Assembly: GCA_023717525.1 (NCBI GenBank)
Contig: JAMQPK010000077.1
Span: 1-41,174 of the forward strand
Source: Vicinamibacterales bacterium
GTDB taxonomy: Bacteria > Acidobacteriota > Vicinamibacteria > Vicinamibacterales > JAMQPK01
DNA length: 41,174 bases
Direction of reading: 5' to 3'
Shown: in pieces, positions 1-41,174 of the stretch
How the letters are laid out: the number at the start of each line of letters is the position of its first letter
Position numbering within the stretch: position 1 is the stretch's first letter
Program-made: the position numbers and the translations under genes
Notes under the pieces: model-generated
Databases searched by the model: none
What the model saw: the letters and a program-made list of their open reading frames with translations, nothing else
Told to the model about the DNA's origin: nothing

Positions 1-1005
1 GCTCAGGATCTCGAACGCCCCGGTCAAGCCAACGGTCACCGACTTCGCCCACTCTCCGGCGCGGCCCGTCGGGGCAAACGTGGAGACGTGCGCCAACCCT
101 TCAATGCCCGGCTCCAGCTCCACGAAGGCGCCGAAGTCCGCCACGCGCGTCACGCGGCCGGGGTGCACCTGGCCCACCTCGTAGGTGGCGGCGACCTTGG
201 CCCACGGATCGTCGAGGAGCTGCTTTAGTCCCAGCGAGATCTTGTGTGTCGCATCGTCCACGCGAAGTACTTTCACGGTGATCGAGTCACCGGGCGCCAC
301 GATCTCATTGGGGTTCGTGACGCGCGACCAGCCCATCTCGGACACATGGAGCAGGCCCTGGATGCCGCCGCCGAGATCGACGAAGGCGCCAAAGTCCAGC
401 ACCGAAGCGACCCGTCCCTTAAGTATCGCGCCGGGCACGATCGCCTTGCGCACCTCGCCGGCGCTGGCGCGTTCTTGCTCTTCGAGGTGCTTGCGCCGCG
501 ACACGACAACGTTTTTCCCGCCGTCCTTGTACTCAATGATGCGAAAGGCGTAGACCTGTCCTACGTGCACCGCCGGATCCGCAGTGCGGACGATGTCGAT
601 CTGCGAGAGCGGGCAAAACGCGCGCTCGCGGGCGATGCGCACTTCGTAGCCGCCCTTCACGGCCTGCGTCACCTTGCCTTCCACAGCGAGCCCGCCCTGG
701 AACGCGTCCTCGAGTTCCCGCTGCGTAGCGGCGTTGCGCACGCCCTTTCGCGAGAGCACGATGCCGCCACTCGTGGACACAACCATCGCCTGAATGCGAT
801 CGCCGACCGAGACCTCGACATCGCCGTCGGCATCCTTCAGCTCCGAAATGTCGATTTCGGCCTCGCCCTTGCCGCCCACGTTGACGAAGGCTACCTTCGG
901 GCCGAACCCGACGATGGTGCCTTCGATGGTCTGGCCGCGATGGAACTGCCGCGCCTTGACGGACGCTTCGAACATCGTGGCAAAATCTTCTTCCTGCTCG
1001 CTCAC
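1..1005 (-). CDS. S1 RNA-binding domain protein, ribosomal protein S1-like (3' part missing)
   Basis: The frame reads through to the left edge, so only the first 335 codons are present. Four consecutive S1 (OB-fold) domains are visible, at about residues 20-90, 102-170, 190-260 and from 275 onward. Domain 3 has the classic DFGAFVDL...GLLHVSEM...RV pattern and ends ISLGLKQL, followed by DDPW, as in ribosomal protein S1. Domain 2 ends NVVVSRR, also as in S1. The family binds mRNA on the 30S subunit during initiation. The start is a GTG at 1005, chosen because AGAGGAG lies six bases upstream. It is divergent from the secreted hydrolase at 1149. It could be the essential S1 or a shorter four-domain paralogue; the missing 3' end decides that. 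Confidence 0.88.
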   Translation of the reverse strand, partial: MSEQEEDFATMFEASVKARQFHRGQTIEGTIVGFGPKVAFVNVGGKGEAEIDISELKDADGDVEVSVGDRIQAMVVSTSGGIVLSRKGVRNAATQRELEDAFQGGLAVEGKVTQAVKGGYEVRIARERAFCPLSQIDIVRTADPAVHVGQVYAFRIIEYKDGGKNVVVSRRKHLEEQERASAGEVRKAIVPGAILKGRVASVLDFGAFVDLGGGIQGLLHVSEMGWSRVTNPNEIVAPGDSITVKVLRVDDATHKISLGLKQLLDDPWAKVAATYEVGQVHPGRVTRVADFGAFVELEPGIEGLAHVSTFAPTGRAGEWAKSVTVGLTGAFEILS

Positions 1006-1148
1006 TGAGTGCTCCTCTGAACCTTCGGCCCGTCCGCGGGACGTGGGAAACCGTCAGAATACCCGCATTCTGCGGCATATTGCGACAAGTGACTGAGATA
1101 TACGGGGTGTAACATCGGCGCATCACCAAAACGCAAGGAGGTTCGTGC

Positions 1149-3377
1149 ATGAGAACGATGCTATCGGCCGTCTTTCTTTCGCTTGTGACGGCGTCGGCGG
1201 GGTTCGCTCAAGGGCTCAAGTGCGACATGACACAGTACAAGGGGACCTCGGGTCTTACGGCTGCTGTCGATCAGGACCTGCTCGTTGTCACATGGGCGGG
1301 CCAGGGCGGAAGCGAAGTGCGGGCGCGATACGCGATCGAGCGAGGCCAGCCGGTCGTTCGCGAACTGGCGGTGAAGAAGCAGGGCGGCCAGTGGGCCACG
1401 CTCGGTCAGAATCTCTCTCCTGAGTACCACGTCGTCAGCGGCCTGCGGCGGATGTCCAGCGACCACGTCGGGGCGTTCCCTGCCGCCGGCATCCCATTGA
1501 CGCCAGAGATCGTGGCCAAAAACCGCTGGTTCGCGTTCCATGACGCGCCGCTTGAAGTCCCGGGGCGAACCGACCGCCAGCAGATGCCTCCCATGCCGCG
1601 CAAACCCGAGGAGATTCGCCGCGCCGACGCAACCTTCAACGTCACCGGCTGCAGCGTGAAGACCGACGGCACGCGGCTCGAGGTGACGTTCCCGGGACTC
1701 TCGATGGGGATTTTCTCGGGCAGTCTGCAGTTCACCGTCTATCGCGGTACGAATTTGATCCGGATGGATGCGGTCGCGAAAACCGAAGAGCAGTTCGTGG
1801 CCTACAAATTCGACGCCGGCCTCAAGGGCTTCTCGACCGACACGATGTCACGGGTCATCTGGCGCGATACCTCGGACGATCCGCAGCAGTATCAGTTTGG
1901 TGGAGTCAAGAACAACACGATCGTGCCGCTGAAGGCCCGGAACCGCGTGCTCGTCGCCGAGGGCAAAGGCGGATCGCTGGCGACGTTCCCGCCGCCGCAC
2001 AAGTTCTTCTGGGCGCGCGAGATTCACGTCAATCAGGGGTACGTCTGGTACAGGAAGGACGGGGACAAACAGTTCGGCATGGGCGTCCGGCAGGCGGAGC
2101 ACGAAGAATCCGAGAAGCCCGGCGAGATAGACGACTTCGCCCTCTACAACGCGCCGCCGGGAACGATGCAGAGGATGGGCATGTATTTCTACGCGAGCCC
2201 GGACGCGGGCGAACCGACGCGTCAGTCGGTGCTGGCGTTCACGCATGCCGACAAGTACCAACCGATCGCGGGTTACAAGACGTTTACGAATCACTGGCAT
2301 CTGCGCTTCACCGAACGGGTGCGGGCAACCGGATCGATGGACACACCGCTTCCCGATTTGGTCGCCATGAAGGCGATGGGACTCAACATCGTGGGCCTGA
2401 GTGATTTCCACGGTGACATGAACGGCAACGACGCCGGCGCGCTGCGGTTCAAAGATCAGAAGGACTACTTCGAAGCCTCGCGTCGAGCATCCGACAAAGA
2501 TTTCCTGGTGGTGCCGTGGGAGGAGCCGAACGTGTACTTCGGCGGCCACTACAACCTGATCTTTCCGAAGCCGGTGTACTACAGCCGGGTCCGCAAAGAA
2601 GGCCAGCCGTTCACCGAAACTGATTCCGTGTATGGCAAGGTCTACCATCTGGGCAGTTCCGAGGATTTGGCGCAGCTGATGACCCTTGAAAACGGCTATT
2701 GGTACACCTCGCATCCGCGCACGAAGAATTCGGCTGGCCAGCCGGACGTGTACTGGGACAAGCCGTTTGCCAAGAACGACATCTTCCTGGGACTCGACTT
2801 CACTCAGGCGATGGGCGTGGATCTGTCAGAGAAGCGGATGAGCGAATACCGAAGCTTCGATTCGACAGACACGATGAACAACTTGAACGCGAACACAGGG
2901 TTGAAACCGAAGGTTTTGCTGCCGGACATCGACACCTATCAGCAGGGACCGGAAGATAACCTCTATTCGGGATACCAGACGGCGTACCTGAAGCTCGACA
3001 AGGTGCCAGGTCCGGATGAGGATTGGAGCCCAGTCCTGAAGGCGATGCACGAAGGGAATTTCTTCGTCACGACCGGCGAGGTTCTCATCAAGAGCTTTGC
3101 GGTCGAGGGCACCGGCGCCAAGCGGACGGTGACGGCCGATGTGGATTGGACGTTCCCACTCGAGTTTGTCGAGGTGGTCTGGGGAGACGGTAAGAAGATC
3201 GACCGTCAGATCATTTCGGCGACGGATCTACCGGCGTTTGGGAGCAAGCACTTTTCCATTCCGTTCGACGCGACCGGGAAGGCGTGGGTGCGGTTCGCGG
3301 CGTGGGATTCAGCGGGCAATCCCGGCTTCGTCAATGCTGTCTGGCTGAATCCACAACGTTTGACGACTCAGAAGTAA
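1149..3377 (+). CDS. Secreted PHP-fold (CehA/McbA-like) predicted metallohydrolase
   Basis: 742 residues with a clear signal peptide (MRTMLSAVFLSLVTASAGFAQ), so the product is exported. The start is supported by AAGGAGG at 1135-1141. The N-terminal ~370 residues are beta-rich and unassigned. From about residue 380 a PHP-like metal site is visible: HWH (~380-382), LSDFHGD (~416-422), PWEEPN with GGHYNL (~455-470) and SHPRTK (~521). These match the spaced His/Asp/Glu ligands of CehA/McbA-type hydrolases, known mainly from carbamate and nucleotide-like substrates. The C-terminal ~110 residues look like a beta-sandwich. The substrate cannot be read from the sequence. It precedes a secreted propeller on the same strand (42-nt gap). 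I am confident of export, less so of the exact subfamily. Confidence 0.72.
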   Translation: MRTMLSAVFLSLVTASAGFAQGLKCDMTQYKGTSGLTAAVDQDLLVVTWAGQGGSEVRARYAIERGQPVVRELAVKKQGGQWATLGQNLSPEYHVVSGLRRMSSDHVGAFPAAGIPLTPEIVAKNRWFAFHDAPLEVPGRTDRQQMPPMPRKPEEIRRADATFNVTGCSVKTDGTRLEVTFPGLSMGIFSGSLQFTVYRGTNLIRMDAVAKTEEQFVAYKFDAGLKGFSTDTMSRVIWRDTSDDPQQYQFGGVKNNTIVPLKARNRVLVAEGKGGSLATFPPPHKFFWAREIHVNQGYVWYRKDGDKQFGMGVRQAEHEESEKPGEIDDFALYNAPPGTMQRMGMYFYASPDAGEPTRQSVLAFTHADKYQPIAGYKTFTNHWHLRFTERVRATGSMDTPLPDLVAMKAMGLNIVGLSDFHGDMNGNDAGALRFKDQKDYFEASRRASDKDFLVVPWEEPNVYFGGHYNLIFPKPVYYSRVRKEGQPFTETDSVYGKVYHLGSSEDLAQLMTLENGYWYTSHPRTKNSAGQPDVYWDKPFAKNDIFLGLDFTQAMGVDLSEKRMSEYRSFDSTDTMNNLNANTGLKPKVLLPDIDTYQQGPEDNLYSGYQTAYLKLDKVPGPDEDWSPVLKAMHEGNFFVTTGEVLIKSFAVEGTGAKRTVTADVDWTFPLEFVEVVWGDGKKIDRQIISATDLPAFGSKHFSIPFDATGKAWVRFAAWDSAGNPGFVNAVWLNPQRLTTQK

Positions 3378-3405
3378 GGTTTACTACGGCAGCTTCGAGC
3401 GATCG

Positions 3406-3411
3406 CATACT
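3406..3411 (+). promoter_or_regulatory. Putative -10 box for the PD40 propeller gene
   Basis: CATACT lies eight bases before the ATG at 3420. No Shine-Dalgarno sequence is present, so a leaderless or nearly leaderless transcript is plausible. No convincing -35 box is seen. Confidence 0.35.
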
Positions 3412-3419
3412 ATCGTCCC

Positions 3420-5240
3420 ATGCGATCTGTTCTTTTTGCCGTCGTCGTCTGCTCCGTTCTGGCGCCCGCGATTCATGGGGCGGGGCCACAGAAAATTGTC
3501 TTTACACGCGTCTTTCCGAACAACGGGCAGATTGGCCTCTTCGTCGCGGCACGCGACGGCAGCGGCGAGCATGCCCTCCTCACCGCGTCCGACATGGACT
3601 ACGACCCCGTGTGGTCTCCCGACGGCCAGTCGATTGTCTTTACGTCAGACCGGGAAGGCTCCGCGGATCTCTTTCGCGTGAAGCCCGACGGATCGGGACT
3701 CGAGCGTCTTACCGATAGCAGAGCGTACGACGATCAGGCGTCCTTCTCTCCCGACGGCATGCAGCTTGTCTTCGTGACCACGCGCGCCGGCGGACGATCG
3801 AATTTGTGGACGCTCGAAATCGCGACCAGGCGCGCGAAGCCGTTGACGTCCGGCGAAGGCGGAGATTTCCGCCCGTCATGGTCGCCGGACAGCCGGTGGA
3901 TTGCTTTTTCATCGAGTCGCGGCACCACGCTGACGTTCGCCCACGGCCGATGGGAGCGCCTGCAGCTTGCCGACATCTACGTCGTCCATCCGGACGGCAC
4001 GGGACTGAAACAGGTCGGGGCTCACGGCGGCTTCTGCGGAAGCCCGAAGTGGACGGCCGACAGCCACCACATCGTTGCCTACTGCATGGACGTGGAGAAG
4101 ACGCTCGAAACACGGCGACCCTCACCGGTGCCGGGCAATGACACACGCCTCGTTTCCATAGATGTGGAGAGTGGTGCGACCGCCGACGTGCCCGCCGGGC
4201 CTGGAGTGAAATTCAATCCGTCTCCGCTGCCGGCGAATGAGATCGGCTACATCCGTAAGGACACGGACGACCCCGGCATCTACTACACGAGTGGCGCACG
4301 CGGACCACGGGGACAGGTGCGCGCCGCTTCGTGGTCGCCGGACGGCTCGCGCGTTGTCTTTCACCGCCGTCAGGCGGCGCCGACGACCTGGTGGAAGAGC
4401 ACGTGGAGCCGGAATGCAGATTTCGAGCTGGCCTTGACGAGCATCCTGCCGTCATTCGGACGCGACGGCGGCAGGTTCGTCGTCACGGGCCGGCCGCCGG
4501 CCGGAGCGATCCTGGGATCGAGCATCGCGATCGCAACACCGGGATCGAACGACGCGAAGGTCGTGTATCAGGATCCGAAGCGGAATGTGCTGGCACCGCA
4601 GTGGGCGCCGGACGGCGAGAAAATCATCTTCTCCGTCGGCGTGTTCAACGCGTTCTACAACGGGTTCAACAGCCTGTTTCTGAAGCAGAGCGATCGCGCC
4701 GAGGACGGCGCGCAGATCGCGATCATCAATCCCGACGGCACCGGTTTTCGTGAACTGACGACTGGGCCGAACAACAGCGCGTTTCCATCGATGGCCCCCG
4801 ACGGCAAGCGTTTCGTGTATCGGACATTCGGCCCAGACGGCGACGGCTTGAAGATCATGAACATCGAAACTAAGGCCGTCGCGATGCTGACGAAGGGCTA
4901 CGATAACTTCCCGCTGTGGTCGCCGCGCGGCGACCTCATCATGTTCACGCGGCTGGCCGAGGGCGACTACAACATCTATACGATCAGGCCGGATGGTACC
5001 GGCCTGAAGCGCGTCACCAATTCACACGGCAACGACGCGCACCAGGCATGGTCGCCCGATGGTGAGCAGATTGTGGTGGCGTCTTCGCGCATGGGCTTCA
5101 AGGACGAAAGCGTGTACACCGACGCGCCCCAGCCCTACGGCGAGCTGTTCGTGATGCGCTTCGACGGCACAAACGTGCGCCAGTTGACGGACAACCAGTG
5201 GGAAGACGGTACGCCAGCGTGGCAGCCTGCAGCCAAATAA
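3420..5240 (+). CDS. Secreted WD40-like PD40 beta-propeller protein (TolB-like)
   Basis: 606 residues with a signal peptide (MRSVLFAVVVCSVLAPAIHG). The mature protein is built of about nine or ten PD40 repeats, recognisable by W/FSPDG...I.F.S.R.G and the following DG.GL..LT strands, for example around residues 60-95, 105-140, 148-175, 395-420 and 490-560. PD40 propellers occur in TolB and in many secreted acidobacterial proteins and serve as binding scaffolds. There is no peptidase domain, TonB box or Pal-binding context (no tolA, tolQ, tolR or pal nearby), so calling it TolB proper would be unjustified. It sits between the PHP-fold protein and a small membrane protein on the same strand. Confidence 0.8.
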   Translation: MRSVLFAVVVCSVLAPAIHGAGPQKIVFTRVFPNNGQIGLFVAARDGSGEHALLTASDMDYDPVWSPDGQSIVFTSDREGSADLFRVKPDGSGLERLTDSRAYDDQASFSPDGMQLVFVTTRAGGRSNLWTLEIATRRAKPLTSGEGGDFRPSWSPDSRWIAFSSSRGTTLTFAHGRWERLQLADIYVVHPDGTGLKQVGAHGGFCGSPKWTADSHHIVAYCMDVEKTLETRRPSPVPGNDTRLVSIDVESGATADVPAGPGVKFNPSPLPANEIGYIRKDTDDPGIYYTSGARGPRGQVRAASWSPDGSRVVFHRRQAAPTTWWKSTWSRNADFELALTSILPSFGRDGGRFVVTGRPPAGAILGSSIAIATPGSNDAKVVYQDPKRNVLAPQWAPDGEKIIFSVGVFNAFYNGFNSLFLKQSDRAEDGAQIAIINPDGTGFRELTTGPNNSAFPSMAPDGKRFVYRTFGPDGDGLKIMNIETKAVAMLTKGYDNFPLWSPRGDLIMFTRLAEGDYNIYTIRPDGTGLKRVTNSHGNDAHQAWSPDGEQIVVASSRMGFKDESVYTDAPQPYGELFVMRFDGTNVRQLTDNQWEDGTPAWQPAAK

Positions 5241-5252
5241 GAACGTAGGCCT

Positions 5253-5648
5253 ATGGAAGATCTGATCGCTCGAGTTGTCGAGAACCTGCTCGGCCGGATC
5301 GGCGGGCCAATGAGTTTTCGCCTTGTCTGCCAGCCGCTGATGGCGCTCGGTTTCGCGGCGCGTGCGGGCATTCGCGACGCAAAGGCCGGACGGCCGCCGT
5401 ATTTCTGGACACTGTTCACCGCGGCGCCAGGCCACCGGTGGGAACTGCTGCGAGACGGCTGGAAGGATGTCGGCCAGATCTTCCTCCTTGCCGCGGTCCT
5501 CGATGCCATCTACCAGATTATTACCGTGCGATGGATCTACCCAGTTGAGTTGCTGATCGTCGCGTTCACCCTGGCGTTCATCCCTTATCTCTTGTTCCGC
5601 GGCATCTTCACTCGACTCGCACGTCTGGTGCTGCAACGCGGGCGATGA
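5253..5648 (+). CDS. Small membrane protein of unknown function
   Basis: 131 residues starting 12 bases after the propeller stop and overlapping the carbonic anhydrase start by ATGA, so it is probably cotranscribed and translationally coupled. The N-terminal ~70 residues contain amphipathic stretches. Two hydrophobic segments follow (about residues 75-92 and 96-118), and the tail is arginine-rich, consistent with an inner-membrane protein with a cytoplasmic C-terminus. I do not recognise a family. Its coupling to carbonic anhydrase could suggest a role in CO2/bicarbonate handling, but that is inference from position only. Confidence 0.7.
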   Translation: MEDLIARVVENLLGRIGGPMSFRLVCQPLMALGFAARAGIRDAKAGRPPYFWTLFTAAPGHRWELLRDGWKDVGQIFLLAAVLDAIYQIITVRWIYPVELLIVAFTLAFIPYLLFRGIFTRLARLVLQRGR

Positions 5649-6256
5649 GCACACCCACCCATCCCATGTATACGGCCGACGAGGCGCTCGCGCGCCTGGT
5701 CGCCGGCAACGAGCGTTTCGTCCGGGGCGAAGCGCGATTCCCGACTGTTCAAAAGGAGCTGCTGGCCGCTCTCGCCAAGGGTCAGCGCCCGTACGCAACC
5801 ATCGTCGGGTGCAGCGATTCCCGGGTGCCGCCCGAATTGGTGTTCGACGCCGGCTTCGGCGAGCTGTTCATCGTCCGGGTTGCGGGTAATGTGATCTCGC
5901 CCGAGGTATTGGGGACGCTGCAGTACGCGGGAGTCCATCTGCGCACGCCCCTGTTCGTCGTGCTCGGCCACGAGGGCTGCGGCGCCGTCAACGCGGCGCT
6001 TGCCGCAAAGCAGGGCGCACAGGAGCCTGCCCGCATCGCGCTGCTGCTCGACAACATCCTTCCGGGCCTCCGCGATCTCCCGCCCGGCCTGGCGCCTGAC
6101 ATGGAGATGCGCGCAGCGGTGGAGGCCAACGTGCGGTGGTCTATGCATCAGCTCCTTGAAACGCCGGAGGCGAAAGTCCGTCGCGACGAGGGCAAAATGA
6201 AGCTCGTGGGCGGCGTCTACGAACTCGAAAGCGGACGCGTGCGGTTCCTGCCGTAA
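5645..6256 (+). CDS. Beta-class carbonic anhydrase
   Basis: 203 residues, a normal length for the beta class. The zinc and active-site signature is complete: CSDSR at residues 56-60 (Cys56, Asp58, Arg60) and GHEGCG at 108-113 (His109, Cys112). The family interconverts CO2 and bicarbonate. No signal peptide is visible, so it is probably cytoplasmic. Its start codon overlaps the stop of the small membrane gene (ATGA), indicating coupling. The family assignment is secure; the physiological role (bicarbonate for carboxylases, pH) is not shown by the context. Confidence 0.95.
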   Translation: MSTPTHPMYTADEALARLVAGNERFVRGEARFPTVQKELLAALAKGQRPYATIVGCSDSRVPPELVFDAGFGELFIVRVAGNVISPEVLGTLQYAGVHLRTPLFVVLGHEGCGAVNAALAAKQGAQEPARIALLLDNILPGLRDLPPGLAPDMEMRAAVEANVRWSMHQLLETPEAKVRRDEGKMKLVGGVYELESGRVRFLP

Positions 6257-6414
6257 TTCATGAGGCCTACCTTCCGTAAGTAATTTCAGGCATTCCAGTT
6301 GGCGGTCGATCCGGTTTCAGGTTCATCGCCGGAATTCTGCACTTGGCCGGCCTCTTCCCTGTACACTAATCTTACCGGTCGTACATCTTCGTGACGGCTG
6401 ACAGAGGGCTCAAT

Positions 6415-8019
6415 ATGTCAGACCAGCGTAGCAGACAGGGCGCCTTGTGGGCGCTCTCGGCGACACTCCTCATGGTTGTCGGCGCAGCCGCCGCGCCCGG
6501 GGATGTCCGGCTCGTCGACGCCGCAAAACATCAGGATCCGCAGCAGGTGCGTACTCTGCTCAGCGGGCATCCTGACGTGAATGCCCGTGCCGCAGACGGC
6601 TCGACGGCGCTCCTATGGGCGGCGCATTGGAACGATCTTCCAACGGCGGAGCTGTTGGTACGCGCTGGCGCCGACACCAACCTGGCGAACGACTTTCGGA
6701 TGACGCCGCTCTCTCAAGCGTGCACGAACGGAAGCGCCGGGCTCGTTGATTTGCTCTTGAAAGCCGGCGCAAACCCGAATACACCGATCGGAACCGGTGA
6801 GACGCCGCTGATGACGTGCGCTCGAGTCGGCAGCGTTGACGCGGTCCGTATGCTGCTCGTGCACGGCGCCGATGTGAATGCCAAAGAGCCGAACCAGAAT
6901 CAGACGGCGTTGATGTGGGCCGCCGCGGAACAGCACTCGAAAGTCGCGCAACTGCTCGTCGAGGCGAATGCGGATCTTCAGGCACACACCAAGTCGGGAT
7001 TTACCGCGCTGCACTTCGCCGCCCGAGTGGGAGACATGGAGTCGATTCGGACGCTGCTGAGCGCCGGCGTCGACGTGAACATCCGATCGAAGCCCGATCC
7101 ACAAACTGGCCGTGGACAAGACGCCAGGGGTGCAGGAGCGGGTACAGGTGCCACGGCCGGACGCGCTGGCGCCTACCGGGGTGGTGGAGCCGGAGCGCGC
7201 GGAGACACAAACTTTGGAGGCAGCACGCCGCTGCTCGTTGCTACGGTGCGAGGCCACGTCCCGCTTGCGCTATTCCTGCTGGACCAGGGCGCGGATCCAA
7301 ACATCACAGACGCGGGGTTCGCTCCTCTGCACTGGGCATCCGGTACGTGGGAAAACGGTCTGGCGAATCCGGTCTACGGGTTTGTCGATCCCATCGGCGG
7401 GATTCCAGATCGGGAAGCCAAGCTGCAGCTCGTCAAGGCGCTGCTCGCCCACGGCGCAAACCCGGGCATTCAGATGACCGCCCGTCCGCCGGGATACGGC
7501 GGCACTGGAACAGGTGGCTACAACGACGCGGCCGGCTCGACGCCGTTCATCCTCGCGGCGAATGCTGCGGACGTCGAGATGATGCGTATTCTGCTGGCGG
7601 CCGGCGCGGATCCCCACGCCGTCACCAAGTCCAACTCGAACGCGTTGCTCGCCGCAACGGCCCTCAATCGCGGGATCGGTGAAATCATCGACGACGAAGG
7701 TCGCGCGATGGAGGCGGTCAAATTCCTCCTCGACCTGGGGGTCGACCCCAAGATCGTCACCACTTACAACGAGAATGCCCTGTTCGGCCCCGCCTACCGC
7801 GGCTGGAACAAGATACTCGAGCTCCTGATCGAAAAGGGCGCCGAGGTGAACATGGTGAACAAAGCTGGCGTAACGCCCTGGCTCGCCGCATCGGGTTTCG
7901 GCGATCGTCTTGGCGGCGTGCTCTTCAACAAGCCGGGCGCCGACATTCTGCTCAAGCACGGTGCGGACCCCAAGCTCGGCCATCCCTGCCAGGCGCAGAA
8001 CAGGTGTCGTCCGGAGTAA
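6415..8019 (+). CDS. Secreted ankyrin-repeat protein
   Basis: 534 residues from the ATG at 6415, which has AGAGGG about eight bases upstream and gives a clean signal peptide (LWALSATLLMVVGAAAA). A GTG at 6391 is in frame but less well placed. At least eight ankyrin repeats are visible (DGSTALLWAAHW, GETPLMTCARVG, NQTALMWAAAEQ, SGFTALHFAARVG, GSTPLLVATVRG, GFAPLHWASG, GSTPFILAANA, GVTPWLAASGFG). A Gly/Ala/Arg-rich low-complexity insert (about residues 232-264) separates repeats four and five. Ankyrins bind proteins. The gene ends four bases before the PSD1 cytochrome gene starts, and the two are followed by a DUF1552 gene, so it probably works with an exported cytochrome. The partner and biochemical role are unknown. 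Confidence 0.9.
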   Translation: MSDQRSRQGALWALSATLLMVVGAAAAPGDVRLVDAAKHQDPQQVRTLLSGHPDVNARAADGSTALLWAAHWNDLPTAELLVRAGADTNLANDFRMTPLSQACTNGSAGLVDLLLKAGANPNTPIGTGETPLMTCARVGSVDAVRMLLVHGADVNAKEPNQNQTALMWAAAEQHSKVAQLLVEANADLQAHTKSGFTALHFAARVGDMESIRTLLSAGVDVNIRSKPDPQTGRGQDARGAGAGTGATAGRAGAYRGGGAGARGDTNFGGSTPLLVATVRGHVPLALFLLDQGADPNITDAGFAPLHWASGTWENGLANPVYGFVDPIGGIPDREAKLQLVKALLAHGANPGIQMTARPPGYGGTGTGGYNDAAGSTPFILAANAADVEMMRILLAAGADPHAVTKSNSNALLAATALNRGIGEIIDDEGRAMEAVKFLLDLGVDPKIVTTYNENALFGPAYRGWNKILELLIEKGAEVNMVNKAGVTPWLAASGFGDRLGGVLFNKPGADILLKHGADPKLGHPCQAQNRCRPE

Positions 8020-8023
8020 TGTG

Positions 8024-10591
8024 ATGCGAATACGGCAGAAAGAGCTGACGCTGATGATGGCGGGCGCGTCGATCGCGTTAATCGCGACGATCTCCGCGAC
8101 CCTGTCTGCAGACCAGTCCGCAACTCCGGCGGCCGTTCAGGGCGCCGCGGCACCAGCAGCTGCAACCAGTCCGGCTCGAGAGCTCGTGACCACGTACTGC
8201 GTGACGTGCCACAACCAACGGGTCAAGACTGCAGGTCTCGCGCTCGACGGCCTGGATGCCGAACAGGTCTTCAATTCAGCCGACTCGTGGGAGAAGGTCG
8301 TCGAGAAGCTGCGAAGCCGCGCGATGCCGCCGCCGTCCGCGCGGCGGCCGGATAACGCGACTTACGAACGTGTGGCCGCCTGGCTGGAGAACGAGCTGGA
8401 TCGCGCCGCGGAAGCGCACCCAAACCCCGGCCGGACGGCTGAGCTCCATCGGCTCAATCGCACCGAATACGCGAACGCCGTTCGCGACCTCCTCGGTGTC
8501 GAAATCGATCCGAAAGTGATGCTGCCGCCAGACGAGCAGGCGTACGGATTCGACACCAACGCCGACGCCCTTTCGATGCAGCCAGCGCTGCTGGATCGCT
8601 ATCTCTCAGCCGCCGCGAAGATTGCGCGGCTCACGGTTGGCGACCCGACGATTCCAGCCGGGTTCGAGCGATACACGGCGATGAAAGGCAACTCGAACGA
8701 GACTACATGGCTGTGGCAGAACGAGAGGCTTGGAGAAGAGTTTCCGCTTGGATCACGCGGCGGCATCGAGGCGCGCCATTACTTTCCGGTCGACGGTGAG
8801 TACGTTTTCAAGATTCGCCTCGACCGCACGGACACCGGCCTCATCCGTGGCCTCCGGGTGCGCACCGACATAGACATTCGCGTCGATGGCACTCGAGTCG
8901 GGCAACTGAATGTCGGCGGCACACCGGAGTTCACTGGCGGAAATCCGAACGCCACCGCGATCGGAAATTACGCGGAGTCCGGGAGTCCGCTGGCGACCGC
9001 AGATGACAAATTGGAGGTCCGTGCGCCCGTCAAGGCCGGTCTGCGGCAGGTGATTGCCACGATCGTCAAGGCCGACAACCTCGAGATCGAGGGATTGGCA
9101 CTGGATTCAATTCCCATATGGAGCCGCGAATACACGAATAAGCCCGACAACCCGACCCTCATCTCGGCGCTGTTCGTTGGCGGGCCCTACAGCGGCCGAG
9201 TATCACCCGACTCGCCCGGACGCCGGCGGCTTTTCGTCTGCGAGCCCGCAAGCAGTGCGAGCGGAGCGGCGCGGGGCAGTGGGGCCCCGCAAGCGGAGCG
9301 AGCAGCCGGGGGAGGGACCCCGGCTTTAAGAAATGACGAGACCGCGTGCGCAACCAAGATCCTGACGGCGCTGGCACGGCGCGCCTACCGCCGGGCCCCG
9401 ACGAACGAAGACATTCAAACCCTCATCGGGTTCTATAAGACGGCGCGCGCACAAGGAGATTTCGACGCGGGTATTCGCGCTGGAATCGAGCGAGTGCTCG
9501 TTAGCCCGGATTTCCTGTTCAGAATTGCCACCGAGCCGACTGGCGCCGCGGCTGGCACTGTGTACGAACTTCCGGACGTCGAGCTGGCGTCACGCCTGTC
9601 GTTTTTCCTGTGGAGCAGCATCCCCGACGACGAACTCCTCGACACGGCGATCCGTGGAAAGCTGCGCGAGCCAGCCGTCCTCGATCGGCAAGTCCGGCGC
9701 ATGCTCGGCGACAAGCGCGCCCGTACGGCGCTGGTGCAGAACTTCTTCGAGGAGTGGCTGCAAACGAGAAATGTCTGGCTGCTCACGCCCGATCTGAACC
9801 AGAAGTTTCCCTGGTTCGACGACAACCTGCGAGTCGCGTTCGTCAAGGAAATGGAGTTATTCCTCGATGAGCAGCTGAAAGACGACCGCAGCGTCGTCGA
9901 TCTGCTGACGTCCGACCAGACGTTCCTCAACGAACAGCTCGCGAAGCACTACGGTGTCTCCGGCGTGTACGGGAGCCATTTCCGCCCGGTCACGCTGAGC
10001 GACGAGAACCGTTTTGGGCTGCTGGGCAAAGCCGCCGTGCTTTCGGTGACCGCGTATTCGACCCGCACGGCGCCCACAATTCGTGGGAAATGGTTGCTGG
10101 AGAACCTGCTGGCCGCTCCTCCGCCATCCCCGCCTCCCAACGTCCCGGCGCTCGAGGAGACGAGCAAAGACGGGAAACCCCGCTCGGTGCGCGAAATGCT
10201 CGAGGCCCATCGGAAGAATCCGGTGTGCGCGAGCTGTCACGCTCGAATGGATCCGCTTGGACTGAGCCTGGAAAATTTTGACGCCATCGGACAGTGGCGC
10301 ACGACCGACGCGGGCACACCGATTAACGCCTCCGGCGTCCTGCTGGATGGAACGAAAGTCGACGGCCCTGCGGCGCTGCGCCGCGCCCTTGTCGCCCAGA
10401 AAGAGCAGTTCGTCAGAACCGTCGCCGGTAAACTATTGACGTATGGGATCGGCCGCGGCCTGGAGCACTACGACGCGCCAGCCGTGCGCGGCATCGTCCG
10501 GGCAGCCGCAGCCGACGACTATCGCTGGTCGTCGACGATTCTGGCGCTTGTGAAAAGCGCCCCGTTTCGGATGAGGAGGACAGGATCATGA
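8024..10591 (+). CDS. PSD1/Planctomycete-type cytochrome (DUF1587-DUF1592-DUF1588-DUF1585 protein)
   Basis: 855 residues from the ATG at 8024, which has CGGAG seven bases upstream and a hydrophobic N-terminus; the frame is open further upstream but overlaps the ankyrin gene. A haem-binding CVTCH lies at 59-63. It is followed by DUF1587 (HRLNRTEYANAVRDLLG), a jelly-roll-like region, DUF1595 (ILTALARRAYRR), DUF1592 (LASRLSFFLWSSIPDDELL), DUF1588 (with a second haem motif CASCH near 735-739) and DUF1585 (AGKLLTYGIGRGLEHYD). Proteins of this group are exported, form pairs with DUF1552 proteins and are thought to be periplasmic redox enzymes; the substrate is unknown. It overlaps the DUF1552 gene by ATGA. 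An unusual ~30-residue insert sits at about residues 407-436 (described separately). Confidence 0.92.
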   Translation: MRIRQKELTLMMAGASIALIATISATLSADQSATPAAVQGAAAPAAATSPARELVTTYCVTCHNQRVKTAGLALDGLDAEQVFNSADSWEKVVEKLRSRAMPPPSARRPDNATYERVAAWLENELDRAAEAHPNPGRTAELHRLNRTEYANAVRDLLGVEIDPKVMLPPDEQAYGFDTNADALSMQPALLDRYLSAAAKIARLTVGDPTIPAGFERYTAMKGNSNETTWLWQNERLGEEFPLGSRGGIEARHYFPVDGEYVFKIRLDRTDTGLIRGLRVRTDIDIRVDGTRVGQLNVGGTPEFTGGNPNATAIGNYAESGSPLATADDKLEVRAPVKAGLRQVIATIVKADNLEIEGLALDSIPIWSREYTNKPDNPTLISALFVGGPYSGRVSPDSPGRRRLFVCEPASSASGAARGSGAPQAERAAGGGTPALRNDETACATKILTALARRAYRRAPTNEDIQTLIGFYKTARAQGDFDAGIRAGIERVLVSPDFLFRIATEPTGAAAGTVYELPDVELASRLSFFLWSSIPDDELLDTAIRGKLREPAVLDRQVRRMLGDKRARTALVQNFFEEWLQTRNVWLLTPDLNQKFPWFDDNLRVAFVKEMELFLDEQLKDDRSVVDLLTSDQTFLNEQLAKHYGVSGVYGSHFRPVTLSDENRFGLLGKAAVLSVTAYSTRTAPTIRGKWLLENLLAAPPPSPPPNVPALEETSKDGKPRSVREMLEAHRKNPVCASCHARMDPLGLSLENFDAIGQWRTTDAGTPINASGVLLDGTKVDGPAALRRALVAQKEQFVRTVAGKLLTYGIGRGLEHYDAPAVRGIVRAAAADDYRWSSTILALVKSAPFRMRRTGS
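9257..9325 (+). repeat. GC-rich double-hairpin insert inside the PSD1 cytochrome gene
   Basis: Two direct copies of a 12-mer (GCGAGCGGAGCG and GCAAGCGGAGCG, one mismatch) each precede a hairpin. The first has stem GCGGGGC/GCCCCGC. The second is a perfect 8-bp stem AGCCGGGG/CCCCGGCT (9304-9311 and 9318-9325) with a six-base loop. The element keeps the reading frame and encodes an Ala/Gly/Ser-rich stretch between the conserved Cys-x-Pro and the ILTALARRAYRR block, where family members normally have only a few residues. Confidence 0.6.
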
Positions 10592-11943
10592 TCGTCACCA
10601 AGAAGGCCATTTCGCGCCGAACGATTCTTCGCGGGTTGGGCGCGACCGTGGCATTACCGCTGCTCGACGCCATGATTCCGGCGCTGACGGCTCAGGTGAA
10701 TACGGCGGCGAAACCGATCCGCCGCCTGGGCGTCATCTACCATCCGAACGGCGTGATTTACGACAAGTGGCTGCCGAACGGCGTCGGGACGGATTTTGAG
10801 CTCTCGCCCACGCTTGCCGGACTGCAGCCGTATAAGGACAAGGTCACGGTTGTCACAGGCCTCTTCATGGATCTAGCGGAGGCGCTTGGAGACGGCGGTG
10901 GCGATCATTCCCGCGCGTGCGGTGCGTACCTGAGCGGCGTGCACGTGAAGAAATCAGATACGGTGGTCGAGGGCGGGGTCTCGATGGACCAGATTGCGGC
11001 CAGGGCATTCGAGCGCGAAACCCAGCTTTCGTCGCTGCAGCTGCAGATGGACGATAACAGCATCGTCGGCTCCTGCGACGTTGGGTACAGCTGCGCGTAC
11101 AGCAGCACGATCTCGTGGCTCACGCCGACGCTGCCCCTGATGACCGAGAACAACCCTCGTGTCGTGTTCGAGCGGCTGTTCGGCGCGACCGACAGCACCG
11201 ACCCGAAGGTCCGCGCGGCGCGCCTGCGGCAGGACCGCAGCATCCTCGATTCAGTGACCGATCGCGTGAAGCAGCTGCAGCGGCGGCTCGGCGCCTCGGA
11301 CAACAGGAAAATGAACGACTACCTGGCCTCGCTGCGCGACGTGGAGCGGCGAATCCAGCTGACGGAGGCGCAGAGCGCCAAGGAAGTGCCTGATGTGGAT
11401 CGGCCGGCGGGCATTCCGGATAGCTTCGACGACCACGCGCATCTCCTCTACGACCTGCAGCTTCTGGCGTATCAGTCAGACATCACGCGCGTCATTACCT
11501 TCATGTACGGCCGGGAGCAGAGTCCACGGCCTTATCCGCAGATCGGCATTCCAGAGCCGCATCACCCGGTGACGCATCACCAGAACGATCCAGAGAAGAT
11601 GGCGAAGTGCGTCAAAATTCAGCAGTATCACCTGAAGCTCTTCACCGATTATCTCGAGAAGCTCAAGAACACCCCGGACGGCGACGGAAACCTGCTCGAC
11701 AACGTGATGATTCTTTACGGTGCGGCCATCAGCAACAGTGATCGCCACAGCCACGGCCCGCTCCCGACGCTGGTCGTCGGCGGAGGCTCGGGCACGATCA
11801 AAGGCGGCCGTCATCTGGTGTATCCGGAACACACGCCGCTGACGAACCTGCAGGTGACGATGCTGAACCTCCTCGGCGTGCCGGCGGAGAAACTGGGCGA
11901 CAGTACCGGTCAATTCCACGAGCTCTCCGGACTGTCGGTGTAG
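10588..11943 (+). CDS. DUF1552 domain protein, exported
   Basis: 451 residues. The N-terminus SRRTILRGLGATVALPLLDAM resembles a twin-arginine signal, as is usual for this family. The body shows the DUF1552 hallmarks GVIYHPNGV.YDKWLPNGVG, HSRACGAYLSG, QIAARAFERET and the C-terminal NLLGVPAEKLGDSTG. DUF1552 proteins are almost always encoded next to PSD1/DUF1592 cytochromes, and here the start overlaps the cytochrome stop (ATGA), implying translational coupling. The family is distantly sulfatase-like by repute, but no catalytic role is established and I assign none. The length is normal and no defects are visible. Confidence 0.93.
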   Translation: MIVTKKAISRRTILRGLGATVALPLLDAMIPALTAQVNTAAKPIRRLGVIYHPNGVIYDKWLPNGVGTDFELSPTLAGLQPYKDKVTVVTGLFMDLAEALGDGGGDHSRACGAYLSGVHVKKSDTVVEGGVSMDQIAARAFERETQLSSLQLQMDDNSIVGSCDVGYSCAYSSTISWLTPTLPLMTENNPRVVFERLFGATDSTDPKVRAARLRQDRSILDSVTDRVKQLQRRLGASDNRKMNDYLASLRDVERRIQLTEAQSAKEVPDVDRPAGIPDSFDDHAHLLYDLQLLAYQSDITRVITFMYGREQSPRPYPQIGIPEPHHPVTHHQNDPEKMAKCVKIQQYHLKLFTDYLEKLKNTPDGDGNLLDNVMILYGAAISNSDRHSHGPLPTLVVGGGSGTIKGGRHLVYPEHTPLTNLQVTMLNLLGVPAEKLGDSTGQFHELSGLSV

Positions 11944-11979
11944 ATCGTCCATCGTCGATCGTCCATCGTCGATCGTCCA
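11944..11979. repeat. 14-bp tandem repeat
   Basis: ATCGTCCATCGTCG is present twice exactly (11944-11957, 11958-11971), followed by a partial third copy ATCGTCCA. It begins directly after the DUF1552 stop codon. Two and a half units without spacers is not a CRISPR. It may be a slippage repeat. Confidence 0.85.
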
Positions 11980-12031
11980 CAAGGTCGCAATCCTTCCAGT
12001 GCCTCGGTCAGGCTGCGTCATCCAGTTTCGC

Positions 12032-12037
12032 TAGAAT
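12032..12037 (+). promoter_or_regulatory. Putative -10 box for the ABC exporter operon
   Basis: TAGAAT ends nine bases before the ATG at 12047. No Shine-Dalgarno sequence is present in the short leader. The -35 position is not convincing. Confidence 0.35.
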
Positions 12038-12046
12038 TGTCCGATC

Positions 12047-12988
12047 ATGCCGAATACCGACAGCGCCCTCCGCTGCAAGGATCTGGTGAAGCGCTACGGC
12101 GACACCGTGGCCGTTGCCGGCCTCGATCTCGACGTGCGCCGCGGAGAGTGCCTGGGAATGCTCGGCCCAAACGGCGCCGGCAAGACCACCACGGTCGAGA
12201 TCTTCGAAGGCTTGAGGGTTCCCGATTCCGGCCTGGTCGAGGTGCTCGGCGAACCCTGGCACGGCGACGGGTTGGCCCTGCGCGCGCGCCTCGGCATTCA
12301 GCTTCAAGAGACGAAATTTTCCGACAAAATGCGGGTCAGCGAAGTCGTGGTTCTCTTCCGCAGTTTTTACCCGCGCGGCCTGGACGTCGCGGACGTGCTC
12401 GCGCTGGTTGGCCTGGAGGAGAAGGCCGCCGCTCACGTCAGAACGCTTTCAGGCGGACAGAAGCAGCGGCTCTCCCTCGCGTGCGCGCTGATCGGTGACC
12501 CGGAAGTGCTCTTCCTCGATGAGCCGACGACCGGCCTCGATCCTCAATCGCGCCATCAGACATGGGAGATTGTCGAAGGCCTCAAGGCGCGCGGCCGGAC
12601 AGTGCTGCTGACAACTCACTATATGGAAGAAGCGGCGCGTCTCTGCGATCGCGTGTCGGTGGTGGACTACGGGAAGGTCATCGCGCTCGGCACGCCGCGC
12701 GAGCTGATTGCTTCGCTCGGCGCCGAACACGTCATTGAATTCGCGATCGGCGAACAACCGCAGGCCGCAGGTTTGCACAGTCTGCTCAGTGCGCTGCCGA
12801 GCGTGGAGGGCGTGGCCCACGACGGTGTGCATTGGCGGCTCACCGTCCGCGAAGTGCATCGAGCCGTTCCCGCACTCCTCGCGGCGCTCGCGGAACGCGG
12901 CGCGGAGCCGATGCATCTCGCCACGCACCACGCCACGCTCGAAGACGTCTTCATGAGCCTGACGGGACGGAGGCTGCGAGATGGCTAG
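12047..12988 (+). CDS. ABC transporter ATP-binding protein (CcmA/NatA/drug-exporter type)
   Basis: 313 residues. It carries a Walker A GPNGAGKTT near residue 40, Q-loop IQLQET, signature LSGGQKQR, Walker B VLFLDEPTTGLDP, and the H-loop in LLTTHYMEEA. The ~90-residue C-terminal extension is typical of ATPases serving ABC-2 type permeases (antibiotic, daunorubicin-like or sodium exporters). It hydrolyses ATP at the cytoplasmic face of the membrane. The permease gene overlaps its end by eight bases, so the two form one two-gene operon. The exported substrate cannot be inferred. Confidence 0.95.
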   Translation: MPNTDSALRCKDLVKRYGDTVAVAGLDLDVRRGECLGMLGPNGAGKTTTVEIFEGLRVPDSGLVEVLGEPWHGDGLALRARLGIQLQETKFSDKMRVSEVVVLFRSFYPRGLDVADVLALVGLEEKAAAHVRTLSGGQKQRLSLACALIGDPEVLFLDEPTTGLDPQSRHQTWEIVEGLKARGRTVLLTTHYMEEAARLCDRVSVVDYGKVIALGTPRELIASLGAEHVIEFAIGEQPQAAGLHSLLSALPSVEGVAHDGVHWRLTVREVHRAVPALLAALAERGAEPMHLATHHATLEDVFMSLTGRRLRDG

Positions 12989-14036
12989 GCGCTCTGCGAC
13001 CTACAAAGTCCGGGGGCCGCTGACCGAGCTGACGCTCGCTCGCATACGAGAGCTCATCCGCGAACCGGAAGCATTGTTCTGGGTTTTCGTCTTCCCCATT
13101 CTTCTGACCGCCATTCTCGGGCTCGCCTTCCGCAGCCGCCCACCCGAGGCGCTACCCGTGGCGGTTGTGGAAGGTCCGCTGGCCGATGCACGTCTCGCTG
13201 CGCTTGCGAAAGAGCCCGACCTCAAGCCGGACACCTTGACTGAAGAGGAGGCGCGACAAGCGCTCGCCCGAGGGCGCGTGGTGCTTGTCGTCTCTGGCGG
13301 AGAGACGCCCATGTACTCGTACGACCCCACCCAGCCAGAGAGCCGTGCCGCTCGATTGGCCGTGGATGCCGCCCTGCAGCGCGCGGCAGGGCGCGTTGAT
13401 GCGTTCAGTGCTGGAAGCGCGCAAGTGACCGAGCCGGGTTCCCGGTACGTCGATTTTCTCGTCCCAGGCCTGCTCGGGATGAATTTAATGGGCACTGGAA
13501 TGTGGGGCATCGGCTTCTCGTTAGTGGTCGCCCGAAACGGCAACCTCCTGAAGCGGCTGGTGGCAGCGCCAGTCCGGAAAAGCCACCTGCTTGGCGCGCA
13601 GCTCACGTCGCGGTTGATCTTCCTGATTCCGGAAGCTGGGGCGCTGCTCCTCTTTGCGTGGGTCGCGCTTGGTGTGCCGTTTCGTGGATCCCTGATTCTG
13701 CTCGCGGCCGTGTCCCTGCTGGGCGCGTTGAGTTTCAGCGGCCTCGGACTGCTGGCGGCCGCCCGTCCTCGCACCATTGAGGGTGTCTCTGGGGTAATGA
13801 ACCTGGTCATGGTGCCGATGTGGATCTTTTCTGGCATCTTCTTCTCAACCGAGCGCTTTCCAGCGAAGATTCAGCCGTTCGTGCAGGCGCTGCCGCTGAC
13901 CGCGCTGAACGATGCGCTGCGCGGCGTCATGCTCCAGGGGACCGGGCTTGTGGCGTTGCTCCCCGAGCTGGCGGTGCTGGCGGTGTGGGGAATAATCAGT
14001 TTCCTGCTGGCGTTGAAGTTCTTTCGCTGGCAGTAG
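12981..14036 (+). CDS. ABC-2 type transporter permease
   Basis: 351 residues overlapping the ATPase gene by eight bases. One hydrophobic segment lies near residues 31-50 (FWVFVFPILLTAILGLAF). A ~120-residue extracytoplasmic loop follows, then five hydrophobic segments from about 150 to the end, with FLVPGLLGMNLMGTGMWG and the ABC-2 signature area MNLVMVPMWIFSGIFFSTERFP. This is the standard six-helix ABC-2 layout. Together with the upstream ATPase it forms an exporter. The gene is complete. The substrate is unknown. Confidence 0.93.
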   Translation: MARRSATYKVRGPLTELTLARIRELIREPEALFWVFVFPILLTAILGLAFRSRPPEALPVAVVEGPLADARLAALAKEPDLKPDTLTEEEARQALARGRVVLVVSGGETPMYSYDPTQPESRAARLAVDAALQRAAGRVDAFSAGSAQVTEPGSRYVDFLVPGLLGMNLMGTGMWGIGFSLVVARNGNLLKRLVAAPVRKSHLLGAQLTSRLIFLIPEAGALLLFAWVALGVPFRGSLILLAAVSLLGALSFSGLGLLAAARPRTIEGVSGVMNLVMVPMWIFSGIFFSTERFPAKIQPFVQALPLTALNDALRGVMLQGTGLVALLPELAVLAVWGIISFLLALKFFRWQ

Positions 14037-14293
14037 GAAATTCAAAACCACGAAGGCACGAAGAGCGAATCTGCCAGGGACACGAAGGAAACCCGGTGTT
14101 GCTTTTCTTGCACCTTTGGCGAGTTCCTAACTTGGGAGGCTCATCCTTAGTGGATGTCCAGGCGTCCTTCGTGTCTTCGTGATCCAACCTGATAAATTCG
14201 AAACCACGAAGGCACGAAGGGGACGCACCACCAAAGATCACGAAGAAAGAGAAGTTTCTCTGTGACTCTGCGTCTCTGTGCTGAGACATGAAA
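14037..14293. repeat. Intergenic spacer with CACGAAG and CTCTGTG repeat families
   Basis: Two 26-bp direct repeats (14038-14063 and 14194-14219, one mismatch) contain AAACCACGAAGGCACGAAG. An inverted form, CTTCGTGTCTTCGTG, lies at 14168-14182, and a further CACGAAGAAAG follows at about 14239. At 14256-14286 there is a different seven-to-eight-base periodicity, built on TCTCTGTGACTCTGCGTCTCTGTG. The spacer lies between convergent genes (ABC permease and ABC-F). I see no gene in it. Similar short-period repeats are common between genes in environmental Acidobacteria and Planctomycetes; their role is unknown. Confidence 0.75.
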
Positions 14294-15928
14294 CTACGCA
14301 TGTACCCCGGGTGCTTCGTGGCCGGTTCGCGCAACGTAGTCGATGTACGATCCGGGATACGCGTGGGCCGCATCCGTGCCGGTTTCGCCGCCCAGTTCGA
14401 GCACGCGATTGCTGAGGCCGCGCAGAAACTCGCGGTCGTGGGATACAAACAGCATGGTGCCTTCAAAACCTGCCAGAGCCTCGAGCAGCATTTCCTTTGT
14501 GGCGAGATCCAGATGGTTCGTCGGCTCGTCGAGCACGAGGAAATTCGGCGGATACAGCAGCATGCGCGCCATGACGAGCCGGGTCTTCTCGCCGCCAGAC
14601 AAATTACGGATCTTCTTCTCGGTTTCCTCCCCGGAAAATTGAAACGCGCCGGCCAGGCTGCGAAGCGCGCCGATTGACTCGTGCGGGAAGTCGCGCCGGA
14701 GCTGTTCGTCGATCGTGAGGTCCGGGTCGAGGACATCGAGCGCCTGCTGCGAGAAATACCCCATCTTTAGGCTCGCCCCGAGCGTCACCACGCCTTCGTC
14801 GGGCGGCAATACGCCCGCCACCATCTTTAGGAGCGTGGATTTGCCGGCGCCGTTCTTCCCCATCACGCACCAACGCTCGCCTCGCCTGATGTTCAGGTTC
14901 AGATCGTCATGGACGACGCGACGTCCGTACTTCTTGCTGACGTGCTCGAGAATCGCGACCTGCTCACCGGAACGCGGGGGCTGCCGGAAGTCGAATTTGA
15001 CGATGGTCCGCTTCTTCGGGAGCTCGATCCGTTCGATCTTGTCGAGCGCCTTCACGCGGCTTTGCACCTGCGCCGCTTTGGCGGCATGCGCGGCGAACCG
15101 CTCGATGAAGCGCTGCTCCTTCGCGAGCATCGCCTGCTGCCGCGCGTACGCGGCTTCGCGGTTCGCCTCGCGAATGGCGCGCTCCCGCTCGTAGAAATCG
15201 TAGTTGCCGGAGTACGCCGTGATTTCGCCGCCGTCGATCTCGGCGACCCGCGTCACGATGCGGTTCATGAACTCGCGGTCGTGCGATGTCATCAGCAGCG
15301 CGCCGGGACGCGACTTGAGAAAGGCTTCGAGCCAGATGATCGACTCGATGTCGAGATGGTTCGTCGGCTCGTCCATCAGCAGGATTTCCGGCTCGCCGAG
15401 CAGCACGCGCGCCATGGCCACGCGCATCTTCCAGCCGCCCGAGAGCGCGCCGACATCGCCGTCGATGCGCTCATCGTCGAAACCCAGGCCATGCAGGATT
15501 TCCCGCGTGCGGCTCTCGAGGGCGTAACCGCCCAGGTGCTCGTACTCCTCCTGTACGTCGCCGAAGCGCGCGAGGATCTTCCCCGACTCGCCCGCCTTCG
15601 CAGGGTCGGCCAGCGCCTGCTGCAGCTCTTCCAGTTCATGATGAAGCGCCCCGAGGCGCCCGCTGCCGGCGATCGCCTCGTCAAGGACCGATCGTCCCGA
15701 CATCTCTTCAACGTCCTGGCGGAAATACCCTATGGGTGTCTTCCTCGGAACCGACACCTCCCCTTCATCGGGTTGTTCCTCCCCCGTAATCATGCGAAAG
15801 AGCGTCGTCTTGCCCGAACCATTGGGCCCGACCAGGCCGACCTTTTCACCGGGATTGAGCTGAAAAGAGGCGTCGACGAAGAGCACTTGCTTGCCGTACT
15901 GCTTGTTAACGCGTGAAAAAGCGATCAT
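14294..15928 (-). CDS. ABC-F family ATP-binding cassette protein
   Basis: 544 residues with two ABC domains and no membrane segments. Domain 1 has Walker A GPNGSGKTT, signature LSGGWKMR and Walker B ILLMDEPTNHLD. Domain 2 has GKNGAGKST, LSGGEKTR and FLVLDEPTNHLD. The basic, Ala/Arg/Gln-rich linker (about 235-300) is the P-site tRNA interaction motif region of ABC-F proteins. The family acts on the ribosome, in translational quality control or antibiotic protection (EttA, Uup, YbiT groups). I cannot place it in one subgroup. It is a single gene, divergent from the M20 gene and convergent with the ABC permease across the repeat spacer. Confidence 0.95.
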   Translation of the reverse strand: MIAFSRVNKQYGKQVLFVDASFQLNPGEKVGLVGPNGSGKTTLFRMITGEEQPDEGEVSVPRKTPIGYFRQDVEEMSGRSVLDEAIAGSGRLGALHHELEELQQALADPAKAGESGKILARFGDVQEEYEHLGGYALESRTREILHGLGFDDERIDGDVGALSGGWKMRVAMARVLLGEPEILLMDEPTNHLDIESIIWLEAFLKSRPGALLMTSHDREFMNRIVTRVAEIDGGEITAYSGNYDFYERERAIREANREAAYARQQAMLAKEQRFIERFAAHAAKAAQVQSRVKALDKIERIELPKKRTIVKFDFRQPPRSGEQVAILEHVSKKYGRRVVHDDLNLNIRRGERWCVMGKNGAGKSTLLKMVAGVLPPDEGVVTLGASLKMGYFSQQALDVLDPDLTIDEQLRRDFPHESIGALRSLAGAFQFSGEETEKKIRNLSGGEKTRLVMARMLLYPPNFLVLDEPTNHLDLATKEMLLEALAGFEGTMLFVSHDREFLRGLSNRVLELGGETGTDAAHAYPGSYIDYVARTGHEAPGVHA

Positions 15929-16014
15929 GCGGTGTCGTTAAGCCTAGCCTCTTCCAAGGCTTCATTCCCACTGTTTCTCGAGCACCGATCCACGTAACAT
16001 CACCAGCCGTGACC

Positions 16015-17343
16015 ATGAAGAAGCAAAAGATGTTCGTCGCGCTGGTGTTCACTGCCGGACTCTGCTGGACCGTATCTGGCCAGGAGCGGTGGTTGACGCC
16101 GGCGTCCTCCCAGATCGATGCGATCTATCCCGCGGTCGAGGCACTGTACATCGACCTGCACAAGAACCCGGAACTGGGATTCCAGGAGACGCAGACGGCG
16201 GCGAAGCTGGCCGCGCACGTGAAGGCGCTCGGTTTCGACGTCGCAACTGGCGTCGGAAAGACTGGTGTCGTGGCGGTGATGAAGAATGGGCCCGGGCCAA
16301 CTGTGATGCTGCGAACCGAGATCGATGCGTTGCCTGTTGAGGAGAAGACGGGCCTCGCGTACGCGAGCACGATCAAGTCCAGGAACGCCGCCGGCGAGAT
16401 GGTCCCGGTGATGCACGCCTGTGGCCACGACCTGCACATGGCGGCGTGGGCCGGTACGGCGCGATTGATGGCGGAAAATCGCGCACGGTGGCACGGCACG
16501 CTCGTAATGGTCGGACAACCGGCCGAAGAAGGTGGCAGCGGCGCTCCCGCCATGCTGAAGGACGGATTATTCACGCGCTTTCCGCGCCCCGACTACGCGC
16601 TCTCGCTCCACGACGACGATACGATGCCGGCGGGAACGATTGGCTACCATCCCGGCCTGTTCCGCGCAATGTCGGACAGCATCACCATCACGCTCTTCGG
16701 TCGCGGCGGCCATGCCGCTATGCCGCACAACACAATCGACCCGGTGGTTCTCGGCGCGCGGGTCGTCCTCGCCCTGCAAACCATCGTCTCTCGCGAGAAC
16801 AATCCGGTCGAGCCCATTGTCATCACCGTGGGTTCCATTCACGGCGGGACGCAGGCCAATGTCATCCCGGACGAGGTGCGGTTGCAGGTTTCGGTGCGTA
16901 CCTTCACGCGCGAGGTGCGCGATCGCACGCTCGCAGCCATCCGCCGGGTCGCAGAGAACGAAGCCGCGGCCGCCGGCGCCCCTAGGCCGCCACAGATCGA
17001 CGTGCCCGCCGCGATTCGAAATCCCGTAATCAACGATGCGCGGCTCACGCTCCGCTTGGCCGACGCGCTGAAGAAACATCTGGGCGCCCAGAACGTGATT
17101 GAAATGCCCGCGAAGATGACGTCCGAGGATTTTGCGGAGTACGGCGTTGCCGGCGTTCCCTCGGCGCTCCTTCACATTGGGGCCGTCAATCCGGCCAAAC
17201 TCGCCGAAGCGCGCAAAACGGGCGTCCCTGTCCCCGCACCGCATTCTCCCGAATGGGCGCCCGATCTGCAGACGACATTGAAGGCGGCGATTCGTGCCGA
17301 GGTGACGGAACTGCTGGAGTTATTCGGGGGTCAGGCCCCGTGA
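16015..17343 (+). CDS. Secreted M20-family amidohydrolase (hippurate/amino-acyl amide type)
   Basis: 442 residues from the ATG at 16015, giving signal peptide MKKQKMFVALVFTAGLCWTVSGQ. The frame is open back to 15913, but that would overlap the divergent ABC-F gene. A GTG at 16009 is eight bases after a TAACAT box and is an alternative leaderless start. The M20D metal-site motifs are present: HACGHDLHMA (Cys/His ligands), GQPAEEGG (catalytic Glu), GRGGHAAMPH and a C-terminal PHSPEW. The family cleaves N-acyl amino acids or peptides using two divalent metals. Export points to a periplasmic scavenging role. Its last 24 bases overlap the tail of the convergent tag gene. Confidence 0.92.
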   Translation: MKKQKMFVALVFTAGLCWTVSGQERWLTPASSQIDAIYPAVEALYIDLHKNPELGFQETQTAAKLAAHVKALGFDVATGVGKTGVVAVMKNGPGPTVMLRTEIDALPVEEKTGLAYASTIKSRNAAGEMVPVMHACGHDLHMAAWAGTARLMAENRARWHGTLVMVGQPAEEGGSGAPAMLKDGLFTRFPRPDYALSLHDDDTMPAGTIGYHPGLFRAMSDSITITLFGRGGHAAMPHNTIDPVVLGARVVLALQTIVSRENNPVEPIVITVGSIHGGTQANVIPDEVRLQVSVRTFTREVRDRTLAAIRRVAENEAAAAGAPRPPQIDVPAAIRNPVINDARLTLRLADALKKHLGAQNVIEMPAKMTSEDFAEYGVAGVPSALLHIGAVNPAKLAEARKTGVPVPAPHSPEWAPDLQTTLKAAIRAEVTELLELFGGQAP

Positions 17344-17919
17344 CATGCGCCGCACGTCGCGATAACGGTAACAACCGACCAGATGGTCGTTCACCATTCC
17401 CACCGCCTGCATGTGCGCGTAGATCACCGTCGAACCGACGAAGCTGAACCCGCGGCGTTTCAGGTCGCGGCTGAATGCGTCGGACTCGCTGGTCGTCGCG
17501 GGAATCTCGGCTGTTGACTTCCGGCGATTCTGCCGTGGCCGGCCATCGACGAACCGCCAGCAATAGGCGTCGAAGCTTCCGAATTCCTCCTGGACGGCCA
17601 GAAACGCCCGCGCATTCTTCACGGCGGCGGTGATCTTCATCCGGTTGCGGATGATTCCCGGATCGGCGATCAGCCGGTTTATCCGCGCCTCAGAGAATCG
17701 CGCCACCTTCCCTGGATCGAACTCGCTGAACGCTCGCCGGTAGCCCTCGCGCTTGTTGAGCACGATCGACCAGCTGAGTCCCGCCTGCGCCGCTTCGAGA
17801 ACAAGGAACTCAAAGTGCGTGCGGTCGTCGTGGATCGGCACACCCCACTCGCGATCGTGGTACTCGCACATCAGCTTGTGCTCGACGTTAACCCAGGCAC
17901 ACCGTTTCGGCGTTTCTAT
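17320..17919 (-). CDS. tag: DNA-3-methyladenine glycosylase I (Tag), unusual start
   Basis: A base-excision repair enzyme that removes 3-methyladenine. Conserved blocks are visible: YHDREWGVP, EAAQAGLSWSIVLNKREGYR, DPGIIRNRMKI, KRRGFSFVGSTVIYAHMQAVGMVNDH and GCYRY. The zinc site of the family needs an N-terminal Cys, the His of YHD, and a C-terminal His and Cys. The N-terminal Cys lies in KRCAWVN, encoded upstream of the first ATG (17871). No ATG, GTG or TTG is available upstream in that frame. The best-placed candidates are ATA at 17919, overlapping the upstream TAG stop as ATAG, or CTG at 17937. I give the ATA; the true start is uncertain. It is the third gene of the dehydrogenase-MBL-tag operon. 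Confidence 0.85.
   Translation of the reverse strand: METPKRCAWVNVEHKLMCEYHDREWGVPIHDDRTHFEFLVLEAAQAGLSWSIVLNKREGYRRAFSEFDPGKVARFSEARINRLIADPGIIRNRMKITAAVKNARAFLAVQEEFGSFDAYCWRFVDGRPRQNRRKSTAEIPATTSESDAFSRDLKRRGFSFVGSTVIYAHMQAVGMVNDHLVGCYRYRDVRRMSRGLTPE
17325..17340. terminator. Small hairpin in the overlap of convergent genes
   Basis: CGGGG/CCCCG stem with a six-base loop, inside the 24-bp overlap of the M20 and tag 3' ends. There is no T-tract, so a terminator role is weakly supported. Confidence 0.25.
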
Positions 17920-19397
17920 TTCCCCACAGCTTTCCAGAGATCTGCCTTGGTCTGCGGCACAGCGGGAGCATGCACGTTTATGTAGCGATCGAAGTCGAGA
18001 TTGAGCTTCTCGAGCACCGGAACCAGCGCCTTGACGTGATCGTTAGCCGCCTGCCCGGCAGCGGGTAGCGAGAAATCGCCTTGAAACAGAATCTTTTCCT
18101 TGCCGATGTACGCGACCATCAAACCATTCGAGTGAGGAACCGGAGACACGTGGTACATCTCAACCGTTCGCGTGCCATCCGAGTACACCTTCTTCTCTGA
18201 AACCGCCTCGATTCGTGCTTTTTTCGGGTTCTTCGCAAGCGTATCGTTCAGCAGCGTTCTTGGAGTGTTCAGGGCTCTCTCGAAGAACTGCTCGTTGTTC
18301 TTCTGGGTGATGATGGTTGCGCCCTCGGCGACCATCGCCGGCAACCCTCCGGTGTGATCGGCGTGAGGGTGCGTGTTCATCACGTAGCGGATTGGTTTGT
18401 TTGGAATGAGTTTCTTCGCTTCGGCGATGTAAGCGAGCGCACGCGCCTCGGCTTGTCCCGCCTCGAGCATCATGACGAAGTCTCTGAACTCGACAATCAG
18501 CGAATCGTAGCTGCCGGCTCCGGTGGTGAGGCGATAGAGTCCCTCGCCAAGCTTTTCGGAGCTGACCGTTAGAGCGGGAGGGGCCGCTGCGCCCGCAGCC
18601 GGTGCGCCGCCACCGCGAGCCGCAGCGGGCACAGGCGCAGGAACCAGCGACGCGAGATCGGCAGGATTCGCCTTCGCCGCAGTCACAACGACTTCAAAGA
18701 AGGGCCACCCGCCGCGCGTCTGCACGATCGTCGAAGGCGCCATGACTCCGCCGAAATCCTTCCAACTGGAGTAAGTGGCAAGGATATGCATGTCGCCCAT
18801 GATGGTCTCACCAAGCCATGTCTCGACCCGTTCGACGATACCCCGATCGTTCACATAGCCGTTGACGACATAGGTCTTCCCAGACGCTGCCGTGACCTTC
18901 GGACTCCAGGCGACGACCGTGTAGTTCTTGCCATCGACCCTGCGCCGGGCCACCGTCGCATTGTTCTCCGCAGCGCCTTTCAGAAAACCCCACGGCGTGA
19001 TGTAGAGCTCGAGAGAGCTGGCCCAGGGTTGCGAGATGTCCGCCTGCTGGGGCGTGACCTGCTGGAAAAACGTTCCGGGGGTCAGCGTCGTCGATCCACC
19101 GGGCCCAATGTTGTTGGTCGTTCCGGTATGGCGCGAGGCGGGCGCCGCGAGGTCGATGACACGGACGTAGTTGCTTATCGGCCGCATGGGATCATGCGTG
19201 CCCTGGCAGGCGAATACGACCGCATTGGCTCCGCACTGCTGGAACGACACGTCCTTCGCCGATCCGGAATACGTGATGGACTTCGGATCGCCCAGTGCCT
19301 TTTGCGCGTTGGCGATGACCGTCCTGGCATCCTGCGCCGTCGCGCTCACGCACGAGTACGCAAGACAGACAGCGACAAAAACCAGTTTCTTGAGCAC
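17916..19397 (-). CDS. Secreted metallo-beta-lactamase-fold hydrolase with long N-terminal domain
   Basis: 493 residues. It starts at a GTG (19397) preceded by GGAGG with six-base spacing. The signal peptide is LVFVAVCLAYSCVSATAQ. Residues ~20-250 form an unassigned exported domain; an Ala/Gly-rich linker (~255-275) leads to an MBL domain. Zinc-binding motifs are THPHADHTGG (HxHxDH, ~345), the His of VPHSNG, the Asp of FQGDFS and a late His in INVHAP. The fold hydrolyses esters, lactams, thioesters or phosphodiesters; the substrate is not predictable here. It lies 10 bases after the PQQ-type dehydrogenase gene and overlaps or abuts tag, so the three are probably one operon. Confidence 0.88.
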   Translation of the reverse strand: MLKKLVFVAVCLAYSCVSATAQDARTVIANAQKALGDPKSITYSGSAKDVSFQQCGANAVVFACQGTHDPMRPISNYVRVIDLAAPASRHTGTTNNIGPGGSTTLTPGTFFQQVTPQQADISQPWASSLELYITPWGFLKGAAENNATVARRRVDGKNYTVVAWSPKVTAASGKTYVVNGYVNDRGIVERVETWLGETIMGDMHILATYSSWKDFGGVMAPSTIVQTRGGWPFFEVVVTAAKANPADLASLVPAPVPAAARGGGAPAAGAAAPPALTVSSEKLGEGLYRLTTGAGSYDSLIVEFRDFVMMLEAGQAEARALAYIAEAKKLIPNKPIRYVMNTHPHADHTGGLPAMVAEGATIITQKNNEQFFERALNTPRTLLNDTLAKNPKKARIEAVSEKKVYSDGTRTVEMYHVSPVPHSNGLMVAYIGKEKILFQGDFSLPAAGQAANDHVKALVPVLEKLNLDFDRYINVHAPAVPQTKADLWKAVGK

Positions 19398-19407
19398 AGC
19401 TGCCCTC

Positions 19408-20646
19408 CTACTTCGGCGTCACGCGGAACAGCCCGCCGGCCTTGTCGTCCTCGAGCATCCACAGCGCGCCGTCCGGACCAACCTCTACGTCGCGAATGCG
19501 ATGGCCCACACTCCAGCGCTCCGCAGGCGTGGCTCCGCCCTTGCCGTCGAACGTGACGCGGTTGAGCGTCTGCGTTTCCATCCCGCCGATGAGGGCCGAT
19601 CCCTTCCACTGCGGAAACATCGCGCCGTTGTAGAACATCAGATTGCCGGGTCCGATGATGGGCGTCCAATAGATCACCGGCTTGGTGAGATCCGGCCGGG
19701 TGTCCGGACTGGGGATCGGCACGCGGTTGTAGTTGGTGGCGTAGGACACGAGCGGCCAGCCGTAATTCTTGCCAGGCTCGATCAGGTTCAGCTCGTCACC
19801 GCCTCGCGGCCCGTGCTCGATTTCCCACAGCCGGCCGTCTGGCGCGAACGCCAGACCGTAAGGAGTGCGATGACCGGTGGTCCAGGTGGCCGACGGCGCC
19901 AGGTTCGGTCCCTCGAACGTATAGGTGCTCACCACAGGTGCCGTCTTCGCGAGTTCCGTGTCGCGCGGCGGATTGATGAGGTCTACGCTCGCTGCGCCTG
20001 TCTTTCCGGCCATCGGATTGCCGGGCGCCGGCTTCCCATCGAGCGTCAGGCGCAGGATCTTGCCCAGGGGTTGGTTCGGATCCTGCGCGGGCGTCATGCG
20101 CTGGCGATCACCGACTGTCAGGTAGAGATACCGGCTGTCGGGAGAGAACGCGATCTGAGCGCCGAACTGTCCGCCGCGGCCCTTCGGCATGTCGCGCCAC
20201 AAGACCTGCAATCCCTCCAAGCTTGCTTTGGCGCTCGCCGTGCTCCCGCCGATCACAAGCTTCGCCCGTGCGAGGGCCAGGCTCGATCCCGATTTGTCCT
20301 CGTTCGGCTCGGCATACGTCAGGTAGATGCTCTGGTCTTTCGCGTAGGTCGGTGAGACGAACACGCCCAGCATCCCGCCTTGGCCCTGGTACAGGACGTC
20401 CGGCACGTTCGCGATCGGCGTCTTCTCGCCCTGCTGGGTCACCAGCCAGACCGGGCCGACCTTCTCGGTGACAATCAGCCGTCCATCAGGCAGGAAGGCC
20501 AGGCGCCATGGCAGGTTGAAGGTCGCTACCTGGGTCATCGTGAAAGGCAGGTTCGCCTCTGGCGCCTTCTCGCCCGCGTTGATCTGGGCCTGCGCCGTGG
20601 CGGACAACAAAATGAGTAACAGAACGGCATTTAGAAGTGACTTCAT
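19408..20646 (-). CDS. PQQ-dependent sugar (aldose) dehydrogenase family protein, periplasmic
   Basis: 412 residues with signal peptide (MKSLLNAVLLLILLSATAQAQ). It is a six-bladed GSDH/Asd-like propeller. Diagnostic blocks are PWRLAFLPDGRLIVTEK near the N-terminus, QGGMLGVFVSP, YLTVGD, GHRTPYGLAFAPDG and EHGPRGGDELNLIEPGKNYGWP. The family oxidises sugars or related alcohols with PQQ and passes electrons to the respiratory chain. No PQQ synthesis genes are in the window. No Shine-Dalgarno sequence precedes the ATG; a TATACT box ends seven bases upstream, so a leaderless transcript is likely. It heads the operon with the MBL-fold protein and tag. Confidence 0.93.
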   Translation of the reverse strand: MKSLLNAVLLLILLSATAQAQINAGEKAPEANLPFTMTQVATFNLPWRLAFLPDGRLIVTEKVGPVWLVTQQGEKTPIANVPDVLYQGQGGMLGVFVSPTYAKDQSIYLTYAEPNEDKSGSSLALARAKLVIGGSTASAKASLEGLQVLWRDMPKGRGGQFGAQIAFSPDSRYLYLTVGDRQRMTPAQDPNQPLGKILRLTLDGKPAPGNPMAGKTGAASVDLINPPRDTELAKTAPVVSTYTFEGPNLAPSATWTTGHRTPYGLAFAPDGRLWEIEHGPRGGDELNLIEPGKNYGWPLVSYATNYNRVPIPSPDTRPDLTKPVIYWTPIIGPGNLMFYNGAMFPQWKGSALIGGMETQTLNRVTFDGKGGATPAERWSVGHRIRDVEVGPDGALWMLEDDKAGGLFRVTPK

Positions 20647-20653
20647 GACGATT

Positions 20654-20659
20654 AGTATA
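20654..20659 (-). promoter_or_regulatory. -10 box (TATACT) for the PQQ-type dehydrogenase operon
   Basis: TATACT on the minus strand, seven bases before the ATG at 20646. There is no clear -35 box and no Shine-Dalgarno, so the mRNA would start at or next to the start codon. Confidence 0.5.
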
Positions 20660-20678
20660 GCGAATCATGGCTACTACC

Positions 20679-20706
20679 TTGATAGCGCGGACGAAACGGC
20701 GATAAT
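20679..20706 (+). promoter_or_regulatory. Sigma70-like promoter for the SDR gene (leaderless)
   Basis: TTGATA (20679-20684), a 16-base spacer, then GATAAT (20701-20706). The ATG follows after only six bases (20713), so transcription would begin about at the start codon. This is the clearest leaderless promoter in the window, and it shares its intergenic region with the divergent TATACT promoter. Confidence 0.65.
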
Positions 20707-20712
20707 CCCGTC

Positions 20713-21408
20713 ATGCAAAACGCACGCTTTCTCGTCACAGGCGGCAGCCAGGGCATCGGGGCGGCCCTCGTCGAACTTGCCCGCCAGGCTGGCCACCAGG
20801 TCGTGTTCACCGGCCGCAACGAACGGCTCATTCAATCGGTTGCGCAACGAACCGGCGCGCATGGTTTGCAAGCAGACGTGTCCAACCCCGACGACAATGC
20901 AAGAACGGTCACGGAGTGCATGGACCGAATGGGCGGAGTCGACGTGCTCGTCAACAACGCGGCGTACGATTACCGGGCTGAAATCGGCGCGCTGGACGTT
21001 TCCAAGATGAGAAAGCTCTTCGACACGAACGTGTTCGGGCTGGTTGATATTACCAATCGCGTCGTGCCACAGATGAAGGCGCAGGCTTCCGGCGACATCG
21101 TCAACATCGCGTCCACCTCCGGGATGAAGGGGGCGGCGGCGTCAACGCCCTACGGTGCCAGTAAGTGGGCAGTCCGCGGCATTACGCAATGCTGGCAGGC
21201 GGAACTGCGGCCGCATGGTATCCGCGTTGTCGCAGTATGTCCGTCCGAGGTGCAGACCAGCTTCGGCGGGAAGACCGGTCGTAACAACCCGAACAAGCTC
21301 TTCGCAGAAGATATCGCGCGGACGATCATGGCGGCGCTCACGATGCCACGCCGCGCGCTGTGGCCAGAGCTGGCAGTGTTTGCCAACAACCCGTGGAAGG
21401 AGAACTGA
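20713..21408 (+). CDS. Short-chain dehydrogenase/reductase (SDR)
   Basis: 231 residues, the classical SDR size. It has a Rossmann nucleotide motif TGGSQGIGAA at residues 8-17, the NNAA motif (~82), the catalytic Ser in NIASTSG (~137) and YGASKWA (Tyr/Lys, ~150-155). The acidic/basic residue pattern after strand two (TGRN) suggests NADP, but this is tentative. It reduces or oxidises a small carbonyl or alcohol; the substrate is unknown. It is transcribed alone, from a leaderless promoter, divergent from the dehydrogenase operon and convergent with aat. Confidence 0.93.
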   Translation: MQNARFLVTGGSQGIGAALVELARQAGHQVVFTGRNERLIQSVAQRTGAHGLQADVSNPDDNARTVTECMDRMGGVDVLVNNAAYDYRAEIGALDVSKMRKLFDTNVFGLVDITNRVVPQMKAQASGDIVNIASTSGMKGAAASTPYGASKWAVRGITQCWQAELRPHGIRVVAVCPSEVQTSFGGKTGRNNPNKLFAEDIARTIMAALTMPRRALWPELAVFANNPWKEN

Positions 21409-21435
21409 TCCGCCGCATTCACTTTCGTCCGCGCT

Positions 21436-22113
21436 TCATGGTGCTCCTTTCGTGCCGACCGCATTCGCCAGGCACGCGAGATACACCTGACGGTGAACCG
21501 CGACGGCACCGAGCGATGCCAGATGCTCCGTCGGCCACTGAACGTCGAGCAGCGTCATGCCGCTCGACCGCATGAGATCGACAAGCGCCATCAGGGCGAC
21601 CTTCGAGGCGTCGCGCTGGAAGTGGAACATCGATTCGCCGGAGAACAGCCCGTCGATTCGCACGCCGTAGAGGCCTCCCGCGAGCTGATTGGCGCGATCG
21701 AACACCTCGACGCTGTGCGCCCAACCGAGCTCGTGCAGCCGGGTGTAGCCCGCTATGAACTTATCGGTGATCCAGGTGTCGTCGCGTGACGGATCGGCGC
21801 AGCCTTGTAATACGCGCGCGAAGCAGGTGTCGACGCGGACCTCGAACCGCTTTGCGCTTTGCCGAAGCGAGCGCGACACGCGAAGACCGTCGAGCGGCAG
21901 GATGCCGCGTGGGTTCGGCGACCACCACGGGAGCATCCCCGGCAGATCCGGAATACCCATCGGGTACACGCCCCGCCGATACGCGTGGATCAGCGTGGAC
22001 GGTTCGAGATTGCCGCCAATGACCACAAGATCGTCCTCCGGCCACTCTGAGGGCAACGGAAACCGCCACTTACTTGCCCCCACGGGCTGCGGCGGCGCGT
22101 CCCAGCTCGTCAC
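21436..22113 (-). CDS. aat: Leucyl/phenylalanyl-tRNA-protein transferase
   Basis: 225 residues, close to the usual length. Family blocks are FPLPSEWPEDDLVVIGGNLEPSTLIHAYRRG at the N-terminus, LPWWSPNPRGILP, DTWITDKFIAGYTRLHELGWAHSVE, GGLYGVRIDGLFSGESMFH and LLDVQWPTEHLASLGA. It adds Leu or Phe from aminoacyl-tRNA to N-terminal Arg/Lys of proteins, creating degradation signals for ClpS/ClpAP (N-degron pathway). It starts at a GTG nine bases after the VWFA gene stop and lacks an obvious Shine-Dalgarno, so it probably depends on upstream translation. No clp genes are in the window. Confidence 0.95.
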   Translation of the reverse strand: MTSWDAPPQPVGASKWRFPLPSEWPEDDLVVIGGNLEPSTLIHAYRRGVYPMGIPDLPGMLPWWSPNPRGILPLDGLRVSRSLRQSAKRFEVRVDTCFARVLQGCADPSRDDTWITDKFIAGYTRLHELGWAHSVEVFDRANQLAGGLYGVRIDGLFSGESMFHFQRDASKVALMALVDLMRSSGMTLLDVQWPTEHLASLGAVAVHRQVYLACLANAVGTKGAP

Positions 22114-22122
22114 GAGGAGATC

Positions 22123-24387
22123 TTACGGCTGCGCGGGAATGACGGTGAGGACGGTTTCGGATGAAGCGACCTTCGCGTCCTTCGCGTTGCCGCCAATGCG
22201 CGCCTCGAGGCGCAGCAGGTACCGGCCAGGCGCAGCGTCTTTCAGCGAGATGCGTTTGGAGATTGCGAACGTGCTCGTGCCGGCCCTGGGGCGCGCAACT
22301 TCATCGCGCGATTCGCGCGATGAAAAGACCTCGCGGCCGTCCTCGCCAACCAGGTGAGCCGTGATCGCGACGGTGTGGTTCTGCGACGACATGTTGTCGT
22401 AGGCCTCGGCATAGAGCCCAAGCTCGTCGCCTTGCACGAACGTGCGCCGGCTGGTCGGCGGGCCGGGCAGTTGTTCGCTCGTGATCTGCTTGTCCGCGAT
22501 AAGCGTTGGTACGACCGGCGAGGTCGCCGCCGTCAGCAGCATCCCGCTCATCGACAGCGGCTCGTCGGCAAAGTCGGGGACGAGCAGGTCATAGAAGACG
22601 GTTCCCATCTGCTGTGCGCCGGTCTCGCGAACACCGATGCGCAGCTGGTAGCGGCCGGGTGCAAGGGCGATGCGTTCGTTGATGCGGAAACCTGCCTGCC
22701 GTGCACGCTCGTAGGTATCGGGCCGCAAGCTGAGCTCGAACTCCCGTCGTTCGCCCCTGAGGGGCTTGCCTTGCTCGTTCAGGCTGAAATAAGACAATTC
22801 CACTTTGTCAGCGAACACGGTGCCGTTGTTCCGGCGCTCGAACTGAAAACCGGATCCGTCCAATTCGATCGCGATGGTGACGGCGTGTTCGCGACCCGTC
22901 GTCTTGAACGGTGACGCCTGCACGAGCATCGACACGCCCGCCTGCTGCATTGGCGTGTTGAGCACCGTCCGCAGCTCGGCACTGGTGGTATCGGCCCCGC
23001 CTTTTTTCGCCTCGCGCTCCATCCGCAGGCGTTCGTCGGCCGCGCGCTCTTCCGGCGTCTTCCCGCGTGGGCTCGCATAGCCCTTCCTCGCGGTCACCGT
23101 CAGCCCTGGCCGTTTGACGCGGACCTCGATCTTGTGGAACTTCCCATCACGCGGATGCGTAGGCGGGTAGTAAGCCAGAACGTAGTACCGGCTGTTGGCG
23201 CGTACGATTTGATCGAAAGCCGGCAGCGGATCGTTGACGTTTACAGTGGCGAACCCGCCGGTCTCCTCCGACAGCGTTCGCAGGCTGTCCTGCGAAAGCC
23301 GCATCTCGGCCCCGAAGCCCGCGTAGTTGGCGGCCGCCACGGGAGCGTTGTTGCTGGGTCCTGGAGAGTCGAGCGCGAAGGCGTCGCTCGACATACCGAC
23401 GAGGCCGCGCGGATCGATGCCGAAGATGCTGACGTTGCCTCGAGCCGCCGCCGTGACGGCGTCCTGAATCGCGCGAACGACCTGGGTGGCCTCCTGCGCG
23501 CCGAAAATATCGTTCGTCGGGTAGTCGATCCCTTCGCTGAAGAGCAGCAGGGCTTTTCGGCGGCCGTGAATGTTCCCCATGAACTCAGATAGGTTCCTGA
23601 GCTGCTCGAGCACACGGAGCGCCCGATAACCGCGTTCCAGGTCTTCGGAGTCGAAGGTGCGATCGGGATACCCGTCGCCTCGGGTGTAAGGGTTGATGGC
23701 AGGATCGAGGCTCGACCCGGAGCTGTGGCTGCCTGTGTTGGTGGGAGGCGCAGCCGCGTTCGGATCGCGGCCGGCCGCTTCCATCGCGGACAGCTCCTGC
23801 TGCCGCCAATACGAATCGATCTTGTCGAGCGTGGATGAACGCAGCTTGCGCCCGACGAACTTGTCGACGGCGGCCAGCAGCAGCGCCGGATCGCTCGTGA
23901 ACTCCTGAGAAGCGTCGGTACGCCCGCTCGTGTAGACGATGGCGCCGACGTCGTTGGCGCCGAAATTCCGCTCGATGAACTGGCGCGCGTGGCGCTTCAC
24001 CGTATTGGTGCGGAACAGGCTGGTGCCGAAGTCGTCGAGCACAATCACGTACAACCGGCCGGCCAGCGATTGCTGGTTCGTCCTGACGTCGCTTGCGGCG
24101 GCCCGTCCGCCGAACACGAACCTGTCTGACCTCACGACCGGAAGATCGACGTAGGAGAACAGGTCGATTTTCTGAGGCTTGCCATCCTCAAAAATCTCAA
24201 AATCCCCCTTCTCCAAATCTCCAATGAAATTGCCCTGCCGGTCGGTGACGACGGTGTCGACATCGACGTAGTCGACTTCGGCCTTGAAGGTGACCTGGGG
24301 CTGTCCCGCTGGAGGAGGAGCCTGCTGGGCGAACGTGATGGCGAGGCCGAGGGCGCAGCAGAGAACCGCGGGAATGACAGTCCGCAT
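22123..24387 (-). CDS. Secreted VWFA-related acidobacterial domain protein
   Basis: 754 residues with a signal peptide (MRTVIPAVLCCALGLAITFAQ). The mature N-terminus VDVDTVVTDRQGNFIGDLEKGDFEIFEDG and the following VWFA fold (LYVIVLDDFGTSLFR, KALLLFSEGIDY, FGIDPRGL, LRTLSEETGGFATVN, YYVLAYYP) are the hallmarks of the acidobacterial VWFA-related family. The metal site is degenerate compared with classical DxSxS. The C-terminal ~300 residues are beta-rich and unassigned. The family is abundant in Acidobacteriota; its function is unknown, with protein binding assumed. It lies 54 bases after the TonB-receptor gene, with its own TATCAT box seven bases before the ATG. Confidence 0.9.
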   Translation of the reverse strand: MRTVIPAVLCCALGLAITFAQQAPPPAGQPQVTFKAEVDYVDVDTVVTDRQGNFIGDLEKGDFEIFEDGKPQKIDLFSYVDLPVVRSDRFVFGGRAAASDVRTNQQSLAGRLYVIVLDDFGTSLFRTNTVKRHARQFIERNFGANDVGAIVYTSGRTDASQEFTSDPALLLAAVDKFVGRKLRSSTLDKIDSYWRQQELSAMEAAGRDPNAAAPPTNTGSHSSGSSLDPAINPYTRGDGYPDRTFDSEDLERGYRALRVLEQLRNLSEFMGNIHGRRKALLLFSEGIDYPTNDIFGAQEATQVVRAIQDAVTAAARGNVSIFGIDPRGLVGMSSDAFALDSPGPSNNAPVAAANYAGFGAEMRLSQDSLRTLSEETGGFATVNVNDPLPAFDQIVRANSRYYVLAYYPPTHPRDGKFHKIEVRVKRPGLTVTARKGYASPRGKTPEERAADERLRMEREAKKGGADTTSAELRTVLNTPMQQAGVSMLVQASPFKTTGREHAVTIAIELDGSGFQFERRNNGTVFADKVELSYFSLNEQGKPLRGERREFELSLRPDTYERARQAGFRINERIALAPGRYQLRIGVRETGAQQMGTVFYDLLVPDFADEPLSMSGMLLTAATSPVVPTLIADKQITSEQLPGPPTSRRTFVQGDELGLYAEAYDNMSSQNHTVAITAHLVGEDGREVFSSRESRDEVARPRAGTSTFAISKRISLKDAAPGRYLLRLEARIGGNAKDAKVASSETVLTVIPAQP

Positions 24388-24394
24388 CTATCTA

Positions 24395-24400
24395 ATGATA
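24395..24400 (-). promoter_or_regulatory. Putative -10 box for the VWFA gene
   Basis: TATCAT on the minus strand, seven bases before the ATG at 24387, with no Shine-Dalgarno. It suggests a leaderless internal promoter downstream of the TonB-receptor gene. Confidence 0.35.
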
Positions 24401-24440
24401 CCGGGGACCCGACACGAATCGAGCCCCCGGAGAAACTCCG
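24401..24440 (-). other. Two mutually exclusive hairpins between TonB receptor and VWFA genes
   Basis: CGGAG-AAA-CTCCG (24428-24440) lies right after the receptor stop. CCGGGG (24401-24406) can instead pair with CCCCGG (24425-24430). The two stems share bases 24428-24430 and cannot form together. There is no T-tract. They could slow or stop receptor transcription before the VWFA gene. Confidence 0.35.
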
Positions 24441-24441
24441 T

Positions 24442-27400
24442 CTAGAAGATGAACCGAAGCTGCATCTGCACGGAACGCATGGCTTGCGCGCCGTTCACGG
24501 CCCCGGCGCCCGCGTTGGCTGGCGTCAGGCGCGTGCTGTTGACCGTGCCATCCGCGTTGAACTGGTTGTTGCGAATCGTCGTGGGATCCGATGGGTTGTT
24601 GTACTGAATGGCCGAGACCCGGGAGTTGTACACGACCGAGTTGAACACGTTGAACGCGTCGACACGGAATTGGATCTGGCGGGCGCCGCCGACTTTGATG
24701 TTCCGCGCGATCGCCAGGTCGGTCGTGTGGTCCCAGCAGCCGTTCAGCAGGTTGGCGCCGGACTCGTTGCCGGTGCTGTTGTAGGTCGGACCCGCGAACG
24801 CAGCGGCGTTGAACTGCGCGTACTGATTGCTCGAGCACCCCGATCCGTAATCGCCTGTCGGCCTGATGCGGGCAGTGTATTGCGGCGAGCCGGTCAGGTT
24901 CACGTTCGCGCCGGCCGTCTGATACGTGTAGGTCGCATCGTACGGAGCCCCTGACCCGGCGTAGTAGGCGCCAGAGATCTGCCAGTCGTTCGCAATGGCC
25001 GCCATCACCTTGCGCGCGCCGGTGCCGGGTTCCATGTCCGGCAGGTCGTAGATGAAAGTCGCCCTGATGAGCTGCCGGCGAAGTCCGACGTTCGAGATCA
25101 GCTCGTCGTTCGCTTCCTGGTAGCTTGCGAGGCCGATTGTGCCGTCCGTGTTGTGCACCAGATGCTGCGGCGAGAGCGTGTTGCCTTCGAAACGGAGCCC
25201 GACGGTCCACGCAAGGCCCGCTTGCCAGTTGTTGCGGAACCGTCGATTGAGCGCAATCTGCAGCGAATCGTAATTCGTGTGGAACCTCGGAGACGTCAAG
25301 ACGATCGGCCCGAGTCCGCGGAATGGCCTCATCAGATCCGTTGCCACCGCCATGGCGCCGGGAACGGTGCTCGCGGCTGCGGTCGCATCCTGATTCTGCG
25401 ATTGATAGGCGGCGCCGACATCCGGTGCGTTGAGATCGATTGGGTTCTGTCCGGCAGGTGTCGAGATCGATCCGAACGCGATGGAGTTGTAGTTGTGCGT
25501 GCCGACATAAGAGACGTCGAGCGCCGCGTACCAGGGCAGCGTCATCTGCACGCCCGCGTTCCACTGCGTGGCTGCGCCGATCTTGGCGTCGTATTGGTGA
25601 ATCAACATCACCGGCGGCGCCTGGAGAGCCGTCGTCCCGGCGGCGACCGATTGAAGCGTTGAATTGATGACAGTCGATCCCTGGCCGGTTGGAGGGTTGC
25701 CGATCTGGCCGAAGATCGCATCGCCCTGCGGCCTGTCGTAGAACACGCCGACGCTGCCGCGGAGGACCACGGTCTGACTCCCCGAGATGTCGTAGGCGGC
25801 GCCGATACGCGGTCCGAACACAAGCGAGTCTTCGATGTAGTTTTCCTTCGCAATGCCGTTGCCAGCCTGAATGACGCCGTTGGTTATGACGCCGGTGCCC
25901 GGAACGATCGTGCCGATGGCCACAGCCGTGTTCGGGCCGAGTGAGGTATTCGTTCTCGGATCGATCGCCACGCGATTGGCAGCCGCGCAGGTCGCGCCGG
26001 GCGTCGAGCAGCCCGGGAGGTAAAGCAACGGGGCGTTGGCCTTCGACCACTTCTCCGGGAAGAAGTTCGACGCCTGCTGTTTGATGTCGTACTGCGGCCC
26101 GTGATGCGTGAAGCGCATGCCGAGGTCGAGGGTCAGCTTCGGCGAGATTTTCCAGTTGTCCTGAAGAAAGAAGTCCTTGTTGTAGTAGCGGTAGTCGCCT
26201 TCGTAGAGTTGGTTCTGCTGCTGGAACTGCTGGAACACCCCGGTCGCCGCGTTGGCGAACGGGAACCCCGTATCGAGCGGGTTGTTGGTGTCGTTGGTGA
26301 AGGTGACGCGTCCCTCAAAGGGAAGCGCTCCCTGAGTCACCGTGCCGAGATTCTGCAGCTTGAGGCTGTCCTGCGACTGGTATCCAACCTTGAAGGTGTG
26401 GGCGCCCCAGAGCTTGGTCATGCTGATTGCCAGGTCTTTTGTGTTCTGCATGCAAAGGAACGTCGGATAGATCAGGCCGGGTGGCGGATTCGCAACGCGG
26501 CCGCCCCAGACGAATGCCGGGGCCAGGACGACCCGGCCGTTCTGGTAGAACGGCGCGTTCATCTCCTGAAGAACCTTTTCCTGGTACGTGCCGGCCGGCA
26601 CGAGTCCGTTCTGGTAGATTCGCGGGAAGCCCGTGAGCCCTGTATACGACGGGTCGGTATACGGGGTGTTGATGACGTTGCCGAGCTGGTTGCCCTGCGT
26701 GAGGCCCCACGTGGCTTCGAGTATCGTCGAGTTGTTCAACGTGTAGTCGACGGTGGCCGACGGGACGAGAATCGCCGGGAACTGGAATACGTTGTCGTTG
26801 TACCCCGGCAGCGTGCCGGCGTTTGTCTGCACCGTTGCGTTCTGCCCGGCGTATTTGGCGCTCACGCGCAGCTTCGACGACGCCTGCCAGTCGATTCTGA
26901 CAACGTGCTGATAGGTGTTGCTGTTCACATCCGGCGCAACCGCTTCGAGGTTGTAGTTGGCGCCAGGAATGCTCACGTTCGGCTGCGGGTAGCTCTTCAG
27001 GATGTTCATGCCGAGGCCGTAAAGCCGGCTCTGCGGGATTCTGCCGACCACGCCACCGTCCTGGAAGCATCCGCGTGTATCGGCCGCCGTGCAGGGCAGG
27101 CCGGTCGACGAATCGCGAATCAGATTGAAGAGAGCGCCGGCGTTATCGGTGGTCTGCGAGAAATCGCCCTGGCGTTCCAGCGCCGTCGGCACTCTGAACC
27201 GGGTGACCGCGCCCCCGGCCTTGCGCGGGGAGAACTGCTCGGAATAGAAGAAGAACAGGCTGTTCTTTCCGCCTGGCTTTCCGACCGGGCCGCCGATCGT
27301 GTAGCCCCAGTCGCGCTGTTTGGAGACGGTCTTCGGGTTGCCGTTGCGGTCGTTGACCCAGCTGTTCGAGCTCCAGTCGGAGTTGCGTTCGATATCGAAG

Positions 27401-28140
27401 AACGATCCGCGGAACTGGTTGGTGCCGCTCTTGGTGACGCCGGAAATCTGAATGCCAGTGGTGCGGCCATACTCCGCCTGGTAGGCAGAGGAAACGACCT
27501 TCACTTCGGCGATGGAATCGGAGTTCAGTTGCAGCCCCTGCTGGTTGCCGCCGGTGTTGACCGAGGAAATACCATCGAGCAGATAGTTCGTGCGCGCGCC
27601 GTCGAGCCGGGCCACGGCGCCGGTGGTATTGGTGGCGATGACCCCGGGAGTCAGCACGGCGTAGGCCGAGAAGTTCCGCAGCGCCATCGGCACGTTCTCG
27701 ACGACCTCTCGTGTGACGACGAAGGACCGGTCACCGGTCTGCGCCTGAATCATCGGGGCGTCCCCGGTGACGAGCACCGTTTCTTCCAGCGCTCCAACCT
27801 CGAGCATGAGCGGAGGAACTGCCGCGCGATCGCCAAGGCTGACGACCACCGCTTTCCGTTCGGCCGACTTGAACCCGACAAGCGACACTCTGACGGTGTA
27901 GGTGTCGGCCGGTACGTTGGCAAACACGTAGTCGCCGGTTTCCGTCGTGGTTGCCTCGAACGTGGTTCCGCGGGCCTCGCTGATCAGCGTGACTGTTGCG
28001 CCAGGAATCGCTCCGCCTTGTGTGTCTCGCACAGTACCTGCAACCGTCGAGGTCGACTGCGCTGCTGCGTTCGAGGCCAACATCGTCACTACTGCTGCGA
28101 CGACTGCCCACAGTATTACTTTGTACCCACTCATCTTCAT
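24442..28140 (-). CDS. Oar-like TonB-dependent receptor with carboxypeptidase-regulatory domain
   Basis: 1232 residues from the ATG at 28140, chosen because GGGGAG lies six bases upstream and a signal peptide follows (VILWAVVAAVVTMLASNAAAQ); the frame stays open to 28362. Residues ~30-115 are a carboxypeptidase-regulatory-like beta-sandwich (VAGTVRDTQGGAIPGATVTL). The plug contains LTPGVIATNTTG, NYLLDGISSVNTGG and EYGRTTGIQISGVTKSGTN. A long barrel follows, and the last residue is Phe (LRFIF), the outer-membrane insertion signal. Such receptors import large or scarce substrates across the outer membrane using TonB energy. The substrate is not identifiable. Upstream are a cupin and a PQQ-type dehydrogenase gene on the same strand. 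Confidence 0.93.
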   Translation of the reverse strand: MKMSGYKVILWAVVAAVVTMLASNAAAQSTSTVAGTVRDTQGGAIPGATVTLISEARGTTFEATTTETGDYVFANVPADTYTVRVSLVGFKSAERKAVVVSLGDRAAVPPLMLEVGALEETVLVTGDAPMIQAQTGDRSFVVTREVVENVPMALRNFSAYAVLTPGVIATNTTGAVARLDGARTNYLLDGISSVNTGGNQQGLQLNSDSIAEVKVVSSAYQAEYGRTTGIQISGVTKSGTNQFRGSFFDIERNSDWSSNSWVNDRNGNPKTVSKQRDWGYTIGGPVGKPGGKNSLFFFYSEQFSPRKAGGAVTRFRVPTALERQGDFSQTTDNAGALFNLIRDSSTGLPCTAADTRGCFQDGGVVGRIPQSRLYGLGMNILKSYPQPNVSIPGANYNLEAVAPDVNSNTYQHVVRIDWQASSKLRVSAKYAGQNATVQTNAGTLPGYNDNVFQFPAILVPSATVDYTLNNSTILEATWGLTQGNQLGNVINTPYTDPSYTGLTGFPRIYQNGLVPAGTYQEKVLQEMNAPFYQNGRVVLAPAFVWGGRVANPPPGLIYPTFLCMQNTKDLAISMTKLWGAHTFKVGYQSQDSLKLQNLGTVTQGALPFEGRVTFTNDTNNPLDTGFPFANAATGVFQQFQQQNQLYEGDYRYYNKDFFLQDNWKISPKLTLDLGMRFTHHGPQYDIKQQASNFFPEKWSKANAPLLYLPGCSTPGATCAAANRVAIDPRTNTSLGPNTAVAIGTIVPGTGVITNGVIQAGNGIAKENYIEDSLVFGPRIGAAYDISGSQTVVLRGSVGVFYDRPQGDAIFGQIGNPPTGQGSTVINSTLQSVAAGTTALQAPPVMLIHQYDAKIGAATQWNAGVQMTLPWYAALDVSYVGTHNYNSIAFGSISTPAGQNPIDLNAPDVGAAYQSQNQDATAAASTVPGAMAVATDLMRPFRGLGPIVLTSPRFHTNYDSLQIALNRRFRNNWQAGLAWTVGLRFEGNTLSPQHLVHNTDGTIGLASYQEANDELISNVGLRRQLIRATFIYDLPDMEPGTGARKVMAAIANDWQISGAYYAGSGAPYDATYTYQTAGANVNLTGSPQYTARIRPTGDYGSGCSSNQYAQFNAAAFAGPTYNSTGNESGANLLNGCWDHTTDLAIARNIKVGGARQIQFRVDAFNVFNSVVYNSRVSAIQYNNPSDPTTIRNNQFNADGTVNSTRLTPANAGAGAVNGAQAMRSVQMQLRFIF

Positions 28141-28225
28141 ACTGGCTCCCCAGATAGAAAGCTTGCGCCACGACACGTGCGCGCTCTGCGGTTTGGCTTT
28201 AGAACGCCCAGATCCTAACACGGGT

Positions 28226-28258
28226 GGCCTCAAGAGGCCGAGAACGGCCGCACCGTTC
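28226..28258 (-). other. Tandem hairpins upstream of the TonB-receptor gene
   Basis: GGCCTC-AA-GAGGCC (28226-28239) and GAACGG-CCGCA-CCGTTC (28242-28258) lie next to each other, 86-118 bases before the receptor start. Either could be an operator or a leader structure. The second one opens a sequence repeated near 35263. Confidence 0.35.
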
Positions 28259-28278
28259 GTACTGCCTACGAAGATTCG
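28242..28278 (-). repeat. 37-bp dispersed repeat, copy A
   Basis: 30 of 37 bases match 35263-35299, without gaps. Both copies are upstream of a minus-strand gene and in the same orientation relative to it. Read on the minus strand, both would encode R-(I/V)-FVGS-(T/A)-NG-(A/V)-AV, with several of the differences silent. Confidence 0.55.
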
Positions 28279-28394
28279 TGTTCGCCACGGCCCAGAGAAT
28301 GCTGTTCGTCGTGCCCATCGCGGAAATCGATGGCGTAGTGCTGTCACAACCAATCCCTTCATCGGACTCGTCTCCCTTGTGTTGTTGTCGCCAT

Positions 28395-28943
28395 CTAACG
28401 GACCTTGATGTTGAAGTACCAGAATGGGGGCTCGACCTCGCTGTACCAGTGCGGCACGCCTTTCGGAATGACGATCGAGTCGCCCGCGCTGAGATTGTGG
28501 GTGTTACCTCCGACAATTCTGGCGCCGCGAATTTCGTATTCGGGATGCGGATTATCGGGTCTCGACGCGGGGTGAGGATTGACGTCAACGACGGTACCGC
28601 CAGTGACGATGGTGGCCGAGCCTTTCACGATGTAGGTGACGTCGGTATCCATCAGATGCACTTCGGCTCCGCCCGGCCTGTCACGCTGAGCCGTCTCCAC
28701 CATGTAGGATCCATGGCTGTCGTGCAGCATCAGCGTCCGCTGCTCGAAACCGGTCGCGATTCTCTCCTTCGAGGAGTAGATCACCGGCTCAGCCGAGGCG
28801 GGCGCCGTGTACGTATCCGGCGTCCCGGCCGACGCCGCCGAAGTGGCCCCAATTTTCCTCTGCGGCCCCGTCTGGGCCCAGGTGGTGACAGCGAGCACGA
28901 CCACCGCGATGGCCGCAAGCGATGCTGATCTCTTTACAGTCAT
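28395..28943 (-). CDS. Exported cupin-domain protein
   Basis: 182 residues with an N-terminal signal (SLAAIAVVVLAVTTWAQ). The cupin core runs from about residue 95 to the end: HLMDTDVTYIVKGSATIVTGG (motif 1 lacks the usual double His) and LSAGDSIVIPKGVPHWY (motif 2 with its His). With few of the standard metal ligands present, it may bind rather than transform a ligand. The start has AGGG five bases upstream and lies 15 bases after the dehydrogenase stop, so the two are cotranscribed. The function is unknown; a periplasmic partner of the dehydrogenase is possible by context. Confidence 0.82.
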   Translation of the reverse strand: MTVKRSASLAAIAVVVLAVTTWAQTGPQRKIGATSAASAGTPDTYTAPASAEPVIYSSKERIATGFEQRTLMLHDSHGSYMVETAQRDRPGGAEVHLMDTDVTYIVKGSATIVTGGTVVDVNPHPASRPDNPHPEYEIRGARIVGGNTHNLSAGDSIVIPKGVPHWYSEVEPPFWYFNIKVR

Positions 28944-28958
28944 GATTCCCTCGCCTCA

Positions 28959-30242
28959 CTAGCGGCTCGACCCTCTGTAAATGACGCGCCAGATCTTGCC
29001 TTTGACGCTTTCGGTGATGTAGAGCGAGCCGTCCGGTCCTTGCGCTGTCCCGTTGGGACGAGCCACCGCATCGGCGGGGCTCATCAGCGGTTCCTTCCCT
29101 TTGAACCCGTCAGCGAACACTTCAAATTTGCCCGACACTTTGCCATTGACGAACGGCTGAAACACGACCTGGTAACCGGCCTGAGGGAGAGGCGTGTTGT
29201 TGTGGGAGCCGTGCGCAGCCATGAACAACCCTCCACGATATTTCGCCGGAAACTGCGTGCCGGTGTACGGCATCAAGCCCACGGGGGCGTAATGCGCCGG
29301 GAACGCCGCGACCGGTTGTTTGTACTGCGCACAGCGGCCGCCCTCTTCCTTGCCATCTCCCCCGTATTCCGGAGCGAGCCTCATCTTGTTGTTCTTGCCG
29401 TCCAGCCAGCAGTAGGGCCAGCCGTAGACGTCGCCCTCGCTGATTTCCAGCAACGGCTCGAGCGGCCTGAATGCGTTGTCTTCATCGGTGAACTTCGTGG
29501 GATAGAGGGTATTGAGCGAATCGCGGCTGTTCATCGCGGCGTAGAGTTTGCCGTTGTGCCACGCGAGCGCCACTGGCTGACGCATCCCTGTCGCATATCG
29601 GTTGGCGGGCGAGTACGTCTGCCCGACAATATCCGCCTTGAATCGCCAGATGCCGCCGCCGTCTGTGAGCATCGGGCACGGATCGGGCGCCACCGCGTTC
29701 GGGATCCTCTCCGTGCACGCATTCGACGGCAACCCGATATTCACGTACACGTTTCCCGCATCGTCGAAGGCGATGTCCTTGTCCTGGTGGCCGCCCGTCG
29801 TGCCGCGCATGCCACTGACAATTGCCTCTGCAAGGCCGACGGGCTTCAATTCGCCCGGCGTCATCTTGAAACGCTCGATCGATGTGGTCGTCGCGTAATA
29901 CAGGTAGCCGTTTCGCATCACCAGCCCTGTGGCGCCGTTGGTGCCGAACCGCTCCATGACGTCGGCCTTGCCGTCGCCATTGGTGTCCCGCAGGCCTGCG
30001 ATGCCGCCGGGGCGCGGCCCGATATTTCGCAGGGAGACGTAGATATCGCCAGTGGGAGTGACCAGGATGTGCCGCCCTCCCTCGCCCGCGCCTTCCGACA
30101 CAACCAGCGCGCAGAAGCCTGCGGGCAGCGTCAGGCCTCCGTCATTGGTATCGCACGCCGGCAGCGCACGCTGCCCGACGAGGTTGGCCGTGCCGAGTCC
30201 AGAAGCACACACCGCGACCAGGACGAGCATCGCGCGCTTCAT
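28959..30242 (-). CDS. PQQ-type glucose/sorbosone dehydrogenase family protein, periplasmic
   Basis: 427 residues with a signal peptide and a consensus Shine-Dalgarno (GGAGG, six-base spacing). Family blocks are LPAGFCALVV, RHILVTPTGDIYVSLR, GGHQDKDIAFDDAGNVYVNIG, RYATGMRQPVALAWHNGKLY, ISEGDVYGWPYCW, FMAAHGSHN and ARPNGTAQGPDGSLYITES. These match sugar dehydrogenases of the GSDH superfamily (sorbosone-dehydrogenase-like). Two cysteines (about 155-170 region and CWLDG) may form disulfides. It has a strong upstream promoter with a ~110-nt leader, unlike the leaderless genes nearby, and is followed by a cupin gene 15 bases downstream. Substrate and true cofactor are unproven. Confidence 0.9.
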   Translation of the reverse strand: MKRAMLVLVAVCASGLGTANLVGQRALPACDTNDGGLTLPAGFCALVVSEGAGEGGRHILVTPTGDIYVSLRNIGPRPGGIAGLRDTNGDGKADVMERFGTNGATGLVMRNGYLYYATTTSIERFKMTPGELKPVGLAEAIVSGMRGTTGGHQDKDIAFDDAGNVYVNIGLPSNACTERIPNAVAPDPCPMLTDGGGIWRFKADIVGQTYSPANRYATGMRQPVALAWHNGKLYAAMNSRDSLNTLYPTKFTDEDNAFRPLEPLLEISEGDVYGWPYCWLDGKNNKMRLAPEYGGDGKEEGGRCAQYKQPVAAFPAHYAPVGLMPYTGTQFPAKYRGGLFMAAHGSHNNTPLPQAGYQVVFQPFVNGKVSGKFEVFADGFKGKEPLMSPADAVARPNGTAQGPDGSLYITESVKGKIWRVIYRGSSR

Positions 30243-30342
30243 GGCTTTCCTCCTACGCAGACCCTGTCGGGCACCTAAGATCGCGCGCCAGATCTTCCCT
30301 GCGCGCCTCAGACCTGGCTCTCCCTACAAGCGACAAACGCTG

Positions 30343-30394
30343 ATACTTTATTGAGCAAGGTATCTCAGCTAGCTCCTCAAGTCAATCGGATCAC
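30343..30394 (-). promoter_or_regulatory. 52-nt conserved promoter element, copy 1
   Basis: On the minus strand: TTGACT (30380-30385), a 17-base spacer and TACCTT (30357-30362), reading toward the dehydrogenase gene at 30242. The 52 bases are 39/52 identical, with no gaps, to 32259-32310 on the plus strand. Conservation extends beyond the promoter boxes (TCCGATTGACTTG upstream and ATACCTTG..TCA..AAAGT downstream), and most differences lie in the spacer. An 8-bp palindrome AGCTAGCT sits in this copy's spacer. Confidence 0.65.
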
Positions 30395-30436
30395 CAACTG
30401 TACTGAAACTGACTGGTCAAGCCGGCGGTTCGTCGG

Positions 30437-31174
30437 CTAGTTCTTGAACTCGACCACGATCGCGTCGACGCGTGAGTCGTCCTGGTTCTCGCTCGTCTGG
30501 GTCGATGCACCGAACCAGCTGAACTCGCTCGCCTTATGCTGTTCGATGGTGTCTGTCTTCTGCCCGGCTGAAACCTGCTGGATGTGCTGGTCGGTGATAT
30601 AGACGACCAGACGATCGGCCAGCGCGTGCAGCGGCACGCGCTGGCGCGGGGCGAGCCGCAGCCGCAGCACGCGAACCTGGCTGTTCTCGAACTCGAGCGT
30701 GAACGCGCCGAGGGCAACTCGCACCGCATCGAGCGGGGTGCTCGCCTTCGTCGTGGCACTCCCCGCCTTCTTGATGCCGATGTCGACGATCATCGGGCCG
30801 GTGAAGGCCGGGGTCTTCCAGACTCGTGGGTCCAGCTCAGGCGGAATTTCGGAATAGTGAAACCCGCTCGCCGGGCTCCATTGCACTTCTCCCTCTTGCC
30901 ACTTCAGGTCGACGATGCCGCCGTCGAGGTAGTGGAGGCGCTCCCCTCCCGGATGCAGGTACACCATCACCCGGTTCAGCTTGTGGTCGTGCATTTTGCG
31001 CGTGGAGCCGGGAACGTCAACCGCCGGGTGCGGCGCGTTGACGATGACCTGGTCGTTCTCGAATGAGGGCTGCGCCGCCGGTTGTGGCGCCGCCTGCGCG
31101 TGCGCCGCGCCAGGCGACGCGAACGTCAGACCAAGCGCCAGCCAGCAGCCGGTTGAGAAGAGCGCGAGCTTCAT
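30437..31174 (-). CDS. Exported bicupin-like protein
   Basis: 245 residues from the ATG at 31174, with GGGAG eight bases upstream and signal peptide MKLALFSTGCWLALGLTFASPGAAHAQ. A start at 31192 would overlap the upstream stop (ATGA) and also works. Two similar halves are visible. The first has FENDQVIV, MHDHKLNRVMVYLHPG and HYSEIPPE; the second has FENSQVRVLRLRLAPRQRVPLHALADRLVVYITD. Both look like cupin-fold strands, with His residues retained mainly in the first half. This is a known layout for secreted acidobacterial proteins of unknown function. It is cotranscribed with the upstream MBL-fold gene, so a shared substrate is possible. Confidence 0.8.
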   Translation of the reverse strand: MKLALFSTGCWLALGLTFASPGAAHAQAAPQPAAQPSFENDQVIVNAPHPAVDVPGSTRKMHDHKLNRVMVYLHPGGERLHYLDGGIVDLKWQEGEVQWSPASGFHYSEIPPELDPRVWKTPAFTGPMIVDIGIKKAGSATTKASTPLDAVRVALGAFTLEFENSQVRVLRLRLAPRQRVPLHALADRLVVYITDQHIQQVSAGQKTDTIEQHKASEFSWFGASTQTSENQDDSRVDAIVVEFKN

Positions 31175-31188
31175 GACTTTGTCTCCCT

Positions 31189-32232
31189 TCATCGCTGCAG
31201 CGCGGCGATATTCGCCTCGCTGCACTCCTGCACGGCCTGAAACATCTTGCTCACACCCGGGATGCCCACCACGAAGGGATTGGGCGCATTCGGGTTCGCC
31301 TTCACCGCGTCGATGCGCTTGAAGTAGTCGCTGAACCCGTCGTGGTTCGATAGCAGCACGTCTGCGTTTGCCGCGCGCGCCAACCGCTCCAGCCGCATCG
31401 CGGAAGCGCTGTGCAGCGCCAGATTCTCCGCTCCGGTCTGCCGCCCGATCCCCGTGCCTCCCCAGAACGCCGCCATGTGGGTCACCCCCTTGATTTTCAC
31501 CGGTATCAGGAACGACAACGTACCAGGCGTGTGACCCGGGGTGATGTACACGGCGATCGTGGTGTCGCCAAGGGTATACCGCTGACCATCGGTGGCGTCG
31601 AGATCCCGCGCGGGAACGGGCGGGCCGTCCGCGGCGCCAGTGGCATTCTGCGTCCGCACGATGTCCCAGTCGGCTGGCGCCATATACACGCGCGGCTTGT
31701 AGAGAGCCTGAAGGTACTTCGCCCCGCCTACGTGATCGCGATGGTTGTGTGTTATGAAAATCACCTTAATATCGGCCGGGTTGAGACCGAGCTTCTTTAG
31801 GCCGTCATCCACGATCTCCTTGACGCTGTAATCGTACGTCGCGTCGATCAGGATGATGCCCGCCGCTGTGGTGACAGCCCAGGCCGATACGCCGCCGTTG
31901 CCGCTCTTGGTGGCCAGGACATACACGTTGTCGAAAACCTTCTCGGGATCGCGATACCAGGCATCGCGCGGGGGCGGCGGAGGGGGCGCGGCATTCGGAG
32001 CGGCGGGGGCCGGCGCCGGTTGAGCCGGCATGGGGGTTTGCTCCAGCGGACCGCACATCTGGCCGATCGCGGCCCGCCAGAGTTCACCGCCTGCGGCTCT
32101 GGCCGCGGCGATGTGCGTCGCCACCGCAGCCGGCACCGATGGGGCTTGCGCGCGCGCACCGGTCAGTCCCCAGGCGACGCCGAGCGTTGTGACGGTGCCA
32201 ATCAGAATTCGACTCGCGGAACGGGTCTGCAT
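31189..32232 (-). CDS. Secreted metallo-beta-lactamase-fold hydrolase (subclass B3-like)
   Basis: 347 residues with an N-terminal export signal and a Pro/Ala-rich spacer (~70-90). MBL motifs are THNHRDHVGG (HxHxDH, about residue 160), TPGHTPGTLSF (next ligand His) and NHDGFSDYFKRID (a late His). The spacing and the GHTPGTLSF block resemble subclass B3 enzymes, a group that also contains many non-lactamase hydrolases, so antibiotic resistance should not be assumed. The bicupin gene starts at or just after its stop. The pair is bracketed by two outward-facing copies of a conserved promoter element. Confidence 0.88.
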   Translation of the reverse strand: MQTRSASRILIGTVTTLGVAWGLTGARAQAPSVPAAVATHIAAARAAGGELWRAAIGQMCGPLEQTPMPAQPAPAPAAPNAAPPPPPPRDAWYRDPEKVFDNVYVLATKSGNGGVSAWAVTTAAGIILIDATYDYSVKEIVDDGLKKLGLNPADIKVIFITHNHRDHVGGAKYLQALYKPRVYMAPADWDIVRTQNATGAADGPPVPARDLDATDGQRYTLGDTTIAVYITPGHTPGTLSFLIPVKIKGVTHMAAFWGGTGIGRQTGAENLALHSASAMRLERLARAANADVLLSNHDGFSDYFKRIDAVKANPNAPNPFVVGIPGVSKMFQAVQECSEANIAALQR

Positions 32233-32258
32233 TGACGTGGCCTCACGGTCAAGATTCT

Positions 32259-32310
32259 GTGTTCCGATTGACTTGCGGACCGGAGTGCAATACCTTGTTC
32301 AGCAAAGTCT
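32259..32310 (+). promoter_or_regulatory. 52-nt conserved promoter element, copy 2
   Basis: TTGACT (32268-32273), a 17-base spacer, then TACCTT (32291-32296), pointing toward the broken NHL gene. It matches 30343-30394 in inverted orientation (39/52). Transcription would start near 32303, right where the remnant of the NHL signal peptide begins. Confidence 0.65.
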
Positions 32311-32794
32311 ACCAGTCTTCTCGTTCTCGCGCTCACTGTTCCCTTGATCGGCCAGGATGAGGCGCCGGCCGCTCCAGCCAACGGTACGGACCCCGATCAG
32401 ATCTAATGAGGCGCTGAAGAAGCTGCAGCACGGGCCTCAGCTGCCGCACGGCGTAACAATGGACGCACAGGGGAGGATCTATGTTGCGGACCGCGGCAAC
32501 TCACGCATACAGGTCTTCGATCGTTCGGGTAAGTTCCTCGCGAAGTGGATCGACATCGGCCAGCCGTGGGACGTCTACTACGCGTCGCAGGAGAATGCGT
32601 TGTATGTGTGCGACGGGCAGTACGATCGCATCACCAAGCTCAGTCTGGAGAGCAAGGTGCTCGGCGAACTGAGTCATTTTGGGAAAGCACCGGGCGAGCT
32701 GGATTTCGCGCACGCGATTACGGTGAGCCCCGACGGAGCCGACATTTACGTCGCCGAAATCAAGAACTGGCGCGTCCAGAAATGGTCGAGGTGA
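32302..32794 (+). pseudogene. Broken NHL-repeat (amidating-lyase-like) protein gene
   Basis: Two pieces in different frames. 32305-32406 encodes a signal-peptide-like KSTSLLVLALTVPLIGQ stretch ending at TAA, with no start codon. From 32357 the +1 frame is open and encodes the last ~110 residues of an NHL propeller: PHGVTMDAQGRIYVADRGNSRIQVFD, NALYVCDGQYDRITKLSLESKVLG and a C-terminal VAEIKNWRVQKW. Intact members of this exported family are roughly 350 residues, so about the first half of the propeller is missing. A promoter element still precedes it. The tail overlaps the convergent HAAS gene by 35 bases. A short functional protein from the ATG at 32357 is possible but lacks an export signal. 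Confidence 0.6.
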
Positions 32795-33554
32795 GTGACG
32801 TCTCCATCGGGATCGTGAACCAGTCGGCGAACGCCCGGTCGAATCGCGAGAACAGCTGTTCGGTCACGAGCCAGATGATGACCAGCGCGGCCCCAACGAG
32901 GGGCCGCGGGGTCACATTGGTCGTGACCGTGGCAAAGAGGTAGCCGGTGAAGCCGACAAACATCAGAGGGGGCCTGAGCGAGCTTCGACCCGTCCGGCTC
33001 GCCACGGCACCAATGGCGGTCAGCATCGGCATGTGCCACGGCTCCCAGCCACTGAGGCCGTAAGAGAAGGACGCCTGAAGCCAGGTCGCGAAGACGCAGT
33101 ACAACGCAAACGCCACCGCGGCGCGTTTGGCATTGAACGGCTTTCGGCCGATCTCCCAGGCCGCTGCCATGGCCAGCACGATCTTGATACCCACCATATA
33201 CGTGTAGAAGAATCCCGGCGCGAGGTGAACGCCTGAACTGGCTACCCGCAAATGCACAGCCGCGAGAACGAACTCGGCGGCGGCGCCGGCGGCTACGACA
33301 GCGATGAACGCCCTCGCCGCATACAACGAGAGAAAATCCCATCTGTAGACGCGGCTGAAGCTCCTGGCCACCTCCAGCGCCGGGCCGAACCGAGCCATGG
33401 CCTCACACGTCGAAACCCCGCAGGTCTCTGCCTCATCGAAATGGGTCTCCAGTTCGCGACAGAGGTCGTCCCGGGCGGACTCGCCGGGAAGGCGCGCCTG
33501 GCGCACGATACGCTCGATGACTTCTGGAACGCGCAGCTCGCCGTGTGCAGCCAC
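32760..33554 (-). CDS. HAAS-type membrane protein paired with PadR
   Basis: 264 residues from the GTG at 33554, supported by GGGAGG six bases upstream, overlapping the PadR stop by one base (TAGTG). The N-terminal ~60 residues (VIERIVRQ, DDLCRELETHFDEAE, EAMARFGPALEVARSFSRVYR) resemble the HAAS/permease-prefix domain. About five or six hydrophobic segments follow (FLSLYAARAFIAVVAAGAAAEFVLA, FFYTYMVGIKIVLAMAAAWEIG, AAVAFALYCVFATW, LMFVGFTGYLFATV, LVGAALVIIWLVTEQLF). HAAS domains are recurrently encoded right after PadR regulators and are thought to sense or anchor. The specific signal is unknown. Confidence 0.78.
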   Translation of the reverse strand: MAAHGELRVPEVIERIVRQARLPGESARDDLCRELETHFDEAETCGVSTCEAMARFGPALEVARSFSRVYRWDFLSLYAARAFIAVVAAGAAAEFVLAAVHLRVASSGVHLAPGFFYTYMVGIKIVLAMAAAWEIGRKPFNAKRAAVAFALYCVFATWLQASFSYGLSGWEPWHMPMLTAIGAVASRTGRSSLRPPLMFVGFTGYLFATVTTNVTPRPLVGAALVIIWLVTEQLFSRFDRAFADWFTIPMETSLTSTISGRASS

Positions 33555-33883
33555 TACACACCTCCCAGGATTGCCTGAAGCGCCGCCGTGATCTGTTCCC
33601 ACTGCGCGCGCTTGGATTCCGACCGCCGCCGTCCCTTTGCCGTCAGGGCATAGTACTTCCGCTGGCGGCCGGATTGGTGGTGCTTCCATTCCGCTTTCAG
33701 CAGGCCGTCGCGCTGCATCTTGTGCAGGGCGGGATAGAGAGAGCCTTCCTTGAGCTGGAACTCGCGAGCGCTTCTGCGGTCAGCTTCCTGCAGGATTTCA
33801 TAGCCGTACATTGGCCGCTCAGCGAGCAGTCCGAGAATCAGGACGGTGATGGTGCCGCTCAGGAACTCCCGGTCGTAATCCAT
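33554..33883 (-). CDS. PadR-family transcriptional regulator
   Basis: 109 residues, a subfamily-2 size without a large C-terminal domain. The winged-helix blocks are TITVLILGLLAERPMYGYEILQEAD, EFQLKEGSLYPALHKMQRDGLL and RQRKYYALTAKGRRR. PadR proteins dimerise and usually repress their own operon and a neighbouring membrane or transport gene until a ligand binds. Here the only tightly coupled target is the downstream HAAS membrane protein. A TATACT box (33905-33910) lies 21 bases upstream of the start. No operator palindrome was convincing. Confidence 0.93.
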   Translation of the reverse strand: MDYDREFLSGTITVLILGLLAERPMYGYEILQEADRRSAREFQLKEGSLYPALHKMQRDGLLKAEWKHHQSGRQRKYYALTAKGRRRSESKRAQWEQITAALQAILGGV

Positions 33884-34209
33884 ATCGGTCTCTTCAGTGC
33901 GCCAAGTATACCGGGCTCAACAAGGGGTAACGTTGGGTGGCTCAAGGCCTCTTCCAGGCTATAGCGCTGCAAGCCACGCGTTGCGAGCACGGCACCACCG
34001 GCCACCGCAGGGTCGGGATGCGGCAGCACCTTGGTGAGGCCGTCCCATCCCGCAGCCACGTGATAGGGCTCTTTGGCAATACGGTCACCCTCTTCCGCCG
34101 TCGCGACGATCGACGAGTGAACGAGGACGATTCCATCCTGGCTCTCGGCGACGGCGACCGCCGCCACCCAACCCATATGCGCCCGAAACCCGATGGCGGC
34201 TTTCGTCAC
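33859..34209 (-). pseudogene. Probable remnant of a small uncharacterised gene
   Basis: A 116-codon frame beginning at GTG (34209). The first ~60 residues (KAAIGFRAHMGWVAAVAVAE ... EPYHVAAGWDGL) look like the N-terminus of a small uncharacterised family of roughly 170 residues that I recall from environmental genomes. The rest does not look conserved and runs 25 bases into padR, whose promoter lies inside it. No Shine-Dalgarno is seen. A 3'-truncated remnant is the simplest reading; a real short gene cannot be excluded. Confidence 0.35.
33905..33910 (-). promoter_or_regulatory. Putative -10 box for padR
   Basis: TATACT on the minus strand, 21 bases before the PadR ATG, with a weak purine-rich ribosome site between. 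No clear -35 box. Confidence 0.4.
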
Positions 34210-34215
34210 GAAGAA

Positions 34216-34716
34216 CTACCAAGGCCCGGCCGAGCTCTTGATCGCTCCGGATAGGACGGCCCGCCGAACGTCGTCGATTGTCGCCAGGCCTCCTGGTGCC
34301 GTACCGCCCCACTCGAATTTCGTCGCGTCCGGTGTCCAGTGAAACAACACCACGTGCCATGCGTGCCTGTTGCCCCCGCGCTCGTAATAGACGAGGCAGT
34401 AATCGTAGGAGCACCCTGCCGCGACCAGCCGACGGGTCGGCAGATTCGAGTCGACGGTTGGTTCGGCTGTTTGGAACCTCGCTCCGGGCTCGGCGATGTC
34501 GAGCGTTGGGCTGCCGAACATCGTCTGGAGCGCAGCGCGAACACCGAGCGGCAACCCTCTGATGGACGTGACAATATCGAATCGATCGTCCCGCAGGTTG
34601 GCTCGGAGGGCCGCGGGTAGTGCACCGGCGGGCGTTGCCTGACCATGACCGTCAGCCACCGCCAAACACAGAATCACGCTGATCGCGCAGAAAAGTCTCA
34701 CGCCTGAACCGATCAC
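34216..34716 (-). CDS. Secreted protein of unknown function
   Basis: 166 residues from a GTG overlapping the stop of the upstream cupin gene (GTGA), so translation is probably coupled. A signal peptide is visible (LFCAISVILCLAVADGHGQ). The mature part has two cysteines close together (AGCSYDYCLVYY, ~103-109) in a beta-rich region with HAWHVVLFHWTPD. I do not recognise the family. The context suggests it acts in the periplasm with the exported cupin. Confidence 0.7.
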   Translation of the reverse strand: MIGSGVRLFCAISVILCLAVADGHGQATPAGALPAALRANLRDDRFDIVTSIRGLPLGVRAALQTMFGSPTLDIAEPGARFQTAEPTVDSNLPTRRLVAAGCSYDYCLVYYERGGNRHAWHVVLFHWTPDATKFEWGGTAPGGLATIDDVRRAVLSGAIKSSAGPW

Positions 34717-35252
34717 AGGTTCAGCGGCGGTCCAACATTGACGATGCCGTACAGCCTGTGCGCCAGTTCCTTGTCCTCTGGCGAGCCATTGCCAAAGTAT
34801 TCGCCCCGCTTTTCGAGGTCCCGAAAGAATTGCTCGATGCGCCCTGGCCCCGCAGCGTCATAAACAAACGCGTGCGGAACGCGTCGAGGGCCGAGGACCG
34901 AGTCGCCTGGCCCCAGGCGAAACCGCTGGTTGCCGATTTCGACGACGTATTCTCCGGCGAGGCAATAGAACCATTCGTCTTGCTCTTCGTGGTAGTGCCT
35001 GGGAGGACCGGATCCACGGCGCTCGATCGGCTGCTCGGTCATGAAAAGCGAGCCAGCGCTGTCCTGGGTCGCGACCTTCACGTGAATACGGTCGCCGCCC
35101 GGCAGCGTGATGATGTCGTTCGCCCGCCCGGATCCGGCGGCCGCCTTCACGACGGGCGGGGTCGACGTCTGAGCCGATAGCGCAGCTCCCCCGAGTGGAA
35201 ACCCGGCAAGCGCCTCGACGAACGCGCGACGTCCGAGACCAACACTGACCAT
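34713..35252 (-). CDS. Exported cupin-domain protein (Tat-like leader)
   Basis: 179 residues from the ATG at 35252, with GGAGG five bases upstream; the frame is open further upstream but nothing supports a longer form. The N-terminus (GLGRRAFVEALAGFPLGGAALSAQ) has an Arg pair before a hydrophobic stretch, like a twin-arginine signal. The Cupin_2 core is well kept: RHYHEEQDEWFYCLAGEYVVEIGNQRFRLGPGDSVLGPRRVPHAF, with motif 1 His/His/Glu and motif 2 His available as metal ligands. It may be a dioxygenase or isomerase-like enzyme; the substrate is unknown. It is coupled to the secreted hypothetical gene. Confidence 0.86.
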   Translation of the reverse strand: MVSVGLGRRAFVEALAGFPLGGAALSAQTSTPPVVKAAAGSGRANDIITLPGGDRIHVKVATQDSAGSLFMTEQPIERRGSGPPRHYHEEQDEWFYCLAGEYVVEIGNQRFRLGPGDSVLGPRRVPHAFVYDAAGPGRIEQFFRDLEKRGEYFGNGSPEDKELAHRLYGIVNVGPPLNL

Positions 35253-35262
35253 GCAGACCTCC

Positions 35263-35299
35263 GAACCGCCACACCGTTCGCGCTGCCCACGAAGACGCG
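35263..35299 (-). repeat. 37-bp dispersed repeat, copy B
   Basis: Partner of 28242-28278 (30/37 identical). It lies 11 bases upstream of the cupin start and includes its upstream leader region. Confidence 0.55.
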
Positions 35300-35407
35300 G
35301 CCGTTGGCATCGTTGGGATGATGCGGAGTCTATCAGGCGCTCACCATTCCGGCGAACCATCTCTCAACATCGCTCGGCTGGGGCTTTTTGTGTCAGGATC
35401 GAAAGTC

Positions 35408-36361
35408 GTGTCGCGTCTTCTGAAGAAACTCCTGGTCGTTGGTTCAATCGCATTCATTCCATCCCAGGCGTTCACACAAACATCCAGTCCCCAAGTTGAT
35501 ACCGGCCTGGCCACGCCTGAGGGCCATGACGTGAATTTCGCTGTGGGCGGCTATGAATATGTCGAGCCCGGCGATACGAGCATTTCGATCCACGGCCCCA
35601 AGTTCGGAGTCGGATATACGGGCACGATGTCGCTCAATTCGCGCCAGCACTGGTTTGTCCAGACCGATGCCCGGGGCCTTTTCGGAAGCACCACGTACGA
35701 TGGCTGGTGTTCGCCGTTTCTGATCACGCCCGACAGCAGGTCGCCAAACGGCTGGGCGCTGGATCTTGGTGATTATTCCCCGTGCAGCGAGAGCGGCGAC
35801 AAGGACTGGTACCTGGAAGGGCGGGCCCGCGTCGGCAAGGATTTCATCGGCCGGAAATGGGGATGGTCACCCGATATCGGTCTGGGCATCCGCCATTTGT
35901 CGAATGGCGTGACCGGCGTCGCCGGATTCCGCACGGACGACTATCTGTATGTGCCGGTGGGCATGACGGCACGCACGATCGTCGCTTCGAACCATACGCT
36001 GAGCTTCAATCTGGAATACGACTACCTGCTGCGTGGCTGGCAAACGACGCGCCACTCGAAATTGGGTGGTGGAGACGTGCCGGCGACACAGATCGCACCT
36101 GCGTTCACGATTGAAGGATTCTCCGACGTCTCGTTCGATCAGCACTCAGGATGGGCGCTGCGTGCAGGTGGGAAATACCAGATGACAAGGCGATGGTCGC
36201 TGGAGCCTGAGTACATCCACTGGAACGTCAGCGCCTCACCAGTGAGCTACGAGACCGCGACGTTTACGGTCAACGGCATCACCGTCCGGCAGCAGCTCGG
36301 GGCGTATGAGCCGATGAACAGCACCAACGAGTTCGTTGTGAAGCTCGGGTTTCGTTTCTAA
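35408..36361 (+). CDS. Outer-membrane beta-barrel protein
   Basis: 317 residues from the GTG at 35408, with AGGA nine bases upstream and signal peptide (LLKKLLVVGSIAFIPSQAFTQ). The mature chain alternates aromatic/hydrophobic and polar residues in ~10-residue strands (YTGTMSLNSRQHWFVQTDARG, LGIRHLSNGVTGV, LSFNLEYDYLLRGWQ, YQMTRRWSLEPEYIHWNV) and ends KLGFRF, the terminal Phe used for BAM insertion. The class is clear; porin, adhesin or enzyme function is not. It is a single gene, convergent with the RodZ-like gene, the two stops being almost adjacent. Confidence 0.82.
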   Translation: MSRLLKKLLVVGSIAFIPSQAFTQTSSPQVDTGLATPEGHDVNFAVGGYEYVEPGDTSISIHGPKFGVGYTGTMSLNSRQHWFVQTDARGLFGSTTYDGWCSPFLITPDSRSPNGWALDLGDYSPCSESGDKDWYLEGRARVGKDFIGRKWGWSPDIGLGIRHLSNGVTGVAGFRTDDYLYVPVGMTARTIVASNHTLSFNLEYDYLLRGWQTTRHSKLGGGDVPATQIAPAFTIEGFSDVSFDQHSGWALRAGGKYQMTRRWSLEPEYIHWNVSASPVSYETATFTVNGITVRQQLGAYEPMNSTNEFVVKLGFRF

Positions 36362-36383
36362 AGTCAGGGCGCCGGGCTGACTT
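36361..36383. terminator. Possible bidirectional terminator
   Basis: AAGTCAG/CTGACTT stem (7 bp, perfect) with a nine-base GC loop, placed exactly at the convergent stops of the beta-barrel and RodZ-like genes. On the plus side it is followed by CTTCTT. The T-tract is short, so confidence is limited. Confidence 0.4.
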
Positions 36384-37059
36384 CTTCGACGTCTGCAGGT
36401 TTGTCAGCGGGCTCTTCAGTTCGCTCCGGGCCCGGGCTCGATGCATCGGACGCGTCGCTACTGGTCGCAACGGTTCCCTCCGGTGCTGGTCTGCGGGCAG
36501 CCATTCGCGGCTTCGGTCTCTGGTTCTTCGTTGACGCTGGTGGGTGGACCGCAACTGCATCCGTGGTCGCTGGCGCGGGCAGCGGGACTGATGCCGTCTC
36601 GACGTTGGTGCTGCGGACCTCCTCGGGCGGGGTGCCATTCCTGCGATGCAGGTAAGCACCTGTTCCAGCCGCGGCTATCAAGGCGACGCCGAACGCAGCA
36701 GCGACGATCCTGAAAAGGCTCGACCGTTCCTCCGGCGACTTTCTCGCATTTCCCAATTGTTTCGAGGTGAGTGCGCCTGTCGCATCCAGTGTATGCAGGG
36801 CATCCAGCGCATCCTTCTCCGCGAACTCCGCGCGCAGTCGTTCGACGATTGGCTCGGGATCGATGTGCACCTCGCCGGCGTAGGCGCGAACCATGGAGAA
36901 CAGGTAGAAACCCGTCGGGAGGTTCTTGAAGTCGGCCTTTTCGAGAGCAACCAGCTTGCTGACATTGACCTTGGTCCGCTTGGCGATCTCGTCAAGGCTG
37001 ATCCCGGCGTTTTTTCGGGCGGCTTTGAGGTCGGAGCCGACTCGCATGCCGACCGGCAT
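36364..37059 (-). CDS. RodZ-like HTH membrane protein
   Basis: 231 residues. An N-terminal HTH_25-type domain (GSDLKAARKNAGISLDEIAKRTKVNVSKLVALEKADFKNLPTGFYLFSMVRAYA, ~8-63) is followed by an acidic linker, one transmembrane helix (~118-136, LFRIVAAAFGVALIAAAGTGAYL) and a Pro/Ala/Thr-rich tail. RodZ proteins link MreB to the cell-wall machinery through this HTH domain. The usual C-terminal beta-domain (DUF4115) is absent, so this is a short RodZ-like variant. An AGGA sits about seven bases before the ATG; the Met at residue 5 is an alternative. No mre genes are nearby. Confidence 0.83.
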   Translation of the reverse strand: MPVGMRVGSDLKAARKNAGISLDEIAKRTKVNVSKLVALEKADFKNLPTGFYLFSMVRAYAGEVHIDPEPIVERLRAEFAEKDALDALHTLDATGALTSKQLGNARKSPEERSSLFRIVAAAFGVALIAAAGTGAYLHRRNGTPPEEVRSTNVETASVPLPAPATTDAVAVHPPASTKNQRPKPRMAARRPAPEGTVATSSDASDASSPGPERTEEPADKPADVEEVSPAP

Positions 37060-37233
37060 GCCGGATCCTTGCCAAGTGCCAGGCGCATTTCGGTGTGGGA
37101 TTTCCGCGACTGTCCCTCGGCATCAGCAGCTGCGCCGACAAAAACGACATCTCGCGGAAAAAATGGCACCATCCGTTGTCGCTCGCCAAGTCTTTGCAGA
37201 TTCTGCCAGTTCGCGGCGTGGTGGGCAGTCCGC

Positions 37234-37239
37234 TAATAT
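37234..37239 (+). promoter_or_regulatory. Putative -10 box for the GNAT gene
   Basis: TAATAT ends nine bases before the ATG at 37249, with no Shine-Dalgarno. A very short leader is implied. Confidence 0.4.
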
Positions 37240-37248
37240 CTGAGATCG

Positions 37249-37953
37249 ATGCTCGACCGATGGACCGACCGAGTGCCATCCCTACAGGGCGACCTGACGA
37301 CGATTCGCGAGGTCGCCGCATCCGACGTTTATACGCTGTTCACCTTGTTCTCGGATCCTGCGGTGACGGCGCACATGGCGCCTCCGCCTCCGACGCTCGC
37401 CAAATTTGCGGGATTTGTCGAGTGGTCACACCAGCAGCGCGCGCAAGGCCACGGCGTCTGCTTCGGAATCGTTCCTGATGGCATGACGGCAGCGGTCGGC
37501 ATCCTCCAGGTCCGCCTGGAGCCGACGTTGTCAGACGCCGAATGGGGATTTGTGCTGAGTACTCATTTCTGGTCCACGGGCGTGTTTTCCGACGCGGCCA
37601 ACGTGCTCGTGGAGTTTGCATTCACGACCATGCACCTCGAGCGTCTCGAAGCGCGCATCGCTCTGCGCAATCGGCGCTCGCAGGCCGCCGTGCAAAAACT
37701 CGGTGCCCGGTTCGAGACGACGCTCGCGGGGTCGTCACCAGAGGGCATTCCGCGCGATCCAGAGACTGTGTGGACCCTGCGGGAACACGACTGGCGGAAC
37801 CGGGCGCGCGATCCTCGTGTGTCAGCCCAGGAGGCGCTGCAACGGATCCGGACGGCGGTCGACGCGGCGGAGAGCGAGTTGCGGCAAAGTGACGCGCCTG
37901 AGACAGTCGAACCGTATCCGTTGTTCCTGTTTGACCGCCGCCGTCGAGAATGA
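37249..37953 (+). CDS. GNAT-family N-acetyltransferase (RimJ/RimL type)
   Basis: 234 residues. The GNAT core covers residues ~18-170: LTTIREVAASDVYTLFTLFSDPAVTAHM, AVGILQVRLEP, AEWGFVLSTHFWSTGVFSDAANVLVEFAF (the acetyl-CoA loop region, poorly matching the R/QxxGxG/A motif) and LERLEARIALRNRRSQAAVQKLGARFE. This last block is the RimJ/RimL signature for acetylation of protein N-termini or small amines. A ~65-residue charged C-terminal extension is not part of the fold. It is a single gene with a short-leader promoter. The substrate is unknown. Confidence 0.88.
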   Translation: MLDRWTDRVPSLQGDLTTIREVAASDVYTLFTLFSDPAVTAHMAPPPPTLAKFAGFVEWSHQQRAQGHGVCFGIVPDGMTAAVGILQVRLEPTLSDAEWGFVLSTHFWSTGVFSDAANVLVEFAFTTMHLERLEARIALRNRRSQAAVQKLGARFETTLAGSSPEGIPRDPETVWTLREHDWRNRARDPRVSAQEALQRIRTAVDAAESELRQSDAPETVEPYPLFLFDRRRRE

Positions 37954-37956
37954 CTT

Positions 37957-37973
37957 GGCGGGTGGCCGCCCGC
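37957..37973. terminator. GC hairpin between convergent genes
   Basis: GCGGG/CCCGC (or alternatively GGCGG/CCGCC) pairing just after the GNAT stop and before the DUF1080 stop. No T-tract, so only weak support as a terminator. Confidence 0.25.
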
Positions 37974-37983
37974 GCATCGAGAG

Positions 37984-38928
37984 CTACGGCAGCGTCTTCA
38001 GCCACATGTTGCGGAACATCGCCTTGACGTTGCCCTGGCCTTCCACTTCCACCGCCAGCTCCCCCTCAGCGTTGCCAAACTTCGGATCGGTATCTACAAA
38101 GACGGACATCAATTGGCCGTTGATGATGCACATAAATACATTGCCGCTGGCGATGATTTGGACTTGAGTCCATTCGGTCGGCGTGAATTTACCTGCCAGA
38201 ACCTGGGGATCGCCTATGGTGCCGATCAGTTCGCGCTTCCCGCCCTCGGAAGTGAGAGCCACCATGCCACGAGGAGCCCCGCCAGGGCGCCGCGGCGACA
38301 GCGGGTTATGACCGAACTCGATTTGACCAACTCCGCGTTGCGGCCCGTTGCAACAATCGCCTATGCTGCCATTAGGGTTCGTCGAGTAGTCGGCTTCATA
38401 TCCTCGAACTTCCCACGCGCTACCATTGGGCCTTACGGTAGGTCCGCCTTCAGGAATACGCTTCTTGAGTTGTTCCGCATACACATCGTCCGGAATGGCG
38501 CCCAGTCGAGTCGCGCGAAAAAAAATACCGGAGTTAGTTCCTTTGCCTTCCAGTTTTACTTCCGTCTTGAATTCGAAATTTTTCAACTTCCCCCGAAGAA
38601 TCAGCCAAGCGGTGCCCGTGTTGGCGCCGTTGACGTTCCATATCGTTGGATGTTCGACCGTGGACTCCCCCACGATCGCACCGTCTTCGACGCGCCAGGC
38701 GTCCTTGGAACCATCCCACCCGTCAAGGGAGCGGCCATCGAATACCTGCTTCCAGCCCGCATGGTCATTGAAATCCCACGTGAGCGGCGCTTGCGGTTGA
38801 CCCGCGGCACCCCCACCCCCCTGGGCGGCCCCGGCCGTTTGACCGTACATCACGGTTGCGAATGCCGTTGTGATTGCCGTTGCGATCACCAGTAGAAACA
38901 CGGGTAGTAATCTCGCAGGATTGTTCAT
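37984..38928 (-). CDS. DUF1080 (3-keto-disaccharide hydrolase family) secreted protein
   Basis: 314 residues with a signal peptide (LLPVFLLVIATAITTAFA). The LamG/concanavalin-like DUF1080 core is clear: WKQVFDGRSLDGWDG, WRVEDGAIVGES, TAWLILRGKLKNFEFKTEVKLEGKGTNSGIFFRA, YEADYSTNPNGSIGD, KFTPTEWTQVQIIASGN. Some members hydrolyse 3-keto-glycosides produced by sugar dehydrogenases, so a link to the PQQ-type enzymes in this window is conceivable but unproven. A G-rich ribosome site (eight G) directly precedes the ATG. By eye the gene has more A/T-rich runs than its neighbours, a weak hint of separate ancestry. Confidence 0.9.
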   Translation of the reverse strand: MNNPARLLPVFLLVIATAITTAFATVMYGQTAGAAQGGGGAAGQPQAPLTWDFNDHAGWKQVFDGRSLDGWDGSKDAWRVEDGAIVGESTVEHPTIWNVNGANTGTAWLILRGKLKNFEFKTEVKLEGKGTNSGIFFRATRLGAIPDDVYAEQLKKRIPEGGPTVRPNGSAWEVRGYEADYSTNPNGSIGDCCNGPQRGVGQIEFGHNPLSPRRPGGAPRGMVALTSEGGKRELIGTIGDPQVLAGKFTPTEWTQVQIIASGNVFMCIINGQLMSVFVDTDPKFGNAEGELAVEVEGQGNVKAMFRNMWLKTLP

Positions 38929-39454
38929 GTCCCCCCCCTCTCTATTCGCCTCGTTCCCGTCGCCGAACGCTTGCTAGCTCCGATACGGCGCCCGCACTTT
39001 GAGGGAGGATAGTCCGCATTAAGGCTGTGCCGCTAGACCGGGTTTACGGAAGGTCCCTCATCAGACCGCGCGAGTCAGAAGAAGCTTCGTGACCTACTGA
39101 AGGCGCTGGTTTTCACGAGTAGATCTGAATCAAACGGGACGGAGGCGGGCCGGCAGCCCGCGTCCCCTGTCGTGAGGCGTCCGGCTTCAGATTGACGCAG
39201 CTGCTATTTCGTCGTGCCGTATCTTTCCGCTTGAGCGCAGGGCAAAATTGTGTGGCTGGGTGTTAGGGACGGAATTCGCAACTGGTTGCTGACCGCCGCA
39301 TGAGCCTTTGGTCGCGAAGCCGCACGGTAACTCCAGCGGTTCCGCTTCTTTGGCGCGCTTCTGACAAATCAGCCGTTGAACCAGTTGTCCGGAATTTGTA
39401 GACAGATTTCGGACAGGGCTTCCGACTGCCACGGCGGAGCACATGCGGCCCCGT
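38929..39454. other. Long intergenic region without a convincing gene
   Basis: Lies between the ATPase stop and the DUF1080 start. It holds the DUF1080 leader and one strong structured element (39136-39166). A 97-codon minus-strand frame (39187-39480) overlaps the ATPase end, has no ribosome site and no recognisable protein, so I do not call it. I see no tRNA or integrase-type site. Confidence 0.6.
39136..39166. repeat. Nested GC-rich hairpin
   Basis: Outer stem GGGAC (39136-39140)/GTCCC (39162-39166) and inner stem GCGGGC (39145-39150)/GCCCGC (39156-39161), with a GGAG bulge and a CGGCA loop. That is 11 base pairs. It may be a structured transcript end or a dispersed repeat; no T-tract follows on either strand. 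Confidence 0.5.
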
Positions 39455-41174
39455 TTACGACTGAGACTGCAACCGTGCACGCCATCGGGGCTTCAAGAGT
39501 TCAAGGGCCGCAAGAACAAGAACGCCGGCCCCAAACGTCAATAAGAGATCGTCCGCGTGGAGTGGTCCGAAGCGGAAGAGGCCCCTCGCGAATGGCCAGA
39601 GCAGGGTCAAGCCCAACATCGTCGTGACCGCAATCAGAACCCACGCGAGCGCCGGGTTCGGTCGCCGGAGTGCTGTGACCAGCGACGCGCTGAAGGAGCG
39701 GTTGACGAAGATGAGGCCGACAATCGTCAGGACCAGCGAGAAGAATGTCAGTGCTCGCACTTCGGCTTCCGGCATCCCCCGCCGGGAGGCAACGATGAAG
39801 ATCGCCGCAACGAGCACGAACGCGAAGGCTCCCTGCAGTAGGCTCCAGCCAATCAGCGCCCCAGAGAAGAGCGGTTCATCTGGGGACCGCGGAGGACGGC
39901 GCATCACGTCGTCTTCTTCTGTTTCTGCCTCGAAGACAAGGGAACACACCGGATCGATCACCATTTCCAGGAAGGCGATGTGCATCGGCCCGAACAAGAT
40001 CGGAAAACCGAACAGTAACGGTAACAGCGCCAGCCCGGCGATCGGCACATGGACAGCGAAGATGAAGCCCATGGCCTTACGGAGGTTGTCGTAGATTCTT
40101 CGGCCGAGCCGGACCGACTTGACGATGGAGCCGAAATCGTCGTCGAGCAGGACGATCGATGACGCCTCGCGAGCAACGTCGGTCCCGCGTCCGCCCATGG
40201 CGATGCCGATATGCGCCGCCTTGAGTGAAGGCGCGTCGTTGACGCCGTCGCCAGTCATCGCCACAATGTCGCCGTTCGCCTTGAACGCGTTGACGATGCG
40301 CAGCTTCTGCTCAGGCATGATCCGCGCGAACACCGTCGCGGTTCTGACGCGGCGAGCCAGTTCTGCCTCGCTCAGCTTCTCGAGCGCTTGGCCCGTGACG
40401 ACGTCTATGGCGTCGAGGCCTGCCTGACGGGCGATTGCCTGCGCTGTCGCCGGATAGTCACCGGTGATCATGACCACCTTGATGCCCGCCGATCGGCATT
40501 CGCTGACGGCATCGGGCACGCTTTCCCGTAGCGGATCAGCGAGGCCGACCAGACCCAGGAACTCGAACGCGAAATCGTGCTGGGTGGCTGGCCACGCATC
40601 ACCCGCGAACCGGGCGCGGGCGACTCCCAGCACGCGCAGGCCCTCTGCTGCCATCTGGTCCACTGACTGCGTGAGTGCGGCACGATCCGCAGCGCCGAGA
40701 TGGCAGAGATCGGCAATCGCCTCAGGTGCGCCCTTGGCCGCGATGACGAAGTCCTGTCGGCCATCCGTTGCCTGCCACACCTGCGACATGGCGAGGAGGT
40801 CGGGGTGGAGGCTGTACGCCTTTGCGATCGTCCATTCGGCGCCATGCAGATGCTCGGTTCCCGCCAATAACTGGCGGCCGAGTTCGTGGAACGCCTTTTC
40901 CATCGGGTCGAAGGGGTCCTTCGCACTGGCGAGCACGCCGAACTCGATCAGGTCATGGAACGCCTCAGGCATCGTCGCGCCGAGCGGGTCACGAGGCCGA
41001 AAGACTGCGGCGCTCTCGAGCCGCAGCTCGGCAATCGTCATTCGGTTCTCTGTGAGCGTCCCCGTCTTGTCCGTGCACAACACCGTGGCAGAGCCCAGCG
41101 TTTCGATCGCGGCGGCGCGTCGAGTGAGTACGCGCGCCCGCGAGATGCGCCAGGCGCCCATCGCCATGAAGACC
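39455..41174 (-). CDS. P-type cation-transporting ATPase (5' part missing)
   Basis: The C-terminal ~573 codons are present; the frame continues off the right edge. The phosphorylation motif CTDKTGTLT is near the cut end. Then come the nucleotide-binding domain (KGAPEAI), MITGDYPATAQAIARQAGL, the hinge TGDGVNDAPSLKAAHIGIAMGGRGTDVAREASSIVLLDDDF, and about six C-terminal membrane segments starting IYDNLRKAMGFIFAVHVPIAGLALLPLLF. This is a P2-type (Ca2+/Mn2+-pump-like) layout, with IDP in place of the SERCA helix-6 motif, so the transported ion is uncertain. It sits in the inner membrane. The A-domain and first four helices lie outside the window. Confidence 0.93.
   Translation of the reverse strand, partial: VFMAMGAWRISRARVLTRRAAAIETLGSATVLCTDKTGTLTENRMTIAELRLESAAVFRPRDPLGATMPEAFHDLIEFGVLASAKDPFDPMEKAFHELGRQLLAGTEHLHGAEWTIAKAYSLHPDLLAMSQVWQATDGRQDFVIAAKGAPEAIADLCHLGAADRAALTQSVDQMAAEGLRVLGVARARFAGDAWPATQHDFAFEFLGLVGLADPLRESVPDAVSECRSAGIKVVMITGDYPATAQAIARQAGLDAIDVVTGQALEKLSEAELARRVRTATVFARIMPEQKLRIVNAFKANGDIVAMTGDGVNDAPSLKAAHIGIAMGGRGTDVAREASSIVLLDDDFGSIVKSVRLGRRIYDNLRKAMGFIFAVHVPIAGLALLPLLFGFPILFGPMHIAFLEMVIDPVCSLVFEAETEEDDVMRRPPRSPDEPLFSGALIGWSLLQGAFAFVLVAAIFIVASRRGMPEAEVRALTFFSLVLTIVGLIFVNRSFSASLVTALRRPNPALAWVLIAVTTMLGLTLLWPFARGLFRFGPLHADDLLLTFGAGVLVLAALELLKPRWRARLQSQS

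Follow-up and report, generated by a model that had tools for sequence, protein, structure and literature searches.

Genes and features at the locus

The window, that is, the whole stretch of DNA analysed here, comprises 41,174 nucleotides and is an entire contig of a 3.78-Mb genome assembled in 242 contigs. Two 52-base elements lie within it in inverted orientation, and the surrounding genes and predicted sites are arranged as follows.

24442..28362, minus strand: carboxypeptidase-regulatory/TonB-type outer-membrane beta-barrel protein (PF25183, PF13620), same direction as the two genes below
28395..28943, minus strand: cupin-domain protein (PF07883), the gene next to the GSDH-like gene and in the same direction
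28959..30242, minus strand: GSDH-like secreted beta-propeller (PF07995, E=4.1e-6), first gene downstream of the left element
30343..30394, minus strand: left promoter-operator, TTGACT-N17-TACCTT with an overlapping palindrome, reading toward the GSDH-like gene
30344..30362, minus strand: left predicted PadR operator, TACCTTG-CTCAA-TAAAGTA, with the -10 box TACCTT as its left arm
30437..31225, minus strand: "bicupin", second enclosed gene, no family match obtained
31189..32232, minus strand: MBL-fold protein, first enclosed gene (PF00753, E=2e-19), divergent from the right element
32259..32310, plus strand: right promoter-operator, in the intergenic region between the divergent MBL and NHL genes, reading toward the degenerate NHL gene
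32291..32309: right predicted PadR operator, TACCTTG-TTCAG-CAAAGTC
32357..32794, plus strand: C-terminal remnant of an NHL-repeat gene (PF01436)
32760..33689, minus strand: HAAS-like membrane protein in an operon with padR (HAAS PF22564, E=0.0095, below cut-off)
33554..33883, minus strand: padR, 109 aa (PF03551, E=1.6e-25), candidate regulator of both elements
33909..33927: degenerate site resembling the operator, some 26-44 nt ahead of padR (4.0 bits)

The left element is situated between the end of the bicupin gene (30437) and the start of the GSDH-like gene (30242). Since both genes run on the minus strand, the element is a promoter inside a row of genes that share one direction. The right element lies within the 124 bases that separate the divergent MBL (start 32232) and NHL (32357) genes. 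The preliminary description had the elements pointing outward from the enclosed pair of genes; this orientation stands, with the refinement that only the right element diverges from an enclosed gene, the left one being internal to its row. Two of the gene names given there fared less well, as the "bicupin" product found no support in Pfam or NCBIfam and the "PQQ-type dehydrogenase" proved to be a weak GSDH match. For the HAAS-like reading frame, the first ATG is probably too far upstream, and the true start lies inside the frame. Three-frame translation of 32314-32794 places a signal-peptide-like stretch (LLVLALTVPLIGQDEAPAAPANG, about 32314-32400) in a different frame from the C-terminal NHL part. 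The NHL gene is apparently a pseudogene beside an intact promoter-operator.

Sequence and copy number of the element pair

An ungapped scan reproduced the reported coordinates, inverted orientation and match of the pair, with 39 of 52 positions identical between 30343-30394 (minus) and 32259-32310 (plus). Both elements contain TTGACT-N17-TACCTT in a sigma70-like promoter layout. When the window was compared exhaustively with its own reverse complement, the pair tied for the top score with one other 39/52 pair (12479-12530/15361-15412), which looks like two homologous ABC-ATPase coding stretches. The pattern TTGACTTG-N13..17-ATACCTTG was matched twice in the window, against none expected from shuffles. 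The preliminary description had proposed a whole-genome search for the element, and this returned only the two copies as an exact pattern. With up to three mismatches the pair was again alone, the remaining matches being at background or control level, and a sequence-model search of the genome likewise recovered only the pair (E=1.7e-13 each, a value that follows by construction). A phage collection gave no match.

The similarity of the two elements ends at their edges, and within them conservation is weaker in the spacer and at the centre of the operator than in the boxes. In both, an imperfect palindrome overlaps the -10 box, which forms the left arm of the near-palindrome TACYTTG-N5-YAARGTM; the consensus TACYTTG-N5-CAARGTA is met at 13 of 14 positions in each. 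The shared part thus includes a specific 19-bp operator, which answers the earlier concern that the resemblance might be limited to generic -35 and -10 boxes. TACCTT is a poor sigma70 -10 match, and a generic sigma70 promoter scan reports neither element. By inspection, TTGACTTG of the window contains a CTTG that stands 22 bp away from that of the operator, equal to the spacing of tandem sites in the orthologues described below. Additionally, the columns of the pair outside the motif agree at 21 of 32 positions (p about 6e-6), including 8 of 9 upstream of the -35 box. Because agreement thus extends to non-motif columns, the two promoters probably share ancestry and descend from one duplicated promoter.

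The neighbouring PadR and its operator in relatives

The candidate regulator lies about 1.2 kb beyond the right element. Its PadR winged-helix domain (PF03551) scores 89.3 bits against a gathering score of 27, and it narrowly passes the curated cut-off of the NCBIfam paralog family TIGR03433 padR_acidobact (103.7 vs 101.8). In alignment, the wHTH tyrosines with described roles in DNA contact (PMC6457526) are kept, namely the Y in MYGYE and that in SLYPALH. The HAAS match of its partner reaches 16.7 bits against a cut-off of 27, whereas the corresponding neighbours in L138 and L139 match at E about 1e-7. Relatives of the window's HAAS-like protein adjoin padR orthologues in G025, L137, G082 and L135.

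A box search of 60 relatives provided the lead to an operator, as it located ATACCTTG in genome G025 within two tandem palindromes, CCTTG-N5-CAAGG, directly upstream of padR. The window PadR is 71% identical to that of G025. Ten PadR relatives were collected, comprising G025 and nine at 52-68% identity; their genomes bear the labels of several phyla. In all ten, the distance from palindrome to padR start is within about 22-70 nt, and in five of them two palindromes stand 22 bp apart. In L138-L140, labelled Bryobacterales or Terriglobia, the arrangement is TTGACA-N17..18-TAC(C/T)TT-G...CAARG, so that, just as in the window, the -10 box doubles as the left arm of the operator. Furthermore, a PadR labelled Kiritimatiellales (L157), which has a HAAS-like protein as neighbour and was outside the training set described below, has TACCTTGCTTTACAAGGTA just upstream. 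Within the orthologue genomes, most of the best sites are at padR, with two one-mismatch sites elsewhere in G165.

TACYTTG-N5-CAARRTA-like sites were also seen upstream of PadR genes at 311-329 in L157 and around 5922-5965 in L149, L150 and L152 (Kiritimatiellales- and Agathobaculum-labelled), which suggests that operators of this type are widespread among PadR-HAAS pairs. Separately, the padR promoter of L134 (JAIEMQ010000015.1), a record titled "Cyanobacteria bacterium", is the same as that of G025 contig C4. This title is probably a mislabel, G025 being placed in the window's own order.

At the padR promoter of the window itself (33884-33960, minus strand), only the degenerate operator-like site CCCCTTGTTGAGCCCGGTA was observed, while all ten orthologues keep strong ones. 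The site at 33909..33927 is the top-scoring one in the 160 nt preceding padR, ranks sixth in the 41-kb window and agrees with 10 of 14 consensus positions. With only a degenerate site at its own promoter, self-control of padR in this genome is doubtful.

Held-out prediction of the operators

A symmetric matrix was built from 15 orthologue sites in the ten relatives, with no window sequence included. Applied to the window, this held-out matrix ranked the right operator first (26.0 bits) and the left operator second (22.1 bits), followed by a third site at 13.3 bits; the maximum in a simulated control, a 4 Mb Markov sequence, was 16.7 bits. When one genome at a time was left out, the true sites scored 16-28 bits. 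For 14 PadR paralogues of the order that are more distant, the sequences upstream scored from -4.7 to -13, and these negative scores indicate that the motif belongs specifically to this group of PadR proteins.

An Infernal sequence model of orthologue promoters (R2) offered a complementary search. On the window's own genome it found only the two elements at E<=10, with modest values of 0.008 and 0.035. Across 162 genomes of the order it matched in five only, all of which carry a PadR orthologue. PadR regulators as such are common in the order, with matches at E<=1e-20 in 80 of the 162. Four of the five positive genomes supplied training sites, and the informative part of this result is therefore the own genome together with the silence of the other 157. 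What can be read directly from the sequences is the presence of the two elements, the match of their operators to those of the PadR orthologues, the uniqueness of the pair within the genome and the fact that such promoters occur together with PadR.

Proposed regulation and alternative explanations

In our judgement, the elements are very probably sigma70-type promoters carrying a PadR operator, with the PadR-HAAS system whose PadR is encoded at 33554-33883 as their regulator. The earlier suggestion that the two flanking genes share one regulator is thereby strengthened, since a candidate PadR is encoded nearby on the minus strand and the promoters of its orthologues contain the same operator. 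A PadR dimer would bind TACYTTG-N5-YAARGTM and block RNA polymerase; with the operator lying over the -10 box and start site, repression by occlusion would be the simplest meaning. The GSDH, cupin and outer-membrane-barrel genes on the left and the now degenerate NHL gene on the right would thus be kept off. A membrane signal sensed through the HAAS-like protein may then release PadR and allow transcription of the GSDH-cupin-barrel genes and, formerly, of the NHL gene. From sequence we infer PadR binding, repression, the HAAS-to-PadR signal and the extent of the left operon. Several observations sit less comfortably with this explanation. The promoter of padR itself has only the 4.0-bit site, unlike that of every orthologue; control of genes other than padR is without clear precedent in the relatives searched, all of which come from other families of the order; and the poor -10 match and modest R2 values noted above also count against it.

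The preliminary description had alternatively proposed that the elements delimit a 1.9-kb cassette that has moved. They would then be the terminal inverted repeats of a mobile unit holding the MBL and bicupin genes, which would account for the inverted orientation and for 76% identity over 50 bp. This candidate was rejected, and we regard it as scarcely credible: no target-site duplication was found, no transposase or recombinase lies between the elements, exact, mismatch and model searches gave only one pair in the genome, and conservation is centred on promoter and operator boxes that match a regulator's operator in other genomes. It is only slightly less improbable that the elements are promoters of an alternative sigma factor, with no role for PadR and an incidental resemblance to its operator. 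The -35/-10 pair with N17 spacing and the conservation continuing upstream of the -35 box would fit such promoters, but a promoter class of this kind would be expected to recur in the genome, where only two copies exist. Moreover, downstream of the -10 box, where the palindrome has its right arm, sigma factors make few specific contacts, and the held-out PadR matrix recovers both elements.

The binder could also be another PadR of this genome, which contains several PadR candidates. We consider this very unlikely, because only one PadR in the genome is found at E<=1e-20, the more distant PadRs of the order differ in upstream sequence, and the window PadR is both close to the right element and a member of the group whose orthologues own this operator. 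A variant compatible with PadR promoter-operators holds that PadR acts as an activator or in a dual manner, or that through the right operator it governs the divergent MBL-bicupin genes as well. The near-symmetric right operator does lie in the 124-bp intergenic region shared with MBL; nevertheless, it covers the -10 box and start site, where binding usually represses, and a generic promoter scan recognised no MBL promoter in that region. We give this variant perhaps one chance in a few, well above the three preceding alternatives.

Within the explanation by PadR promoter-operators, the history of the locus may be described more tentatively. The PadR-HAAS pair, mainly self-controlling in relatives, may have been rewired here, its own operator having decayed while a duplicated promoter-operator captured two neighbouring units, the sugar-dehydrogenase-like and outer-membrane receptor genes on the one hand and the NHL gene on the other. 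The degenerate padR site and the agreement of the pair outside the boxes fit this scenario, which rests on one genome and to which we assign somewhat less than an even chance.

Comparison with known systems

PadR proteins are known to repress and self-regulate in Listeria (PMC6624303, PMC6457526), where the operon of the PadR protein LltR, including a DUF1700 gene, rises in expression when LltR is lost (PMC6624303). The system described here resembles the LftR-like PadR-2 type of Listeria monocytogenes (PMC6457526) in its PadR of about 109 aa, a partially palindromic operator within the promoter, probable repression and conserved wHTH tyrosines. It differs in that the operator is TACYTTG-N5-CAARGTA and that the strong sites are at two other promoters rather than at padR. 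A HAAS-PadR dyad has been proposed as an alternative to two-component systems (PMC11237479). As in that dyad, the gene directly after padR encodes a membrane protein whose N-terminus is HAAS-like, and the pair is kept in orthologues; however, the window's HAAS match falls short of the Pfam cut-off, and the inferred targets are the GSDH, cupin and outer-membrane barrel genes and NHL rather than envelope-stress genes. The window PadR is also of the TIGR03433 padR_acidobact kind, although it barely exceeds the curated cut-off. It has N-terminal FLSGT and LKEGS motifs, in contrast to the QGTLD type of more distant PadRs, and its partner is HAAS-like.

A literature search found no published operator for this PadR group. 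Our analysis offers an operator consensus common to genomes that bear the labels of several phyla, together with a named candidate regulator and two putative target promoters. Two nearby genes probably share one local switch, forming a regulon of a known kind, and the locus is a possible example of a local self-regulating switch that has been rewired to its neighbours.

Relatives of the neighbouring genes

The same genome encodes a second GSDH-like gene (L093 6348-7637, contig C168), 73% identical to that at 28959-30242; no promoter-operator element was found upstream of this paralogue. A search of the contig collection with the MBL protein gave no match. The MBL-fold protein is similar to class B3 metallo-beta-lactamase models, with the CAR family as best match (E=1.6e-38), but scores far below the curated cut-offs of these models. 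It has two paralogues of about 46% identity elsewhere in the genome.
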